DNA of 64,000 bases from Bacteroidia bacterium (GTDB taxonomy: Bacteria; Bacteroidota; Bacteroidia; J057), in the NCBI GenBank assembly GCA_030430575.1, contig JAUIKF010000018.1:62001-126000 (forward strand), in the 5' to 3' direction. The notes below the pieces were generated by a model. It was not told the DNA's origin. It did no database searches and saw only the letters and a program-made list of their open reading frames with translations. Below, piece by piece: positions 1 through 64,000 of this stretch. Within the stretch, counting starts at the first letter, position 1; every line of letters starts with the position of its first letter. Position numbers and translations under genes: made by a program.

Positions 1-121
1 GCGGGGCTTGTACCAGCGTACCTGTCTGGCATTCGCCACCATACATGGCGCCACCCAGAATCATCGATTGCCCTTCAAAAACGTAGCCCTTGGAAATGGC
101 TTGTATAAATTTCTCTTTCAT
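1..121 (-). CDS. HerA-like ATPase (DUF853 family), N-terminal fragment
   Basis: Only the first 40 codons are visible; the gene runs off the left edge. The start reads MKEKFIQAISKGYVFEG followed by ILGGAM, which resembles the opening of DUF853 / HerA-HAS-barrel helicase-like proteins, where a short beta-barrel segment precedes the P-loop ATPase core. The P-loop itself is outside the window, so the assignment rests on the N-terminal pattern alone. The ATG overlaps the TGA of the upstream gene as ATGA, which predicts translational coupling. It could instead be an unrelated protein with a similar start; family membership is inferred, the reading frame is seen. Confidence 0.55.
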   Translation of the reverse strand, partial: MKEKFIQAISKGYVFEGQSMILGGAMYGGECQTGTLVQAP

Positions 122-582
122 ATCAGATATCCTCTTATCTTATTCTCTAATGTTTCAAATGCGACTGGATCTGTCTGTGAATGCCTCGTCAGAGGAATCC
201 ACTTGCCTGGTTCTACTTCCAGTTCGAGGTGAAAACGGACCTTCTCGCCTTCGGCGGACTCTGTGACGGTGCGTACTTCGCGGACCTGAGACAAGTCATA
301 CTTCTCAAATCGGACCTTGCCGAGCAAGGGTTCACGATAGATCGATACTTCGCCGCTTTCGCGGTCGAAGGTGCAAAAAGTCTTTTCATTGGCGCGCATC
401 AGGATCAGGATGCCCCAGCCCATCAGCGCCGCTGCGAAGAAGTAAAAGCGCGTCGCCAGCACAAAGGGCGTCATCCCCCCCAAAATCACCGCTGCTCCCA
501 CCAAACTGAAACCCAATATGGTGGACATCATCTGCTTCTCGACGAGGACAAGGCGCTTGGCCGTATTTTCTGCTATATCCAT
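118..582 (-). CDS. Small membrane protein with PH-like cytosolic domain
   Basis: A 154-residue protein with no recognised name. Residues about 22-62 hold two hydrophobic stretches separated by a short proline-containing turn (TPFVLATRF), giving a two-helix membrane hairpin. The remaining residues, from TFCTFDRESGEVSIYREP to GKWIPLTRHSQ, alternate beta strands in the manner of bacterial PH-like (bPH) domains attached to membrane hairpins. The stop codon overlaps the start of the HerA-like ATPase gene by four bases, so the two are probably one transcript. The fold is inferred from pattern only; no catalytic residues are visible. Confidence 0.7.
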   Translation of the reverse strand: MDIAENTAKRLVLVEKQMMSTILGFSLVGAAVILGGMTPFVLATRFYFFAAALMGWGILILMRANEKTFCTFDRESGEVSIYREPLLGKVRFEKYDLSQVREVRTVTESAEGEKVRFHLELEVEPGKWIPLTRHSQTDPVAFETLENKIRGYLI

Positions 583-1187
583 GGGGTAAAGATAGGAAGA
601 ATCTGGGAAGTGATTATTGGCTTTTCCTATTTTGGGGAGGATATAGATGGATTTACTGATCCTTTTTCATGCAAATATCAATTTGCCCTGAAGAACAGCA
701 CTTCCAACCTTCAAATGCCTCAGAAACTTGCCATAAATGGCCGATAATACTATTTGCATAGCTAAAAGCCTTGCTTGAATCCAAAGAAAAATGGAACTTG
801 CAATTCCTATAAGTCGCTTTCGGTTGCGCCGACTGCTGAGGTAATGTAGAATTTCTAATAAGAGCTTAAGGAGGGCTAAAAGCTCTTTCAAATGTGTGAT
901 AGGAGTTGAAATGATAGTCATAATTTCATGTTTTGAGATTTCGCGATTGAGGAGCATGAATGTTAAAGGGACGTTGCCGCGTCCCTTTTATATTTAGGAG
1001 TCTAATTAAGGTTGCATTTTTCAATCAATAATCACTCATTATCCTTTTCTATTTAGGTTTCTTTTGTGAGACTCCACAGTTGAAGGTGCAATAGATAGCT
1101 CTTTTGCCTATCTCCTTTGAAGTCAATCCTTTTTCCAAGAAAGTAGATATTTATATTTCTCGGTTAGTCTTATTATTTATGTTTACA
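583..1187. other. Gene-poor intergenic region with hairpins
   Basis: About 600 bases without a convincing gene. It holds a perfect 8-bp hairpin (860-867 with 880-887, AAGAGCTT/AAGCTCTT), a small stem AGATAG/CTATCT (1093-1098 with 1108-1113) and a terminator-like hairpin at 965-988. A leftward leucine-rich 96-codon reading frame spans 667-957 but has no sign of a ribosome-binding site or family resemblance. A rightward small RNA ending at the hairpin is possible. Confidence 0.4.
965..990 (+). terminator. Terminator-like hairpin without upstream gene
   Basis: AAAGGGACG (965-973) pairs with CGTCCCTTT (980-988) around a six-base loop, followed by T and A rich sequence on the + strand. The stem is strong and the tail suits rightward termination, yet no rightward gene lies upstream. 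It may end an unannotated small RNA or act in both directions. Confidence 0.5.
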
Positions 1188-1898
1188 TTAGACATTATCA
1201 CGATTATTCGCTTTTTCGACAGGGAAATCAGGGGCATACCCATGTTCAATAGAGAATCGAACCAATTCAAGGACATTTCTGGAATTAGTTTTTTGCATCA
1301 CAGATCGGCGGTGTGTTTCGATAGTTGGAGCAGCAATACTTAATTTTTCCGAAATTTCTTTTGTTGTATTCCCTTGTCCAATTAACTTCAAAACTTCCTT
1401 CTCCCGCTTGGTAAGAATATAACTTCCTTTTTTGCCCGATTTATTTAACCTCCTAATTATCCGCATAATAACTTCTGTTACCTCTGGACTAAAAAAGTCG
1501 TCTCCCTTTTGGACACTTAATATAGCTTCTATAAGTTCTTCCCCTCCACGACTTTTTAGAATATACCCTGAAATACCCAATTGTAGTAACTCCTCTATGT
1601 AGAGTTCTTCTGTATGCATAGAAAGAACTATTATTTTCAGGTCTGGATATTTTTTCGTTACAATTCTTGCAACTTCAAGTCCTGATATCTCAGGCATATT
1701 CAAATCTGATATCAGAATATCAAACTCCCCTCCTCTCTCTTCAAGAATTTGAAGAACTTCCTTTCCATTTACAGCAGTCCCTTCCACCTCAATATTGTCT
1801 TCTTTACTCAATAAGACTTTGAGACTTTCCATAAAAATCCTATGATCATCAGCTAAAAGCAAATTGGTTTTTTTCATACTTATTATGGTTTTTTTCAT
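1188..1898 (-). CDS. LuxR/NarL-family response regulator
   Basis: A 236-residue two-component response regulator. The receiver domain (about 10-130) has the acidic pair D17-D18, phosphoacceptor D65 in LISDLNMPE, and conserved K115 in GYILKSRG. A LuxR-type helix-turn-helix follows at about 160-225 (LTKREKEVLKLIGQG, TTKEISEKLSIAAPTIETH). It would bind DNA as a dimer when phosphorylated. The ATG shares one base with the TAA of the upstream histidine kinase, so the two are translationally coupled and the kinase is its likely partner. An internal ATG eight codons in (1877) would also give a complete receiver domain. Confidence 0.93.
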   Translation of the reverse strand: MKKTIISMKKTNLLLADDHRIFMESLKVLLSKEDNIEVEGTAVNGKEVLQILEERGGEFDILISDLNMPEISGLEVARIVTKKYPDLKIIVLSMHTEELYIEELLQLGISGYILKSRGGEELIEAILSVQKGDDFFSPEVTEVIMRIIRRLNKSGKKGSYILTKREKEVLKLIGQGNTTKEISEKLSIAAPTIETHRRSVMQKTNSRNVLELVRFSIEHGYAPDFPVEKANNRDNV

Positions 1899-4105
1899 TA
1901 GACAGGAATATCAACCATAACAGTTGTACCTCGTCCTTTTTGGGAATCAATTTTCAGATCGCCTCGAAGCATTTTTACATGATCCGCTATTCCTGATAAG
2001 CCAATTCCATTATATTTCCTATCTGGCTGATAATCAAACCCTACCCCATCATCTTCTACTGTCAAATTAATTATCTTTAAATCATTATAAAAACTAACCT
2101 GCACGGTAACTTCTTTTGCCTTAGCATGCTTTAAAATATTGCTAAATAATTCTTGGATAATTCGATAAACAGCTGACTCAACTTCTTTTGACAATCTTTC
2201 TGGCACCTCAAAAGCATGAAACTCTACATCTACCAATTCAGAATCTTTTACTCTATTGCATAGGCTTCTTATCGCTGCTACTAATCCGTATTTTTTCAAT
2301 ATACCGGATGAAAGGTTGTGTGAAATTTCTCTCACTTTATCCACAGCCTCATCTAATAGTGACCCTGCTTTTTTGTATTGATTTAAATCCACCTCTCCAA
2401 TCTCCTCAGAAATCTTTCCTAGTTTTTTGTCAATCGAAATAAAGTAACCCTTTATCGCAGATAAGAGTCCCCCTAGTTGGTCATGAAGATCTTGCCCTAT
2501 TCTTGTTTGCTCGTTTTCTCTAGTTTCTACTCTAGCTTTTAAGGTCTCCACTTCTTGATCAGCTAATAATTTATCAATTTTATTATAAGCCTCTTTTGTA
2601 TGAAGGCGCTCTACTTCCACCTTATAATTCGCCTCCATTACCTGCTGATGCTCCGCTTGTATTCGCTGGCGATCGGTATAGATTCGCATGATCGCAAAGA
2701 TGATCAACAACAGCAACCCTGAAACCACCGAAAGGGCGATGATTTTTGTCTGGCTGAGAGTCTGTTCTTTTTCTCTGAGATCAGCTTGATATGCATTCTT
2801 ATTTCGCTCTTCTTCCAAGTTAAATAATAGGCTGAGGGTATGTTCCTTATCAGAACTGAGGCTCTCCGCAATGGCTGCTCGAGCCTCGCTGTTTGCGAAG
2901 GCTTGAGGATAGGCTTGTTGTTGTTCGTAGGCTTCTGTGAGCGCACTCGTGATCCTGAGCCTCAGATGGAGAATATTCAAAGAATCAGCTATTGCTCGAC
3001 TCGCTTCTAATTGCGAAATCGCTTCTTCGATTTCAGCCTGCGCCAAGGCCAAAGCCCCAATGCTATATAAGGCTTCTGCCTTTCCTTTTGGATAATTGAG
3101 GGTTGTATGAAGAGATAAAGCGCGTTTGAAATAGTCCTTGGCTTGGACATAATCCCCCATAGACTCATATACTCCCCCCAAATTATTGAGCACCTCTCCT
3201 ACCCTCAAATCATCTTTTTTCTTTTCGTAAAGAGCTAGGCTTTCCTTATAGTTAGTAATCGCAGGTGGGTATTGTTGGGTTAAATAATAGAGTTCTCCTA
3301 AATTGTTGAGGGTAATGGCTATTCCCTGTTCATCTTGATTGGATTTAAACGCTGCTAAAGCCTGTTCAAAATATTCTGCTGCTGTTTTATAAATCCCCTG
3401 ATCTTTATAAGCAATCCCCAATAACAAATAGATCTGTATCAAGACCTTCTTTTCCTCCATTTGCTCCCCTATTCTCAAGCCTTCCTGATATGCCTCCACA
3501 GCATGGCTATACTGCTGACGAGATTTGTAGGTGTCTCCGATCGTCCGATAGGCCTTCACCATTAGTTCTTTTGCCCGTTGATTCTCGGGATCTTTATCGA
3601 GGACTGCTTGGCATATTTGAATTGAAGAGTCTTCTAGCTGAAGTGATTTTTCATAATCACCTATCAATCGATAGGGGTCAGCCAAATTATGATAGCCTGC
3701 TACGAGGATAAATCCCCCAATCCTTTTGCGAATGGCAACGCTTCGTTCCCCAAATTCTATGGCTTTAAGATAATTTCGGCCAAGACGATGGGCTAAAGCA
3801 ATACGGGTCAAGGCATAAGCTTGGCCCGTATCATAGGACATGGTTGTGGCAATATTTAGGGCTTCTTCGCCATAAGCAATCACCCCATCCAAATTTTCAT
3901 TTTTCAATAAATACTCAAAGGCTATCTCATTAAGGGTATCTACCCGCTCTTTCCCTTCCAGGCTTGGCAGATGGAAAAGCATTCTTTGAAGGGGCGTTTC
4001 CTCTTTAGGAATAATGGGAGGTGATTGATCTTGAGAAAAACTGGTATAAGGAATACTGGTCAAAAATAGAAATGATAGAGTGAAAAATAACGATTTTTCA
4101 CTCAT
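1898..4105 (-). CDS. TPR-domain sensor histidine kinase (HisKA_3)
   Basis: Sensor kinase for the adjacent LuxR-type regulator. I chose the ATG at 4105 because it begins a clean signal peptide (MSEKSLFFTLSFLFLTS, cleavage after SFSQ); in-frame ATGs at 4156, 4153 and 4129 only add repeat-encoded residues. Numbering below counts from 4156. A run of tetratricopeptide repeats fills about 60-430 (for example ALNNLGELYYLTQQY-type units), then one membrane helix (about 472-492), a coiled coil, the dimerisation/phosphoacceptor motif QDLHDQLGG with H558, and a HATPase domain with N673, VEDDGVGFD and GIGLSGI. TPRs are predicted in the periplasm, so the signal is probably a protein or peptide. The kinase family is clear; the ligand is unknown. 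Confidence 0.92.
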   Translation of the reverse strand: MSEKSLFFTLSFLFLTSIPYTSFSQDQSPPIIPKEETPLQRMLFHLPSLEGKERVDTLNEIAFEYLLKNENLDGVIAYGEEALNIATTMSYDTGQAYALTRIALAHRLGRNYLKAIEFGERSVAIRKRIGGFILVAGYHNLADPYRLIGDYEKSLQLEDSSIQICQAVLDKDPENQRAKELMVKAYRTIGDTYKSRQQYSHAVEAYQEGLRIGEQMEEKKVLIQIYLLLGIAYKDQGIYKTAAEYFEQALAAFKSNQDEQGIAITLNNLGELYYLTQQYPPAITNYKESLALYEKKKDDLRVGEVLNNLGGVYESMGDYVQAKDYFKRALSLHTTLNYPKGKAEALYSIGALALAQAEIEEAISQLEASRAIADSLNILHLRLRITSALTEAYEQQQAYPQAFANSEARAAIAESLSSDKEHTLSLLFNLEEERNKNAYQADLREKEQTLSQTKIIALSVVSGLLLLIIFAIMRIYTDRQRIQAEHQQVMEANYKVEVERLHTKEAYNKIDKLLADQEVETLKARVETRENEQTRIGQDLHDQLGGLLSAIKGYFISIDKKLGKISEEIGEVDLNQYKKAGSLLDEAVDKVREISHNLSSGILKKYGLVAAIRSLCNRVKDSELVDVEFHAFEVPERLSKEVESAVYRIIQELFSNILKHAKAKEVTVQVSFYNDLKIINLTVEDDGVGFDYQPDRKYNGIGLSGIADHVKMLRGDLKIDSQKGRGTTVMVDIPV

Positions 4106-4186
4106 CAGAAACAATGATTTTTTTCTCATCAAATCTAATGATTTTTTTCTCATCATATCTAATTATTTTTTCTCATCAAATCTAAT
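4092..4186. repeat. Tandem 23-24 bp repeat over kinase start codon
   Basis: About four consecutive units of 24, 24, 24 and 23 bases (4092-4115, 4116-4139, 4140-4163, 4164-4186), each containing a run of T, then CTCATCA and a TCTAAT-like end. Read leftward, each unit supplies an ATGAGAAAAAA start-like segment. The farthest upstream unit stops after five codons, while the others open into the kinase frame. The array therefore spans the translation start. Confidence 0.85.
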
Positions 4187-4464
4187 TATTTTTTTTGTAA
4201 GTCCAAATTTTTATTCTCAATATTAGGCTAAATGGTATCGGAACTTTAGGCCGTTGCTTTTAGAGTTTACCTGCTCTATAGGGCCTGGTATTTCGATAAG
4301 CCAAATCATGAAAATTATCACAAATTACTGATCATCAATTTTTTATATTAAAATTAAGTTTTAAAAGGGCATAAAAAGTGTTGGATACATAACTAATCAA
4401 ATTAAAAAAGCGACCACCCCAAAAGGCAGTCGCTTTTCTCTAAAAAGGCTAAATAAACGCTTGA
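4106..4464. other. Upstream region of the TPR kinase gene
   Basis: Apart from the tandem repeat near 4092-4186 and the terminator at 4404-4440, this is AT-rich non-coding DNA. It must contain the promoter of the leftward kinase-regulator operon, but I could not pick out a convincing TAnnTTTG element. Confidence 0.5.
4404..4440 (-). terminator. Rho-independent terminator of the LTD/Fn3 gene
   Basis: Leftward, AAAAGCGAC pairs with GTCGCTTTT (4429-4437 with 4406-4414) around a 14-base loop and is followed by a run of T. It lies about 25 bases beyond the stop of the large secreted protein gene. Confidence 0.85.
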
Positions 4465-7400
4465 TTACCGCCGCACCACTTTCCCCACAATCCTTTCTCC
4501 TCCAGCCTCCAATCGATAGAAATACACCCCCGCCGGCAAAGCCATCAGGTCCACAGCCACCTCTGAAAGCCCCGCTTCCACAGTGATGTTCTCCTCCCGC
4601 CAAACCTTCCCATCCACCCCAATAATATCCAGCGCAAGCGGTCCGCTACTGGGCACATTAACCTGCAACGTAAACCGCCCTTCAGTCGGATTCGGATACG
4701 CCCCTAGTACGGTCAGCTCGCTCGCAGGGGCAAAGGTGACGGTCACGACGGAGCTGTAATTCACGGTGCCGTCTAGGTCGATCATCTGTAGACGATAGTG
4801 GTTCTGGCCATCAATGGGGCTTGAGTCAATCAGTTGATAATCAATTGATTGATTGCTATTACCTGCGGCAGCGAGGCTGCCGATAGGATCAAATGTCTGG
4901 CCATTGGTGCTGCGCTCTATGATGAAGCGGTCGGTGTTTTGTTCCTGGCTGGTCTGCCAGGTGAGGAGGACTTCGTCGCCTTGGGGCGTCGCTTGTAAGC
5001 GCGCCAGATCGATAGGCGCAGGCATATCGAGGGCAATGGCGAAGTCGGAGAAGGTCCTATGACCTACACGGGTCGCGATGACTACCGTACCGAGGTCTGT
5101 GAAGTTTAAATAGGTCGCATCCAGGAACCAGCTCCCGATGCCTGTGCGCTTGATGGTGGTGTATTGGCTGGCGCCGCCATTGGTGAAGCCTGTCTCACGG
5201 AGGGTGAGGTCGTAGCGGCCCGTAAACGACCGCGCGGGATTGTCCTCGATGGTCCAGAAACCCGCATTGAGGATTTCGGTATAGGTGCCTGAGGCTTCTG
5301 TCAAGATGGGGACAAGCGCCGTGGAACCAAGGTTATCATCAAAACTCACATCTATATCTGTGGTGGTTGCTATCCCTACGATGTCTATACTCGCCAATTC
5401 ATAATAAACAGGGGAACCTACGGGAAAATCATACCCAGCCGTATTGTCGCGGATGGCACGGCGAAGGACGCCTTCATAGACATAGGAAGCCGCCGAGTGG
5501 TTGATGATAGCATTGGGATTTTCGTTTTGTACATCAACCTGATTGCCATCACAGTTAATTTTGCCTTGGGTGAGGTTCAATTGCCCATTCAAGCCGCTGA
5601 CAGCGCTGTAGGAAGGGTCGATAGCGATTTCTTCTACCAGTAGGACTTCGCCACCTGGTTTATTGATTTCTAGATTAAAAAAGCTTTCTATGCCTGTATT
5701 GGGATTGTTAATGCTTTGGGTGGTGCTGCCTAGCATGCGGATCGTTCCATTCCCTTCTTCGAAGGCCGCATCTGACACTTGGTTATCCCAGTTGCCATAC
5801 AAAACCACCTGCCCATCGGCCTGGTTGTCATTGCCATCATCCATGTCCAGGCCGCCTGTTCCTGTTATCGTCAAGTCCCCATTTACCTCTAATACATTCA
5901 GCGTATTGCCCGAAACGCCTACTTTGCGCGGACCGCTGACACGGAGGTCGTTACACCGTGCGGTATCGGAAAACCTATCCGAATAGATAGAGGTGTGATC
6001 CACCACTGCATCGTTGGGCGCGGCACCGACGGTGACGTCTATGGTCTCATCGGGCACCTGGCGGTTGTCCCAATTGCCGCAGAAAAACCAGTCATTGCTG
6101 GCTACGCCGCGCCAGAGACCTGGCGTTACACTGCCTGATACCGTGAATATGCCAGAAGCGGCACATGCTGCGGCGCCTAGGTCGTCTCCACTCGTGCCTG
6201 AGGAAACAGTCCAGGTATTGGAAAAATCAACGATATTGGAGATGAGGGTGTATTGGTCTGCTGTACGCGTTCCGCTATAGGAGGAAGAGTAATTCCCTGT
6301 GATGAGATTTCCTTGAATGGCAAAGCATTCAATGTCAGGAGGAATTCGAGAACGGCGTTTTGGGGCGCCATTGCTGAGGTTGGATAGGTTGTCTGACACA
6401 TTATACCAAGCACCTCCATCTTGGATACCCCCTAGTACACGCCCTGTGAAAAGGCCATGATCACTGTTGATGGTCCAGCCTCCCTGCATGACAAAAATCG
6501 CGTCGGGATTGCTCGTACTGAAGTTGACCACTCCATTCGGGACGGCATCTTCAATCACACTGAAGTCCGGTCCACTCGTCAAGGCCGTTCCATTTACCGA
6601 AAAACTAGAGATCAATATCCCAAATCCTGTAGGCAATTCGATGCACAGAATAGAACCTTTTGGGATAGTAGTTGCATTGAGGTAAGTGATGCGCTGAGAG
6701 TAAATAGAGGAATCGGCCGTGCCCCCTGCTGAAAACCACTTCTCGGACCTGACATTGGCGGCGTCACCCACCTCATAGACAGCGTTTGCCACACTAAAAG
6801 AAGTCCCTGTCGGCAGATCAACCAGATTGGTCAGGACAATTTTATCTACCCCACTGCCTACATTGTTATCAAATCCAATCAGAATCAAATCTCCTGGGAA
6901 CAACTCAATACCGGGTGTGCCACACACTTCCATTCCTGCACTCCACGTCGTGCCTTGTCGCACAAATATTTCGAAGCAGTAAGTGGTCCCATTGGTCAGG
7001 CCCGTGACGGTCACACTGTTGCCCGTGCCTTTAAATACAACCTGATCTGGTGCTGCATAAGCAGGATTGGCCGTATAAGCGGAGCCATTGCCTGTAGGCA
7101 TGAAGGTTACCCCTGCTGCAAGGTTGGCGACGACCATGACTTCATCGAAACAGCCGACGGGCGGATTGGTCCATCCCACTTGCACCTGCCCCGTGCTAGG
7201 CACGACAAAAGGGCTCAAAACAGTGTTAAGCTCAATTGTCTTGGTGCGCTGGGTACCACTAGACCAAGAAGAATTGACACTATTTTTATAGGTAAATGCT
7301 TTAAAGGTATAGCTCAATCCCATCGTGAGGCCCGTAATCGTCACAGAAGTGACGCCCCCTTTGTAGACGAGGCTACCATTGTTTCCATAAGTGGGCGCGA

Positions 7401-8487
7401 GGCCAAAATTGCCGCTGGCACCGATATAGGACGTCTCGTCCATATTGGGATCGGCAGGGGTTGCGCCCTGTCGTGCAAAGATGACAATCCCATCATATGC
7501 CCCTGTTGGTAAGGTCCAGTTGAGGTCAATGGATGTATTGGTCACACACCCGACTGACAATTCAATGTTCGCAGGGAGGACTGTTTCGTTGCCTGTCTCG
7601 GCAGTCAGGAGGTATGTCTCATTTCCAGGAGGGCAATTGTATTCGTAGATCGCAAAGTGGTACACTGTGCCTGGGGAGAGACCTGTCACTACCGCCGAAC
7701 TGGCAGAACCGTTAAACACCACAAACTGATTGGAACCGAGATTGGTTCCACTGCCAAATGTCGCATTCGCCGTGTAGGTCGTATTGTTGGCAGGGATTGC
7801 TGTGACTGCTGTGGCTTCGCGCGCTATGACGATGCGCGAAGCGCCGTCGCCATTGGTCCAAAGCAGGACGAGGGAACTATCCGTACGACCTGGAATACTC
7901 AGGTTTGAGGTGGGAATTGTTGGCGGACCGGTACAGCTCACAACCATGCAAGACGAGGTATGCATACCCAAGTCTGCGACAATATTGATCCCAAAGGAAT
8001 CCCATTCCCCTGCAAGGTTAAACGTCGTTGTAGGACTACAAACACTTCCTTTCCGACGGATGGTAGCATTTTGGGCAAAATTTGCGCCACTTCCAATTAC
8101 CCCAATTACATCTAGATTCACCCCCGATTTCCTCAATACAACGGCATCATTTCCATTAAAATTCATCACAGAACTGGCAGTAGAGAGATCGGGAGTTCCT
8201 GTGTACACGGTTGCGCTATTATTGGCGATGACATAGACAGCGCCATCGGCCAAGGTTCCACTCAGGGCGAGGGTCGCACCTGCACCTGTACTTCCATTGA
8301 AATAGGTCTGGATATCATAAGTACCTAAATTGACTGCGGCACCTGTCGCATTGTAAATTTCGAGGTACTTGTTATTGCTCGACCCTTCTACATATTCGGA
8401 GAAAAATAAATCTGTCGCCTGCCCAAATCCATCGTGATGCCCTAAAAGAAGTCCAAGGAAGCTCAAAAAAAGTAAGTGTTTTTTCAT
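4465..8487 (-). CDS. T9SS-secreted lamin-tail/Fn3 multidomain protein
   Basis: A protein of about 1340 residues. The ATG at 8487 starts the signal peptide MKKHLLFLSFLGLLLG; an in-frame codon at 8532 would put 15 unlikely residues ahead of it. The mature N-terminus (DLFFSEYVEGSSNNKYLEIY) is a lamin-tail domain, followed by Fn3-like repeats with recurring TVTGLTNGTTYCFEIF-type strands, an Ig-like/beta-rich middle, another Fn3-type module near VLLTWQTSQEQNTDRFIIE, and a C-terminal T9SS type A sorting domain (YPNPTEGRFTLQV to GVYFYRLEAGGERIVGKVV). It should be exported, translocated by T9SS and attached to the surface or released. Function is probably adhesion or scaffold; no enzyme motif is visible. 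Confidence 0.92.
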   Translation of the reverse strand: MKKHLLFLSFLGLLLGHHDGFGQATDLFFSEYVEGSSNNKYLEIYNATGAAVNLGTYDIQTYFNGSTGAGATLALSGTLADGAVYVIANNSATVYTGTPDLSTASSVMNFNGNDAVVLRKSGVNLDVIGVIGSGANFAQNATIRRKGSVCSPTTTFNLAGEWDSFGINIVADLGMHTSSCMVVSCTGPPTIPTSNLSIPGRTDSSLVLLWTNGDGASRIVIAREATAVTAIPANNTTYTANATFGSGTNLGSNQFVVFNGSASSAVVTGLSPGTVYHFAIYEYNCPPGNETYLLTAETGNETVLPANIELSVGCVTNTSIDLNWTLPTGAYDGIVIFARQGATPADPNMDETSYIGASGNFGLAPTYGNNGSLVYKGGVTSVTITGLTMGLSYTFKAFTYKNSVNSSWSSGTQRTKTIELNTVLSPFVVPSTGQVQVGWTNPPVGCFDEVMVVANLAAGVTFMPTGNGSAYTANPAYAAPDQVVFKGTGNSVTVTGLTNGTTYCFEIFVRQGTTWSAGMEVCGTPGIELFPGDLILIGFDNNVGSGVDKIVLTNLVDLPTGTSFSVANAVYEVGDAANVRSEKWFSAGGTADSSIYSQRITYLNATTIPKGSILCIELPTGFGILISSFSVNGTALTSGPDFSVIEDAVPNGVVNFSTSNPDAIFVMQGGWTINSDHGLFTGRVLGGIQDGGAWYNVSDNLSNLSNGAPKRRSRIPPDIECFAIQGNLITGNYSSSYSGTRTADQYTLISNIVDFSNTWTVSSGTSGDDLGAAACAASGIFTVSGSVTPGLWRGVASNDWFFCGNWDNRQVPDETIDVTVGAAPNDAVVDHTSIYSDRFSDTARCNDLRVSGPRKVGVSGNTLNVLEVNGDLTITGTGGLDMDDGNDNQADGQVVLYGNWDNQVSDAAFEEGNGTIRMLGSTTQSINNPNTGIESFFNLEINKPGGEVLLVEEIAIDPSYSAVSGLNGQLNLTQGKINCDGNQVDVQNENPNAIINHSAASYVYEGVLRRAIRDNTAGYDFPVGSPVYYELASIDIVGIATTTDIDVSFDDNLGSTALVPILTEASGTYTEILNAGFWTIEDNPARSFTGRYDLTLRETGFTNGGASQYTTIKRTGIGSWFLDATYLNFTDLGTVVIATRVGHRTFSDFAIALDMPAPIDLARLQATPQGDEVLLTWQTSQEQNTDRFIIERSTNGQTFDPIGSLAAAGNSNQSIDYQLIDSSPIDGQNHYRLQMIDLDGTVNYSSVVTVTFAPASELTVLGAYPNPTEGRFTLQVNVPSSGPLALDIIGVDGKVWREENITVEAGLSEVAVDLMALPAGVYFYRLEAGGERIVGKVVRR

Positions 8488-8558
8488 AATATTGGTCATT
8501 GGAGCAGAAACCTGTAAGATAATAAAGCGCAAATTAACACAGTATAAATTTTTCTCAA

Positions 8559-10106
8559 TTGCAAGGAAACAAACCTTCGGGTAATTTAAAACTGGAAGCC
8601 AAGCCTTTGACTCCCTGGCAAAAAAGCAGCTTCAGTCCATTTCTGGTTCTGAATGTACTCAGCATGCTAGTGGTACTGAATGGATTAGCAATCCTGTTAG
8701 CACTGCCTTTTGCCATTTATTATGGCGAGGGGAGCAGTCTGGCTATCATGACAACGGGGCTCAGTTCGAGTCTGTTGGGTCTGGGGGGGTGGCTATTGAC
8801 ACGTCATTCGCACAAGCAAGAGCTGCGCAAGCGTGATGGCTACCTGATTGTGACGCTAGGGTGGGTGATTATGTCACTTATTGGGGCGATGCCTTATGTG
8901 GTGAGCGGGGCCATCCCAAGCTATACAAATGCTTTTTTTGAAAGCATGTCGGGCTTTACAACGACTGGGGCGAGTATTTTGGGGGAGCAAATAGAAGCCC
9001 TTCCCAAGGGCTTACACTTCTGGCGGGCCATGACGCATTGGATAGGAGGCATGGGCATTATCGTGTTGACGATTGCCATATTGCCTTTCCTGGGAATTGG
9101 CGGAATGCAGCTCTACGCGGCAGAAGCGCCAGGGCCTACGCCCGACAAATTGACCCCTCGCATCAAAGAAACAGCGAAGCGGTTGTGGATTCTGTATGTA
9201 GCGCTGACGGGGCTGGAGGTCATCTTGCTCATGCTAGGAGATATGACATTTTTTGATGCGATCTGTCACTCGATGTCGACCCTTTCCACAGGGGGATTTT
9301 CGACTCGGCAGGCCAGCATGGGCGCTTTCTCTCCCTATCACCAATATGTGGTGATCTTCTTTATGTTTTGGGCGGGGAATAACTTTGTGCTGACGTACGC
9401 TGCCCTCCGAAGGAAGTCCCTTATACTATGGAAAACCGAGGAGTTTCGATTGTATTTTTTGGTGGTCCTTGGGCTAATAATGGTCGTAACGGGCTTTGTC
9501 TATTGGGGAGAATATGTAGGCAAATCGGCTACTCTCAGCTTCGAACAGGCATTCAGAGATGCCAGTTTCCAAGTCCTAGCCATTATCACCACGACGGGAT
9601 TTGGCACAGCGGACTTCACTGCCTGGGGATCATTTCTGATGCTGCTATTTTTTGTACTGATGTTTGTTGGAGCCAATGCAGGCTCCACCAGTGGCGGAAT
9701 TAAGCTGGTGAGATGGGCCGTCATCCTAAAAAACAGCCACCTGGAACTGAAGCGACAACTTCACCCCAAAGCCATTATGCTGGTTCGATTTAACGGAAAA
9801 TCCGTTTCGGATGAGTTGGTCTCTCGCATCAAAGCCTTTCTCCTTATCTTCCTGTTTATCTTTGTTGCGGGCACCTTTGTGATGTCCCTGATGGGCCTGG
9901 ACTTCATCTCTGCCCTTGGGTCAGTCGCTGCCTGTCTCGGCAATATAGGCCCAGGAATCGGCATCGTAGGGCCTGGAGATAGCCTCAATTTTGCTCAGCT
10001 CCCAGATGGAGGGAAATGGTTTCTTTCCTTTCTGATGCTGCTAGGGAGGTTGGAGCTGTTCACGGTGCTGATATTGATCACGCCGTTTTTCTGGCGGAAG
10101 AATTAG
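8559..10106 (+). CDS. trkH: TrkH-family potassium uptake channel subunit
   Basis: A 515-residue integral membrane protein of the Trk/Ktr K+ transporter family. The four pore-loop signatures appear in order: GFTTTGAS, STLSTGGFST, TTTGFGTADF and ACLGNIGPGIG, each providing the filter glycine. The reading frame opens with TTG at 8559; no ATG precedes the first membrane helix (SPFLVLNVLSMLVVLNGLA), so a TTG start is the simplest choice and the exact start is uncertain. A regulatory TrkA/KtrA partner is not adjacent, so it is presumably elsewhere. The gene is divergent from the secreted protein at 4465-8487 and shares its short upstream region. Confidence 0.93.
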   Translation: MQGNKPSGNLKLEAKPLTPWQKSSFSPFLVLNVLSMLVVLNGLAILLALPFAIYYGEGSSLAIMTTGLSSSLLGLGGWLLTRHSHKQELRKRDGYLIVTLGWVIMSLIGAMPYVVSGAIPSYTNAFFESMSGFTTTGASILGEQIEALPKGLHFWRAMTHWIGGMGIIVLTIAILPFLGIGGMQLYAAEAPGPTPDKLTPRIKETAKRLWILYVALTGLEVILLMLGDMTFFDAICHSMSTLSTGGFSTRQASMGAFSPYHQYVVIFFMFWAGNNFVLTYAALRRKSLILWKTEEFRLYFLVVLGLIMVVTGFVYWGEYVGKSATLSFEQAFRDASFQVLAIITTTGFGTADFTAWGSFLMLLFFVLMFVGANAGSTSGGIKLVRWAVILKNSHLELKRQLHPKAIMLVRFNGKSVSDELVSRIKAFLLIFLFIFVAGTFVMSLMGLDFISALGSVAACLGNIGPGIGIVGPGDSLNFAQLPDGGKWFLSFLMLLGRLELFTVLILITPFFWRKN

Positions 10107-10113
10107 TACCGTA

Positions 10114-10130
10114 TGTAAAAAAATTTTACA
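10114..10130. terminator. AT-rich hairpin between convergent genes
   Basis: TGTAAAA (10114-10120) and TTTTACA (10124-10130) form a 7-bp stem with a 3-base loop, eight bases after the TrkH stop and before the convergent gene end at 10161. It may serve as a weak terminator in both directions. Confidence 0.4.
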
Positions 10131-10160
10131 CACAATAATTAGGGGGGCAGTTCCTTTTGA

Positions 10161-10832
10161 TTACTTATTTGCAAACCAAACTACATAATCTCTTAGCAAT
10201 TCATAATTGCTAGAACTCTCATCAGTTGCCTCTAAATTACATATTGGAGAAATTACAGACCCCATTTCATATTTGCCAATTCCGAATATCCCATACTTCT
10301 CATCATAATCATCTAGGTCTAAGAGTTTTATTTTTGTTCCAATTTTCAAGCCTCCCCTTTCATATTCTGCCACTTCAACTTCAAAGGGAAAGTCTAAATT
10401 TTCATTTAAATATTCTTCCCATTTTTGATATAATCCATGGTAGTCCGATGTGTCTATTCCTTTAAATATCTCCGCATACATCTGATCTTTTTCCATCACT
10501 TCATAAAAGTCTATCCAATAAATTTTTGACGCTAAATCCGCTTCCTCCTTAGCTGTGTGGAGTCTTTTATTGGCCCCTTCTAATTCATCAATTGAAATAT
10601 TCATTAATTCATGGTCGTATCCCTGACTAATGATATCATGTAAATATTGATATGGAGTTTCGAGAAGTGTTTGAATATCCCATTCAATTTCAATAATTCC
10701 AGTCTCTGTATAGATTTTAGTGACTTTTCCTTGCCATCCACTCATAAGCTGGTAGTCAAAATCAGGGGCCTTAATGCCTTCCTTTACTTTCACATGGGTT
10801 CCTAATTGAAGGGTGGAAATATCTAAACTCAT
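10161..10832 (-). CDS. Unknown protein with two SH3/KOW-like halves
   Basis: About 223 residues, no signal peptide, acidic. I place the start at the ATG at 10832 (MSLDISTLQLGTHVKVKEG); another ATG lies two codons earlier. The N-terminal third (GTHVKVKEG, GWQGKVTKIYTETGIIEIEW) reads like a small SH3/KOW-type barrel. The C-terminal part has the pattern LDFPFEVEVAE, then GLKIGTKIKLLDLDDYDEKYGIFGIG and ICNLEATDESSSNYELLRDYVVWFANK, which resembles loosely annotated calcium-binding/SH3 proteins in other bacteria. The linker is helical and charged. The function is unknown to me; the barrel assignments are inference. Confidence 0.75.
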   Translation of the reverse strand: MSLDISTLQLGTHVKVKEGIKAPDFDYQLMSGWQGKVTKIYTETGIIEIEWDIQTLLETPYQYLHDIISQGYDHELMNISIDELEGANKRLHTAKEEADLASKIYWIDFYEVMEKDQMYAEIFKGIDTSDYHGLYQKWEEYLNENLDFPFEVEVAEYERGGLKIGTKIKLLDLDDYDEKYGIFGIGKYEMGSVISPICNLEATDESSSNYELLRDYVVWFANK

Positions 10833-10935
10833 GTACAATGATTATTTTTAACTGGATTTTTGGCAAAAATGCGAATTTAGATCTGAAAAAAGACGAACTA
10901 CTCGTGTGAAAAAAATCCAAAACGGAGCAGTTCAT

Positions 10936-11049
10936 CTACTCAATATTAGGATTGGAATTGGATATAAGCAAGGCTTTGGCCAATTTAGGATCGTATTGCG
11001 TCACAATTTCAGTCAGGTAAGGAAGGATGAAATTGTTAATTGATTCTAC
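10936..11049 (-). pseudogene. C-terminal remnant of an unidentified gene
   Basis: Leftward, a 37-codon open stretch reads NNFILPYLTEIVTQYDPK and then LAKALLISNSNPNIE before TAG at 10938-10936. It has normal protein-like composition but no start codon, because an in-frame stop lies just upstream next to the dispersed palindrome at 11074-11130. It looks like the tail of a deleted gene. The parent family was not recognised. Confidence 0.4.
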
Positions 11050-11073
11050 CTAGTTACCTTAATCCATAACATT

Positions 11074-11130
11074 CACCACAGATTACACAGATTAAAGAAA
11101 AGAATCCGTGGAAATCTGTGAATCCGTGGT
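11074..11130. repeat. Dispersed CACAGATT palindrome, copy 1
   Basis: Left arm ACCACAGATTACACAGATT and right arm AATCTGTGAATCCGTGGT form an imperfect hairpin. The same family recurs at 32300-32366 and 51701-51765. It sits just downstream of the propeller-lipoprotein gene. Confidence 0.85.
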
Positions 11131-11142
11131 TACGCTTCTTGC

Positions 11143-12327
11143 CTATTGCCAAGGACCTTCCTTGGTAACGGTAATAAAGGATTTCTCCTCATACCGAAAT
11201 AGCCCTCCCCAGCCGCCGAGCCAAAATCGTCCTTCTTGGTCTTCTAAAATGCTCAGGATCCCATTGGTGGGAAGACCTTCCTCCTTATATAGATTGGTAA
11301 AGGAATTTCCATCGTAAGAGAAGACCCCGTGATTCTCGGCAGCGAACCATATATCGCCCCTTTTGTCTTCATAAAAACCGCTGATTTCAATTCCGTCAAT
11401 CACGCCGTCTTGGGTATAGTTGGTAAATGATTTTCCACCTGTCTTGAGCGTTCGACTGAGCTCACGCCGAAGTCTTGCCGAAGGATCAAATTTACTTACC
11501 CCGCCAAACATGGTCCCTATCCAAATATTTCCTTTGGTATCTTCCATCATCCCACTGACATTATTATCAGGAAGTCCGTCTTTCTTTGTCAAATGTGAAA
11601 ACTTTCCTGTTGAGGGATTGTATTGGCAAATGCCCATTCCGTCCGTACCAAACCAAAGGGTTCCCTCTCGATCTTCTAGGATGCTTGAGATCCGATCAGG
11701 AGATAGGATGATATTAGGACTGTCTACTTTTGCTTGTGGGATGGGAAAAGGGGTGAACATTTTCTCCCCCGCTATATGCGCTTTGGAAGGATCAAACTGA
11801 TAAACCCCTTCTATCGTACCGACCCAAAATATCCCCTTACGATCTATGATTAAGCTCCAAATTTCACTTTCATGCAATCCTTCTCCCTGGGCATAATTGG
11901 TAAATGAATGGCCATCAAACTGAGTGAGCCCTCCATACGTGCCGAACCATATATTGCCAGCGTTGTCCTCTACAATTCCTGTTACCCTTCCCATACCGAC
12001 GCCGTCGTCTTCATCAAAATAGGCCAGCGTATCTCCATCATATCGCATGATGCCAAAGTGGTTGGTGGCAAACCAGAGATCACCCCTTGAGTCTTGAAAG
12101 ATATTGCGGACCCACGCACATATCTGTCCATCGATGAAGAATAAGTCTTCGATCCATCCCCTATTTTGGGTAGGGAGTTGACTGCCCGATGCTGAAGTAT
12201 CTTGGGAAATAGGAACGGAATCGGCCGCGCTGTTTTGGGGCACATGGGTTTTATGTGGCCCGTTGCATGCAATCATAAAAAGAGCCACTAAGACATAAGT
12301 CAATAGGGAAATGCTTAAGTATTTCAT
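11143..12327 (-). CDS. Regulator-propeller (Reg_prop) lipoprotein
   Basis: About 394 residues. I start it at the ATG at 12327, giving the lipoprotein signal MKYLSISLLTYVLVALFMIAC with lipobox FMIAC; upstream ATGs would bury that signal. Seven motifs of the type DLWFATNHFGIMRYDG, NIWFGTYGGLTQFDG, TLWFGTDGMGICQYNP, DIWFAAENHGVFSYDG and RFWLGGWGGLFRYEE are spaced evenly, enough for a closed seven-blade propeller. Such repeats usually form the periplasmic sensor of hybrid two-component kinases; here there is no kinase or DNA-binding part. It is probably an envelope-anchored binding protein. It follows the small lipoprotein gene by 20 bases and is likely co-transcribed with it. Confidence 0.88.
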   Translation of the reverse strand: MKYLSISLLTYVLVALFMIACNGPHKTHVPQNSAADSVPISQDTSASGSQLPTQNRGWIEDLFFIDGQICAWVRNIFQDSRGDLWFATNHFGIMRYDGDTLAYFDEDDGVGMGRVTGIVEDNAGNIWFGTYGGLTQFDGHSFTNYAQGEGLHESEIWSLIIDRKGIFWVGTIEGVYQFDPSKAHIAGEKMFTPFPIPQAKVDSPNIILSPDRISSILEDREGTLWFGTDGMGICQYNPSTGKFSHLTKKDGLPDNNVSGMMEDTKGNIWIGTMFGGVSKFDPSARLRRELSRTLKTGGKSFTNYTQDGVIDGIEISGFYEDKRGDIWFAAENHGVFSYDGNSFTNLYKEEGLPTNGILSILEDQEGRFWLGGWGGLFRYEEKSFITVTKEGPWQ

Positions 12328-12347
12328 TTGTTTCGGAACACTCATGA

Positions 12348-12893
12348 TTAACACAGCCATTTCTCAATTCTCAATACCCCTGATTCATACTTGATAATGA
12401 ACGGGACTTGTTCCAGTGTACACTTCGGCTCTATGGTGAATACGAATTTACCACGCACCTCAAAATCATCTTCTGACAAGATCGTTAATGGATATTCATA
12501 TTTTGTATCTACGCTTACCCAATTCACTAGGCCATTCACATATGGATGTGGATCTATTTCCGCTTTTGAACGCGGGGTTTCAGTGAAATTTTCTCCTAAC
12601 ATCACATGGTCATTTTCTTGTAAGTCGATGGTGAATCGTCCTTTAAAACCCGTGGTCGAAAAAGGAGAGACATAAAAACTCCCCCCAAACAATTCCATCA
12701 TCGCAACCAGGGTGTATTGTTTTTTATTGCCTTTTTCTATGGTAAAGGAAAGCTCATAAGGATTGCTCAAGGCTGCTTCCCTATCTGTTAAGGGAACGTC
12801 GTACATGCTCACACTTCGTGTGAGGGGAGTTGATTGTTTTTGTGTGCAACCAATCACGAGGGATAGTAGGCAAAAGGCGATAATGCTTTTCAT
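12348..12893 (-). CDS. Unknown lipoprotein, 181 residues
   Basis: The signal MKSIIAFCLLSLVIGC has a typical lipobox (LVIGC), so the protein is probably lipid-anchored in the envelope. The mature part alternates beta strands (YELSFTIEKGNKKQYTLVAM, KGRFTIDLQENDHVML, RGKFVFTIEPKC) and ends in a cysteine, with a second cysteine in EPKCTL. I do not recognise the family. It lies between another lipoprotein gene and the propeller lipoprotein, with gaps of 61 and 20 bases, which suggests one leftward operon. Confidence 0.8.
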   Translation of the reverse strand: MKSIIAFCLLSLVIGCTQKQSTPLTRSVSMYDVPLTDREAALSNPYELSFTIEKGNKKQYTLVAMMELFGGSFYVSPFSTTGFKGRFTIDLQENDHVMLGENFTETPRSKAEIDPHPYVNGLVNWVSVDTKYEYPLTILSEDDFEVRGKFVFTIEPKCTLEQVPFIIKYESGVLRIEKWLC

Positions 12894-12954
12894 AGGTATA
12901 GTATATTGTTTTGATGGGGGTTTTTCATTTTATCCTGATAGCTCACAATTTCCT

Positions 12955-13887
12955 TTAATCATAGATCATAATATTTCTCTCACTCAGCTCTTTCACTTTT
13001 TTAAACCAGTCGTTCCAACCTACTTTCTGTGCTTCAATGTCTTCGCCATAGGGACCTGCAACGACATACAATTGGGTACCAGTGGAACCTTCCCTTCCCA
13101 ACAGCAGAAACTTTTCCGCATAGTGATCCCCCTCAAAATTGTAATCAACCTGGATATATAAATTTCTCCAAAGCGCTGTTACCATTCCGGTATTCATCCT
13201 TCTATCAGGGGCATAATTGAAGTGAACCTTAGCATTGGCTTTCAGCCCTGGTTCTGTATAGGCATTTTCATCGAACACTTCCTCCGATGACTTCTCATAT
13301 GTCAGGCTGATAATGGTCTTCCAAATTTTCTCACTGGAAGCGTAGATCTCCGCATCAAAGAATACAAAAGGCGTCCCGCCCAATTTGTCCACTTCATCAT
13401 CTGAGAGAAAGGTTACCTCTCCCAGAAAGGCAGAGCCATTTCCTCCATTCAAGTAGCGAAACCCCACAATTGTATCCTTATCAGCCACCACTGCTTGAAT
13501 GACAATGACTAGTTCATTTTTTTGGGTGTATTCAGAATAGTACCGTGCCACCCTTGGCATGGTCATATCTAATGGGCTTGCATGGGGAAATTTTTGTGGA
13601 TCAAAGTACAACAGGGAAGTGCCGTTTTGGGTTTCCTCTTTTGTAGGCAAACGATCATTCACCACAGGCACCTGCGCCAATTCTTGGAGGTCAACAGGCG
13701 GGAATCCCCGCAGGTTATCAGGACAAGACCAGCCTCCATATGGGTGCTTTGTAGCATACTTAGGTTTTAGGGGGTACTCCACCGTGATGGGAGATTCTAC
13801 CCTATGGGTGAAATCCGCTTGTTGGCTGCATGATGTCCCCAGCATGCAACAGGCGAGAAGGAGGGAAAAGATGAGTTTTTTAAGCAT
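12955..13887 (-). CDS. Unknown lipoprotein, 310 residues
   Basis: The N-terminus MLKKLIFSLLLACCMLGTSC is a lipoprotein signal with lipobox LGTSC. The mature protein is beta-rich with aromatic clusters (PYGGWSCPDNLRGFPPVD, TIVGFRYLNGGNGSAFLGEV, RNLYIQVDYNFEGDHYAEKF). No catalytic motif or known family was recognised. It sits 69 bases beyond the TonB-C-like gene and 61 bases before another lipoprotein gene, so it probably belongs to the same leftward transcript. It is an envelope protein of unknown role. Confidence 0.8.
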   Translation of the reverse strand: MLKKLIFSLLLACCMLGTSCSQQADFTHRVESPITVEYPLKPKYATKHPYGGWSCPDNLRGFPPVDLQELAQVPVVNDRLPTKEETQNGTSLLYFDPQKFPHASPLDMTMPRVARYYSEYTQKNELVIVIQAVVADKDTIVGFRYLNGGNGSAFLGEVTFLSDDEVDKLGGTPFVFFDAEIYASSEKIWKTIISLTYEKSSEEVFDENAYTEPGLKANAKVHFNYAPDRRMNTGMVTALWRNLYIQVDYNFEGDHYAEKFLLLGREGSTGTQLYVVAGPYGEDIEAQKVGWNDWFKKVKELSERNIMIYD

Positions 13888-13956
13888 AATAATTTTCTGC
13901 TAAGCCCTATGGTATTCACAAGGCCAGTTCTTAAATAAAAAAATCTCCCTTATTAG

Positions 13957-14775
13957 TTAGCAACCATCCACTCCAAAGAAAAACACAAACTCCTGGTCGA
14001 CGTTTTCTCCTGCGGCATTGGTCGCTGGGTTCCATTTTTCTGGCATATTGTTGACCAAATCGATCAGCACTTCATCTAAGGCCTCATAACCCGATGTGGA
14101 TTCAAGGTTCACGTATTTAATCGTGCCATCTTTTGTGACAGTGAAATGCACCCTGCCAGCCTGGAGTTTACCTTGTTCCACAAAGGCTGTAGCTGCTTTG
14201 CTGCTTTCCTTTAGATAGGAGATCAGTGCGTCATAGCCACCAGCGTATTCGGCTTCTTTTTCTGGGACTACGGTTAAGTAGTAGTTGAATTCAAATTCGT
14301 CATTGGGATGATCCCTTAATCCTTCCGGCCCTTCCCCTTTTCTTTTCCCCTTACCCCTTAGGTAGAAGTTAGATGAATAGTCAATGGACTTCAACAACTT
14401 GATTTGGTCAGCATTGAGCACTTCATTATCTCCCATTGCAGCTGTTTCCCCGCCATTGTGGAGGAAAGCGACCCTCATATCAAGAAAGGACACCTTGTCC
14501 CATTCTGCTGACGTGGGGACGATGTCAACAACCGTTTTCGCACGGTGCAAATCGTCCTTGGTGATGGTGGCATTAAACCTAGAGTCGACATTATATACAA
14601 TGTCAATATCCGCCTGGATACGAAAGACATTTGTAGAGACTTGTTCGGCATAGGCTGTTTTTACACACGCCACCTCTTGGTGACTCGCATCCGTTTTGTT
14701 CCAATTCACATATCCAAAAGTAGTAATCCCAAAGGCCATAAGGGCAGCGCAAAGAATGAATAAGTTCTTTTTCAT
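13957..14775 (-). CDS. TonB-C-like exported protein, partner of divergent regulator
   Basis: 272 residues. Residues about 5-22 (FILCAALMAFGITTFGYV) are a signal peptide or membrane anchor. The C-terminal part (about 205-270) reads GRVHFTVTKDGTIKYVNLES, then LVNNMPEKWNPATNAAG and a final strand QEFVFFFG, the pattern of the TonB C-terminal fold. There is no proline-rich spacer as in true TonB, so energy transduction is unlikely; a periplasmic interaction domain is more plausible. The gene is divergent from the membrane-anchored winged-helix regulator at 14910 and shares an operator-like repeat region with it, so it is probably a target or a signal input of that regulator (inference). Confidence 0.82.
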   Translation of the reverse strand: MKKNLFILCAALMAFGITTFGYVNWNKTDASHQEVACVKTAYAEQVSTNVFRIQADIDIVYNVDSRFNATITKDDLHRAKTVVDIVPTSAEWDKVSFLDMRVAFLHNGGETAAMGDNEVLNADQIKLLKSIDYSSNFYLRGKGKRKGEGPEGLRDHPNDEFEFNYYLTVVPEKEAEYAGGYDALISYLKESSKAATAFVEQGKLQAGRVHFTVTKDGTIKYVNLESTSGYEALDEVLIDLVNNMPEKWNPATNAAGENVDQEFVFFFGVDGC

Positions 14776-14834
14776 ATCTGATTTTTTTAGTGATTAATTT
14801 CTACCAAATATACCGCAGACCGCTGCCTCAAGGC

Positions 14835-14872
14835 GTAAATCAAGTGTAAATTAATGTAAATCTTGTGTAAAA
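14835..14872. promoter_or_regulatory. Four phased GTAAA direct repeats (operator candidate)
   Basis: GTAAAT begins at 14835, 14846 and 14856, and GTAAAA begins at 14867, so the spacings are 11, 10 and 11 bases, one helical turn each. This is the arrangement expected for OmpR-type winged-helix proteins binding head-to-tail. It lies between the two divergent genes at 13957 and 14910. Confidence 0.65.
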
Positions 14873-14897
14873 CATTTCTAATTGTATCAGAATCCAA

Positions 14898-14905
14898 TAG
14901 TTTTG
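14898..14905 (+). promoter_or_regulatory. TAnnTTTG -7 element of the winged-helix gene
   Basis: TAGTTTTG matches the Bacteroidota -7 consensus exactly and ends four bases before the ATG at 14910, which predicts a leaderless transcript. A matching TTG at the usual distance upstream was not found. Confidence 0.5.
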
Positions 14906-14909
14906 TGAT

Positions 14910-15809
14910 ATGCGCCTTCATCCTATCCTATACCTTATATTTGCCTTGGCGAGCATCCTGTTAGCGACTTCGGCGAGTCAGGCTCAAATGCCTCAAAGCG
15001 ACCAACGCTTGGAGGTAGCCTTAAGGATGATTGGCCATCAGATACTTCTCAATGCAGGGGACAGTACCTCTCGTGTATTGCCCGTTGAGAAAGAGGACGG
15101 GCATTACAAGATTCAGTTTGACACTGAATTTCAGTTCCAGCCAGAAGAACTGGTTGAAACAGTGAATCGGGTCATTCAGGAAACGGCCATGGGCGGCAGC
15201 TATATTTTGGAAGTAAAGGAATGTACAGCAGGCGAAGTGGTCTATAGCTACCAAGTGGGCAACTTGATTTTTCCCGATGTTACGCCTTGTAAATCGAGGT
15301 CACAACCTCTGGGCTGTTACAGCTTGGTGTTCACCCCGTGGCACTCTGAAAGTCAATTTGGCTTATCCAATTCCGCTACCGATGACACCCTGGCAAATAC
15401 CTCTCCTAAGGCCACTCAAATGGCCTATCCCATCATCGCCATTCTGATTGCCTCTATGATCGGGATGTTCGTCGTTTTTCGGAAAAAACGACTTCAAATG
15501 AAGCGCGACCCCAACGTGATTACGCTAGGCGATTACCACTTTGACACCCGGAACACGGAGTTGGTATTTGGCAAGCAACGCATAGAACTGACCAGCAAAG
15601 AAGCCGATTTGCTGATGCTGCTCTGTGACGCTGTCAATACCACCATCGAGCGAGAAGTCATGCTCCACAGGGTATGGGGAGACGAAGGCGACTATGTAGG
15701 GCGGACCCTAGATGTCTTCATCTCAAAACTGCGCAAGAAGCTTGAGGCTGATCCCAAGGTGAAGATTGTCAATATTCGAGGGGTGGGGTATAAGTTGGTG
15801 GTGGGGTAG
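14910..15809 (+). CDS. Membrane-anchored winged-helix regulator, periplasmic sensor N-terminus
   Basis: 299 residues: signal peptide (1-26), periplasmic domain (about 27-170) with three cysteines C105, C127 and C136, one membrane helix (172-190, AYPIIAILIASMIGMFVVF), basic RKKR stop-transfer, and a C-terminal OmpR/PhoB-type winged helix (about 204-298: ELTSKEADLLMLLC, HRVWGDEG, RTLDVFISKLRKKLEADP, NIRGVGYKLVVG). There is no receiver domain, so signal passes across the membrane in one chain, as in ToxR/CadC but with the order of domains reversed. The winged helix closely resembles that of the response regulator at 49316-50005. It is divergent from a TonB-C-like gene and probably controls that promoter region. 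Confidence 0.9.
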   Translation: MRLHPILYLIFALASILLATSASQAQMPQSDQRLEVALRMIGHQILLNAGDSTSRVLPVEKEDGHYKIQFDTEFQFQPEELVETVNRVIQETAMGGSYILEVKECTAGEVVYSYQVGNLIFPDVTPCKSRSQPLGCYSLVFTPWHSESQFGLSNSATDDTLANTSPKATQMAYPIIAILIASMIGMFVVFRKKRLQMKRDPNVITLGDYHFDTRNTELVFGKQRIELTSKEADLLMLLCDAVNTTIEREVMLHRVWGDEGDYVGRTLDVFISKLRKKLEADPKVKIVNIRGVGYKLVVG

Positions 15810-16170
15810 GGTTCTGTTGCAGGTTGGCTAACGTATTTTGGTTGGTTAGACATATGCATTTTGCCATTGTGAGGCTATACTCATTCTATTTATTGTATCT
15901 ACCATATTTTTCTATACACCATATTGTGTGTACTCCAGCTACAATTTAGAAAATATCGCCAAATAGCCTAAATCCTTCAAACAGCAATCCCCCCCTTCAG
16001 TCAAGCGTCTTTTCATGCTCAAACAAATCGTCTGATAGCACTTGATTGCTTGCCAAATCATGGTAGATATGCACTCATTTGGCGAACTATAAATTTATAT
16101 CTCGCCAAACACCCCATAAAAGCATACGATTTGGCGAGATATAATTCTCTTTTTCACTCAATTTCCCCTA
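15810..16170. other. Convergent intergenic region with TTTGGCGA palindromes
   Basis: No gene is visible. The octamer TTTGGCGA or its complement occurs at 15956-15963, 16078-16085, 16102-16109 and 16130-16137; the last two are inside a perfect 15-bp inverted repeat. The region separates the ends of the winged-helix gene and the FtsX-like permease gene. Confidence 0.6.
16095..16144. repeat. Perfect 15-bp inverted repeat around TTTGGCGA
   Basis: TTATATCTCGCCAAA (16095-16109) and TTTGGCGAGATATAA (16130-16144) are exact complements separated by 20 bases. An overlapping palindrome with TATAAATTTATA at its centre extends left to 16078. It could act as a terminator for the two convergent genes or be a dispersed palindromic element. 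Confidence 0.8.
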
Positions 16171-18543
16171 TCACTCATCCCGCAGCGTAATCGCGGGATT
16201 GGTATTGGCAGCTTCCAGAACCTTGCTGGCAATGGTGATCAGCGCTGCCACGATGACGATTAGACCAGCCACAATAAAGGCTCTGGGCCCAATCGGCATG
16301 TGGAAATCATAGATGGTGTCCAAGATGAGGTCGGTAATAAAGTAGGTGTAGGGTAAAGAAATCACCAAGCCAATCACCAAAATGATCACAATCGGCCGGC
16401 CAATCAGCCGCGTGATATGTGAAATCGTGGCACCAAACACTTTTCGGACGCCTATTTCTTTGGTACGTCTCACGATATCTAAGGACACCAAGGCGAATAG
16501 CCCGATCACTGACAATAAAATGGCAGCGAAGGACATAAATACACTGGTTTGGGTGATACTATTTGAAATAAAAGCGGCTTCTCCTGAAATGCTTTCTTGC
16601 ATAAACGCCCGACCATAAGGAATATCCAATACGCTTTCTTCCCACTTCTTTTTGAGCAAGTCATTGATGCCTGTCAGGCGATCTGCGGGGGCATTGATTA
16701 CCACTTTATCATACTTAGACGCATCTCCCAATACAAACCACCCTTCATCCATGGGCGACCAAAATCCCCCTTGATAGAAGTTCTCTACGACACCAATAAT
16801 GGTATAGCTCACGCTATCCAGTACCACTTGCGTCCCAAGCGGTTTTTCCAACCCCAGGCCATCAACGGCCAATTGATTGAGCACAATGGTCTCACGATCC
16901 GTGGCAAGATCACGGCTGAAGGTCCTACCTTCCCGTAGCCGCAAATCCATGGCTTCCAGGTAATCGTGTCCAACCGTATAATGATCTCCATCAATCTTTT
17001 TACCAGGTGTCTCCAGCGTCCCAAAAGGAATATTGTGATAAATATGGCTCCTCGTGCCAGCGACCAAGTCCACATCTGGATGTTGACGGGCATGGTTGTA
17101 CATGATTTCGTACTGCTGCTCATTTTCCACAAAAATTGTAAGGACATTTTCTGTTTCAAACCCTAAGTCCGCATCTTCCATAAAAGCGGCATTTTCAGCG
17201 AAAATAAGCCCTGTAGCGACCATACTGATCGAAATGGAAAACTGCAGCATCAAAAGAATTCGCGAAAATAAGCTGGTGCCACCAAATTTGAGTTTCCCCT
17301 TAAATATTTCTACAGGCTCAAACTTACTCACATAAAAGGCCGGATAAGCTCCTCCCAAGATGCCTGTAAACATCAATAATCCAAATAAGAAGCCAATCAA
17401 GCCAATGTTCTCTGAGTAGTCTAAAGAGATGTCCAGAAAGGGCCACATATTGCTATAAGCTGGTACCAAAAATTCAGCTATTCCCAGCCCTATCCACAGG
17501 GCTAAGAAACACAGCAATAGGTTTTCGCCCATCAATTGTAACACCAATTGGCTTCTGCTGCCACCGAGAACCTTGCGAAGCCCAATCTCTTTGAGCCTTC
17601 TGCCAGAAATAGCGATAGAAGTATTGATAAAATTGAAACAGGCAATCAGAAGAATAAAGACAGCCATGAGGGAAGGGCCAAACACAGCAGAGGGGTTCAA
17701 TGTCCCTCTAAACATAAAATTGTTTCGTGTCTCCTGAGAGCGTTTCGCCATCGTAGCCAGAGGATCTAGCTCAAATCCTACCACATTCCAATCTTCATCG
17801 GCCTGATTCCGAATGTCGATATAGCGATCCATCTGGCTAGGGATAGTGGCTGCGACCTGTGGGTCTTCCACCTTTATGAATGCACTATAGGCCCACTTCG
17901 ACCAGTCTGAAGGTTCATTTTTCCATACCTCCATCCAGACATCATAATCCGCCAACATCCCACATTCCAAGCTTCCGTTCAGCGGTAATTCTTCAATCAC
18001 AGCTCCTACAATTAATTCACGGACCAGGTCTTCTCTGAATCGCAAACTGACTGGCTTTCCTATGGGGTCTTCCTCTTCAAATAGCTTGGCAGCCATTTTG
18101 TCATCCAACACAATCTGCGATGGGTCATCAAAGGCAGATTGATGCCCTTTCAATAAGTTGAAAGTGAACATTTCATTGATATCTGCTTCCGCAAAGAAGA
18201 CATTGTCTTGAAAAATCTTATCGCCGTGCTTGACAGAAGTATAATACCTGGAATAGCGTGTCATGCCCGCAATTCCAGGGACTTCTTGCGCGATGGCAGG
18301 CCCCAGGGGAATGGGGCAAATGGCATGGCTCGCCCGGCGACCGTCACGGTCTGTGACCGTATTGATCCGGTATATTTGATCCGAATTTTCGTGGGTACTG
18401 TTAAATTCCTCATTAAACGCATAATTGAGGTAGGCGACGATGCAGCAGGCCAAAGCAATCCCCAATCCCAACAGATTTACAATCACATAAACCTTATTCT
18501 TCAACAAATTGCGGATGGCTACTTTCAGGTAATTCTTGATCAT
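16171..18543 (-). CDS. FtsX-like ABC transporter permease (MacB type)
   Basis: About 790 residues; the ATG at 18543 gives the usual opening MIKNYLKVAIRNLLKNKVYV for this family. It has an N-terminal membrane helix, a large MacB-like periplasmic domain, an FtsX block near residues 300-440 (GRRLKEIGLRKVLGGSRSQL), a second periplasmic domain, and a second FtsX block (RRTKEIGVRKVFGATISHI) ending in NPAITLRDE. This double-FtsX layout of about 800 residues is common in Bacteroidota and works with a separate MacB/LolD-like ATPase, which is not adjacent. Substrate is unknown. A sigma-54-like promoter is a possible regulator (18579-18592). Confidence 0.93.
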   Translation of the reverse strand: MIKNYLKVAIRNLLKNKVYVIVNLLGLGIALACCIVAYLNYAFNEEFNSTHENSDQIYRINTVTDRDGRRASHAICPIPLGPAIAQEVPGIAGMTRYSRYYTSVKHGDKIFQDNVFFAEADINEMFTFNLLKGHQSAFDDPSQIVLDDKMAAKLFEEEDPIGKPVSLRFREDLVRELIVGAVIEELPLNGSLECGMLADYDVWMEVWKNEPSDWSKWAYSAFIKVEDPQVAATIPSQMDRYIDIRNQADEDWNVVGFELDPLATMAKRSQETRNNFMFRGTLNPSAVFGPSLMAVFILLIACFNFINTSIAISGRRLKEIGLRKVLGGSRSQLVLQLMGENLLLCFLALWIGLGIAEFLVPAYSNMWPFLDISLDYSENIGLIGFLFGLLMFTGILGGAYPAFYVSKFEPVEIFKGKLKFGGTSLFSRILLMLQFSISISMVATGLIFAENAAFMEDADLGFETENVLTIFVENEQQYEIMYNHARQHPDVDLVAGTRSHIYHNIPFGTLETPGKKIDGDHYTVGHDYLEAMDLRLREGRTFSRDLATDRETIVLNQLAVDGLGLEKPLGTQVVLDSVSYTIIGVVENFYQGGFWSPMDEGWFVLGDASKYDKVVINAPADRLTGINDLLKKKWEESVLDIPYGRAFMQESISGEAAFISNSITQTSVFMSFAAILLSVIGLFALVSLDIVRRTKEIGVRKVFGATISHITRLIGRPIVIILVIGLVISLPYTYFITDLILDTIYDFHMPIGPRAFIVAGLIVIVAALITIASKVLEAANTNPAITLRDE

Positions 18544-18578
18544 GATTTGCGAGGAGTTATGATGGATTGTACCAAAGA

Positions 18579-18592
18579 CCAATCCTTGTGCC
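18579..18592 (-). promoter_or_regulatory. Sigma-54-like -24/-12 element
   Basis: Leftward the sequence reads GGCACAAGGATTGG, matching GGCAC-N5-TTG with the correct GG-to-G(C/G) spacing; the final base is G instead of the preferred C. It lies 36 bases upstream of the permease ATG. Several Bacteroidota FtsX-like permease genes are known to be sigma-54 dependent, but the match here is imperfect. Confidence 0.35.
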
Positions 18593-18643
18593 GACAAAGA
18601 TAGCCTACTGATGATCAGTCACTTATCGAAAAGTGTCTTAAGA

Positions 18644-18661
18644 GAACACCGCGAAGTGTTC
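18644..18661. promoter_or_regulatory. GAACAC/GTGTTC palindrome upstream of permease
   Basis: GAACAC (18644-18649) and GTGTTC (18656-18661) flank CGCGAA, and another GTGTTC follows near 18678. It lies about 100 bases upstream of the permease start, where an activator or enhancer-binding protein could sit. Its function is unproven. Confidence 0.4.
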
Positions 18662-18696
18662 GGATAGGAACGAAGGAGTGTTCAAAAACGAACAAA

Positions 18697-19332
18697 TTAA
18701 AACTCAGGAGGGATAATATTTTTGTAATGACCATTGAGTTTGGCCTTGGCCTTGAGACGTTCCGTCTCAAGGATGACAGGTAGAATGCGCTCTAAGTGTT
18801 CAAGGATCAAAGCGAGACGATCGCTTTCATGGGTGAAGGTCAGGAGTTCATACTCCTGTTCTAAGTTCATCCCGATATGATGGGCGATGTCATAGGCGCG
18901 TATACCCGCAGGGCCTTCTGGGTAGGATTTCCGAATCCCAAGTGCTTGGTGGAGTTGTTTCAGGCGATCAAATATATTTTCCTGAACGGAGAGGTCCGCA
19001 TCCATAATATCCTCTTCTCGCTCTATATCACCCCCAGGATAGGGTTTTGCATGAATTTCTCTAAAAAATTCAAGCACCTTGATTCGCCGCTGACCTTCAG
19101 TAGTAATATCCATTTCCCCACCGCCATATTTCTTTTCTATTCGCAATAGCTTGACTTCTGTAGCATAGGTAGCGACCTTTTTCTCAATCACTGCTGGAAT
19201 GCCAAAGGTAATTTCCTTATCGAGACATTCGCGAATAAGCTGTCGATAGCGCGGCTCAAAAATGTGTAATTTGAGTTGTTCTCCTGGATATACAACCAGA
19301 CTGAGGGGAAACAAGGGTAGCTTTTGAGGCAT
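18697..19332 (-). CDS. Lon-protease substrate-binding-domain (LON) protein
   Basis: 211 residues that begin MPQKLPLFPLSLVVYPGEQL and continue with LHIFEPRYRQLIREC, the signature of the Lon N-terminal substrate-binding domain. The AAA+ and protease parts of Lon are absent, so this is a stand-alone LON-domain protein, common in Bacteroidota and of unclear role, perhaps substrate recognition or an adaptor. The C-terminal half is helical. It is upstream of the FtsX-like permease gene and downstream of the glycan operon, but the gaps of 150 and 70 bases do not prove co-transcription. Confidence 0.92.
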   Translation of the reverse strand: MPQKLPLFPLSLVVYPGEQLKLHIFEPRYRQLIRECLDKEITFGIPAVIEKKVATYATEVKLLRIEKKYGGGEMDITTEGQRRIKVLEFFREIHAKPYPGGDIEREEDIMDADLSVQENIFDRLKQLHQALGIRKSYPEGPAGIRAYDIAHHIGMNLEQEYELLTFTHESDRLALILEHLERILPVILETERLKAKAKLNGHYKNIIPPEF

Positions 19333-19402
19333 AATGTCTCAAGTTATCAATCTTTTTCCCATTAACCCATGAAGTTTACCAGAGTTTTTTTCAGATTCTA
19401 GG

Positions 19403-20659
19403 CTAAACCAGCTCTTTTTCAACCTTAAACGGGTTGCGAGGCACCCAATCTTCTACTGTAACTTGGTTGAGCAAAGGACGAATCAGGCGATTGAGAAATG
19501 GACTCTTCATCCGAAGATAAAGACTTAATGGCTCGGCGGTAGCTCCGACGGTGCTCTTAATCGCCATGGCTGTTCTCCCTAGCGCAAGGCTTTCAGCCTT
19601 TCCTTTAATAGCAGCTTCTACAAAGTCATACAACATTCGCTGGTATAGCTTGTACTCGTGATTTCTTGCCGTCTCATACCCTATGAAATGGGCCTCATGC
19701 ATTTCACCACAATCGATCATAGAAGAAAAGGCAACTATTTCTCCATTCAAAAAATACCCCTGGACGTAGAAGCGATCACCAAGCTGGCGTTTAAGTGCTG
19801 AAAAATAGGTTTTTGATATGGTTTTTAGGTTAAAGCGATCTGGTTTTAACACCTCACAGTACAGCTCATAAAGCCGTTCTTCGCGCGCAAGAATCTCAGT
19901 AAGAGAAAGCTCCACCCGGTTCAGTGGTCGACTTTTCTTATAGGCAGATCGCGCACGCTGACGGTATTTGCTATGCATAGCATTGAGATAGTCGTCCATC
20001 GTATGCCAGGAGGGGTCGAGGGCAAGGTTCATATTCGGTTCTACCTCAAAGCCATGAAATCGATTGTTGAGAAAAGGCTGGTGGTGGTCACTGGCTACGG
20101 GTAAGTCCTTGACTAAGGTCCCAAAGACGTGGGCCTCCGATCTACATAAGCTATCAATAGCCTGCATGAGGCGGTGGTGCGCATCCTGTGCTGCGATGTT
20201 CGGATGAAAGTAATAGCCATAGGCTCCTGAGAGAAAGGCATTTCCAGATAACAGCAGTCGATGATGAGGGCGGAGAATTTGGCCTTCAATAAACTTTGCG
20301 AGGTTATAGCCAATTTTTTGAAAAAAGCTTTGGGGACCTTTCGTCTCTGTAAATTCTTCTAATTGGTCTCCACCCACTCGAAAAATTTGAAAATAAGCAA
20401 ATCCAATAACCTGTTCATTTTCAGAAAATAATACATAACGAAACTCCATTTCCTCTCCAAATGCCGCTTCCAAAGCAGCCAGATAATCATATCTAAGATA
20501 GGACAGTGATGGGGGAATCAAGCCATACCAGTTTGACAATGGAATATCTACTACAGACTCATAGATAGCGGTTTGAGCCGCCGCTGGAGCAGTAGATTTA
20601 GATTGGCCATTACAAAGGAGGAAGTGTAAATACCTTGCGGGACAGCTAGCAGCCTTCAT
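19403..20659 (-). CDS. GNAT/FemAB-like acyltransferase of the glycan operon
   Basis: 418 residues. The C-terminal half contains YLNAMHSKYRQRARSAYKK, then VQGYFLNGEIVAFSSMID, GEMHEAHFIGYETARNHEY and LGRTAMAIKSTVGA, the pattern of GNAT-fold peptidogalycan-biosynthesis/FemAB-like acyltransferases. It has no membrane segment and is probably cytoplasmic. It is the last gene of a leftward operon with three glycosyltransferase genes, 40 bases after the GT-C gene, so it may add an acyl or aminoacyl group to the glycan or lipid made there (inference). The substrate is unknown. Confidence 0.8.
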   Translation of the reverse strand: MKAASCPARYLHFLLCNGQSKSTAPAAAQTAIYESVVDIPLSNWYGLIPPSLSYLRYDYLAALEAAFGEEMEFRYVLFSENEQVIGFAYFQIFRVGGDQLEEFTETKGPQSFFQKIGYNLAKFIEGQILRPHHRLLLSGNAFLSGAYGYYFHPNIAAQDAHHRLMQAIDSLCRSEAHVFGTLVKDLPVASDHHQPFLNNRFHGFEVEPNMNLALDPSWHTMDDYLNAMHSKYRQRARSAYKKSRPLNRVELSLTEILAREERLYELYCEVLKPDRFNLKTISKTYFSALKRQLGDRFYVQGYFLNGEIVAFSSMIDCGEMHEAHFIGYETARNHEYKLYQRMLYDFVEAAIKGKAESLALGRTAMAIKSTVGATAEPLSLYLRMKSPFLNRLIRPLLNQVTVEDWVPRNPFKVEKELV

Positions 20660-20699
20660 GCGTAAGTGTTAGTCAAAGTCAACGATTTCTTAATTGATG

Positions 20700-22052
20700 T
20701 TAGAACAACGGGCGAGATGGGAAAGAGGTTTTCAGCTTTTGTAATTCGTACCAAATAAAGGCACCCAGTATGCTGTATTCTAGCACGACAAGCCAAAGAA
20801 GCTCTGTGTAGGCGGAGGTGAGGTAGGTAGCGTAAGTCAGCGGAAGCAAAAGACTCCAAATCAAGGGGAAGCGATAATTTGTAAATCCACAGATGGCCAC
20901 CATCGAACAAATATACCAAGGGTGCACAGTAGTCGCCAAGGCAAAATAAATCATCAATGCCCACAGCATACCACCTGCAAGTGTTTCCAATTTGGGTCTT
21001 TTTTCTGAGAATACAAAAACCAAGATACTTATGACAGTCGCGATAGCCAGTCCCTTCCCGATGACCGCTATTTGGTTATAGCCTGTCAAGGCAATGCCTA
21101 TTTCACGAAGGGCGTAATAAATACTTGCGTTGAACTCAAAGGATTGAAAATAGAGGCTGGTGCTATCTGCCAGGTGTACAATCGTTGCGAGGTCTAGAAT
21201 GGGCAAAAATGCCAGAACGCATATTCCACCTACCATCCCGCCAAAAGCGATGCTTTTGCCCCACCCCAATCGTCGAATCAGCAGGGGGAGAAAAATCAAA
21301 GGCACCAGTTTGCTACAAACTGCCAAGGCAAAAGGGACCGTTGCCCATGCCCATTTCCCCTTAAGTAACCACAAAAGACTGAGCAACAGGAAAAAAACCA
21401 TAAATGCTTCGAAGTGCAGATTGCCAACAAACTCTACGATCACCAAGGGATTTAAGGCATAGAAGGCGAGGTTGTAGGAGGGCAGGTTCAGCAATTTGAG
21501 CAACTGGTAAATCAAGAACATAGAGCCAAGCTCGGCCATGAAAAAGAAGCTTTTCATGACTACCACAGCGCCATAGATACTTTGCGGAGATAGTTGGGCT
21601 GCGACCCAGAAAACCCCTTGACATACAGGGGGGTAAATAGTGAAATAATTGGGGGAGTTGAGGTGGTTGAAGAGTTCTGGGCTAAGGCCTAGCTCAAGAT
21701 AGGAAGCAGGAGAAATAGCTAGCGGTTTTTGGGCAAAAGGATTAACCCCATGAGCTAGCAGTCTTCCATCCCAAATAAAGCGAAAATAGTCGTCAGAGAG
21801 TTCTGGCAGGGCAAAAAGGGCCAGCAATCGAAAAGTAATCCCAGCAATTAGCACACCTGCTAACAGCGAATTGCCCATTTTTTTCACTTGAAATATCCAC
21901 CAGAAATACCCTGCAAATAATCCCAAGAAAAGGCCCCAAAGTTGGAGAAATTGGGTGCGAGGCGTCTCATATAGCAAGACATAATACAGCAAAGCAGATG
22001 CTGCGCCTATCACTCCCAGTATCCAATTCTTTTGATGGAAATATTTCCTCAT
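20700..22052 (-). CDS. GT-C family membrane glycosyltransferase, mannosyltransferase-like
   Basis: 450 residues with about 11-13 hydrophobic helices. The first extracytoplasmic loop holds SDDYFRFIWDGR (D87, D88), the acidic motif found in polyprenyl-phosphate-sugar-dependent GT-C enzymes, followed by NPFAQKP. HPWYICSM near the end also fits the family. It would transfer a sugar from a polyprenyl phosphate carrier on the outer face of the inner membrane. The GT2 enzyme at 23567 could make that donor. Its ATG overlaps the stop of the upstream GT2 gene by four bases, which shows tight coupling. Confidence 0.85.
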   Translation of the reverse strand: MRKYFHQKNWILGVIGAASALLYYVLLYETPRTQFLQLWGLFLGLFAGYFWWIFQVKKMGNSLLAGVLIAGITFRLLALFALPELSDDYFRFIWDGRLLAHGVNPFAQKPLAISPASYLELGLSPELFNHLNSPNYFTIYPPVCQGVFWVAAQLSPQSIYGAVVVMKSFFFMAELGSMFLIYQLLKLLNLPSYNLAFYALNPLVIVEFVGNLHFEAFMVFFLLLSLLWLLKGKWAWATVPFALAVCSKLVPLIFLPLLIRRLGWGKSIAFGGMVGGICVLAFLPILDLATIVHLADSTSLYFQSFEFNASIYYALREIGIALTGYNQIAVIGKGLAIATVISILVFVFSEKRPKLETLAGGMLWALMIYFALATTVHPWYICSMVAICGFTNYRFPLIWSLLLPLTYATYLTSAYTELLWLVVLEYSILGAFIWYELQKLKTSFPSRPLF

Positions 22053-23542
22053 CCGTGCGTCGCCGCATGTTTAAAGCTTACAAAACCAATGACCCCAAAG
22101 CCCACACATTGCATGAGCATAAAGGGCAAAATGGCCATGTCATCAAAGTGAAATGATAAGGCTACCCCAAGGCTGAAATAGATAGCCATTAATATTTCCG
22201 CAAAAACACTAGGCTTGACTTTCCCTGTGCGGTATTTCACATCCCGCCAGCGATCAGACTTCTGCGTGATATTGAATTTTGGGGTACGGATAAACGGAGT
22301 CTTCTTCCCAGCAAATCCCTGCAATACGGCGATACTATTGTGCAGAGAGAGGCCCATGGTGAGGGCCAGGAAAGGGATGTAATGTAATACAAGGCGCTTG
22401 AGCGAAGCTTTCAATGATTTTTCCCTATTGAGCATGGTCACGAGATAGAAGATGGCTAGGTTAATAAAACTTCCCATCAAAAAGGCAATAGGAATCACCA
22501 ACAAGCCCATTTTCCCTTCAAACAAATCATGCTTGATATAGAGTAAAGGCACACTCATAGCCCCCAAAATCAGGACAACCATGAAAACGGCACTACTCAA
22601 CAAATGCAGTGTTCCGTGCACCTTGCGCATCAAGGGCGCATCGGACTGCCAAACCTTGCGAAGCATCTTACGAGCGACTTCGGCGCCGCCTTTCATCCAA
22701 CGGTACTGCTGGCTTTTGATCGCGCCCATCTCAGCAGGCAGTTCTGCAGGCGCCCCTATTTCATCTACATAACGAAATTCCCAACCCTTAATCTGAGCGC
22801 GGTAACTAAGGTCCAAATCCTCCGTCAGCGTGTCTGAGTGCCATCCCCCCGCATCTTCGATGCAGGTCTTTCTCCAAACGCCCGCCGTGCCGTTAAAATT
22901 CATATAGTAACCTCCCATAGAGCGACTAAACTGCTCGATGGTGAAGTGTGCATCGAGGTGAAATGCCTGTACTTCGGTAAAAATTGAATAATGCTGATTG
23001 ATGTGCTCCCAGCGCGCCTGAACGACACCGACGTTATCATGCGTAAAATTGGCCAAGGTAGCACGGAGGAAATTGCTTTTGGGTAAAAAGTCGGCATCGA
23101 AGATGGCAATAAATTCGCCTTTGGCGAATTCCAAGCCATATCCCAGCGCACCAGCCTTAAACCCATGGCGGTCTGGCCGCCTGACATGGGATATTTGAAT
23201 CCCACGCGCTTGGAGCTCTGCCACTTTCCGCGCGGCTACCTCTACCGTGTCATCATTAGAATCATCTAACAATTGTATCTCAAATCGATCCTTGGGATAA
23301 TCTTGCTGGCTTGCTGCTTCTAATAAGCGCTCCACTACATATAGCTCATTATAAATGGGCAATTGAATCGTAACAAAAGGTAGCTCATTTTCATCCGTAA
23401 GCGGAGGGACAGGGTGACTCTTTGCACGGTTTCGGTAGAATGTGATGACAAGGTGAAGTTGCCCAAAGCTATAGAGAACAATGAGAACAAGGCAAATCAT
23501 GTAAATAGAAACTACCGCGTATTCGAGTATCAAAGTCAGCAT
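22049..23542 (-). CDS. Processive GT2 glycosyltransferase, cellulose-synthase/mannan-synthase-like
   Basis: 497 residues. An N-terminal membrane helix (about 5-30) is followed by a GT2 domain with LPIYNE, LLDDSNDDT, the metal-binding FDADF (D149, D151), TEDLD (catalytic D242) and QQYRW (278-282), then four or more C-terminal helices. The D, DxD, TED, QxxRW set is the signature of processive beta-glycan synthases such as cellulose and glucomannan 4-beta-mannosyltransferase. It would polymerise and extrude a chain, or extend a lipid-linked glycan, at the inner membrane. It is the second gene of a four-gene operon. The sugar is unknown. Confidence 0.9.
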   Translation of the reverse strand: MLTLILEYAVVSIYMICLVLIVLYSFGQLHLVITFYRNRAKSHPVPPLTDENELPFVTIQLPIYNELYVVERLLEAASQQDYPKDRFEIQLLDDSNDDTVEVAARKVAELQARGIQISHVRRPDRHGFKAGALGYGLEFAKGEFIAIFDADFLPKSNFLRATLANFTHDNVGVVQARWEHINQHYSIFTEVQAFHLDAHFTIEQFSRSMGGYYMNFNGTAGVWRKTCIEDAGGWHSDTLTEDLDLSYRAQIKGWEFRYVDEIGAPAELPAEMGAIKSQQYRWMKGGAEVARKMLRKVWQSDAPLMRKVHGTLHLLSSAVFMVVLILGAMSVPLLYIKHDLFEGKMGLLVIPIAFLMGSFINLAIFYLVTMLNREKSLKASLKRLVLHYIPFLALTMGLSLHNSIAVLQGFAGKKTPFIRTPKFNITQKSDRWRDVKYRTGKVKPSVFAEILMAIYFSLGVALSFHFDDMAILPFMLMQCVGFGVIGFVSFKHAATHG

Positions 23543-23566
23543 GTGGAACGTTGCGTTAATTTTCGG

Positions 23567-24268
23567 TTAAAGGAGTTTAAAAATAGTCCAAAGGATCTTA
23601 TACCCAGCCATCACCGTCCCTTTTATGGTTCCAGTAACTTTAGAGACGCCTATTCTTTGGCGGTATTTCACAGGGATTTCAACACATATAAGGCCGAGCT
23701 TGGCAGCTTTTACCTGCATCTCCACGGTCCATCCAAATGTCTGGTCTTTCATCCCTATCTGGAGTAGTTTGTCGTATTTCACAGCCCTAAAAGGCCCTAG
23801 GTCGGAAAACTCCACCTTATAAAGCCATTTAATCAGGTTGGTTGCCAACCAGTTCCCAAATATTTGTTGGGGCTGCATAGAGCCTTTTTCTCGTGCGCCC
23901 AGCGCCCGAGAACCTATAACTAGGTCTGCCCCATCTGCTAGGATGGGCCGCACCAAATCCCGCATTTCCTCGGGATGATCTGAGTAGTCTCCATCGAGAA
24001 ATACGACTATGTCAGGATAAGTATCTGGCTGTCGCGCTGCGATATAAGCCATGCCTTTAAGACACGCAAAGCCATAGCCTTTCTGATCTTCCCGCAATAC
24101 CATAGCGCCCGCTTCGCGGGCGTTTGCTTCAGTGGCGTCTGTAGACCCATTGCTGACTACGATAATATCGCGTACCAAAACAGCAGGAATATCTCCAATG
24201 ACTTTATGTATCGCGTCCTGCTCATTAAAAGCTGGAATAATCACGTCAATGATGGGATCTGTTGCCAT
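23567..24268 (-). CDS. GT2 family glycosyltransferase, DPM1/polyprenyl-phosphate type
   Basis: 233 residues of a soluble GT2 domain: IIPAFNEQDAI, VVSNGSTDAT, FLDGDYSDHP (D92, D94), and LVIGSRALG with a G-SM-QQIFGNWLA stretch. This matches dolichyl/polyprenyl-phosphate mannosyl- or glucosyltransferases, which load a sugar onto a lipid carrier. No C-terminal membrane helix is present. It is the first gene of the leftward operon, 24 bases before the processive GT2 gene, and could feed the GT-C enzyme encoded third (inference). Confidence 0.9.
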   Translation of the reverse strand: MATDPIIDVIIPAFNEQDAIHKVIGDIPAVLVRDIIVVSNGSTDATEANAREAGAMVLREDQKGYGFACLKGMAYIAARQPDTYPDIVVFLDGDYSDHPEEMRDLVRPILADGADLVIGSRALGAREKGSMQPQQIFGNWLATNLIKWLYKVEFSDLGPFRAVKYDKLLQIGMKDQTFGWTVEMQVKAAKLGLICVEIPVKYRQRIGVSKVTGTIKGTVMAGYKILWTIFKLL

Positions 24269-24490
24269 AGTTAGTCAATAATTTATCCCTTGATAAATCA
24301 TTTGGAGCGCAAGTAACAAAATTCACATCACAAGGGTGTCACTGGTAGGACACTTTTATGGGCTATTTCCGCTTCAAGCTTATAGAATTTTAAACCACAC
24401 TATCATGTGGTAACGATTTTTCGTCAATTCCTTACACTTACATATACCATTTTTATTATTTGTTATTGATTGATTCATTATTGATTTGAC

Positions 24491-25072
24491 ATGAAATCCC
24501 TGCCATTTCTTTTGCTTGTAGCGGTGCTCACCCTCTCTACCAATCTGCATGCGCAAGCACCTCAGAAATGCACTACGATGCATATTGCTTGTGAATCTTA
24601 TGCCTCTCAAGATCTCTCTGTTCTCCAAGAAATTATTGAACTGAATCAATTATCCCTCTCTCCACAAGACCTCGGTCAGCAAGTATGGGACAATGGACGC
24701 CTCACCTGGTTCGCGTTGGGGGGAGATGGAATTACTATTCATGCCCTACCAGAAAGCCTGGGTCAGCTAGACGGCCTTACCCATTTATACCTCTCTGGAA
24801 ATCATCTGAAAACATTGCCCCAATCTATTGGGCAATTGGTAGGCTTGGAGGCATTATATCTCAATGACAATGCGCTAGAAGTCTTGCCTGAAAGTATGGG
24901 CCAACTAACCCGATTGGAACAGCTTTACCTCAATGGCAATCGCTTAACGACGATCCCGGCGAGTTTGGCAAATTTAGCTGCTTTGCGCAACCTCTATCTG
25001 AATGATAATCAGATAGCATCGATTCCTGAAGCAGTGGCACACCTGCCAGCGCTCAGGAATCTGTACTTCTAG
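24491..25072 (+). CDS. Secreted leucine-rich-repeat protein
   Basis: 193 residues with a clear signal peptide (MKSLPFLLLVAVLTLSTNLHAQ). After a short cysteine-containing segment (KCTTMHIACESY) come five or more LRR units of 23 residues, such as LEALYLNDNALEVLPESMGQ and LRNLYLNDNQIASIPEAVAH. The protein ends abruptly in LRNLYF without a capping motif or a T9SS sorting domain, so it may be released to the periplasm or be a shortened relative of longer LRR proteins. LRRs bind proteins; no partner is indicated by the neighbours. Two hairpins follow the stop. Confidence 0.88.
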   Translation: MKSLPFLLLVAVLTLSTNLHAQAPQKCTTMHIACESYASQDLSVLQEIIELNQLSLSPQDLGQQVWDNGRLTWFALGGDGITIHALPESLGQLDGLTHLYLSGNHLKTLPQSIGQLVGLEALYLNDNALEVLPESMGQLTRLEQLYLNGNRLTTIPASLANLAALRNLYLNDNQIASIPEAVAHLPALRNLYF

Positions 25073-25112
25073 GTTATTGGTGCTTTTTCTATAGTTTGCC
25101 TCCACGGCAAAC

Positions 25113-25131
25113 GGCTCCCAACCTGGGAGCC
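25113..25131 (+). terminator. First hairpin after the LRR gene
   Basis: GGCTCCC (25113-25119) pairs with GGGAGCC (25125-25131) around five bases; the tail is only partly T-rich. It may act together with the hairpin at 25153-25187. Confidence 0.55.
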
Positions 25132-25152
25132 TCTGTGTTTATTCCTATCTCA

Positions 25153-25187
25153 GGAGCCTCCTGCCTAGTGTGGGAGGCTATTTTATT
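25153..25187 (+). terminator. Rho-independent terminator after the LRR gene
   Basis: AGCCTCC (25155-25161) pairs with GGAGGCT (25173-25179) and is followed by ATTTTATT on the + strand. Confidence 0.75.
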
Positions 25188-25280
25188 GATTGAAGAATAA
25201 CGATTTACGAACAAGGATTTTTGAAGGAAAAGACCTCTGTACTTCTTCAATCAAAAATCCTTGTTCGACATTCTTCAATC
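25188..25280. repeat. Large inverted repeat with dispersed TCAAAAATCCTTGTTC unit
   Basis: CGAACAAGGATTTTTGA (25208-25224) and its exact complement (25251-25267) are nested inside a second pair GATTGAAGAA (25188-25197) / TTCTTCAATC (25271-25280). The 30-base segment 25195-25224 recurs, in opposite orientation and with two differences, at 56717-56746. Confidence 0.85.
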
Positions 25281-25282
25281 TT

Positions 25283-25984
25283 TCACCCTATCCTTCCTTC
25301 ATCAGCAAAAGAGTAATACCCTCTTTCAGAGATAATCAGGTGATCAAGGACTTTGATATCAACCAATTTGCCTGCCTCCACGAGTTGGCGGGTGATTTCA
25401 ATGTCTGCAATACTGGGTTGAATATTGCCGGATGGATGATTGTGAGCGAGGACAATCGCACTTGCCAGATGATTAATGGCTTCTTTGAAGACAATTTTAG
25501 GATCAATGATGGTCGCTGAAACACCGCCCTTAAAAATCTGGCGCTCGCCTTTGATTTCGTGATTTCTGTTGAGGAAAAGGATATGGAATACTTCCTGGTC
25601 GAGGTCAGCCATTTTAGGTTTGAGGTATCCAGCCACTACGCTGGCATCCGTGACACGGATGGGTTTCATTTCGCCCGAGAGCTTCCTTCTTCCCAATTCA
25701 AATGCCGACACAATGGCGATGGCCTTGGCCTTACCGATTCCCTTGACGCGAATCAGGTCTTGCACGTCACTACGTGCCAGCCGGTCCAGGCCACCTGTCT
25801 CTTCTATGAGCTGACGCGCCAAGTCCAGGGCCGTATATCGGCGGTCCATAGTGACTGTTCCCTGTCCTAAAATAATGGCTAATAATTCGGCGTCTGTAAG
25901 CGCAGAAATGCCTCGCTGAAGCATTTTTTCGCGTGGGCGATCCTCTACCGCCCATGCCTTGATGGGGAGATTTCCATAATGCAT
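25283..25984 (-). CDS. radC: RadC family JAB/MPN-domain protein
   Basis: About 233 residues; I start at the ATG at 25984 (MHYGNLPIKAWAVEDRPREK), the usual opening, and not at the ATG 20 codons upstream. It has an N-terminal UPF0758 segment, a helix-hairpin-helix (DLIRVKGIGKAKAIAIVSAF) and a C-terminal JAB domain with the metal site HNHPSG and a later D in PSIADIEIT. The family carries the RadC name from old genetics but a repair role is not established; many members are associated with natural transformation or mobile DNA. The gene is convergent with the LRR gene and precedes a palindrome. Confidence 0.95.
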   Translation of the reverse strand: MHYGNLPIKAWAVEDRPREKMLQRGISALTDAELLAIILGQGTVTMDRRYTALDLARQLIEETGGLDRLARSDVQDLIRVKGIGKAKAIAIVSAFELGRRKLSGEMKPIRVTDASVVAGYLKPKMADLDQEVFHILFLNRNHEIKGERQIFKGGVSATIIDPKIVFKEAINHLASAIVLAHNHPSGNIQPSIADIEITRQLVEAGKLVDIKVLDHLIISERGYYSFADEGRIG

Positions 25985-26088
25985 AATTGTTTGCTTTAGG
26001 GGGTTAAAGATGGCTGTAGTTTCGCAAGGCAAACCTACGATCATACCCTTGGGGCATTATGGACAATGCACATAAAAAGTAACAGAAA

Positions 26089-26116
26089 GCGTCCTCTTCC
26101 AGAAAGAAGAGGACGC
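26089..26116 (-). terminator. Rho-independent terminator of rpsT
   Basis: GCGTCCTCTTC (26089-26099) pairs with GAAGAGGACGC (26106-26116), 11 perfect base pairs, and leftward it is followed by TTTCTGTTACTTTTT. It lies 33 bases after the rpsT stop. Confidence 0.9.
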
Positions 26117-26149
26117 CTATTCAGTCGAATATCGTAAATGCTACCTCAA

Positions 26150-26407
26150 TTACGACTCAAGACCGCTGACATAGCGGGTGAGTTTAGCCTTGAGGTTAGA
26201 AGCATTATTTTTGTGAATGATGTTGCTCTTCGCAACACGATCAATCTTACTGATCACTGAAGAAAGTTTTCCTTCAGCTTCTGCTTTATCAGTAGTATTG
26301 CGCAAGTCTTTGATAGCCATTCGCATACCTACTTGCTTGTACCGATTTACGTCTCTGCGCTTCGCAGTTTGGCGGATGCGCTTCTTTGCTGATTTATGAT
26401 GTGCCAT
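26150..26407 (-). CDS. rpsT: 30S ribosomal protein S20
   Basis: An 85-residue, lysine- and arginine-rich protein beginning MAHHKSAKKRIRQTAKRRD, the characteristic S20 opening, with KSNIIHKNNASNLKAKL near the C-terminus matching the family. It binds 16S rRNA early in small-subunit assembly. The length is normal. It has its own promoter (26440-26469) and terminator (26089-26116), so it is a monocistronic unit. Confidence 0.98.
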   Translation of the reverse strand: MAHHKSAKKRIRQTAKRRDVNRYKQVGMRMAIKDLRNTTDKAEAEGKLSSVISKIDRVAKSNIIHKNNASNLKAKLTRYVSGLES

Positions 26408-26439
26408 AGCTCAAAATTTTCGTCCCAAAATTGGGATTG

Positions 26440-26469
26440 CAAATATACGAATTCACTTTTTGTTTACAA
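26440..26469 (-). promoter_or_regulatory. Promoter of rpsT (TTG-N19-TATATTTG)
   Basis: Leftward, TTG (26469-26467), a 19-base spacer and TATATTTG (26447-26440) match the Bacteroidota housekeeping promoter exactly. Transcription should begin near 26433, giving a leader of about 25 bases. Confidence 0.85.
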
Positions 26470-29400
26470 CTACTTATTGAGAATAAATTTCTTGATGAAG
26501 CTATCTTTGAATTCAGCCACGACATCCTCATTAGTCATTTCAAAGCGGAACCCTTCATTCTTTTTACGCTTATCTACCTCAGCCTGCAACGGATAATTGA
26601 AATCATCATAATAAGATGAGGTCACATAAACCACCTCTTCAGAATAACTGAAGAATATCCAGTTGAACTCATCTACTTCCAGGTAGATTTCTAATTTGTC
26701 GGGTGCTTTTTTCCCGCCAGCCCCTACTGTTCCGAATTTATAGACAATTTTGGCAGGTACTTTCTTATTGAGCGGTTCGCCTCCCATTCCCAAAAGCCCT
26801 ACATCTGAATCACTGTACAATGCCTTATACTCTCGGCTGTAGTTGAAGTTCACATTTGACATCAACAGGGTAGAAGGCAGAAGCTTCGCCAATTTGATGT
26901 CTGTGGTGACCAATGCGTTTTTCGATTCTTCAATGAATTTACGGGTCTCCTTGTCATCATTATTCCCTTCATCTAACAATTCTGAAATGTGTTCTAACAA
27001 AGACTGCTGGCTATAGTCGACATCCATATTGGATGCTGTAAGGTAGAGCAAATTCTCTGCTAATTTTTTATAAGGCTCTAGTGGAATGACACTTAAGTCT
27101 ATAGCCATCAGCAAATCAGTCGATAACTCACGACGCTTCAGGTCATCTTTCCAAGATCCCGCCACGCGCATCTTCGCTGTATTTTTGGCAAAATCATGGG
27201 GAAAGTCGAGCAGGCCACTTGAGGTAATGGTGTTGAGGGAGTCATTGAAGCTGACGGTAGATCCTTTATAGGTTTGGCCGCCTAATTTTTCCTCAGACCC
27301 AATTCTGAATTCCTTTTTGATTCGGTCAAATGTTAAGCCCCCAGAAGCACTGATCAGGATTCTATCCGCATCATCTCGCATCGGCTGGAGGAAATTGGAA
27401 TAGAAAAAGCGATTTTCGGGGTTGTAATTCAGCCCAACGGTGAGCAGTTGATTGCTCGATTGATCACGCATCCCTTTCTTGATCGGGATGAAAACAGAAT
27501 CGGGATTCACGACCCTTCTATCAAACTCAAACCAGGCTCCCTTAAAGGCGGGGTTCTCAGATTCGATCTTTACTTCTCCATCAAATTCCAGGAACTTTTG
27601 TGAAGCATTGAGGAAAGAAGCGCCTTTAAAGTAAATGCGTTCTGTCAGGAAAAAGCCTTGCTCTTCGGGCACTCCACCAGACGCAACAGTGACGGTATCA
27701 CTGTTGACTTGTATATTATTGAATAGGATAAATTGCTCTTCTCCTTTTACATTGATATAGTCATATTTCCCTGACCCTTCGTATTCATTTGCTGAAAAAA
27801 TGTCTATTGACGCTTCATAGATGCGGTGAAGTTTGGTCTCCTGGTCTGCTTCTATGATGGCATTTTCGAGTCGCTTGATCAAGCCCGTCTCTTCGATCGT
27901 CACCTCCAGCTTGTCTGGAGTCACCGTAGCATCTGCGACATAGATATAAGGAACGCCTGAGACTTCTATCGAACGGGTGTCAACTTTATAGAAAGATTCC
28001 TTAGCATTGAATTTCAAGCTGTCCTGCTGAGGGGAGACGGACAAGAAATAATTGTCTTTGATATAAGAGCTAATGCCTTCCAGCTTGAGGTCATTGCGCT
28101 CACGCACATATTCCCCTTTGGCCATAGAGGTTCGGTATTGATGAATGGGAAAATACGCCAAGGTTTTCTCCACATCTTTGGTCTCAAAGATAGACTTGTG
28201 TTCATAGACGTCATAGTTGACTTTGACATCTTCAGCCACAAAGTGATACAATTGGGGGTCCTCTTTATCTTGGATGATAAAGTCGGCACTTGGTGCGTTG
28301 AAGTCCATTTCATTAAATAAAATGCTATCACTTTCGATGCGTATTTGCCCCAAAGTGATCGCCCCATTTCCGATCATGCCTTCTGGACGGATCGTAAGCA
28401 TGCCGTCAAACTGCGCTTCTCCCCCGAATATCTGGAGGGGTTCCCCTATCGACCTGAGTACTACTCGATCTTCATAGGGATACCATACATATTGAGCGGT
28501 TTTGGCATCTACTTCGGGATAATAATTGCCTTTGCGGAATCCCCTGTCCCGATGAAAATCCTGGATGACCGCCATGGCGGAGTCAAAGTGGAAGATAAAA
28601 GAGTCACTTTCTACTGTCACATCAATATCGTAGACTTCAATCCGTCCATCCCCATGTAAGCCACTCCCATCAAGTGTCACATCATTATAATACAGCCCCT
28701 TCTTGTCATAGATATAATGTCCATTGGCTGGAGCGCGTTCCTCAAACCCAAGGGTGAAGTCTTCCATTACCACCAATGTCTGACGTAAGGGGGGAAAGAT
28801 ATTAGAGGAATAAAACTCGCCGTCGAATAACAGATTTTTTTCATCAAAATCATCCAAACTATCCAAAACAAATGGGTCCAGGGCAAAGTACATTTTGTCT
28901 TTTTCGTACACCCCATCTTGAATGTCCTCCTTATCCCAATATACATAAGCACTCGTATAGCTATCAAAGACAGGGAAATGGCCCATTTTCTTTTTCTTTC
29001 CCCGCTTATTATCAGGTCCGTCAACATGGATCGCCCCTGAGATATTTTCGAAAACGGTATTGCGAAGCGCTTTTTCCAATGGACTCATCACATAGTCTCT
29101 AGGGGGATTTCTCACGAGGATAAAGCGCATAGAGTCAATGCTGTCGCAGACCAGCTTATTGCTCTCATAGTCATAAGAAAACCCTTCATCTCCATGCCCA
29201 TAGAAATTGAGCTTGCCCGCTGCAATCGTCCCCCCAAATTCCAAGTTGCGGTTTTTGTTGACAATCACACGCTCTCCTTGAGGCACCACCCGCAAATAAT
29301 TAGAGTCACTTAAAGAGAAATAAGGGCACCCACGAAGTTCTAGCGACATATCGTCGACATTCATCACGGCATGGCTACCTGTATCCACCTTCGAGACTAG

Positions 29401-31326
29401 CTGGATCGCATCATAGTCTATTTTATCGCGGACAGATTTTGTCCAATGAAATAGTTTGGGAGTAGGCGTGATTTCAAATGTCTTTTTGTCATACCGGAGG
29501 TAACCAGAGCCTTCCATGAGGGGCAAGACACGCACCAATGGTGTTCGTTGGCCAGGAAGGTTATAATCTTCCACAATCTTGTCTGGCGTAATCATCTGGC
29601 CAGGATATTTCAGCGCATAGCGATAAATGGCCCCGATGGGGTTGAATTTCATGACTCCCCGAAACTGATCAAATCGAGATTTTTGAAAAAAGGAGAAAGA
29701 CTCGATAGCAGCGAGCTTATTCTCTTTATCGATGAAGGCGGTAAAATGTAACTCACCAGAATTGAGGTCCCAGCGTATAGTCTCAAAATAAAGATAGAAT
29801 TCGTGATAGGAGCTGGCATAAGGCAAGCGACCCAGCTGGTTTCGTCGAGGCTTTTTCAGGATCACTTCCTGCTTTTCAACAGAATACCGTAAGTCCATCG
29901 AAGGATGGTAAAGGCTGTCTGTGTCTGCCAGATAAATCGACGCTTCCACATTTTTCGCAACCATTCGCTCCTGGCCCAGGACAAATTCTTCGCCCTGCAA
30001 TTTCATCACATAACGATCGCCTCGTTTCAGTTCCAGCTTCGCTAGGACATGGCGCTGCACCTTATCAGGAAATCCTAGGCCGCCTCCCGACTCATCAGGG
30101 TATTCCCCAGCTCCCCAGTCTTCTTCGCCTGTATCTGTCTCCTCATAGTCATCATTATAATAATCGTCATCAGTAGCGGAATTCTCATAGTCATCATAGT
30201 ATGAATCATCATAGTTCTCTTCATCCTGGAATTCAGAAAGCCCAAATTCATCATACATTTCTTGAATCGATTCTTCTACACGGCCGGGATCGCTATAGTC
30301 GTCTGCATAATAATCCGACTCGTCCGTTACTGGGGGCACATAGTCCACCCACTCATTATATGCGGAGCCAAATTTACGAATGCCGCGTATCGCAAACCCC
30401 CCTTCATACCGTACATTGGGAATAAAATTCTCGATTACGACATTTCCTTCATAGCTTTTAAAAGCAGGGTAATTGGCGGTATTGATATTGGAATACCCTA
30501 AATTTTTATCCTCAAATTCCCCCACCAAGGGACGTCCGACCAACTCTTCATAGTGAAAAATCGCGCTATCTGCGGTGATCGTTCCATAGTGAAAATTGGT
30601 TTTGTAAGTCTTGAACTTCACAAATACTTCTTCTGCAGGCAAGCCCATTTTTTCCCAAGTCACTCTTCCACCCAATCCCAAAAAACTATGAGAAATGAGG
30701 TTAAAGTCACCGGAAGTATTGAAAATGCGGGTACTGTCTCTATAGGATAAATAATCGAACTGAGTATTGGTAAATCGAATCACAGGCGCGTGATACGACT
30801 GGCCTTCTTTCTCAACAGAAATCAGCAAGAGTTTGGGATCCTTCTGGAAGGCTTGCCAGTAGAATTTATCTCTTTTAAACATATATCCTGCCTCCACATA
30901 GTCTTTCAGATGATTGAGATAACTACGCAAGCGTTTTTCCTCAATATTCAGGATACACGACATCGTCACTTCAAAAAACTGTTCCGTGGGAATATCTACA
31001 TAGGCCATTTCGTCCTTTACGGCGGCAAATGCCAACGCATAGGCTGCGCCTACGCGGGTGAGGTTGTATTTGCGCGCAAGCATGATATTCATTTGCGCAA
31101 TAAAGCTGGTCTGTTCTTCCTCTGTCATCCCGGTAGCCCATAAGGTACTCATGACATTGGAAGCTTTTTTGGCCTCTTCTCCACTTCCCGCCTTGTTCAG
31201 GCGGGAGGTAAGGGCCTGAATAAATTCCGCGGGCTCAGGCGGAAGGGTTGCGTTCTGAGCAAAGGATTGGGCAGCTGTGAGGCCCAATAGCAAGCTTACA
31301 ATCGTGTGAATGATCAGTCTCCGCAT
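26470..31326 (-). CDS. Very large exported protein of unknown function
   Basis: 1618 residues with signal peptide MRRLIIHTIVSLLLGLTAAQ (cleavage after SFA-Q). An N-terminal helical part (about 25-170) is followed by more than 1200 residues of regular beta-strand repeats such as LYYNDVTLDGSGLHGDGRIE and FDGMLTIRPEGMIGNGAITL, which resemble the stacked beta units of OstA/LptA-like or AsmA-like envelope proteins. An Asp/Glu/Tyr-rich linker near residues 345-410 (YDDSYYDDYENS) breaks the pattern. No T9SS sorting domain is visible at the C-terminus (DVVAEFKDSFIKKFILNK). A periplasmic bridge or outer-membrane-associated role is plausible but inferred. Confidence 0.88.
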   Translation of the reverse strand: MRRLIIHTIVSLLLGLTAAQSFAQNATLPPEPAEFIQALTSRLNKAGSGEEAKKASNVMSTLWATGMTEEEQTSFIAQMNIMLARKYNLTRVGAAYALAFAAVKDEMAYVDIPTEQFFEVTMSCILNIEEKRLRSYLNHLKDYVEAGYMFKRDKFYWQAFQKDPKLLLISVEKEGQSYHAPVIRFTNTQFDYLSYRDSTRIFNTSGDFNLISHSFLGLGGRVTWEKMGLPAEEVFVKFKTYKTNFHYGTITADSAIFHYEELVGRPLVGEFEDKNLGYSNINTANYPAFKSYEGNVVIENFIPNVRYEGGFAIRGIRKFGSAYNEWVDYVPPVTDESDYYADDYSDPGRVEESIQEMYDEFGLSEFQDEENYDDSYYDDYENSATDDDYYNDDYEETDTGEEDWGAGEYPDESGGGLGFPDKVQRHVLAKLELKRGDRYVMKLQGEEFVLGQERMVAKNVEASIYLADTDSLYHPSMDLRYSVEKQEVILKKPRRNQLGRLPYASSYHEFYLYFETIRWDLNSGELHFTAFIDKENKLAAIESFSFFQKSRFDQFRGVMKFNPIGAIYRYALKYPGQMITPDKIVEDYNLPGQRTPLVRVLPLMEGSGYLRYDKKTFEITPTPKLFHWTKSVRDKIDYDAIQLVSKVDTGSHAVMNVDDMSLELRGCPYFSLSDSNYLRVVPQGERVIVNKNRNLEFGGTIAAGKLNFYGHGDEGFSYDYESNKLVCDSIDSMRFILVRNPPRDYVMSPLEKALRNTVFENISGAIHVDGPDNKRGKKKKMGHFPVFDSYTSAYVYWDKEDIQDGVYEKDKMYFALDPFVLDSLDDFDEKNLLFDGEFYSSNIFPPLRQTLVVMEDFTLGFEERAPANGHYIYDKKGLYYNDVTLDGSGLHGDGRIEVYDIDVTVESDSFIFHFDSAMAVIQDFHRDRGFRKGNYYPEVDAKTAQYVWYPYEDRVVLRSIGEPLQIFGGEAQFDGMLTIRPEGMIGNGAITLGQIRIESDSILFNEMDFNAPSADFIIQDKEDPQLYHFVAEDVKVNYDVYEHKSIFETKDVEKTLAYFPIHQYRTSMAKGEYVRERNDLKLEGISSYIKDNYFLSVSPQQDSLKFNAKESFYKVDTRSIEVSGVPYIYVADATVTPDKLEVTIEETGLIKRLENAIIEADQETKLHRIYEASIDIFSANEYEGSGKYDYINVKGEEQFILFNNIQVNSDTVTVASGGVPEEQGFFLTERIYFKGASFLNASQKFLEFDGEVKIESENPAFKGAWFEFDRRVVNPDSVFIPIKKGMRDQSSNQLLTVGLNYNPENRFFYSNFLQPMRDDADRILISASGGLTFDRIKKEFRIGSEEKLGGQTYKGSTVSFNDSLNTITSSGLLDFPHDFAKNTAKMRVAGSWKDDLKRRELSTDLLMAIDLSVIPLEPYKKLAENLLYLTASNMDVDYSQQSLLEHISELLDEGNNDDKETRKFIEESKNALVTTDIKLAKLLPSTLLMSNVNFNYSREYKALYSDSDVGLLGMGGEPLNKKVPAKIVYKFGTVGAGGKKAPDKLEIYLEVDEFNWIFFSYSEEVVYVTSSYYDDFNYPLQAEVDKRKKNEGFRFEMTNEDVVAEFKDSFIKKFILNK

Positions 31327-31377
31327 TGTTAGTTGACTAATTAATAAATTCAGTAAATGATAGATGATTTTGACATC

Positions 31378-31405
31378 GTAGAGGCGCGATTTATCGCGGC
31401 TCTAC
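31378..31405. repeat. 28-bp GTAGAG palindrome
   Basis: GTAGAGGCGCGAT and ATCGCGGCTCTAC form a near-perfect palindrome overlapping the last codon and stop of the PrmA gene. Similar palindromes built on this core occur in several unrelated bacterial genomes, so it may be a mobile or REP-like element. Confidence 0.7.
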
Positions 31406-32229
31406 TTGGTGAACGCTTGAGAAAGCCATAGATTTTCTTCCAAGGTGCGAAAAGGCATTAAACCTGCTGCTGCGAAGGCCGCAGCGATCTGCATTTCGTC
31501 TTGTCGATAGTATCCACTCGCAATAAGAATGTCTCCCTCGTTCATGTGAAGCGCATATTTGGCAACGTCATGGAGCAGTACATTTCGGTTGATATTGGCG
31601 AGAATAATGTCAAAAGTTTTCGATGGAATCGTCGTCGCGTCGCCTTGCCACACCTCCATGTTTTGCACCTGATTGAGGCGGATATTCTCTTCCGCATTCT
31701 CCTTACTCCACACGTCAATGTCTATACCACAAACGGACTTTGCCCCCATTTTAGCAGCCAAAATCCCCAATAATCCTGTTCCACATCCCATGTCAAGCAC
31801 AACCTTACCCTCAAAGGCCATTTCCTTCATGTGGCGGATCACCAATCGGGTCGTTTCATGATGCCCCGTCCCGAAGGACATTTTGGGGTCGATGATCAAG
31901 GTATGGGTAAAATCAGGCAAAGGCGCTTTAAAAGAAGCGATCACTTGACAAAAATCGTCAATATAGATAGGGGCATACTGGGCCTCCCAGGTCTCATTCC
32001 AGTTCTTGGAGGGCATCTCTTTTGCCGTAAAGATGTCCGTCGCTTGTCCTAGCATAGCGCATAGTTCTACTACAGTATCTTCTTGATAGTCAGCCGTGAG
32101 AATATAGGCTTCCAAGCCTTTTTCTTTTTCCTCAAAAGCTTCATATCCCACGTCTGCCAGCAAGGCAATCATGGGTTCTATCAGTTCAACAGGAAGGTCA
32201 AGGGACAGATGTGTATACGTGGTTTTCAT
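31402..32229 (-). CDS. prmA: Ribosomal protein L11 methyltransferase
   Basis: About 275 residues. I start at the ATG at 32229 (MKTTYTHLSLDLP); an upstream ATG adds nine residues. The N-terminal domain is the L11-binding part. The class I methyltransferase core shows SFGTGHHETTR, VVLDMGCGTGLLGILA (SAM-binding) and LANINRNVLL, the PrmA version of the NPPY-type motif. It trimethylates ribosomal protein L11 using SAM. The gene is 76 bases from the start of the large exported protein gene and is probably not functionally linked to it. Confidence 0.96.
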   Translation of the reverse strand: MKTTYTHLSLDLPVELIEPMIALLADVGYEAFEEKEKGLEAYILTADYQEDTVVELCAMLGQATDIFTAKEMPSKNWNETWEAQYAPIYIDDFCQVIASFKAPLPDFTHTLIIDPKMSFGTGHHETTRLVIRHMKEMAFEGKVVLDMGCGTGLLGILAAKMGAKSVCGIDIDVWSKENAEENIRLNQVQNMEVWQGDATTIPSKTFDIILANINRNVLLHDVAKYALHMNEGDILIASGYYRQDEMQIAAAFAAAGLMPFRTLEENLWLSQAFTK

Positions 32230-32299
32230 ATGGGTGTCTGGGTCCTCACTGATCACTTAATTCGGTTCATCGCAGGTTTAGTAGCAGAAAGAAGAGAAA

Positions 32300-32366
32300 A
32301 ACACAGATTACTCAGATTCTCACAGATTTTCTCCTTTAATCCGTGCAAATCTGTGTAATCCGTGGT
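32300..32366. repeat. Dispersed CACAGATT palindrome, copy 2
   Basis: Left arm ACACAGATTACTCAGATT and right arm AATCTGTGTAATCCGTGGT (ending 32366) form an imperfect hairpin of the same family as 11074-11130 and 51701-51765. It lies between the PrmA and DUF6150 genes. Confidence 0.85.
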
Positions 32367-32428
32367 GAATTTTAGGAAAAAGTGATCATTCCGCTAAATG
32401 TCTCAATGAATGAATCAATCAATAATTT

Positions 32429-32818
32429 CTAATCACAGCCCGCATCTGTACGGAAATTCGTGTAGAAGATGCGAAAGTCTGCAAATTCAGGTTGTGGTTC
32501 TAGATAAATGCTAAAATTCGCAAATCCACGTACATCTGTAAAATGCCAGACACCAGGATCTGTGGCAAAGCTTTGAACCTCCTCTTTATAAATGCGCATA
32601 TCAGCGGCAAATTCCGTTGGTTCAACAAACACACGATAGGTAGCAAACGAAGGCACCGTTTCTATATAGACTGTACCCGTCAATTTACAAAAGTCTTCTG
32701 GGGGAAAGGAATTCGTTTCGGGAGGGCTATGAGCTACCTGAGATTTCCCTCCTACTAAAACAAGTATAAGGCAGCATAGTAGTAATGCGCTGAGACAGGA
32801 ACGAAGCAGGGGATTCAT
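32429..32818 (-). CDS. DUF6150-like small exported protein
   Basis: 129 residues from the ATG at 32818 (MNPLLRSCLSALLLCCLILVL, signal peptide); the longer upstream frame is coded by a palindrome and is not counted. The mature part repeats a strand pattern: TGTVYIETVPSFATYRVFV, EFAADMRIYKEE, GVWHFTDVRGFANFSIYL, EFADFRIFYTNFRTDAGCD. This matches the spacing of A-D and W-F residues in DUF6150 proteins, which are beta-rich and of unknown function. Its role is unknown; the signal peptide indicates export. Confidence 0.75.
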   Translation of the reverse strand: MNPLLRSCLSALLLCCLILVLVGGKSQVAHSPPETNSFPPEDFCKLTGTVYIETVPSFATYRVFVEPTEFAADMRIYKEEVQSFATDPGVWHFTDVRGFANFSIYLEPQPEFADFRIFYTNFRTDAGCD

Positions 32819-32879
32819 GAGGATAGAATAGGGAGCTTTATTATTACTGGCAAGGATTTGTAGGAGAAAATTCAAGCAC

Positions 32880-32935
32880 AAACTCAAGTACAAGTTCAAA
32901 AAGGAAAAATTGAGGTTGAACTTGTACTTGAGTTT
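32880..32935. repeat. Perfect 20-bp inverted repeat
   Basis: The arms at 32880-32899 and 32916-32935 are exact complements (core CTCAAGTACAAGTTC) around a 16-base loop, and the flanks add further near-matches. It lies between the transhydrogenase stop and the DUF6150 start, so it can act as a terminator or a processing site. Confidence 0.85.
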
Positions 32936-32979
32936 GAATTTTTCTTTATGCCCTTTTGGTGAAAAGCACAAAGTATTCC

Positions 32980-34071
32980 CTAAGCTGGAACACCTACCTC
33001 ATGAATACAAGTACCTTGTATGATCTCATGAGAGTAGTCTACTTTCTCCAGTCCCTCTTTTAAGGCAAACTTGAGGAGGTTATATACATTATTGCCATAG
33101 AGTTGACTGGCGTGGTCAGGCATCGTCGCAGGCAAGTTGGAGTCCCCCATGATGATGACTCCATGCTTGACGACAGTCTTGTCATTTTCTGTGCAGGCGC
33201 AGTTGCCGCCTGTAGCCGCCGCCATATCGACGATCACAGCCCCTGTTTTCATATCCTTGACGGTGTCTTCCTGGATGAGCAACGGCGCCTTGCGGCCAGG
33301 GATATTGGCCGTGGTGATGATAATATCGGCTTTCACAGCACGCTCCTGAATCAGGGCAGCTTGTCGCTGCTTATATTCTTCTGTCTGCTCGACAGCATAC
33401 CCTCCAGCAGCTTTGTCCTCTGTAGCCCCTTCCACTTCCACAAATTTTGCCCCGAGACTCATCACCTCTTCCTTCACCGCAGAACGCACATCAAATGCTT
33501 CTACAGAAGCGCCCAATCGGCGAGCCGTCGCAATGGCTTGCAGCCCAGCCACCCCAGCGCCCAGCACCAATACTTTGGCTGGAGGAATGGTTCCCGCTGC
33601 TGTCATCAGCATCGGCATATAGCGCGGCAGCAAGTTCGAAGCTGCCAAAATCGCTTTATAGCCTGCAATAGAAGCCATAGATGACAGGACATCCATCGAC
33701 TGGGCGATCGTCGTCCGTGGAATGCGATCCATACTAAAGGCCAAAATGTCTAGCTTTTTGATTTCCTCAGCACGGTCAGGTTCCCCTAAAGGGTTGAACA
33801 TCGCAAGGGCCCAGGCGCCCTTTTTGAGTTTGCCCAGTTCCTCCATAGAAGGCGGATGGATCGTGACAAGGATATCGACCTGACCAATAATATCCGCTCT
33901 ACTACCAAGCTTCGCACCGGCAGCTTCATACGCTTCGTCAGTGCAATAAGCGCTGTCACCAGCACCCGTTTCTATAAGGACTTCATAACCGTCCTTAATG
34001 AATTTCTTGGTGGTTTCGGGAGTGAATGCGACTCTTGCATCCTTTGATTCGCTGAGAATACCTATTTGCAT
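32980..34071 (-). CDS. pntA: NAD(P) transhydrogenase alpha subunit, part 1
   Basis: 363 residues matching the soluble NAD(H)-binding domain of proton-translocating transhydrogenase. Seen motifs: MQIGILSESKDARVAFTPE, ILVTIHPPS, VLVLGAGVAGLQAIATARR (dinucleotide-binding loop) and GVIIMGDSNLPATMPDHASQ. In Bacteroidota the enzyme is normally encoded as three adjacent genes (alpha1, alpha2 with membrane helices, beta). Here the leftward neighbour is a DUF6150 gene, so the membrane subunits are not adjacent. It might be an orphan or a related NAD(P)-dependent enzyme. Divergent from the MurF-Alr gene. Confidence 0.88.
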   Translation of the reverse strand: MQIGILSESKDARVAFTPETTKKFIKDGYEVLIETGAGDSAYCTDEAYEAAGAKLGSRADIIGQVDILVTIHPPSMEELGKLKKGAWALAMFNPLGEPDRAEEIKKLDILAFSMDRIPRTTIAQSMDVLSSMASIAGYKAILAASNLLPRYMPMLMTAAGTIPPAKVLVLGAGVAGLQAIATARRLGASVEAFDVRSAVKEEVMSLGAKFVEVEGATEDKAAGGYAVEQTEEYKQRQAALIQERAVKADIIITTANIPGRKAPLLIQEDTVKDMKTGAVIVDMAAATGGNCACTENDKTVVKHGVIIMGDSNLPATMPDHASQLYGNNVYNLLKFALKEGLEKVDYSHEIIQGTCIHEVGVPA

Positions 34072-34139
34072 AGTGGACTTTTAATATGGGGAAGTGAAAA
34101 AATCGTTCTAATTTACAGCATTCGCATTAAAATAAAAAC

Positions 34140-36539
34140 ATGATTGGCCTGAGCTACACATTGCATCAACTGGCTCACCTCATCGAGGCAGAGGACCTCT
34201 ACCAGGGGATTTATGAAAAATCCCCTATTCGATACGTCAGTTTTGACACCCGTACCATCAGTCACGGGGCAGAAACCGTCTTTATCGCCCTCAAAACGCA
34301 AAACCGCGATGGGCACGATTTTATCCCCCAAGCCATCGAAAAAGGCGTCAAAAACTTTATTGTTGCCCAACCAATTCCTTTCAAAGAAATCAATTATGCC
34401 CTGGTAGACGATCCCCTGGACGCCCTTCAGCGCTGGGCGCGTCTGCATCGACAGCGATTTGACTACCCTGTGATCGCCATCACAGGCAGCAATGGCAAGA
34501 CAACTGTCAAAGAATGGCTCGCCACGCTTCTGGAAATGGATTTCCGCATTTCCAAAAGCCCCATGAGCTACAACAGCCAACTCGGCGTAGCCCTTTCCCT
34601 CCTACAAATGCGGCCACAGGCTGATTTTGCCATCATCGAAGCGGGGATTTCCCAGGTAGGCGAAATGGCCGTCTTAGAAGAGATGATCCAGCCGACGGTA
34701 GGGATCTTGACCCACATGGGCCCTGCCCACCAGGAAGGATTCTCTTCGGATAAGGAGAAATTGGCAGAGAAATGTCTGTTGTTTCAGCGTGTGGATAAGC
34801 TGATTGCCGGGAGACAGCAGGCTTGGGTTGTAGATTATTTGGGAAAAAAATCATTCCCAGTAACCTGGGTAGATGAAGGGGTTCGCAAAAAAATGGGGGG
34901 TAAATGGCCATTTACAGGAGACGCTGACACGGAAAATGCTTCCCTGGCTATTACGGCAGCTTCCTACCTCGGCTTGGCGACTTCCCAGCTCGAAAGGCGG
35001 CTAGACAGCCTCCACCCTATAGAGATGCGCACAGAGATCATCTCCGACAATCCCGAAGTCACCCTCATCAATGACAGCTACAACTCCGACCCAGACTCGA
35101 TCCGCAATGCCTTCCAGTTTCTGCGTGATACAGATGCACATGACCGCCGCTTGCTCATCCTCACAGACATTCCACACCAAGGCAAGGACCAGTCAGCCGT
35201 TCAGCAAGTATTGCTGAAAGAGGCAGAAGCGCTTTTTGGTGCTGACAATATCTGGACCATCGGCCCCATTTTTAACCAAATCCGTACGCAACAGTCATTT
35301 GCGAGTACAGCCGACTTCATCGGATCATTTGACTACCAGCTATTCCGAAATAGCACCTTGCTCCTCAAGGGCGCACGTCAGTTCGAGCTGGAGCGACTGC
35401 TGCCTTTATTCAATCGCCGCCTCAATGCCTCTTATCTTCAAATAGACTTAGACGCATTATCCCATAACTACCGCACCCTCAAAGCATTGGCACCTCCCAG
35501 CACCAAAATCATGTGCATGGTCAAGGCATTTTCCTACGGAAGTGGGAGTTGGGAAATCGCCAAGGCGCTAGAAAAGGAAGGGGCAGACTACCTAGCGGTC
35601 GCGTATAGCTCTGAAGGCATCGCGCTGCGGGAGAAAGGCATCCGCATGCCCATTTTGGTCTATAACCCCGACAAGACCAGCATGCAAGCCCTCATTCACT
35701 ACCAGCTAGAACCACTCTTCTACGATCGGGAAGGGCTCAAGGCTTACCTGCGCATCGCACGCTTAGCAGGGCATACCGCTCCGCGCATTCACCTGAAATT
35801 TGACACAGGCATGGGGCGGCTGGGCTTTAGAGAAAATGACCTTCCCGCCTTATTTGCCCTGATCCAACAGCATCCAGACCTTGAAGTCGTCTCACTTCTC
35901 ACCCACCTCGCTGCCGCCGATGACCCGCAAGAAGATGCCTTTAGCCAAACTCAACTAACAACCTTCCTGGAGCTCTGCGACCATTTCCAACAAGCGATGG
36001 GTTTCATGCCTTTGCGCCATGTGTTGAATACCGCAGGGCTGATACGCATGCCTTCTTATAGCCTGGACATGGTCCGACTGGGCATAGGCCTTTATGGCAT
36101 CAATCCTACGGAGCAGTCATTGAAACCTTCGCTTCAAGAGATTGGCAGCTTGCATTCCATTATCTCCCAGGTGCATACCTACCCTGCAGGAACCAGCATC
36201 GGTTATGGGCGTGCCCAGTATGTCCAGCGCCCTTCGAAGGTCGCTACTGTTCCCATCGGATATGCAGATGGTATCTTTAGAAATCTAGGCGAAGGGAATG
36301 CCCAATTTCTCGTCAAAGGGCAACTAGCCCCAACAATCGGGCGGGTATGTATGGACATGCTGATGCTTGATGTGACGGATGTCCCAAATGTTCAGCAGGG
36401 GGATGAAGTGGTGCTTTTTGGAAAGCAAGAGGGGAAATTCCTTTCTGTGACGACCGTCGCCGAGCATGCAGGAACCATTTCCTATGAGCTATTGGCGCGG
36501 ATCAGCCCTAGGGTCAGGCGGATATTTGTACGAGAATGA
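34140..36539 (+). CDS. MurF-alanine racemase fusion (cell-wall precursor synthesis)
   Basis: 799 residues. The N-terminal half (about 1-425) is MurF, with ATP loop TGSNGKTT (115-122) and SYNSQLGVALSLLQ; it ligates D-Ala-D-Ala to UDP-MurNAc-tripeptide. From about 428 onward is a PLP-dependent alanine racemase: MVKAFSYGSG with the PLP lysine near 461, KFDTGMGRLGF, MVRLGIGLYGINP, and TIGRVCMDM. This supplies D-alanine. The fused gene is a known Bacteroidota arrangement, so both steps are covered by one polypeptide in the cytoplasm. It opens a rightward run with the RND exporter and is divergent from pntA. Confidence 0.97.
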   Translation: MIGLSYTLHQLAHLIEAEDLYQGIYEKSPIRYVSFDTRTISHGAETVFIALKTQNRDGHDFIPQAIEKGVKNFIVAQPIPFKEINYALVDDPLDALQRWARLHRQRFDYPVIAITGSNGKTTVKEWLATLLEMDFRISKSPMSYNSQLGVALSLLQMRPQADFAIIEAGISQVGEMAVLEEMIQPTVGILTHMGPAHQEGFSSDKEKLAEKCLLFQRVDKLIAGRQQAWVVDYLGKKSFPVTWVDEGVRKKMGGKWPFTGDADTENASLAITAASYLGLATSQLERRLDSLHPIEMRTEIISDNPEVTLINDSYNSDPDSIRNAFQFLRDTDAHDRRLLILTDIPHQGKDQSAVQQVLLKEAEALFGADNIWTIGPIFNQIRTQQSFASTADFIGSFDYQLFRNSTLLLKGARQFELERLLPLFNRRLNASYLQIDLDALSHNYRTLKALAPPSTKIMCMVKAFSYGSGSWEIAKALEKEGADYLAVAYSSEGIALREKGIRMPILVYNPDKTSMQALIHYQLEPLFYDREGLKAYLRIARLAGHTAPRIHLKFDTGMGRLGFRENDLPALFALIQQHPDLEVVSLLTHLAAADDPQEDAFSQTQLTTFLELCDHFQQAMGFMPLRHVLNTAGLIRMPSYSLDMVRLGIGLYGINPTEQSLKPSLQEIGSLHSIISQVHTYPAGTSIGYGRAQYVQRPSKVATVPIGYADGIFRNLGEGNAQFLVKGQLAPTIGRVCMDMLMLDVTDVPNVQQGDEVVLFGKQEGKFLSVTTVAEHAGTISYELLARISPRVRRIFVRE

Positions 36540-36570
36540 ATAGTTTAAGCAGGTAAGGATTTTTTTTTAC

Positions 36571-36578
36571 TACCTTTG
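36571..36578 (+). promoter_or_regulatory. TAnnTTTG -7 element of the RND gene
   Basis: TACCTTTG ends six bases before the ATG at 36585, so transcription would start at or next to the start codon. A -33 TTG was not found at the usual distance, so strength is uncertain. Confidence 0.45.
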
Positions 36579-36584
36579 CGCTCG

Positions 36585-38903
36585 ATGCATCCAGTCTGGC
36601 AAGCTATAGCAGTTTTTATCCTCCGAGGAAGAATCCCCATCCTAATTGTGGTTGGGGTTTTGACATTATTTATGTGGACCCAGCGGGGCACGGAAATCGA
36701 GCATGCATTGGGGCGTGTAGTTCCTGATTCTGATGTAGAACTCCAAAAGCACCTCCAATTCAAGTCGGAGTTTGGAGAGGATGGGAATGTCATGGTCATG
36801 GCCATAGATGCCGATGTCTTCCAGCTTGACTTATTTAATGCGATCTACGATCTTTCACACCAGCTCGAATCTATTGAAGGGGTAGATCAGGTCCTGAGCA
36901 TTACCCACATTTACGACCTCATCCGCAACACCGAAAAAGAATCATTTGAATTGAAGCGGCTCATCCAGCGAAAACCTGAGACTCAGGTAGAACTGGATTC
37001 TATTGCCCAGCGGATTCAGCAATTGAGTTTCTATAAAGGACTCATTATAGATACAGCAGAGCAGACTTCGCTAATGATCGTTTCCTTGTCGCCAGACATC
37101 ATGGACACTGGGAAAAAAGTATTTGTCTACGACGACCTGCTCTCCTATACCCAACCATTTGAGAAAGCTCAGAAACTGGACATCCGCTATGCAGGGCTTC
37201 CTGTCCTCCGCGTGAACGTCCACAAGACCATTCGTGGCGAATTGGTGTTGTTTCTGATTCTTGCGCTGGTCGTGATGATGGTGACCTTGTTGCTGTTTTT
37301 TAGATCTATCTCTACCGTCATCTTGCCAATGCTGGTGGTAGGGATTGTCATCATCTGGTCTATTGGCATTTTGGGATTGTGTGGGTATAAAATTTCACTA
37401 ATCACAGGCGTGATACCCGCTCTGATCACGGTTATCGGCATTCCGAATTCCGTGTATCTGATTACCAAATACCACATAGAATATCGGCGGACCCGCAATA
37501 AGATCAAATCGCTGATCCGCGTGATCGAGAAGATCGGCATCGTCACGATCATGACCAATGCCACCACAGCCGTAGGCTTGGGCGTCTTGGGCTTGACGCA
37601 AATTCGCATGCTCAAGGAGTTTGGCATTGTGGCTGGCCTTAGTGTCGTGACCGCTTTTTTCATTTCTCTCCTCCTCATCCCAATCTTCTTCAGCTTTTTT
37701 CCACCGCCCAGTCGCAATCAAGTCAAACACTTGGAGCGGCGTACGCTGAATACGTTTATCCGATTTCTAGATCGGGTGGTCCACCATCACCGTTGGTCGA
37801 TTTACATCATCACCTTGATAGCCGCTGGCTTTTCAGTCCTTGGCATGTCCAAACTGGTGCCCGTCTCCTTCATGACGGATGACATCCCGAAGGACAATAT
37901 CCTGATCACAGATCTGAAGTATGTAGAGGAGCGGTTTAATGGCGTGATGCCCTTTGAGGTCATCGTCGATACCAAAAAGCGGAAGGGCGCCCTCAAGCGT
38001 TCCAATATCCGCAAGGCGAGTCAATTGCAGGAGAAGCTGGCAGAATATCCGTCGATTTCGCGGACGGTGAGCGTAGCCGATTTCACCAAATTCTTGCGAC
38101 AATCTTTCTTTGCTGGCGGTTCAGAAGCCTATGCTTTGCCTACCAGAAGTGAATTTGACTTTATCCAACTCTACCTCAAAAATACAGAGTTTGATGGAAG
38201 TACGTTGAATAAAACTATTGTCGATTCGGCCTTGCAAAAAATCCGTATCACGGGCAACGTCCGTGATATTGGCTCTATCGAATTGGCCAAAGTAATCGAC
38301 TCCATCGAGGTCCAGGCGCAAACCATTTTTGACTCTGCGAAATACGATGTGACGATTACAGGTACTACGAAGGTATTTGTTCGTTCCAATGACTTTTTGA
38401 TCAAAAACCTCCTTCAGAGTCTTGCCTTGGCCTTTGTGGTCATTGCGGTGCTGATGGGGTTGCTCTTCCGCTCGCTCAGAATTGTGGTGATCAGTTTGAT
38501 TCCCAATTTCTTGCCACTGATGATCATGGCAGGAGTGATGGGCTTTCTGGGCATCGCATTGAAGCCTTCTACTGCCTTAGTTTTTAGTGTGGCCTTTGGT
38601 ATTGCCGTCGATGACTCCATTCACTTCCTGGCGCGCTATCGCCTCGCCATGCGCATGGGCGACACGGTGCCTGAAGCCATCTCGAACTCCTTCCGAGATA
38701 CGGGCGTGAGTATGATCTATACGTCGCTTATCCTCTTCTTTGGCTTTGTGATGTTCACCGCCTCTTCCTTTGGCGGCACACAGGCCCTCGGCATGCTGTC
38801 TTCCGGGACATTGATCATCGCTATGTTCGGCAATTTACTGTTGCTTCCTGCGCTCCTGTTGCGATTCGATAAGCGCAAGGTGCGGCGGGAGATTCCGCGT
38901 TAG
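36585..38903 (+). CDS. RND superfamily (MMPL/Patched-like) membrane exporter
   Basis: 772 residues from the ATG at 36585 (MHPVWQAIAVFILRG). The protein has two repeats, each with one helix, a large periplasmic loop and five further helices. Helix blocks such as LVLFLILALVVMMVTLLLF and LAFVVIAVLMGLLF, with GIPNSVYLITKYHIEYRR and the second-half counterpart GIAVDDSIHFLARYRLAM carrying the DD pair used in proton relay, fit the MMPL/SSD type RND family. It probably moves a lipid or hydrophobic compound across or out of the inner membrane. It lies 45 bases after MurF-Alr; no adaptor or outer membrane gene is adjacent. Confidence 0.9.
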   Translation: MHPVWQAIAVFILRGRIPILIVVGVLTLFMWTQRGTEIEHALGRVVPDSDVELQKHLQFKSEFGEDGNVMVMAIDADVFQLDLFNAIYDLSHQLESIEGVDQVLSITHIYDLIRNTEKESFELKRLIQRKPETQVELDSIAQRIQQLSFYKGLIIDTAEQTSLMIVSLSPDIMDTGKKVFVYDDLLSYTQPFEKAQKLDIRYAGLPVLRVNVHKTIRGELVLFLILALVVMMVTLLLFFRSISTVILPMLVVGIVIIWSIGILGLCGYKISLITGVIPALITVIGIPNSVYLITKYHIEYRRTRNKIKSLIRVIEKIGIVTIMTNATTAVGLGVLGLTQIRMLKEFGIVAGLSVVTAFFISLLLIPIFFSFFPPPSRNQVKHLERRTLNTFIRFLDRVVHHHRWSIYIITLIAAGFSVLGMSKLVPVSFMTDDIPKDNILITDLKYVEERFNGVMPFEVIVDTKKRKGALKRSNIRKASQLQEKLAEYPSISRTVSVADFTKFLRQSFFAGGSEAYALPTRSEFDFIQLYLKNTEFDGSTLNKTIVDSALQKIRITGNVRDIGSIELAKVIDSIEVQAQTIFDSAKYDVTITGTTKVFVRSNDFLIKNLLQSLALAFVVIAVLMGLLFRSLRIVVISLIPNFLPLMIMAGVMGFLGIALKPSTALVFSVAFGIAVDDSIHFLARYRLAMRMGDTVPEAISNSFRDTGVSMIYTSLILFFGFVMFTASSFGGTQALGMLSSGTLIIAMFGNLLLLPALLLRFDKRKVRREIPR

Positions 38904-38925
38904 AGATGATTGATTATTTATTCTG

Positions 38926-38933
38926 TACTTTTG
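38926..38933 (+). promoter_or_regulatory. TAnnTTTG -7 element of the AAA/nuclease gene
   Basis: TACTTTTG is an exact match 20 bases before the ATG at 38954. The -33 partner is unclear. Confidence 0.45.
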
Positions 38934-38953
38934 TTCTAAAGTGCATTTGATCA

Positions 38954-40516
38954 ATGAAAAAAAGGTTCAACATCACAGGAACTTGTTTCCCTGATCACCA
39001 TTATATGGTAGATACTTCTTCCAAACTTAGCCAAACGCTTGATATGGTAGGACATGGAGACTACTTTGTCATCAACCGCCCTCGCCAATATGGAAAAACA
39101 ACCATGTTGGCGAATATTCAGAATCATCTGGATCATTCTGAGGAATACTTTCCCATTGCCCTGAATTTTCAGGGCATAGATCGGAAATGGCATGAGTCGG
39201 ATGAGGCGTTTGCTTTGATGTTTGTTCAAGAACTCATACGTGCCTTAAAATTTACTCAGCAAGAATTAGCAAAGTTACTTCAAAAGAATTTGCCCGAGGT
39301 AAAGGATATGAGTTCGCTTTCTGATGTCATAACAGAAATGGCTCATGCCGCAAATAAAAAAATGGTTTTGCTCATTGACGAAGTCGATGCCAGCAGCAAT
39401 TATACCCCCTTTTTGAGCTTCTTGGCCATGCTACGCACCAAGTACTTGTCCCGAAGCCAGCCCCAGCATGCCACCTTTCACAGTATCGTCCTAGCAGGCG
39501 TACACGACATCAAATCCCTCAAATACAAGCTACGAAATCCTGAAGATGCTCAATATAATTCTCCCTGGAATATTGCTACGGACTTCGAAGTGCGGATGAG
39601 CTTTGATCCAGCAGAAATCACCACTATGCTCAAGCAATATCAGGAAGCTGAAGGAGTGGAGATGGATCAAATGGAAATCGCAAATCAGCTATACTACCAC
39701 ACATCGGGCTACCCCTTTTTGGTCAGTAAACTCTGCAAAACCATTGCGGAGAAGCTATTGCCTAAAAAGGCAGAAAAGCGCTGGGAAAAGGCAGATGTAG
39801 AAGAGGCTGTTCAAATGACTGTTAGAGAAAACAATACGAATTTTGACAGCCTGATTAAGAACCTTGAGAACCATCAGAAATTATATAATTTGGTTTATAG
39901 AGTGTTGATAGACAGTGAGCAAATCCCAGCCAACCCCCATGAACCCACCATTAGCCTAGGGCGCATGTATGGCGTGTTTAAAAGTAATGGCCGCCTGAGC
40001 ATTCATAATCGGATCTATGAGCAAATCATTTACGATTATTTGATTGCAAAAACCTTGGTGCAATTTTCTAAGGGCCAAAACTTGGCAGGTCATTTTCTAC
40101 TGGAAAAAAATGAACTGGATATGCAAGGCGTTTTGCTGAGATTCCAGCAATTCATGAAGGAAAATTTCAGTGACAAGCAGGACAGCTTCCTCGAAACGCA
40201 CGGAAGACTCGTCTTCCTTTCTTTCCTCACCCCCATCCTCAATGGAGTGGGCCATGCCTTTAAAGAGGTACAAGTTTCTCAAGAAAAACGCCTAGACATC
40301 GTCGTGACCTATTTTGAGCATCGCTATATCATCGAGCTGAAGCGTTGGTATGGCCCTGAATACCATGAGCGTGGACTCGCTCAGCTCGCCGATTACCTCG
40401 AAGCACACAGCCTGGACACAGGCTTTCTGCTTATTTTCGATGATCGAAAAAAGAAGGATTGGAAGCAGCAATGGATTGATTTTCAGGGCAAAAGGATTTT
40501 TGCGGTTTGGGTGTAA
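38954..40516 (+). CDS. AAA-like ATPase with C-terminal PD-(D/E)XK domain
   Basis: 520 residues. The N-terminal domain has a Walker A loop RQYGKTTML (about 45-52) and Walker B MVLLIDEVDA (about 136-145). The C-terminal part ends in a nuclease-like fold with RLDIVVTYFEHRYIIELKRW (D near 446, ELK near 460), the PD-(D/E)XK pattern. This layout corresponds to AAA-like ATPase plus PDDEXK_9/DUF1703 proteins that are abundant in Bacteroidota and of unproven function. It may be a selfish or defence-type nuclease or a regulatory ATPase. It stands alone with its own promoter and no defence partner in view. Confidence 0.85.
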   Translation: MKKRFNITGTCFPDHHYMVDTSSKLSQTLDMVGHGDYFVINRPRQYGKTTMLANIQNHLDHSEEYFPIALNFQGIDRKWHESDEAFALMFVQELIRALKFTQQELAKLLQKNLPEVKDMSSLSDVITEMAHAANKKMVLLIDEVDASSNYTPFLSFLAMLRTKYLSRSQPQHATFHSIVLAGVHDIKSLKYKLRNPEDAQYNSPWNIATDFEVRMSFDPAEITTMLKQYQEAEGVEMDQMEIANQLYYHTSGYPFLVSKLCKTIAEKLLPKKAEKRWEKADVEEAVQMTVRENNTNFDSLIKNLENHQKLYNLVYRVLIDSEQIPANPHEPTISLGRMYGVFKSNGRLSIHNRIYEQIIYDYLIAKTLVQFSKGQNLAGHFLLEKNELDMQGVLLRFQQFMKENFSDKQDSFLETHGRLVFLSFLTPILNGVGHAFKEVQVSQEKRLDIVVTYFEHRYIIELKRWYGPEYHERGLAQLADYLEAHSLDTGFLLIFDDRKKKDWKQQWIDFQGKRIFAVWV

Positions 40517-40522
40517 TTCTCC

Positions 40523-41251
40523 TCACCGCTTCAGTTCAAAATTTTTACCCAAATACAATTCCCTAACCCGCTCGTCCGCAGCCAAAGACTCTGGGGTACC
40601 GTATTCAAGGATTTGACCTTCGTAGAGCAGATACGCTTTGTCGGTGATGTTGAGCGTCTCGTGGACATTGTGGTCGGTGATCAAAACGCCGATATTACGG
40701 TCTACCAGGTGTTTTACCAGGTTTTGAATTTCTTCCACCGCGATCGGGTCGATCCCAGCAAAGGGCTCATCGAGTAAGATGAACTTGGGGTCTACGGCCA
40801 ATGCACGAGCGATCTCGGTACGACGACGCTCTCCTCCTGAAAGGACTTTTCCTTTGCTTTTGCGAATATGGGTGATCCCAAATTCTTCCAAAAGCTGTTC
40901 AGTGCGAATCTTGCGATCCTTGCGGCCGAGCTTGGTCGCCATCTCCAATATCGCCATGATATTGTCTTCGACAGAGAGGTTGCGGAAGACAGAAGCTTCC
41001 TGGGCGAGATAACCAATGCCCAACTTCCCACGACGGTACATCGGAAGGGAGGTGATGTTTTGATCTTCGAGGTAAATAGCCCCACTATTGGGACGGATAA
41101 GGCCTACGATCATGTAGAAAGTTGTGGTTTTTCCAGCTCCATTAGGCCCCAACAGCCCAATGATTTCTCCTTGATTGACTTCCAACGAAACGCGGTTGAC
41201 CACTTTTCGCTGCTTGTATATTTTGACGAGATTTTCTGCTTTTAAGCGCAT
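40523..41251 (-). CDS. lptB: LPS export ABC ATPase LptB
   Basis: 242 residues: Walker A GPNGAGKT (35-42), Q-loop in [12 protein letters not shown], signature LSGGERRR, Walker [13 protein letters not shown] and the H-loop in ITDHNVHET. The [18 protein letters not shown] opening and the LAQEASVF and DHNVHETL stretches are specific to LptB, which powers LPS transport with LptFG and LptC. Those partners are not adjacent, as is usual in Bacteroidota. Its end is only six bases from the convergent AAA/nuclease gene, without a visible terminator between them. The gene is preceded by a palindrome at 41270-41346. Confidence 0.96.
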
Positions 41252-41269
41252 TTTTTTGATTCATTTTCT

Positions 41270-41346
41270 GAACCATATAAGACATATAAGGGCATTTAAG
41301 GATGAAGGCTAGGGGCTTATATGTTCTTATATTCCTTATATGGTTT
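41270..41346. repeat. Dispersed ACCATATAAG palindrome, copy 1
   Basis: GAACCATATAAGACATATAAG (split over the arms) pairs with CTTATATTCCTTATATGGTT at the other end, with a short central loop. A second copy lies at 57996-58073. It sits in the upstream region of lptB. Confidence 0.8.
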
Positions 41347-41359
41347 AATCAATTCAACG

Positions 41360-42475
41360 TTATTTTGAGTCAAATAACGAAAATATCGTATGAGGCAGCT
41401 GCTTCTGATCAGTTTTTTTTGAATCCACAAATCCTTTATAAGCTTTCACCTCTCTCAATGCCTTTCCAAGGTCAAAAGAATTTTGCTTGTATTGAGGTGC
41501 TACGCCCTTTGCTTCCAGGCGTTTCGCCAGATAGACTTGCTCTGTTTGCCCAAGCGTAGGAATCAGAATTACCTGTTTCAGCCCCAACGCTTGATAATCC
41601 ATCAAGCTGCTATATCCCGAACGGGAAATCACCACGCTGGCACGCATAAGCATTAGGCGTAAGTCCTCTCCCTCCAGAAAGGAAATCCATTTGACACAGC
41701 CGATTTGTTCGAAAGTTGTCATTTCAGGCTTTCCCGCCACAAGACACAAAGGAATTCCCTCCGCTTTTGCTTGGTCGACCAGCATTTTTTCCAAAATCGT
41801 TCGCTGCGGTTCAGGGCCCGAGAGAATGGCTACGGGGCCTATTTCATCTGTATTGAGCGAAGGAATGCTAAAAGATTCTGGAATGGGGGGATGAAGATCA
41901 AAGCGCGACAATGTGCCAATAAAAGAGGTTTTACCTGCCCAGGCATAGCTATCTGCCAATGTGCCTGCCAGTGAATCTTCTCCGGGGGCATCGGGTATCC
42001 AGATTTCATCAAACTTCACCAGAAACTTCCTGTGCAATTTCATGGCGAACCTCCTCGCCCACCCCCAGCCCCAAGGGGGGATAGGCGCTAATTGATGGCA
42101 GACCATCACACATGGGATACTATGGTGAAACAAGCCATAGCGGTTGTCCGAAATGCATCCATCAATGGATTTTTGGGTCACCAACTCTGCTAATTGTAAA
42201 TGCTCTTTCCGAATCACCTTGATCAGGCGAGGCAGTTGTCGGAGAATAGAACCGACGAGGTTTCCTCCTTTGCCATAGTGAATATTGTATGCTGGAAGTT
42301 CGATGAAAGGCAGGTCAGGAAAGCGTTTTTGGAGTAATGCTAATGCCCCTCCCGCCCCGCCGAGGATCGGCTGGTGTCCCGCTTGAAGCAAAGCTTCAAT
42401 GATGGGGATACACCTGGTGGCATGACCGAGGCCCCAGTCGAGGGGCGCGATGAGGATGCGTTTAGCGGAATTCAA
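41360..42475 (-). CDS. GT28-like (MurG-type fold) glycosyltransferase
   Basis: 371 residues, soluble. The opening ILIAPLDWGLGHATRCIPI is the Gly/His motif of GT28/MurG-like enzymes, and the C-terminal half has VAILSGPEPQRTILE, VVISRSGYSSLMDYQALG and LIPTLGQTEQVYLAKRL, the nucleotide-sugar binding region. It is common in Bacteroidota and presumed to transfer a sugar from a UDP-donor to an envelope lipid or glycan; the acceptor is unknown. It is not MurG itself because the MurG-specific central segment is missing. It may belong with lptB and the RND exporter in envelope functions, though it is on its own transcript. Confidence 0.9.
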   Translation of the reverse strand: MNSAKRILIAPLDWGLGHATRCIPIIEALLQAGHQPILGGAGGALALLQKRFPDLPFIELPAYNIHYGKGGNLVGSILRQLPRLIKVIRKEHLQLAELVTQKSIDGCISDNRYGLFHHSIPCVMVCHQLAPIPPWGWGWARRFAMKLHRKFLVKFDEIWIPDAPGEDSLAGTLADSYAWAGKTSFIGTLSRFDLHPPIPESFSIPSLNTDEIGPVAILSGPEPQRTILEKMLVDQAKAEGIPLCLVAGKPEMTTFEQIGCVKWISFLEGEDLRLMLMRASVVISRSGYSSLMDYQALGLKQVILIPTLGQTEQVYLAKRLEAKGVAPQYKQNSFDLGKALREVKAYKGFVDSKKTDQKQLPHTIFSLFDSK

Positions 42476-42571
42476 TGAATAAATGATAAAATGAATAGAT
42501 GAGTAAATGTACTAGCATCGCGTAATTCTATTCCTATTTACTCATTTTATCATTTATTCATCTACTCATTC
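42475..42571. repeat. Long palindrome of ATGAATAAATGATAAA type
   Basis: Left arm AATGAATAAATGATAAAATG (with GAGTAAATG) and right arm CATTTTATCATTTATTCATC (with TTTACTC) are largely complementary around a loop of about 25 bases. It spans the start codon of the GT28-like gene, which overlaps its left edge. Confidence 0.65.
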
Positions 42572-42577
42572 TCTTCT

Positions 42578-44158
42578 TTACCTTCTCACTTCCTCAAAAC
42601 TAAATACTTTTTCAAAGATGGGGGAGATGATCCATTTGCCCGTTTCGTCAATAATGCCAAAATCGCCTTCAGGATCTTTTACACTGAACAGTCCTTTACC
42701 CAGATACACGATTTCATCCAAATCTCCATCCAGAATGATTTCGCTCCCGAGGTTGTCAATATGGACAATGCCTTTGCGATCTATATCTGCAAATAGGAAG
42801 AGACCATCACCACAATACTTGAGAAACTGATAGCGCGCGGGAAATACCACACGATGGTTCCTGTCGATGGCTTTGACCAGGTGTCTATCTGGCACTACAA
42901 AGATGTCATCCTCAAAGCGCTCTATGGAAGGGTAAATCGGGGGAATTACTTCCTCCCCAAAGGAATTGACAAAGCCATATCCTTCTTGTGGGCGATGGGT
43001 CACTCCCCCTTTGGGGATGAGTTCATCATCTGCTGGCCATAGTCCTGCATCGGCTTGTATGGGTTCCTTGGGCCGAAGGGCCGGACGAGGATACCGGCCT
43101 TGCCGTACCGCAGCCAAACCATGTTCGAAATCTCCAGCCCAATCATATTTAAGGGAAATGATCGGTTCGCCTTGCCGGTTGATAAAGCCTACCCGCAAAT
43201 AGCTTACACTTCGTCCTTGTTGGAGAGCTGCGAGTTTTTGAGATAATGGGCTATTAAATAGGCGTTCGAGTTGAGCCTTATCATTGCCCGCACGAATGGT
43301 CATGGCAGTCATTTGACGCATCAGGGAGTCATATAAGGCTTGGGCAGCAGGGGTGTCAAATGGTTTTATCACTTGCTCTACCATCGTGACACGCGCGGCC
43401 CCTTCTGAGAAAGCAGCCCCCTTGGCAAAAACTGCCGGGATAACGACCTGGCCTTGAGAATTGAGATAGCCGACACTATCTTGTTGGGTGAAGGCGGCCA
43501 AGCCTTCGGAGAAGGGTTGGATGTCTTGATAACAAGGACTGAGAATTTCCCGACCTTGACGGTCTATCAGCCCCATATATCCTTCCATTTTGATGGTGCC
43601 GCGTGATTGATAGACATTTCCCATGAAAATTCGCGCTACCCCTTGTTGATCAAATGGGTACACAAAATCAAAACGGGGAGCAATAGTAGTACTACCTGAC
43701 GGGTTAATATAGCCCCATTTACCATCGAGGCGGATGGGGGCAAGGCCTTCGGAGAAGTCCCCTACCTGTTCAAAGGTGGGCGGGACGATCCATTCGCCCT
43801 GGGGATTGATGAAGCCCCAGCGGCCACGTTGTTTGACACCAGCGATTCCTTCATGGAAGGACCGAACCGCTTCATATTGCATTTTGACAACTACCTGTCC
43901 ATCATAATTGCAAAACCCCCATAATCCCCCAGTCTTGGGTGGATGGGCACTGGCCCCTATATTCACTGCTACTAATCCCTCGCTGAACCCCCGTATGTCA
44001 TCGTATATCTCGGGGATCACCTCTCGTCCAGCTAGGTCAATGTATCCGAACTGACCTTCCTTCCACACCAAGGCCAGAGAGACCTCTTGTGCCTTCAGGG
44101 CAATACCTCCTAGCATTCCAAATAAAGCAAGGAATAGAGCGAAATGTAATGGCTTCAT
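42578..44158 (-). CDS. Secreted WG-repeat protein
   Basis: 526 residues with signal peptide MKPLHFALFLALFGMLGG. Repeated units such as QFGYIDLAGREVIPEIYDD, RWGFINPQGEWIVPPTF and KWGYINPSGSTTIAPRF, each with G[FYL]I and a bulky residue before G, are WG/KWG repeats that form beta structure. At least seven are visible, with a helical insertion near residues 270-320 (QALYDSLMRQMTAMTIRAG). WG proteins are exported and of unknown function. It stands alone in a leftward transcript between the GT28-like and aminotransferase genes. Confidence 0.92.
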   Translation of the reverse strand: MKPLHFALFLALFGMLGGIALKAQEVSLALVWKEGQFGYIDLAGREVIPEIYDDIRGFSEGLVAVNIGASAHPPKTGGLWGFCNYDGQVVVKMQYEAVRSFHEGIAGVKQRGRWGFINPQGEWIVPPTFEQVGDFSEGLAPIRLDGKWGYINPSGSTTIAPRFDFVYPFDQQGVARIFMGNVYQSRGTIKMEGYMGLIDRQGREILSPCYQDIQPFSEGLAAFTQQDSVGYLNSQGQVVIPAVFAKGAAFSEGAARVTMVEQVIKPFDTPAAQALYDSLMRQMTAMTIRAGNDKAQLERLFNSPLSQKLAALQQGRSVSYLRVGFINRQGEPIISLKYDWAGDFEHGLAAVRQGRYPRPALRPKEPIQADAGLWPADDELIPKGGVTHRPQEGYGFVNSFGEEVIPPIYPSIERFEDDIFVVPDRHLVKAIDRNHRVVFPARYQFLKYCGDGLFLFADIDRKGIVHIDNLGSEIILDGDLDEIVYLGKGLFSVKDPEGDFGIIDETGKWIISPIFEKVFSFEEVRR

Positions 44159-44321
44159 GTAATTGGATCGTCTTGATCACGTAGTTGAATATTATGAATG
44201 AAACGGAATGTGAGGTTTGGTAGGATAAAAGTAAGAACAAAGTTTTTGGTGGAACTGGCCTTCTTATCCCATTTCTTTCAGGTTCAAATGCTCAACAAAG
44301 GTGCCAATTATACATGGAAAC

Positions 44322-45395
44322 CTAGTTCATTAGCAGGTTTATGAGGCGTCGCACGTCCTCCAAGCTTACAGCTGGGAAGTTGGCAATCCGCAATTGTTTG
44401 CCCTTCATCGGGCCATATCCATTCCCGACGATCAGTCCTTCGGCCGCCAATCTTGATAGCAGTGCCTTATTATCATCTGGTGTGTTCACAACTATAACTG
44501 TCGGCGAGCGATCTGCAGGTATTTTTACAAATAGTTCATACGACGGATGTTGGGCGAAAAAATCGTACAGCATATCCGCTTTTTCTCTCGTCTCTGCACG
44601 GATCTGTTCGATCCCTTTAGACAGCATGTCCTCACACACCTTACCAAGGAGATAGACGGCAGAGATATTGGGCGTCTCTGGGGTCTGATTTTTCTGGGCA
44701 TATTTGAGCAAAGAAGCGAAACTGTGATAACTCCCTACATTTCGCCCTGAAGCCTGTATCGCAGCTGCGCGTTCGATAGCCCTTGGCCCCGCAATCAGCA
44801 CCCCTAGCCCTGCCGGTAGGCCAAAACATTTTTGCACAGAAAAGTACCCTGCGTCTACCTGCGACCAATCCACCGCCGCATAAGGAGCGATAGACACCAT
44901 ATCGAGCGTCACGAGTGCCTCTGGATATTTTGCTCGAAACTGATAAATCTCATCCAAAGAAAGCCTTACGCCCGTACTGGTTTCATTTAAGGTGAAATTG
45001 ATGAGGTCAGGAACGTGAGTGAGAGATTTTGGATCAAAATCTACCCCCTCTCCCCAAGGCACCTCCACCTTCTCTGGCGCATGTCCTAGCGCTGTGACAA
45101 TGTCAAAAAAGCGACGGGAGAAAGAACCATTCACAAAATGTAGGCTATGCCGATCCAGGCAATTCTGAGCCAGGCGTTCCCATATCTCCGTTGCGGAGCT
45201 GAAGAAGAATACCTGAAAATTTCCAGGAACCCCCAACAATTCCTTCACATGGCCTACAGCCTTCGCATGTATCGCCTGATACGTCGCACTACGGTGCGAC
45301 TGGGAGAATAATTGCTGGGTCAGTCCTTCGATAAGGTGCTGATGGACAGTAGGATAAAGCGCAGCAGGTCCTGGGGTGAAGAAGGTTTTTTTCAT
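44322..45395 (-). CDS. Class V aminotransferase (phosphoserine-aminotransferase-like)
   Basis: About 357 residues from the ATG at 45395 (MKKTFFTPGPAALYPT); an ATG three codons earlier is also possible. The class V fold is shown by FTPGPAALYP, FFFSSATEIWE, NETSTGVRL and the PLP lysine in FSVQKCFGLP, and by ADRSPTVIVV near the end. It is closest to the SerC/alanine-glyoxylate group of fold-type I PLP enzymes and may be the pathway enzyme for serine synthesis, but neighbours give no pathway context, so the exact substrate is open. Confidence 0.88.
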   Translation of the reverse strand: MKKTFFTPGPAALYPTVHQHLIEGLTQQLFSQSHRSATYQAIHAKAVGHVKELLGVPGNFQVFFFSSATEIWERLAQNCLDRHSLHFVNGSFSRRFFDIVTALGHAPEKVEVPWGEGVDFDPKSLTHVPDLINFTLNETSTGVRLSLDEIYQFRAKYPEALVTLDMVSIAPYAAVDWSQVDAGYFSVQKCFGLPAGLGVLIAGPRAIERAAAIQASGRNVGSYHSFASLLKYAQKNQTPETPNISAVYLLGKVCEDMLSKGIEQIRAETREKADMLYDFFAQHPSYELFVKIPADRSPTVIVVNTPDDNKALLSRLAAEGLIVGNGYGPMKGKQLRIANFPAVSLEDVRRLINLLMN

Positions 45396-45532
45396 GGGAG
45401 GCAAAATTCGGGATTTTTATTGTAATTATCCCGGCCATTACCTTTTGTTTTATTATCAATTTAGGTATCTTCATAAAGGAAATAACGGACAATACAAACA
45501 CATTTTCCAAAGAAACGGTTTGGTGATAAATT

Positions 45533-45828
45533 ATGGCTAGGGATAAATACCATGACTTAGTTAAAAGAGCTTTAATCAATGATGGATGGACAATAACTCA
45601 TGACCCATTAAGATTGTCAAAATTGACTAGGGCTGTTGAAATCGATTTAGGCGCGGAGAAGCTTTAAAGGAAGTGGAACCTGACCGATTACTTTTCCTTG
45701 CCTTACCGCTGCCGATTTATGAAGGACTTCTTCAAGAAACTATTTCCAAACGTGTTCTAGAAAATTCGAATATCCATTTGATAATCTATGATTTAGAAGA
45801 AAAGCAAATGTTACTATGGAAAAACTAG
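45533..45828 (+). pseudogene. xisH: xisH remnant with internal deletion
   Basis: The first part reads MARDKYHDLVKRALINDGWT and continues to AVEIDLGAEKL before a stop at 45665-45667. A shifted frame from 45661 resumes as ALKEVEPDRLLFLALPLPIY and runs to TAG at 45826. Both halves match the ends of XisH (about 138 residues), the fdxN-element excision factor with a PD-(D/E)XK fold. The missing middle, about 35 residues by comparison with the family, includes the EVK catalytic stretch. So this gene is broken by an internal deletion with a frame change. Its 3' end overlaps xisI by 13 bases, as in intact pairs. Confidence 0.85.
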
Positions 45829-46157
45829 TTTCATATAAAGAGATTGCCAAAGAGATTACAGACATAGTTTATAGTAAACTCCTTGGAGGCGACGATGTGA
45901 TTATTCAACCTATTACTGATGAAGCACGGGGTCATTATCTTGTTTTTAATAATGGTTGGCGCGATAATCAGCACCGTATTTATGGAGTGGTCGTCCATAT
46001 AGAAGTAAAAAAAGAAGGAAAAATTTGGTTACACCATGATGGCACAGACCTTATTGTGGGGCAGATGTTACTTGACAGAGGGGTGCCAAAGACCGACTTG
46101 GTTTTAGGATTTCATGCACCGATCATGCGTGCAGATACAGAATTTGCTGTTCAATAA
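45816..46157 (+). CDS. xisI: XisI family protein, intact partner of broken xisH
   Basis: 113 residues: MEKLVSYKEIAKEITDIVYS, then GHYLVFNNGWRDNQHRIYGV, VHIEVKKEGKIWLHHDGTD and PKTDLVLGFHAPIMR, all typical of XisI. XisHI were first described as controlling factors for fdxN element excision in Anabaena, and are widespread as a pair that may act as a toxin-antitoxin or defence module. Here XisI remains complete while XisH has lost its core, so a function without the partner is doubtful. The gene sits between unrelated genes, suggesting a horizontally acquired, decaying cassette. Confidence 0.9.
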   Translation: MEKLVSYKEIAKEITDIVYSKLLGGDDVIIQPITDEARGHYLVFNNGWRDNQHRIYGVVVHIEVKKEGKIWLHHDGTDLIVGQMLLDRGVPKTDLVLGFHAPIMRADTEFAVQ

Positions 46158-46162
46158 AAACC

Positions 46163-46199
46163 AACACGCAACAGGCTTTATTTCAACCTGTTGCGTGTT
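46163..46199. terminator. Strong hairpin after xisI
   Basis: AACACGCAACAGG (46163-46175) pairs exactly with CCTGTTGCGTGTT (46187-46199). Rightward there is no T run, but leftward GGTTTTTATTG follows, so it is better placed to end leftward transcripts from the acidic T9SS gene. Confidence 0.7.
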
Positions 46200-46235
46200 C
46201 ATCCACGCGTGTGGAAATACATATCGCGTGAGCTG

Positions 46236-46271
46236 AATTCCTAACAGATTGAAGAAAATCTGTTAGGAATT
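46236..46271. repeat. Perfect 15-bp inverted repeat
   Basis: AATTCCTAACAGATT (46236-46250) and AATCTGTTAGGAATT (46257-46271) flank a six-base loop. It lies eight bases from the stop of the leftward acidic protein gene and lacks a T run. Confidence 0.8.
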
Positions 46272-46278
46272 TAAAGGC

Positions 46279-47415
46279 CTAATTCACCACCAATTTCTTA
46301 TTCATCACCTTGCCATTCTGGCTGATATTGAGGAAATATACGCCACTGGCTTCACCTGTCAAGTCGATTTCTTTTTCGTAAGGACCACTGAAGTCGACGA
46401 GCTTCTCGCCATAGATTTTCTGCCCTTGAGCGTTCAGGACGCTGATATTGACGTCACCTGCTTCGGCAGCTTCAAAGCTCAGGTTGAAACGACCATTGCT
46501 GGGATTGGGGTAGAAAGATAGCTCATTCACAGCAAGACTGTTTTTTACATCTCCGACTTCAATACCAGAGTCGCGCAGAAGCTCTTCATCATCTGTAGAA
46601 AGGTCCTCTACTTCTACAAATACCGCAATTCGGATCATTTTCTTGACGACTTTTTTGCCATCATCTTCGGCATCTACCGTCACACTGACTTGCATTTCTT
46701 TAGTCACTTCTTGTTCCACATCGGCATCATCTCCAGCGTGTTTATGGATAAAGACATTTTCTCCGTCGTCTGTCTTGAATTGGAACATATTAGCGCCTTC
46801 TTTCACCTCAATGCCCATTTCTTCCAGCTTGGCGCGGGTCTCTGGGTCGAGTTCTTCCATCTCAATAGACTCAAAAGCCTTTTTGATTTCTCCTTCAATT
46901 TGTTCGCCTAAACCATCCAGCTTGATATTAAAATGATTTTCTCCATCATCGCTATGCCACTCAAAATGCTGGTTGCCATCCATTTCAAAAACTTCCCCAT
47001 TCTCTCCCTGAAACTTCAGATGAAGTTCTTTCGCTTTTTCCATCGCAGCTTCCACCTTGGCCTGCATCTCTGCATCCAAGCCTTCCATAGAGATTTCGCC
47101 GTCCGCGTTGTGCTTGAACTTAAACACATTGTGAGCGCCTGATTCTCCGTCAGTATCGACTTTGATCTGAATAGTATGGCTGTCTCCGTCATGTGATTCA
47201 TGTACATCGGCATCGACGCCTACGGCTTCCATTAGCGCCTCGACGTCAATATCGCTGTCACTCGTTACGGTGGTATCGATCACGGTTTTCACGCCGTCGA
47301 TCTCTTTGGTCATCTTGATCGTGACCGTGTTTTTCTTTTCTGTTGTAGTGGGCTGTTGGGCAAAAAGACCAACTGCCAAACATAGAAGGGTTAGAATAAG
47401 AGAAATTCGTTTCAT
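46279..47415 (-). CDS. Acidic T9SS-secreted protein divergent from kinase/regulator
   Basis: 378 residues: signal peptide MKRISLILTLLCLAVGLFAQ, a very acidic and Asp/His-rich middle (DVHESHDGDSHTIQIKVD, AEMQAKVEAAMEKAKEL), and a C-terminal T9SS type A sorting domain (FYPNPSNGRFNLSF to VYFLNISQNGKVMNKK). It should be secreted and surface-attached or released. The acidic repeats may bind metals, but this is inferred. It is divergent from the HisKA kinase and OmpR regulator genes with operator-like repeats in between, so it is a likely target of that system and perhaps part of its sensing. Confidence 0.87.
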   Translation of the reverse strand: MKRISLILTLLCLAVGLFAQQPTTTEKKNTVTIKMTKEIDGVKTVIDTTVTSDSDIDVEALMEAVGVDADVHESHDGDSHTIQIKVDTDGESGAHNVFKFKHNADGEISMEGLDAEMQAKVEAAMEKAKELHLKFQGENGEVFEMDGNQHFEWHSDDGENHFNIKLDGLGEQIEGEIKKAFESIEMEELDPETRAKLEEMGIEVKEGANMFQFKTDDGENVFIHKHAGDDADVEQEVTKEMQVSVTVDAEDDGKKVVKKMIRIAVFVEVEDLSTDDEELLRDSGIEVGDVKNSLAVNELSFYPNPSNGRFNLSFEAAEAGDVNISVLNAQGQKIYGEKLVDFSGPYEKEIDLTGEASGVYFLNISQNGKVMNKKLVVN

Positions 47416-47545
47416 TGGAATAAAATTGAGGGTTAGAAAAAGAAAAAGAATTATTGGCTTGTGTAAAATGGAAAATCAACTCCTATTTTAATTTCCATTT
47501 TGATTCGTTCCTAATCTCTAATACTCCAAATGTAAGCGAAAAGCC

Positions 47546-47585
47546 GTTAAATCGGTGTTAAAGAAAAGTTAAAGTACCTGTTAAA
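47546..47585. promoter_or_regulatory. Four phased GTTAAA direct repeats (operator candidate)
   Basis: GTTAAA begins at 47546, 47557, 47568 and 47580, spacings of 11, 11 and 12 bases. The set lies between the acidic T9SS gene and the HisKA kinase gene and resembles the repeats at 14835-14872. The OmpR-type regulator encoded at 49316 is the obvious candidate binder. Confidence 0.65.
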
Positions 47586-47623
47586 CTGAACATCTAGGCA
47601 TAGATTCCTTATTTTTACCTTAG

Positions 47624-49246
47624 ATGAATAAACGCACCCTCTATATCATTATCGGCTTGATGAGTGTCGCGCTAGTGGGCATCATAGGGCTCCAAGCGTA
47701 CTGGATCTCCAAGGCCCTAAACTTGAGTCAGCGCAATTTTGAGACCCATGTAAACAATGCCATGCGCCATGTCGTGCGCCAGCTAGAGCAGCGGGAAATG
47801 AATCAATTTTTGATTGTAGCAGCAGGCATGGAAGCAGAGGGAGTCAGGGTAAAAGTATTTGACCATTCAGAAGAATCAGAAGGACATGAACTGGGCGATA
47901 GTATTCGGGTAAATTATTCTTCAGATGCCGTTTTCTTGAGTGAAAATCATCTTCCAGATGGAGAGGTACAAATACGGGTTCAAGCAAGTACAAGCAGTAG
48001 TTCTGACGATACAGTTTGGGTTGATCATACAGTTGGGGCAAATGTCAAAAGAGCGATTAGGCATATGCCGCTATCAGGGCTAAATCTGTGGGCTGAAGAA
48101 CGTTTGTCAGAACATTTACATCACCTGGAAAAAGAAGAGTCTGACATTGAAGAAATGTTTGCTAGGACGCTTCAATTTGTTGCATCTCCATCCAAAACCA
48201 TCGGTGAGCGGATCGACATTACCCAGTTGGACACCTTGCTCTCACAAGCTTTTCGCGATGCAGGCATCACCTTGGACTACCAGTTCATGGTCTTCAAAGA
48301 CAGGAAAAAAGAGGTCGTTTTCAAAACGAGCAATGCCTCAGAAGGGTCCCTATTTGAGACCAAGCACCAGATTCAGCTTTTCCCCAATTCTTCGGGCGTA
48401 TTTCGCTCCTTACTGGGCGTCTATTTCCCCAGTCAACGCTTACATACCTTCGGTGATGTCTGGGGCTTGGCGAGTGCCTCCTTCTTTTTTACCAGCATCA
48501 TTCTGATCTGCTTTGCCTTGACTATCCGTGCTATCCTCCGCCAGAAAAAGCTCTCCGAGATGAAGAATGACTTCATCAACAATATGACCCACGAGTTCAA
48601 AACCCCTTTGGCAACCATTTCCCTGGCCACAGATGCCCTCAATGCCCCGATGGTCCGTGAGCAGCCCGAGAAGATGAACTATTACACCCGCATCATCAAG
48701 GAAGAAAACCAACGCATGAACCAACAGGTAGAACGCGTTCTTCAAATCGCACGGACACAGATCCGACTCAAACCCGTCACCCTTGACATGCATCAAGTCA
48801 TCGAGCGTGCCGCCGAAAACATCCAATTGCATGTGGCTAAGCGTCAAGGGAAAGTGACCCTTGACCTCGCAGCTGCCCAGACGAGTCTGCAAGGCGACGA
48901 AGTCCACCTCACCAATCTATTCACCAACCTCCTGGACAACGCCAATAAATATAGCCCACAAGCCCCTGACATATCCATCCGTAGCTGGAACGATGACGGA
49001 ATGCTGGCTATCAGCGTGGGGGATAAAGGACTGGGGATCAGCAAGTCTGATCTGGAGAAGGTCTTTGACCGATTTTATCGTGTCTCAACCGGTAACCTTC
49101 ACGATGTGAAGGGTTTTGGGCTGGGGCTTAGCTATGTGCGAGAGATCGTACAGGCACATCACGGAGAGATCCGCGTGAAAAGTAAAGTTGGTCAAGGGAC
49201 GACGTTTACGGTGTATTTGCCAATCGATGAGCGTTCTAGGTTTTAG
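47624..49246 (+). CDS. Sensor histidine kinase (HisKA), two-helix sensor
   Basis: 540 residues: a membrane helix at 7-27, a periplasmic loop with acidic and hydrophobic patches, a second helix at about 283-305, a phosphoacceptor segment NNMTHEFKTPLATISL with H323, and a HATPase domain with LFTNLLDNANKYS (N box), VGDKGLGISKSDLEKVFDRF and GFGLGLSYVREIVQAHHG. The usual HisKA kinase layout; the receiver for its phosphoryl group is the OmpR regulator 70 bases downstream. The periplasmic sensor has no named domain, and the signal is unknown. It is divergent from the acidic T9SS gene. Confidence 0.95.
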   Translation: MNKRTLYIIIGLMSVALVGIIGLQAYWISKALNLSQRNFETHVNNAMRHVVRQLEQREMNQFLIVAAGMEAEGVRVKVFDHSEESEGHELGDSIRVNYSSDAVFLSENHLPDGEVQIRVQASTSSSSDDTVWVDHTVGANVKRAIRHMPLSGLNLWAEERLSEHLHHLEKEESDIEEMFARTLQFVASPSKTIGERIDITQLDTLLSQAFRDAGITLDYQFMVFKDRKKEVVFKTSNASEGSLFETKHQIQLFPNSSGVFRSLLGVYFPSQRLHTFGDVWGLASASFFFTSIILICFALTIRAILRQKKLSEMKNDFINNMTHEFKTPLATISLATDALNAPMVREQPEKMNYYTRIIKEENQRMNQQVERVLQIARTQIRLKPVTLDMHQVIERAAENIQLHVAKRQGKVTLDLAAAQTSLQGDEVHLTNLFTNLLDNANKYSPQAPDISIRSWNDDGMLAISVGDKGLGISKSDLEKVFDRFYRVSTGNLHDVKGFGLGLSYVREIVQAHHGEIRVKSKVGQGTTFTVYLPIDERSRF

Positions 49247-49315
49247 GTTCTAAGTAAGTTCAAGGAGGAATGCATTTCATTCAACATTCATAATTCCTCC
49301 ATTCAAAATTCTCCC

Positions 49316-50005
49316 ATGAATAATTCCTTATTGTTAGTTGAAGACGAGTACAATTTTGGGGCTGTGCTCAAAGATTATTTGGGCATGCAGGGGTTTGAAG
49401 TGACCTGGTGTCAAGATGGAGAGGCGGGAGCAAAGGCCTTTCACTCAGGGTATTTTGACCTGTGCATCTTGGACATCATGATGCCGTTAAAAGACGGATT
49501 TACCCTGGCTGAGGAAATCAGAAAAGCACGGCCCCAGCAACCCATCATTTTCCTGACGGCACGTTCGCTCCGAGAAGACGTCATTCAAGGCTTTAAGCTA
49601 GGCGCGGACGATTACATCACCAAGCCCTTTGACTCGGAAGAACTCCTCTACCGCATCCGCGCCATCCTCAAGCGTAGCCAAAGCGAATCTCCTGTTGAAG
49701 ATCAACCCCAACAATTTAACCTGCACGATTACACCTTCGACCACGAATTTCGCACCCTCACTTTAGGCGAAAAAAGCATACGCCTTTCGCCCAAAGAATC
49801 AGACCTGCTCCACTTGCTTTGTTTACAAAAAAATGATCTCCTATCTCGCGAAAATGCCCTCCGCATGCTCTGGGGAGACGATAATTACTTCAATGGAAGG
49901 AGCATGGATGTATTTGTCAGCAAATTGCGCAAATACCTCAAGGAAGATCCGCGGATTCGGATCGAGAATATTCATGGGAAGGGGTTTAGGTTAGTGGTAG
50001 AGTGA
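49316..50005 (+). CDS. OmpR-family response regulator
   Basis: 229 residues. The receiver (about 1-120) has E9-D10, phosphoacceptor D53 in CILDIMMP and K103 in YITKPFDSEELLY. The C-terminal winged helix (about 135-228) reads RLSPKESDLLHLLCLQ, RMLWGDDNYF, RSMDVFVSKLRKYLKEDP and NIHGKGFRLVVE. It is very similar to the winged helix of the one-component regulator at 14910-15809. Partner of the kinase immediately upstream. The GTTAAA repeats upstream of the kinase gene are a plausible autoregulatory site. Confidence 0.96.
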   Translation: MNNSLLLVEDEYNFGAVLKDYLGMQGFEVTWCQDGEAGAKAFHSGYFDLCILDIMMPLKDGFTLAEEIRKARPQQPIIFLTARSLREDVIQGFKLGADDYITKPFDSEELLYRIRAILKRSQSESPVEDQPQQFNLHDYTFDHEFRTLTLGEKSIRLSPKESDLLHLLCLQKNDLLSRENALRMLWGDDNYFNGRSMDVFVSKLRKYLKEDPRIRIENIHGKGFRLVVE

Positions 50006-50209
50006 GCCGCTCCCTGCGGTCGCTGCGAGAGTCGAGACCGCTCGGCTCGAAGACTCGCCTTCGCTGTGGGATAAGAGGATGTCTGCCCTAAATCTCACAG
50101 CGAGTCTTCGAGGGATCCCACAGTGAGGAGCTTTGCGACGAACGGTCTCGCAGCGAGCCCGCAGGGTGAGCGGTCCCGCAGAGAGGAGCAATAGCTACGA
50201 ACGGTCTCC
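50006..50209. repeat. GC-rich palindromic element between convergent genes
   Basis: Downstream of the regulator gene is an unusually GC-rich stretch with repeated and inverted units: AGTCTTCGAG and its complement CTCGAAGACT, ACGAACGGTCTC repeated at about 50138 and 50196, and GAGACCGCTC near the left end. The strand can fold into long imperfect hairpins. It may serve as a double terminator or be a mobile palindromic element. Confidence 0.7.
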
Positions 50210-51649
50210 TTACCAATCAAACTCATGTCGTAAGACCCGCTCAAACAGCTGCTCAAGTGCCTGGGGGTCTCCATTGAGCTTGTGTAGCTCCACAGAGAAA
50301 AACACCTGGTTGGTGCGGCCATTGGTGAATACGGTACGGCCACAAATAGTCGCAGGTCCTTGCCAGTTGCCTGATGTTTTCAGAGGAGTTGTGTAAATGT
50401 CGTTAGCTGGGTCTTTTGCATAAAAAGGATCTGCCCCAGAGATGAAATTGGAACAGATAAGCGGGGGAAAATCAGCGGCGAAAGCAGCGGTGGACCGAAT
50501 CACACTATCGGATGGGATTCGCGCCTGTCCTTCAGAAGTTGAGATGCTATCCATAGGCGAAAACCCAAACACAGCCGAAGCGCCTGAAACAAGCGAACTG
50601 TTGAAGGTGGTAGGAAATCGGGTGGTCCCAAATAATTTTCCGCCTTCATTCAGGTATACTTGAAGCTGATTGGAAGCCACTTCTATATGTAATAAGGAAC
50701 CGAGGCTCGCCTGTGCAGTCCCATCACTGTACCAGAATACCTGGTCATACAAATTGAGGAATATGCCAAATGTAGGGTCCCAAAAAGGCGGCGTGTTAGC
50801 TGCAAGGTCTAAGAAATCATAAGTGAAGCCTCCTTTTGCCAAAATCTCCCGATACAAATCGGTGGGCGTATCTGATGAATGATCATCGATGACCAGGAGG
50901 TCATTTCCTTTTTGCTTGACAAAAAACACTTTTGAAGTATCTGATAAGCTGAAGCTTCCAGCAATATCTCGTGCACGCAAATAGAGCCTGTTTTCTCCCC
51001 CCACAATCAACCCTTCGATCGGAGTAGTTTCCTTGATGGCATTTCTCCCAGTATACAGAATGCCAGGCTGTAATGTGTTTTGATCTGGCTGACTGGGGAC
51101 TACTGTGACAAAGTCCATTTGCCGAGGAAGGGAGAACCATGCCCCATCATTTAACTTGATAAAAACAGAATCCAACGTCTGAAACCCATCAAGGTCATCG
51201 ACCTTCCACTGCGCAGAAAATACAGAATAGACCGTGTCAGGGATCAGAATGACTGAATCTAGGTTAGCGACTGGAGGGGTGTTTTTGATAGGGACCAATA
51301 AATAGGCTGGCGTAGGGTCCGCCAAGCCTTCTCCATCAATGGCCCGCACCCAGAAATCGATGTCTGTTGTATCGGAATTCAATTCCAAATCAAAGCGAAA
51401 CGTACTGTCTTGAATCGTAACGTAATGCCACACCACCTCATCTAGTGAAAGCTCATATCCTGCGACATAGCCATCCTTGTCTTCGCCTGACCAGTGCATG
51501 GTCACGACACTATTGAGTCGATCCTGACCACTCAGGTTGATTTCGGTCAGGAATAATTTGGTCTCTGGAGGAAGGTTATCCAGCAGTTGGCCTTCCTTGC
51601 AACTGATCATACTGACCAGGACCAGGAAATAAAGGAGGAAGTGTTTCAC
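50210..51649 (-). CDS. Fn3-like lipoprotein of secreted-protein cluster
   Basis: About 480 residues. I place the start at the GTG at 51649, which gives a lipoprotein signal KHFLLYFLVLVSMISC with lipobox SMISC; a TTG farther upstream is less natural. Fn3-like strands follow (VVTMHWSGEDKDGYVAGYEL, and DSVFSAQWKVDDLDGF region), then a long beta-rich C-terminal half of unknown type. No T9SS domain is present, so it is probably lipid-anchored. It is the last of three leftward genes (50210-56184) that all encode exported beta-rich proteins. Confidence 0.8.
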   Translation of the reverse strand: MKHFLLYFLVLVSMISCKEGQLLDNLPPETKLFLTEINLSGQDRLNSVVTMHWSGEDKDGYVAGYELSLDEVVWHYVTIQDSTFRFDLELNSDTTDIDFWVRAIDGEGLADPTPAYLLVPIKNTPPVANLDSVILIPDTVYSVFSAQWKVDDLDGFQTLDSVFIKLNDGAWFSLPRQMDFVTVVPSQPDQNTLQPGILYTGRNAIKETTPIEGLIVGGENRLYLRARDIAGSFSLSDTSKVFFVKQKGNDLLVIDDHSSDTPTDLYREILAKGGFTYDFLDLAANTPPFWDPTFGIFLNLYDQVFWYSDGTAQASLGSLLHIEVASNQLQVYLNEGGKLFGTTRFPTTFNSSLVSGASAVFGFSPMDSISTSEGQARIPSDSVIRSTAAFAADFPPLICSNFISGADPFYAKDPANDIYTTPLKTSGNWQGPATICGRTVFTNGRTNQVFFSVELHKLNGDPQALEQLFERVLRHEFDW

Positions 51650-51700
51650 AGGAGAAATATTCAAGGTCAAATTTAAGGGTATATCGGGCAAAAGAATAAG

Positions 51701-51765
51701 CCACGGATTACACTGATTTCACGGATATATTCTTTCAATCTGTGCTAATCCGTGCAATCCGTGGC
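51701..51765. repeat. Dispersed CACAGATT palindrome, copy 3
   Basis: Left arm CCACGGATTACACTGATTTC and right arm AATCCGTGCAATCCGTGG form an imperfect hairpin. Same family as 11074-11130 and 32300-32366. It lies upstream of the lipoprotein gene. Confidence 0.85.
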
Positions 51766-51859
51766 AATGATGATTTATTGACTGACTAGCTTCCAGCTTA
51801 ACATACTGAATATCAGCAGCTTTGAATCATTAATCAGTAATTAATCAATCAATAATTCC

Positions 51860-54001
51860 TTAATGAGTAACGATCACTTTTTGTCGGGCGATCACGACAT
51901 TTTCTACACGTACTTGCATGACATACGTACCAGCAGCAAGCTGCGACGTAGGAAGTGCTACCTGACCTTCTACTCCATGAGAAGTCGTAGCAGCTACCTG
52001 ACGACCCATCAAATCTACCAAGCTGATTTCAGCTTGTACAGACTTCGTAAAGCGATAAGATACATTCAAATCTTGTGAAACGGGATTAGGGAAAGCCCGA
52101 ACCAGGCTACCTGCCAGCTCATCTTCGATGCCCACTAAAGGACAATTGGCCCCATCATAATTTTCGAAGTCGTCATTATTTCTTGGCAGCAGCTTCATAT
52201 TGCTAAAGCTGTAAAACATAAGTCCAGTCATAGAACTCATCGTATCGGCATACGTGATGATACAGGACGCTACACCAGGATTCAATCCAGACACCCATTG
52301 CATGTCATTGACATAGCCTACATTGAGTGAACCAGGCGCATTACCCGTATTACGACCTGCTAATACCAGAGACCCTACAGCAGGGCTAAACTCATCTTTT
52401 CCGACACGGTATTCCCCAAAGTTGTTATTTGGGCCAGCTGGATTCACATCTACTACGTAAATAGGGCCGGCTCCAGAATTTTCAAATTTCAACAACATCC
52501 CTTCATACTGCTCATTGATCATAAAATCATAGCTAGTAAAGATGTCAGGATCTACGGAAGTTGGCGTTATTACCCCTGTATTACCTGTTTTAGTGAGCAT
52601 ATTTACCTGCATATTGGTATTGCCAAAGCTCTCCTGGATGGTTCCATTGACGGTGATTTCATCACCGATGGCCAGCCCTGTAAGTCCTGCCGCACCAGGT
52701 ACCAACTGGATACCCGTCCAGCTTTGTGGTCCATTTTCCTGCTGGATAAAGATTGTCCCCAAGTTGTCTATTTCTGAAGAAGCAGTCACGATACCGGTGA
52801 CAGTCACGTCCATACCAAGGTAGCCTGAGTTACCGTTTGAATAGGGGGTAAACTGAAGGTCATAAATGGTCAAACCATTATCTCTAATAGAGAAAAACAG
52901 CGGATCGAAACTCCCTCCTGGGACATCAGGGGCACAATTAGTGAGGTTGTCATTATCCTCCGCACAGATATAATATTTGACAAAATCGCCATCACTAAAA
53001 TTGGTATTGGTAATAGTTGCTTCCCAAATATTGCCTGCGGTATTGGTCATAGGAAGGGTATTATAAGAACTCGTTCCAATGCCTACTGCATAACTAAGCT
53101 CAGCAGATGTCACCATTCCATCTGGGTCTTCAATGGTCGCACGGATGGTCACATCATCGCTTCCCTTAGGGGTAATAGGGTTGCGGGTAATGCCTGAAAT
53201 CAACGGAGCAGCAGTCCCTTGACGGATATTGTAATCATTGCTTGTGTGTGGGAACATTTCATATCCACGGCCACCAGCTCCTGTACAGCCATTGGCTGAG
53301 TGGGAAATCACACCGCTGAGAGAATCATAGACGGCGCCTACATTGGGGGGCACAAATCCATTCGCGGGACGTGCATCATTGAAACGGTCAGAGATATTGA
53401 CCGTATTTCCGGCTGCATCTTGAACGATAATACTTACACGCGTACTTCCTGAGAAATAACTAAGAGCCTGTACAGTCACATCTGTCAAGGTGACATAAGA
53501 TCCTTCCCATTGCTCTCCTGTAGGGAGAATATTGGTCTGGGTATTGTCATTGAGGTCTCCCGCAGAAATTTTGACTCGCTGGACAGTTTTGCCTACATCA
53601 AGCAATTCTACCCCATTGATGAGGGGATCGAGCTGAGATTCATTGCCAAAACGACCAACTACGCCAGTAATCTTAACAGAATCACCTGCCTCAAGGTCCA
53701 GAATATCATCTGGCGTGGTAGGAACATTGCCTCCACTAAATCGAACGGTGATCCCCGAAAAGGGGCCTGTTCCATTCTGAATCCAAATCTGACGGCCACT
53801 CGCAGAGTTCGCGATGCCACCTTCCATGACTACCACGCCATGCGTAGTTACGGTGTCATTTTCATACGTAGAAGTGTCCACACACATGGCTAAGGTAGCC
53901 CCAGGAACCGTCTGAATGTCCTGAATTGTGACAACAGGATACTGTGCCATCAGGCCAGTAAACATCAGCAGTGAAAAGCCGAATAGTAATAGTTTTTTCA
54001 T
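51860..54001 (-). CDS. T9SS-secreted protein with OB-fold-like repeats
   Basis: 713 residues with signal peptide MKKLLLFGFSLLMFTGLMAQ. At least two OB-type modules are visible (for example DTVTTHGVVVMEGG, WIQNGTGPFSGITVRF with VKITGVVGRFG; and later MDVTVTGIVTASSE, FIQQENGPQSWTGIQL with ITVNGTIQESFG), as in the DUF5689/YhcR-type OB-fold family. An Ig-like middle region (DDVTIRATIEDPDGMVTSAE) and a T9SS type A sorting domain (AFPNPVSQDLNVSYRF to RQKVIVT) follow. It is probably a surface protein; the nuclease activity of some OB-fold relatives is not supported here. It is the second gene of the cluster. Confidence 0.88.
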   Translation of the reverse strand: MKKLLLFGFSLLMFTGLMAQYPVVTIQDIQTVPGATLAMCVDTSTYENDTVTTHGVVVMEGGIANSASGRQIWIQNGTGPFSGITVRFSGGNVPTTPDDILDLEAGDSVKITGVVGRFGNESQLDPLINGVELLDVGKTVQRVKISAGDLNDNTQTNILPTGEQWEGSYVTLTDVTVQALSYFSGSTRVSIIVQDAAGNTVNISDRFNDARPANGFVPPNVGAVYDSLSGVISHSANGCTGAGGRGYEMFPHTSNDYNIRQGTAAPLISGITRNPITPKGSDDVTIRATIEDPDGMVTSAELSYAVGIGTSSYNTLPMTNTAGNIWEATITNTNFSDGDFVKYYICAEDNDNLTNCAPDVPGGSFDPLFFSIRDNGLTIYDLQFTPYSNGNSGYLGMDVTVTGIVTASSEIDNLGTIFIQQENGPQSWTGIQLVPGAAGLTGLAIGDEITVNGTIQESFGNTNMQVNMLTKTGNTGVITPTSVDPDIFTSYDFMINEQYEGMLLKFENSGAGPIYVVDVNPAGPNNNFGEYRVGKDEFSPAVGSLVLAGRNTGNAPGSLNVGYVNDMQWVSGLNPGVASCIITYADTMSSMTGLMFYSFSNMKLLPRNNDDFENYDGANCPLVGIEDELAGSLVRAFPNPVSQDLNVSYRFTKSVQAEISLVDLMGRQVAATTSHGVEGQVALPTSQLAAGTYVMQVRVENVVIARQKVIVTH

Positions 54002-54014
54002 AGTAGAGTTTTGT

Positions 54015-54113
54015 GTAAAAATTGATTATTGATTATAAATTGATTGATTATTGATGTCAAATTACTCACTAACAGTTCTTTAGAATAATTAATCAATAAT
54101 CTATCAATCAGTA
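54015..54113. repeat. TGATTATTGATT-type palindrome
   Basis: ATTGATTGATTATTGAT and ATCAATAATCTATCAAT form long arms of simple sequence between the OB-fold gene and the upstream exported gene. Related ATTGATTAAT-type sequence occurs at 51830-51860 and 56607-56630. Confidence 0.6.
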
Positions 54114-54114
54114 A

Positions 54115-56184
54115 TTACTTTATGATGACAAACCGTCCTTGTCGTTTTTCATTGGTGTCGAGGTCGGTCACGACAAAGAGGTACAGGCCGCGAGCGATGA
54201 TTTGATTGTCTTGGGAAAGCAGGTCCCAGCCATGTTCGCCGCCAGAGAAAGTAGCCGCATCAGGATCTGAATAGGTCTCAAACCACCTACTGTCTTCGCC
54301 TTTATAGGCTTCATCGTGTTCAAAAACGTCTACGAGATCCCCTGCCAAGCTATAAATGCGGATTTCACACCGCTGAGGGAGATTCGCAAAAATCAGTTTC
54401 CGATCTTCTTCAAACGTACTAGCTCCTTCCCAATCTGCCCCTGCGTAGTAAGGATTAGGATAGGCAAAAGGGTCTCCTGACTCAAAACTGCCGTTGGCAG
54501 GTTTTCCTGCAAAGACACGCTTCAGCGTCACCAGCGGCGGAGACTCCAGGGATTCGAGGTTATTCACCTCATCGCCCCTGTCATACGCCGTCAGCGAAAT
54601 GGCATGTTGCCAGCCATTGGCGACATTAGAGAAAGTGTACTTGTAAACATAAGTATTAGTATCACCCTCGAAAGTGACAGGGTTGAGCAAGCGTATTTCT
54701 TCAAAACTATTGTCAAAAAAGATCCCATTGCCCGGGATATCCCACGAACTGACTAGCTTTAAGGAGCGATTGATATCTTGGGTGTTTTGCACATCAAATC
54801 CAACAGAAGTTTTATACAAGCGATACCCCTCAAAGTCCATCTCTTTGGAGATCGCGTCTACTGACGATTCCGAATTATCCGTCCAAAAAACGTCTATCTC
54901 ATGGTCTTTGGCCACTACGCGTACATTGGGAGGGTCGGGAGGTGTGGGAAGAATAAAACGGGTGATTTGCCCATCCTGATCTCTGTCTTCGCCTTCTTCC
55001 AAGATACAATTGCCATTGGCATCTTCCCCGAAGTAAGCCGTCTGGGCCCAGCCAGCATTTTGGATGAGATTGGCACGTTGTGCAGCAGAGTTGGCAGCAG
55101 CTGGCTGTCCATCAAAGCCTCTTTTGGCACAGATGATGGCAAATGCAATATCTATTTCATCGCCTGGGTTGATTGTCGGAAACGGCCCTACAGAGATGAG
55201 GTTGGAGCGATTGCTCGCATTACCAATCGTCTGGCTGATCACATCCCATCCAGCTTCTTGATTGAGTCCTTTGGTCATCTTATTATACTTCTGGACATCA
55301 GAAGTAGGGAAGAAATAAAGGGGATCAGTTGTATTGCTAAATTGCCAAGTATTGAAATGTACATCAAAATTGGGACTGGAAGGGCACGCTCCATTGATCT
55401 CTGCGCCAAGATATTTGGTGGCGACATAGCTATCCGTAAAGCCTATATCACCATTGGAATCAAATTCATAGCCCATGGCCAAGGAGTCAATGAACCCATT
55501 GCCTCCTGCACTGAAGAAGGCACTACCCCCTGGCGGGGTGATATTGACATTCCGGACGACGCCGTCTACCCAGTAGCCTACATAAGCAGAGTCGATGGGA
55601 TTATTGCTGATATTTTGGATGCGAAAGTTGAGGATGACAAAGAAATTGGCAAAGGAGAAGTTCCAATTCAGTGATCGAAAATCTACTTTGATCCCCAAAG
55701 GAGTTTGGTGATCCAAAATCTGTATTCTCCCTGTCCCTGTATTCACAAACCGAGAGGTATCGGTAAAGGTCGCCACAAAATCTTGATGCGAAATAGCATT
55801 TGGGGTAAAGAAAGGGCTATTGAACAAGGACGACTCCTCTACTAAAGGAGTCTTAGAAGTAAATTCAAATCCACGTCCCCCAGTAGTATAACCTGTCGTG
55901 GCATCTACCGCCCCAGAACTAACAGCGACCTGTCCGTTCACAAGACCTCCAACCCAAAGTCCTCCATCAAACACGTGTTCTACTCCCGAGTTGACGGGGT
56001 ATTCCCACGAAGGATGGCCTTGTACATTGAAGCTGCCACTGAAACTATTGCCGATGATGCCAATATTGGTGATGGTACCACCTATATTATTGGCAGAAGT
56101 AACCTTTTCATCAAAAATGTCGGCTTGCCCCCAAAGGAGTCCTGATGAAAAAAGGAGTGGAAGGATAATAAGGGAAACTCTCAT
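54115..56184 (-). CDS. Exported beta-rich protein with C-terminal FlgD-like Ig domain
   Basis: 689 residues with signal peptide MRVSLIILPLLFSSGLLWGQ. The middle contains Fn3-like segments (RVVAKDHEIDVFWTDNSESS) and a EF-hand-like acidic stretch GEDRDQDGQ. The C-terminus reads AYPNPYYAGADW, KLIFANLPQRCEIRIYSLAG and RGLYLFVVTDLDTNEKRQGR, the FlgD/T9SS-type Ig-like tail often used for secretion in this phylum. The product is likely secreted; no enzyme motif is visible. First gene of the three-gene cluster 50210-56184. Confidence 0.85.
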   Translation of the reverse strand: MRVSLIILPLLFSSGLLWGQADIFDEKVTSANNIGGTITNIGIIGNSFSGSFNVQGHPSWEYPVNSGVEHVFDGGLWVGGLVNGQVAVSSGAVDATTGYTTGGRGFEFTSKTPLVEESSLFNSPFFTPNAISHQDFVATFTDTSRFVNTGTGRIQILDHQTPLGIKVDFRSLNWNFSFANFFVILNFRIQNISNNPIDSAYVGYWVDGVVRNVNITPPGGSAFFSAGGNGFIDSLAMGYEFDSNGDIGFTDSYVATKYLGAEINGACPSSPNFDVHFNTWQFSNTTDPLYFFPTSDVQKYNKMTKGLNQEAGWDVISQTIGNASNRSNLISVGPFPTINPGDEIDIAFAIICAKRGFDGQPAAANSAAQRANLIQNAGWAQTAYFGEDANGNCILEEGEDRDQDGQITRFILPTPPDPPNVRVVAKDHEIDVFWTDNSESSVDAISKEMDFEGYRLYKTSVGFDVQNTQDINRSLKLVSSWDIPGNGIFFDNSFEEIRLLNPVTFEGDTNTYVYKYTFSNVANGWQHAISLTAYDRGDEVNNLESLESPPLVTLKRVFAGKPANGSFESGDPFAYPNPYYAGADWEGASTFEEDRKLIFANLPQRCEIRIYSLAGDLVDVFEHDEAYKGEDSRWFETYSDPDAATFSGGEHGWDLLSQDNQIIARGLYLFVVTDLDTNEKRQGRFVIIK

Positions 56185-56333
56185 TGAACGGCAATTTACA
56201 CAACCCTAGTCTTTTTTATGTAATGACAACATGAAATTTCACACTTGTCCCATTTCTTTTCCCTAAAAATTGGCATGCAAAAGTGAATTTTGTTTACTTC
56301 GCAGTCTATATCTGTTACATCAATTTTTTGATT

Positions 56334-56597
56334 ATGAAGTTACCCGAAAGTATTGCTATTGTCATGCTATTCATGGGATTATATTTGCTTTTCAGCGGAT
56401 TGTCTCAATCTGGCTCTGAAATCACTACCATGATGGTAGAAGGAAAAGAAGTCGCTATTAATAATTCAGCAGGGATAAATATGAATATCCGTGTATTTCT
56501 AGGCATAGTCTCCTTGATCGGTGCAGTAGTAGCGACTATCGTAGGCGGCGGTCTCACCACCGTTCGTAAAGCAGGCATTGAGCCTAGCAGCCACTAG
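56334..56597 (+). CDS. Small two-helix membrane protein
   Basis: About 87 residues from the ATG at 56334 (MKLPESIAIVMLFMGLYLLF); a GTG at 56283 would add a hydrophobic tail and is less likely. Two membrane helices (about 6-24 and 51-74, with VFLGIVSLIGAVVATIVGGG) flank a short soluble loop (SEITTMMVEGKEVAINNS). The family is unknown. It stands alone and has its own terminator at 56664-56712. Confidence 0.7.
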   Translation: MKLPESIAIVMLFMGLYLLFSGLSQSGSEITTMMVEGKEVAINNSAGINMNIRVFLGIVSLIGAVVATIVGGGLTTVRKAGIEPSSH

Positions 56598-56663
56598 AAG
56601 AATTAGTGATTGACTGATTATTAATTGATTAATTTCCAGCGTTGTAGCTGGCAGTTTTTATAT

Positions 56664-56712
56664 AACGCAAAGAAGCGAAGCCAGGTAGGCGGTTCGTTTT
56701 TTTGCGTTTTTT
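56664..56712 (+). terminator. Rho-independent terminator of the small membrane gene
   Basis: AACGCAAA (56664-56671) pairs with TTTGCGTT (56701-56708), with a second inner pairing GCGAA/TTCG, followed by TTTTTTATTT. Confidence 0.75.
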
Positions 56713-56716
56713 TATT

Positions 56717-56746
56717 TCAAAAATCCTTGTTCATAAATCATTATTC
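56717..56746. repeat. Second copy of the TCAAAAATCCTTGTTC dispersed unit
   Basis: This 30-base segment matches 25195-25224 in the opposite orientation with two differences. It overlaps the last codons of the TlpA-like gene. Confidence 0.8.
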
Positions 56747-57976
56747 CGCAATCAATTCTTCCAACAACGCCTCCGTCTCCTCCACAAATTCCGTGTAATA
56801 CGCCCCCGTCCCCGGGCCATAAAACCCTGTATGGATTTTCTGCACATCACCTGAACGATCGATGAATATCGAGGTGGGATAGGACATTACATGGTTGAGC
56901 ATGGGTAGTTTTTTGGCAGCTTCCTGCTTATTATTGGAAGTACTCGCGATCAAAATGGGATAGGGTGTACCCAGGCGCTTCTGCAATCGACGGATATTGC
57001 TCGCCGCCTTGGCGAAGGTAGGCGTCCGCTCAAAGGCAAGGCCGATGATCTCCAATCCCTGATCGTGATATTTATCGTACCATTGTGCATATAATTTGCT
57101 CTCATCCAGACAGTTAGGGCACCAGGAACCCATGATTTGTACCAATACGACTTTCCCCTGAAACTGCGCATCCTCCAAAGAAACGAGCTGACTGTCAAGA
57201 GCTGGAAAGCTAAAAGAGAATTTGTCATAGCCTGGATTCAGATAGGTTAACGTCTCTGGATCACGCAAGGTAGCGCTGTCATTCATGACGGCAGTGAAGG
57301 GTTCGTTCCAATGTTTTCCTGAGAAAAAAGTCCCAGAAAGTGATTTATCTCCCGCCATTTTTAGGGTAAATAAAAAAGCATGCGCCCCATCAAATGTCGA
57401 AAGCGTCATTTCACCCCCTACCACACAGCCTTGCAAATAACGATAGTCGCCTGTCTCCGTCAGAAAGGTCCCTGTGACTTCATTATTATCTTGAGAAAAA
57501 ATGCCCACCGCAGGCGTTAACTCCATAGAATCCTTTCCAAATTTGACAGCCCACCGCCCATTAAAGTCGACAGCATCGCCACTTTCACATATCCACTCCC
57601 CATGAGTCGCCTCAAAAGGAATCTTGTAATCTCCGCGTGAGTAGTTGTGCCAATGGCCTCGAATCACGCTATCAGCAACGATTTTGCCCCGAAACTCTGA
57701 ATCAAAAACAGGCATCCTTATGAAGAGCGAATCTCCTACCTGTGAGACTTCGTCTACTTCAATTATCTCCTTCGCATTGTGGAAGGCCCATACGTTTTTT
57801 TCCCCTTTAATGGTGTGCGACACCTCTATAGGCAGATCGTGTTCCCCAATGTCGAGGTGGATGAGCCAGGGGCCTATTTTGGGGATGAGAGGTACCTTTT
57901 TAGGTGAATTGCATCCCACCAATAGGAGCGAGAGAATCAGTAACCATAAGTGAGATTGGAGGTTTTTTATGTTCAT
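56741..57976 (-). CDS. TlpA-like thioredoxin lipoprotein
   Basis: 411 residues. Signal MNIKNLQSHLWLLILSLLLVGC with lipobox LLVGC. After a long beta-rich N-terminal region of about 250 residues of unknown type comes a thioredoxin/TlpA domain (about 265-405): FQGKVVLVQIMGSWCPNC (redox pair CPNC near 286-289), then LEIIGLAFERTP, the VMSYPTSIFIDRSG cis-proline loop, and GFYGPGTGAYY. It is an envelope-anchored thiol-disulfide protein, likely a reductase of protein disulfides or cytochrome maturation, as suggested by the family. The beta-rich N-terminal fusion is typical of Bacteroidota AhpC/TSA proteins. Confidence 0.93.
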   Translation of the reverse strand: MNIKNLQSHLWLLILSLLLVGCNSPKKVPLIPKIGPWLIHLDIGEHDLPIEVSHTIKGEKNVWAFHNAKEIIEVDEVSQVGDSLFIRMPVFDSEFRGKIVADSVIRGHWHNYSRGDYKIPFEATHGEWICESGDAVDFNGRWAVKFGKDSMELTPAVGIFSQDNNEVTGTFLTETGDYRYLQGCVVGGEMTLSTFDGAHAFLFTLKMAGDKSLSGTFFSGKHWNEPFTAVMNDSATLRDPETLTYLNPGYDKFSFSFPALDSQLVSLEDAQFQGKVVLVQIMGSWCPNCLDESKLYAQWYDKYHDQGLEIIGLAFERTPTFAKAASNIRRLQKRLGTPYPILIASTSNNKQEAAKKLPMLNHVMSYPTSIFIDRSGDVQKIHTGFYGPGTGAYYTEFVEETEALLEELIAE

Positions 57977-57995
57977 AATTTATTCGGTTAATTTT

Positions 57996-58073
57996 GAACC
58001 ATATAAGGCATTTAAGGGCATATAAGTACTTTGAAAAGCCCCCTTAAATGTTCTTATATGCCTTATATGGTTT
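57996..58073. repeat. Dispersed ACCATATAAG palindrome, copy 2
   Basis: GAACCATATAAGGCAT to the left and ATGCCTTATATGGTTT at the right are complementary, with CTTAAATGTTCTTATATG in the centre. Same family as 41270-41346. It overlaps the last codons of the membrane protein gene ending at 58063. Confidence 0.8.
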
Positions 58074-58884
58074 TTCCTCTTCTTTGCCACAACAACACAA
58101 ATAAAGGCAAGCCCCCATGCACCAGTCGCATGACCATTTCAAAGCCGTACTGGTGCATGGATTCCCAGAAGAAGTCAACATGTACATGTGCCAGTAGGCG
58201 AGCCAAGGCTGTGATGAGGCCCCAAGCTATACAATAATAAAGGCCAAATGTTCTGGTTTTGGGAAAAAGGAGCAAGGCCACAAATACCAGATCCAGCCAG
58301 CCGATCACATATAAAAAGGTCAAAGCACTTTTCTCCGAAATGCCCAAGATACTGATCGTCATGTCCACAAAATTCCCTGGAACGGGATAAACGCCTAGGG
58401 CATACAAGCCATGAGAAATGAAGGTAAGGGCAATGGCTACCAGCGCTAAAGAAAGGATTTTCTTCTCCCTGTTCTTTTGAAAAAAAATGAGATACAGGAG
58501 GTATGGCGCTATAAACTGAGAACTATATTCAAAAAACTGGGCGATGTGGTAAAACTTGTCTTTACAGTATAAAAGAGCCAATAGTACTAAGAACACACTT
58601 GTGATTGGCATCAATACCGCCCATTTTTTACTTATTTTTTCTACAAATAGGCATAATACAGCCACGCCGAGATACCAGATCCCTAATCCCAATTTCAACC
58701 CTTGGAGGAGTCCGTCATAAGTTGGAGAGGTGACAATCTCATACCAGGTGTTGCCCGTCAGGAATTCGGCAATCCCTTTGAGCAGGCTCTCATCCCAGAA
58801 GAAGGTCCGTAGGGGAATATCCCAGAAGATGTGTTGGTAGGCTCGTCCGACTAAGAGGAAAAAGCAGGAGAGTTTTAGGAGCAT
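58063..58884 (-). CDS. Multi-pass membrane protein of unknown function
   Basis: 273 residues with about seven hydrophobic helices (LLKLSCFFLLVGRAYQHIF at the start, LSLALVAIALTFISHGLYAL, FLYVIGWLDLVFVALLLF, RLVHGGLPLFVLLWQRRGK at the end). A histidine, W and acidic residues cluster in loops (HVHVDFFWESMHQYG). No known family is recognised. It is on the same strand as purD, 68 bases downstream of it, and may be co-transcribed. Its end overlaps a dispersed palindrome. Confidence 0.8.
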   Translation of the reverse strand: MLLKLSCFFLLVGRAYQHIFWDIPLRTFFWDESLLKGIAEFLTGNTWYEIVTSPTYDGLLQGLKLGLGIWYLGVAVLCLFVEKISKKWAVLMPITSVFLVLLALLYCKDKFYHIAQFFEYSSQFIAPYLLYLIFFQKNREKKILSLALVAIALTFISHGLYALGVYPVPGNFVDMTISILGISEKSALTFLYVIGWLDLVFVALLLFPKTRTFGLYYCIAWGLITALARLLAHVHVDFFWESMHQYGFEMVMRLVHGGLPLFVLLWQRRGKTI

Positions 58885-58952
58885 AAAAAATGCGTAATTA
58901 GCGTGCTGTCGTGGATTTCGGCTTGTGGGCTTGCTAGTGGGGTAATCCGCGA

Positions 58953-60218
58953 CTATGTCAACAAGTCCTTCCCAATATCTGTTCGATAATAAATACCCTC
59001 AAAGTCCACAAAACTCGCTTTGGTCAGGCATTGGTGAATAGCATGCTCGATGGTCTCGCCCTCACAACTGATGGCGAGTACACGGCCGCCATTGGTGACA
59101 AGGATCCCCTTTTCCAGGCGTGTGCCAGCATGGAAGACGATGGCATCTTCGATGTCTTCTAGGCCCGAGATGCGTTTGCCTTTCTCATAAGCCTGAGGAT
59201 AGCCCCCACTGACAAGCATCACAGTGGTACAGGTTTTGGGGCTGATATCGAGTTTTTTCTCAGCTAATTTTCCTTTTACTACCCCTTCAAACAAGTCTAG
59301 CAGGTCTGATTCTATCCGAGGAATGACCACTTCCGTCTCTGGGTCTCCCATCCGCACATTGTACTCCAAGACATAGGCTTTCCCTTTCACCACCATCAGT
59401 CCGATGAAGATAAATCCTTGATAGTCAATCCCATCAGCGATCAATCCTTTCATCGTCGGTTCGACGATTTCATCTTCGACTACCGCCAAAAAAGAGTCAT
59501 CGGCAAAAGGGACTGGGGAAACGGCGCCCATGCCGCCTGTATTGAGGCCCGTATCGCCTTCGCCGATACGCTTATAGTCTTTGGCCGACGGCAGAAGCTT
59601 ATAGTTCTGACCATCGGTCAGCACAAAGATGGAAATCTCGATGCCATCGAGATACGCTTCGATGACGACCGTTTGGCCTGCCGAGCCGAAGGCTTCGCCT
59701 GATAACATGGTCTTGACAGCTGTAGCTGCTTCGGCGTGGGTTTCGCAGATGAGCACACCTTTGCCTGCGGCGAGGCCGCTGGCCTTTACCACGATAGGCA
59801 GCGAATGTTGCTGGATATAGCTCAGCGCTTCAGCCTGCTGATCCGTGGTAAAGCTGGCGTAGGCAGCTGTAGGGATGCCGTGCCGCTTCATAAAGGCTTT
59901 AGAGAAATCCTTGCTCCCTTCAAGCTGGGCCCCCACTTTCCCAGGGCCAATTACGGCGACGTCTTTGCTCCGCAAAAAATCAGCTACGCCATCCACAAGC
60001 GGCTGCTCTGGCCCTACGATGACCAGGTCTATGGATTCACTGGAAATAAATGCGTGCAACGCATCAAAGTCGGTATGGTCAAGGGCGACATTGGTGCCGA
60101 CCTGGTTGGTGCCCGCATTGCCGGGCGCTATATAGAGTGCTTCGCAGCGAGGAGATTGGGCGACTTTCCATGCCAAGGCATGCTCTCGTCCTCCACTACC
60201 TAGGATGAGTATTTTCAT
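58953..60218 (-). CDS. purD: Phosphoribosylamine-glycine ligase PurD
   Basis: 421 residues from the ATG at 60218 (MKILILGSGGREHALAWKVA). ATP-grasp enzyme of purine synthesis: it joins glycine to phosphoribosylamine to give GAR. Motifs seen: GSGGREHALAW, VVGPEQPLVDG, VVKASGLAAGKGVLI, and LEYNVRMGDPETEVV. The usual length and order of PurD. The longer upstream start would add eleven residues and destroy the known N-terminus, so 60218 is preferred. Its promoter overlaps the region just upstream (60224-60251). Confidence 0.98.
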   Translation of the reverse strand: MKILILGSGGREHALAWKVAQSPRCEALYIAPGNAGTNQVGTNVALDHTDFDALHAFISSESIDLVIVGPEQPLVDGVADFLRSKDVAVIGPGKVGAQLEGSKDFSKAFMKRHGIPTAAYASFTTDQQAEALSYIQQHSLPIVVKASGLAAGKGVLICETHAEAATAVKTMLSGEAFGSAGQTVVIEAYLDGIEISIFVLTDGQNYKLLPSAKDYKRIGEGDTGLNTGGMGAVSPVPFADDSFLAVVEDEIVEPTMKGLIADGIDYQGFIFIGLMVVKGKAYVLEYNVRMGDPETEVVIPRIESDLLDLFEGVVKGKLAEKKLDISPKTCTTVMLVSGGYPQAYEKGKRISGLEDIEDAIVFHAGTRLEKGILVTNGGRVLAISCEGETIEHAIHQCLTKASFVDFEGIYYRTDIGKDLLT

Positions 60219-60223
60219 GGACG

Positions 60224-60251
60224 CAAAGGTAGGGAAGATTTTCTTTTTCAA
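60224..60251 (-). promoter_or_regulatory. Promoter of purD (TTG-N17-TACCTTTG)
   Basis: Leftward, TTG (60251-60249), 17 bases, then TACCTTTG (60231-60224), five bases before the ATG at 60218. Transcription would begin at the start codon, making the message leaderless or nearly so. Confidence 0.7.
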
Positions 60252-60268
60252 TTAACCCTTTTTCCACC

Positions 60269-62668
60269 TTATTCATCGCGAAGGGCCTCGATGGGATTTG
60301 CAGATGCGGCTGTATAGGCACGATAGCTGATGGTCAATAAGGCGATCAACAAGGCGGCAATGCCAGCCAAGACAAAGGTGCCCCAGCCCATTTCTATCCG
60401 GTAGGCAAAATTTTCCAACCAGCCATGCATAAACCAGGCACTCAAGGGAGCGGCAATCACAAAAGCGATAACCACCAAACTCGAAACGCCTTTGCCTAAG
60501 AGAATCAATAGTTGGGAGACAGAAGCGCCCATCACTTTGCGAATGCCCAATTCCTTTACCCTACGCTCTGCTGCTAGGGAAACAAGGCCATATAAGCCCA
60601 AGCAAGCGATGAATATCGCCAACAATGCAATGATGCTCACCACCTTGGTCACTTGCCGATCTGCTTGATAAAGCGCCTCAAAGTGGGTATCGAGGAATTC
60701 GTATTCAAAGGGGAAATCTGTCCCTGTAGCCATCCATTTTTCCTCCAAAAAAGGCAAGATATTCCCTAATTTATTAGGATGAATCTTAATGGAAACCTCA
60801 CTCACGCCCCATCGAGGCTGGACTGACATCGCCAGCGGATTGATCCCTTCGTGGAGGGAATTATAGTTAAAGTCTTTGACAAGCCCTATCACTTGGCCCC
60901 ATTCTTCATGCCACCCAAATTTCATGGCTTTCCCTACGGGATCATCCCATCCTAACTTCTTAGCAAGCTCTTCATTGATGACAAAAGCGTGGCCTTCATC
61001 TTGTGCATATTCCTTCGAGAAACTCCGCCCGTCTAGCAATTCGATGTCATAGAGCTCAATATAGTCATAATCGATATTGAGGTGAGAAATCGCCAGCCCT
61101 TGCTCAGCTGTATCGGCCTTGACGCGAATCCCTGTTTGGTGGATATTGTTGCCGAGGCGCTGGCCTGAGGAGGCTACTGCGATAATATCGGGGTGGGTGA
61201 GGAGCTCTTCTTTAAAACTGGAATAGGTTTCATTAAGGGCACGCGTACCTGGCAAGAGCATGACCTGCTCGGTTTGGAAGCCAGGATGGCGGTCGGTCAT
61301 GAAGCGCAGCTGTTGTGCGACGAGGAGGGTGCCAATGATCATACAAGTGGCAATGGCAAATTGGGCCACGACCAAGATGTTTTGTAGGGAAAAGCGCCCT
61401 GCACGAATCCTCAAATGCCCTTTGATCGCTTCAATGGGTTTGAAACCTGCCATGAACAGGGCTGGATATAGGCCTGCCAGTAGTCCCACTAACAGGGTTC
61501 CGCCAAGCATCATCAGCAGCCATAACGGCTGCCCTAATACGCCAAATGAGATTTCTCGCTGACTGAGTTCATTTAGATAAGGGAGCGTGAAATAGGAAAT
61601 GAGCAAAGCAATTCCGATGGCAATAACCGCAAAAGTGATAGACTCTAGGATAAATTGTCGGGCCAGGTGACCATGCGTCGCGCCTATGGTCTTGCGGATG
61701 CCTACCTCTCGTGCACGCTTGATGGAGCGCGCAGTAGATAGATTCATAAAATTGATGCTTGCGATGAGTAGGACAAAAAGGGCCAGGACAGAAAAAATCT
61801 TGATATACTTTCCGTCAAATTTCCTGTAGTTCTGGTAATCATGGGTGATGTCGGTAGAGGCCAAATGCACTTCTTCCAGTGATTGTACAAATAGCTGATA
61901 TCCATCTGTGGCATCCTCTCCCATATGTTGGGTGAGAAAGTCCGGGAATTTGGCTTCCATTGCATCAATATCGGTCCCTGGCACCAACTTCAAATACGTC
62001 ACTAGCCAGTTACTTCCCCAATTTTGAAGCATTCTGTCTTGATCGTCCTTGCCGATTGTCTTCATCGAGATCAACCCATCAAATTGCAGATGAGAATGGT
62101 CGGGAATATCTTTTAAGATCCCAGCAACCGTAAAGACAGTCGTGTCTTCATTGCGCACCTCCAGTTGCTTTCCCACAGCATTGGGATCATCAAAGAGCTT
62201 GCGCGCCATCGTCTCGGTGATCAGGAGATCATTGGGACCGTGCAAAGCAGTTGTTTTGTCCCCATATACCAGCTCAAAGTCGAACAGGTCAAAGAAGGCC
62301 GTGTCCACGATGTAAAGCTTCTCTGCAAATATCTTTTTATCACCATTTTGTAAGGGCACATCTTGTCGATTGAGCAATCGAGTATAGGCTTCCACTTCGG
62401 GAAATTCTTCCTGTAATGCTGGTCCCATAGGATACATGGAAAGGGCTACCTTTTGGGGAATGATCCCATCCCACGTCTGAACTTCGTTCAGGCGATAGAC
62501 TTGTTCTTTTTCGCTGTGAAAGCTGTCAAAGCTGAGTTCATTTTGAATAAATAAAAAGATCAACAAGCAAGCCGCCATTCCCACTGAAAGTCCTACAATA
62601 TTGATTAGCGAAAAAACCTTATGTCGTGCAAGGTTGCGGAGGAGAATTTTGAAATAATTATGGAGCAT
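60269..62668 (-). CDS. FtsX-like ABC transporter permease (MacB type), second copy
   Basis: 799 residues starting MLHNYFKILLRNLARHKVFS. It shows the same double-FtsX structure as the protein at 16171-18543: first block SIKRAREVGIRKTIGATHGHL, second block AAERRVKELGIRKVMGASVSQ, ending in NPIEALRDE. The two proteins are clearly paralogous in layout but not closely similar along most of their length. The ATPase partner is not adjacent. Substrate unknown. The long upstream region (62669-63150) carries several hairpins. Confidence 0.94.
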   Translation of the reverse strand: MLHNYFKILLRNLARHKVFSLINIVGLSVGMAACLLIFLFIQNELSFDSFHSEKEQVYRLNEVQTWDGIIPQKVALSMYPMGPALQEEFPEVEAYTRLLNRQDVPLQNGDKKIFAEKLYIVDTAFFDLFDFELVYGDKTTALHGPNDLLITETMARKLFDDPNAVGKQLEVRNEDTTVFTVAGILKDIPDHSHLQFDGLISMKTIGKDDQDRMLQNWGSNWLVTYLKLVPGTDIDAMEAKFPDFLTQHMGEDATDGYQLFVQSLEEVHLASTDITHDYQNYRKFDGKYIKIFSVLALFVLLIASINFMNLSTARSIKRAREVGIRKTIGATHGHLARQFILESITFAVIAIGIALLISYFTLPYLNELSQREISFGVLGQPLWLLMMLGGTLLVGLLAGLYPALFMAGFKPIEAIKGHLRIRAGRFSLQNILVVAQFAIATCMIIGTLLVAQQLRFMTDRHPGFQTEQVMLLPGTRALNETYSSFKEELLTHPDIIAVASSGQRLGNNIHQTGIRVKADTAEQGLAISHLNIDYDYIELYDIELLDGRSFSKEYAQDEGHAFVINEELAKKLGWDDPVGKAMKFGWHEEWGQVIGLVKDFNYNSLHEGINPLAMSVQPRWGVSEVSIKIHPNKLGNILPFLEEKWMATGTDFPFEYEFLDTHFEALYQADRQVTKVVSIIALLAIFIACLGLYGLVSLAAERRVKELGIRKVMGASVSQLLILLGKGVSSLVVIAFVIAAPLSAWFMHGWLENFAYRIEMGWGTFVLAGIAALLIALLTISYRAYTAASANPIEALRDE

Positions 62669-63150
62669 GTGTAAGAGATTAGTAGGTAGGAAAAAACTCA
62701 GGAAGGTAATTTAATAGACATGCCCCTACCTAGCAAGTTGCAAGAAAGCGGGGGCATTTATTCGCAAGAATTCCATCAAAAAGGTGGCATTCAGTAGTTT
62801 TACGGGTAAAAAAAGGTTTTGTCCCCCTCTTTGTCCACCCTTTATGGTATAAAGTCTACCCATAAATACTGATATTGCTACCGTTTTCAAGCTTTTGAAA
62901 ATAGGGTAAAACCTCTGGTTAAGGTGGGAAGCGGGACAGTGCTTAATTGCGCTGTCCCCTTTACTTTTTTATATTTTTCCTAAGAAGGAAAAATAGTAGA
63001 TCTTTAATGATTGTGCGGCTGGGATGAAACGAGCGAGGGCGGACGGATCGTAGGGTTGGCCTTGGTTGGCTCGTTTCGATTTTTTGGTTACTTTTTTCTA
63101 AAAAAAGTAACATAGCAAAGTATAAATACAATCATTATTAATCCCCATCT
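62669..63150. other. Intergenic region with several hairpins
   Basis: About 480 bases between divergent genes, with no gene seen. It holds ATGCCCC/GGGGCAT (62721-62727 with 62752-62758), TTTTCAA/TTGAAAA near 62885, a rightward terminator (62933-62971), GAAACGAGC/GCTCGTTTC (63026-63034 with 63069-63077) and GTTACTTTTTT/AAAAAAGTAAC (63087-63097 with 63101-63111). I see no match to RNase P RNA, tmRNA, SRP RNA or 6S RNA signatures. Confidence 0.5.
62933..62971 (+). terminator. Strong rightward terminator in gene-free DNA
   Basis: GGGACAG-T-GC (62933-62942) pairs with GC-G-CTGTCCC (62949-62958) around a six-base loop, then CTTTACTTTTTT. No rightward gene lies before it, so it may end a small RNA transcribed from about 62700 onward, or attenuate the HAD hydrolase gene downstream. 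Confidence 0.65.
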
Positions 63151-63762
63151 ATGCACCTTTCCACCATCGTCTTCGACCTAGGCGGCGTCATGATCGGCTG
63201 GGACCCCCGCAACCTCTATCGCAAGATTTTTTTTGATGAGCAGGAAATGGAATATTTCCTGGCCAATGTATGCAACCACGACTGGAATCATCAGCAGGAT
63301 GCAGGTCGTACCTTTGAAGCTGGGGTTGCTGAAGTAGTGGCAAATTTCCCTCATTACGAATCCCAAATCCGAGCCTATCAAGAACGCTGGGTAGAAACCC
63401 TAGGGGAAGTGAATACAGAAGTTGTGGAAATGCAGCAGGCCTTGCTTCGTGATCCACGCTATCGCGTACTAGCCCTGACCAACTGGTCTCATGAGACCTT
63501 TCCCATTGCTCAAGGGCTATTTCCCTTCTTGGCGGACTTTGAAGGGACGCTCGTGTCAGGCGTGGAGAAGCTCGCCAAGCCAGACTTGGCCATTTATGAA
63601 TTGCTGATTCAGCGTTATGAGCTGGTGCCGCAGGAGACGCTGTTTATCGATGATTCCTTAATTAATGTGCAAGCGGCGGAAATGGCAGGACTTCAAACCA
63701 TTCACTTTCAGTCACCAGCGCAGTTAGCGACAGCCTTCCAAGTTTATGGGATTTCGTTTTAA
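63151..63762 (+). CDS. HAD superfamily hydrolase (subfamily IA)
   Basis: 203 residues. Motif I is IVFDLGGVMIGWD with nucleophile D9, motif II VLALTNWSHETF, motif III VSGVEKLAKPDLAIYELLIQRY (conserved lysine) and motif IV TLFIDDSLINVQAAEMAGLQ. This fits the HAD-IA group of phosphatases and dehalogenase-like enzymes, close to the YihX-type sugar-phosphate phosphatases. Substrate unknown. It is followed by a short gap and another rightward gene. Confidence 0.93.
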   Translation: MHLSTIVFDLGGVMIGWDPRNLYRKIFFDEQEMEYFLANVCNHDWNHQQDAGRTFEAGVAEVVANFPHYESQIRAYQERWVETLGEVNTEVVEMQQALLRDPRYRVLALTNWSHETFPIAQGLFPFLADFEGTLVSGVEKLAKPDLAIYELLIQRYELVPQETLFIDDSLINVQAAEMAGLQTIHFQSPAQLATAFQVYGISF

Positions 63763-63855
63763 ACAATTCAGCAGGCAAAATTGCGTAACCAAAGTGCCCC
63801 TTTTGATTCGGCTAATTGATCGGAGGCCATTATACTTGCAATAACCTATAGAAAA

Positions 63856-64000
63856 ATGATAGAGAAATTTGGCAATTACACGCTTGAAAATACAGACGCC
63901 TCTCTTCGACTTACCTATGTGCGAACTGCCAAGGATTGGATGGATGCGCTGATTTCAGGAGTAATGGGGATTGGCAGTTTAGCAATCGTTGGCGCTGTTA
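63856..64000 (+). CDS. Unknown membrane protein, N-terminal part
   Basis: The frame opens MIEKFGNYTLENTDASLRLT and continues TYVRTAKDWMDALISG to a hydrophobic stretch (MGIGSLAIVGAV) that reaches the window edge, so a membrane helix is beginning. No family is recognisable from 48 codons. No Shine-Dalgarno site is seen, but this is usual here. Confidence 0.5.
   Translation, partial: MIEKFGNYTLENTDASLRLTYVRTAKDWMDALISGVMGIGSLAIVGAV

Follow-up and report, generated by a model that had tools for sequence, protein, structure and literature searches.

Results

Genes and features of the locus

The locus lies in a stretch of 64,000 nucleotides of Bacteroidia DNA, which was analysed as a whole and is referred to below as the window, and it consists of a short repeat array flanked by a kinase-regulator operon and a divergent gene. 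Its features are as follows:

46279..47415, minus strand: divergent gene for an exported acidic protein with a T9SS sorting domain (Por_Secre_tail), the proposed target
47527..47534, minus strand: candidate -7 element TACATTTG (TAnnTTTG) of the divergent exported gene, 11 bp from the first repeat
47546..47585, plus strand: putative operator of four GTTAAA repeats (direct reading, pattern counts, conservation 5' of orthologous kinases)
47610..47617, plus strand: weak candidate -7 element TATTTTTA of the kinase gene, with one mismatch to TAnnTTTG, 30 bp after the start of the last repeat
47616: alternative candidate -7 element of the kinase gene, TACCTTAG
47624..49246, plus strand: RprX-like sensor histidine kinase (HisKA and HATPase_c; orthologs within the family)
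49316..50005, plus strand: RprY-like response regulator, the putative array binder (Response_reg and Trans_reg_C; best NCBIfam model RprY)

Rereading the sequence directly, we found GTTAAA words starting at 47546, 47557, 47568 and 47580, with spacings of 11, 11 and 12, exactly as a preliminary description made from the sequence had them; the neighbours it gave, a kinase gene and a divergent gene for an acidic T9SS protein, were likewise borne out by domain matches. The kinase gene starts 38 bp after the array (at 47624) and is followed on the same strand by the regulator gene, as in RprXY operons. The kinase harbors HisKA and HATPase domains and the regulator a receiver with a phosphoacceptor Asp and an OmpR-type winged helix, the domains expected of RprXY, and both the phosphoacceptor (D53) and H323 are invariant in alignments. 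Among NCBIfam models, the regulator scored 292 bits with RprY and 173 bits with the next one, Bacteroidota PhoB, and since 292 bits falls below the RprY equivalog cut-off of 370 bits, we refer to it as RprY-like and not as RprY. The intergenic region that follows it (50010-50210) is G+C-rich and contains the repeated GCGACGAACGGTCTC (at 50135 and 50194).

The product of the divergent gene belongs to one cluster with eight neighbouring proteins encoded divergently from RprX-like genes in other genomes. When this protein was folded alone, a usable model was obtained for the T9SS tail only (pLDDT 47 overall), and because it possesses this tail it may exit the periplasm. In a genome of the same genus (L007), an aminotransferase gene resembling the one at window 44322-45404 replaces the divergent T9SS gene on the 5' side of the kinase, and only two repeats remain upstream of the kinase.

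The signal of the array is its phasing

Spaced GTTAAA pairs occur three times in the window, against 0.04 expected, and none of 100 shuffles contained at least three, whereas single GTTAAA words are not enriched there and even slightly depleted (25 versus 35 expected); the signal of the array is its phasing, not the abundance of its word. When the entire genome (8.16 Mb) was scanned for further GTTAAA arrays by pattern search, the spaced triple was found at the 47546 locus only, and exact GTTAAA pairs were not above control (10 matches versus 18 in the control). Because single words were uninformative and pairs did not exceed their control, only phased arrays of at least three words were used.

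Arrays of this type at random positions, unconnected to OmpR-type regulator genes, would speak against a regulatory role, and this is for the most part not what the genome contains, as exact GTTAA triples with 10-11 bp spacing occur at just two places, the 47546 array and one site at a contig end. The latter (G000:C5:25557-25593; L083 1501-1537, minus strand) is a perfect GTTAA array with spacings of 11, 10 and 11, which apparently lies between two convergent gene ends with no evident promoter; it possibly belongs to a small RNA or to a regulator beyond the contig break.

Arrays precede the RprY-like regulators of the same genome

The genome encodes ten winged helices of the family, five of them RprY-like and five others. 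The RprY-like group, whose members are 39-54% identical, comprises the window regulator, the protein encoded at 14910 of the window, and those of C14, C86-190k and C126. A four-repeat array precedes all five (shuffle p about 0.001-0.002, best core), with matches to GTTAA of 20, 18, 18 and 17 of 20 and a match to GTAAA of 20/20 at 14910, and at all five an exported protein is encoded divergently from the regulator operon. By comparison, four of the five OmpR-type loci that are not RprY-like have no array, and the fifth, a PhoB locus, has a TTAA array of its own, with words at 11, 11 and 11 bp before the PhoB-like regulator (G000:C71; L041 4790-4940), a possible Bacteroidota Pho box.

An orphan copy of the layout, with no regulator gene seen adjacent to it, faces a GLPGLI-type gene at C86:149219. 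Since the C14 system, too, has a GLPGLI-like gene as its divergent neighbour, this copy may be a target in trans.

The phased array is conserved across much of Bacteroidota

Upstream of each of the eight kinase orthologs within the family are two or more GTTAA words spaced by 10-11 bp; in L008, L009, L011 and L013 there are four words at 11, 10 and 11, and in L012 four words at the same spacing, one of them degenerate. Scanning 395 Bacteroidota genomes for the family layout yielded 43 matches, compared to 4 for the reversed pattern, and of the 30 matches inspected, 20 adjoin an RprX-like kinase, most of them having an exported gene in divergent orientation as well.

We also assembled a set of loci independently of the motif, consisting of 136 RprY-like regulators collected by protein similarity, 124 of which have a kinase-sized frame just upstream. 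Words were counted in 420 bp around the kinase start, and the expectation was taken from the rest of the same loci. At the 124 loci, GTTAA was found 351 times in forward and 99 times in reverse orientation, with about 56 expected, an approximately sixfold forward enrichment, and GTTAA pairs at 10-11 bp numbered 119, with about 0.4 expected. The distances between forward words peak at 10 (78), 11 (41), 20-21 (56) and 31 (25), each with a control of 0.0-0.3, and words one base off GTTAA show no phasing at these kinase-regulator loci. An array score of at least 17 of 20 was reached at 54% of the 124 loci, versus 14% on the reverse strand and 0.2% in shuffles. Like the repeats of OmpR/PhoB tandem operators, these are direct repeats in the same orientation about one helical turn apart, and all that copies and species have in common is GTTAA, the spacer bases being variable.

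The recurrent design put forward for the window, i.e. regulator, divergent exported target and phased repeats, hence extends beyond it, arrays being the rule at these 124 loci. Phased GTTAA is also found at two loci whose regulator scores above the RprY cut-off. At about 20-30% of RprY-like loci, those of Prevotella and Porphyromonas uenonis representatives among them, no array is recognisable. In three members of one family (L084, L085 and L086), a conserved four-repeat array of the GTTAA type lies behind an MreB-like gene, and no two-component gene is seen around it.

Arrays and candidate -7 elements usually lie a set distance apart

Promoter elements were assigned by the Bacteroidota -7 and -33 consensus (PMC7366714). 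On the divergent side, most of the relatives that possess the TAnnTTTG element have it 22 bp from the first repeat; family orthologs in which both -7 elements are recognisable have one 22 bp before the first repeat and the other 32-33 bp past the point where the last repeat starts, and at the five RprY-like loci of the genome itself the divergent distance is exactly 22 bp in four. Phylum-wide, exact TAnnTTTG at loci with a good array clusters 32-34 bp past the last repeat, or one to two repeats closer, with the divergent -7 element (TAnnTTTG, read as CAAANNTA) preceding the first repeat by 22-23 bp. The window locus deviates from this geometry, with its spacing of 11, 11 and 12, a kinase gene lacking an exact TAnnTTTG and only 11 bp to the divergent -7 element. 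In total, the window copy falls short by about one turn, consistent with the loss of one repeat unit. Scans for sigma-70-type promoters and for terminators, which are unsuited to Bacteroidota, performed no better than on shuffles.

The repeat word follows the regulator

The second array of the window faces a regulator of a different architecture:

13957..14775, minus strand: divergent gene for an exported protein facing the GTAAA array (TonB_C match)
14835..14871, plus strand: putative sister operator of four GTAAA repeats with spacings of 11, 10 and 11 (GTAAA kept in orthologs)
14910..15809, plus strand: membrane-anchored winged-helix regulator with an RprY-type DNA-binding domain and no receiver

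The GTAAA words start at 14835, 14846, 14856 and 14867, 22 bp from a divergent -7 element (CAAATATA, 14805) and 31 bp before TAGTTTTG (14898). The preliminary description had taken the two arrays to be similar, which holds for the layout and not for the word, as the one near 14910 consists of GTAAA instead of GTTAAA. Nor is the protein encoded at 14910, counted there as a second regulator, a two-component response regulator: one hydrophobic segment lies at its N-terminus and another near residues 171-192, the C-terminal part is a winged helix, and a domain search found no receiver. Its winged helix is closest to RprY (100 bits, next model 57, NCBIfam), yet on comparison only 46% identical to that of the 49316 regulator, to which it had been described as very close. 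Four genes, mostly for exported proteins, face 14910 on the minus strand (11143-14775), the last of them encoding a propeller-type protein, and propeller-type sequence also adjoins matches in L273 and L317.

Counting pairs at 10-11 bp, with related sequences taken as separate loci so that the numbers are counts and not independent events, we found 119 pairs of GTTAA versus 1 of GTAAA in the 124 kinase-regulator loci, and 0 versus 24 in 22 loci of the 14910 family. Orthologs of 14910 thus keep GTAAA and never pair GTTAA, and therefore the repeat word follows the regulator. No other sequence evidence speaks as strongly as this agreement for the adjacent regulator being the one that reads the array.

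In five relatives of 14910 (L304, L308, L309, L310 and L314), GTGTCAAA-type words at 11 bp replace GTAAA, perhaps as a third word class. A GTAAA triple at C46:43383 was dismissed as a promoter array, being located within a coding frame and not at the promoter of the C46 winged-helix gene.

Divergent neighbours are frequent and mostly exported

A divergent neighbour is present at 46 of 67 array loci, 38 of these neighbours having a signal-peptide-like N-terminus by a crude hydrophobicity rule. They fall into GLPGLI-like proteins (17), unnamed exported proteins (10), the family that includes the window protein (9) and DUF1573. The other 21 loci are co-directional, many of them located behind coaE, and control of a divergent gene is accordingly less general than autoregulation; judging by this distribution, autoregulation would be the common core of the design, to which control of an exported neighbour is often added.

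Discussion

A proposed autoregulatory and bidirectional operator

The repeats described here are conserved in word, spacing and orientation, they keep their position relative to the -7 elements, and their word agrees with the regulator subfamily. Inferring from these observations the binding of the regulator, its dependence on phosphorylation, the sign of regulation and the signal, we consider it very probable that the array is the operator of the RprY-like regulator encoded downstream of it, which would regulate its own operon and also control the divergent exported gene. Upon stimulation, the RprX-like kinase would phosphorylate the regulator, which would then occupy the GTTAAA words as tandem dimers arranged head to tail, one word per turn on one face of the helix. 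As the last word ends just 5' of the core of the kinase promoter, binding should autoregulate the kinase-regulator operon and most likely activate it: the geometry puts the last word beside the -33 region of this promoter, an activating position by analogy with other OmpR regulators. The divergent exported gene should have its -33 region where the first words lie, and would thereby come under the control of the same bound regulator; it stands divergent from the operon with the intergenic array between them, a Cpx-like layout that suggests shared control.

An array confined to controlling the kinase-regulator operon, with the divergent exported gene functionally unlinked to it, strikes us as rather unlikely. 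Such a restriction would agree with the co-directional third of the array loci (21/67), many behind coaE, and with the aminotransferase gene at the divergent place in the same-genus genome, but it leaves unexplained why the divergent neighbours belong again and again to a few exported families (GLPGLI-like, DUF1573, acidic T9SS and the unnamed family of ten), why the divergent -7 element keeps its 22 bp to the first repeat, and why the orphan layout at C86:149219 faces a GLPGLI-type gene with no regulator gene seen adjacent.

It is less probable still that another regulator, e.g. a global OmpR-type protein such as an analogue of PhoB or ArcA, binds the array and that the neighbouring regulator gene is merely a target. 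Words of the OmpR family do resemble one another, the PhoB locus of the same genome also has TTAA repeats at 11 bp, and the Riemerella motif discussed below has been likened to that of ArcA; however, the array goes with RprY-like genes, four of the genome's five remaining OmpR-type loci have none, exact copies at further places in the genome are very rare, and the word switches to GTAAA in the membrane winged-helix subfamily. To the notion of a functionless tandem repeat born by chance or slippage we give practically no credence. Short A+T-rich words and the uneven spacing of the window copy are what it has in its favour, and we reject a chance or minisatellite origin because the spacer bases vary while the word persists together with its spacing and orientation across the phylum.

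A layout shared by a regulator family

Returning to binding by the adjacent RprY-like regulator, its logic is ordinary for OmpR regulators, while the phylum-wide layout and the two-word code seem undescribed so far; in the open-access literature we found no description of the phased layout or of a GTAAA class in Bacteroidota. With less confidence than in the operator itself, we lean towards a generalization in which the RprY-type family, two-component and membrane-anchored one-component members alike, uses one rigid bidirectional promoter layout with two words: a divergent -7 element, 22 bp, four words at 11-10-11 or 11-10-10, about 32 bp, and a second -7 element. In this generalization, duplication and word change (GTTAA/GTAAA) would multiply dedicated exported-protein circuits. 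The layout offers a sequence signature for promoters of a widespread and little-studied regulator family in a major phylum, links RprY-like regulators to recurrent exported proteins of unknown function (GLPGLI, DUF1573 and acidic T9SS), and provides a natural two-word system for studying specificity change in OmpR-type winged helices.

Comparison with known systems

RprY is known from gut and oral Bacteroidota. The RprX-RprY system (Bacteroides fragilis, Porphyromonas; NF051850) has the same kinase-regulator order, and RprY is the best model for the window regulator by a wide margin, although the latter stays below the equivalog cut-off; the accessible parts of the RprY papers give no binding motif. 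Independent experimental evidence in favour of the proposed operator comes from Riemerella anatipestifer, where the OmpR-family regulator called PhoP, encoded in a kinase-regulator operon, is reported to have a DAP-seq core of TTTAACA, to shift its own promoter and to count GLPGLI genes among its direct targets (PMC9603813, PMC5399024). The reverse complement of TTTAACA holds GTTAAA, and the likeness is one of motif, operon type, binding to the own promoter and GLPGLI targets. The accessible parts of the reports name a motif and not a phased multi-repeat layout, and the 583 peaks (PMC9603813) indicate a much broader reach than the rare arrays of the window type suggest.

In Staphylococcus aureus, SaeR recognises the direct repeat GTTAA-N6-GTTAA, with an 11 bp period, and autoinduces the sae operon (PMC5083920). 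It differs in having two half-sites per site and in its phylum and promoter type, and we do not claim orthology. In the Cpx system, cpxP is an exported gene divergent from the cpxRA two-component operon. CpxR of Escherichia coli binds GTAAA-(N)4-8-GTAAA direct repeats (PMC5063474). While the exported proteins of the Bacteroidota loci show no sign of kinship to CpxP, the layout is similar in both, the Cpx version differing in its two half-sites and in placing the regulator gene first.
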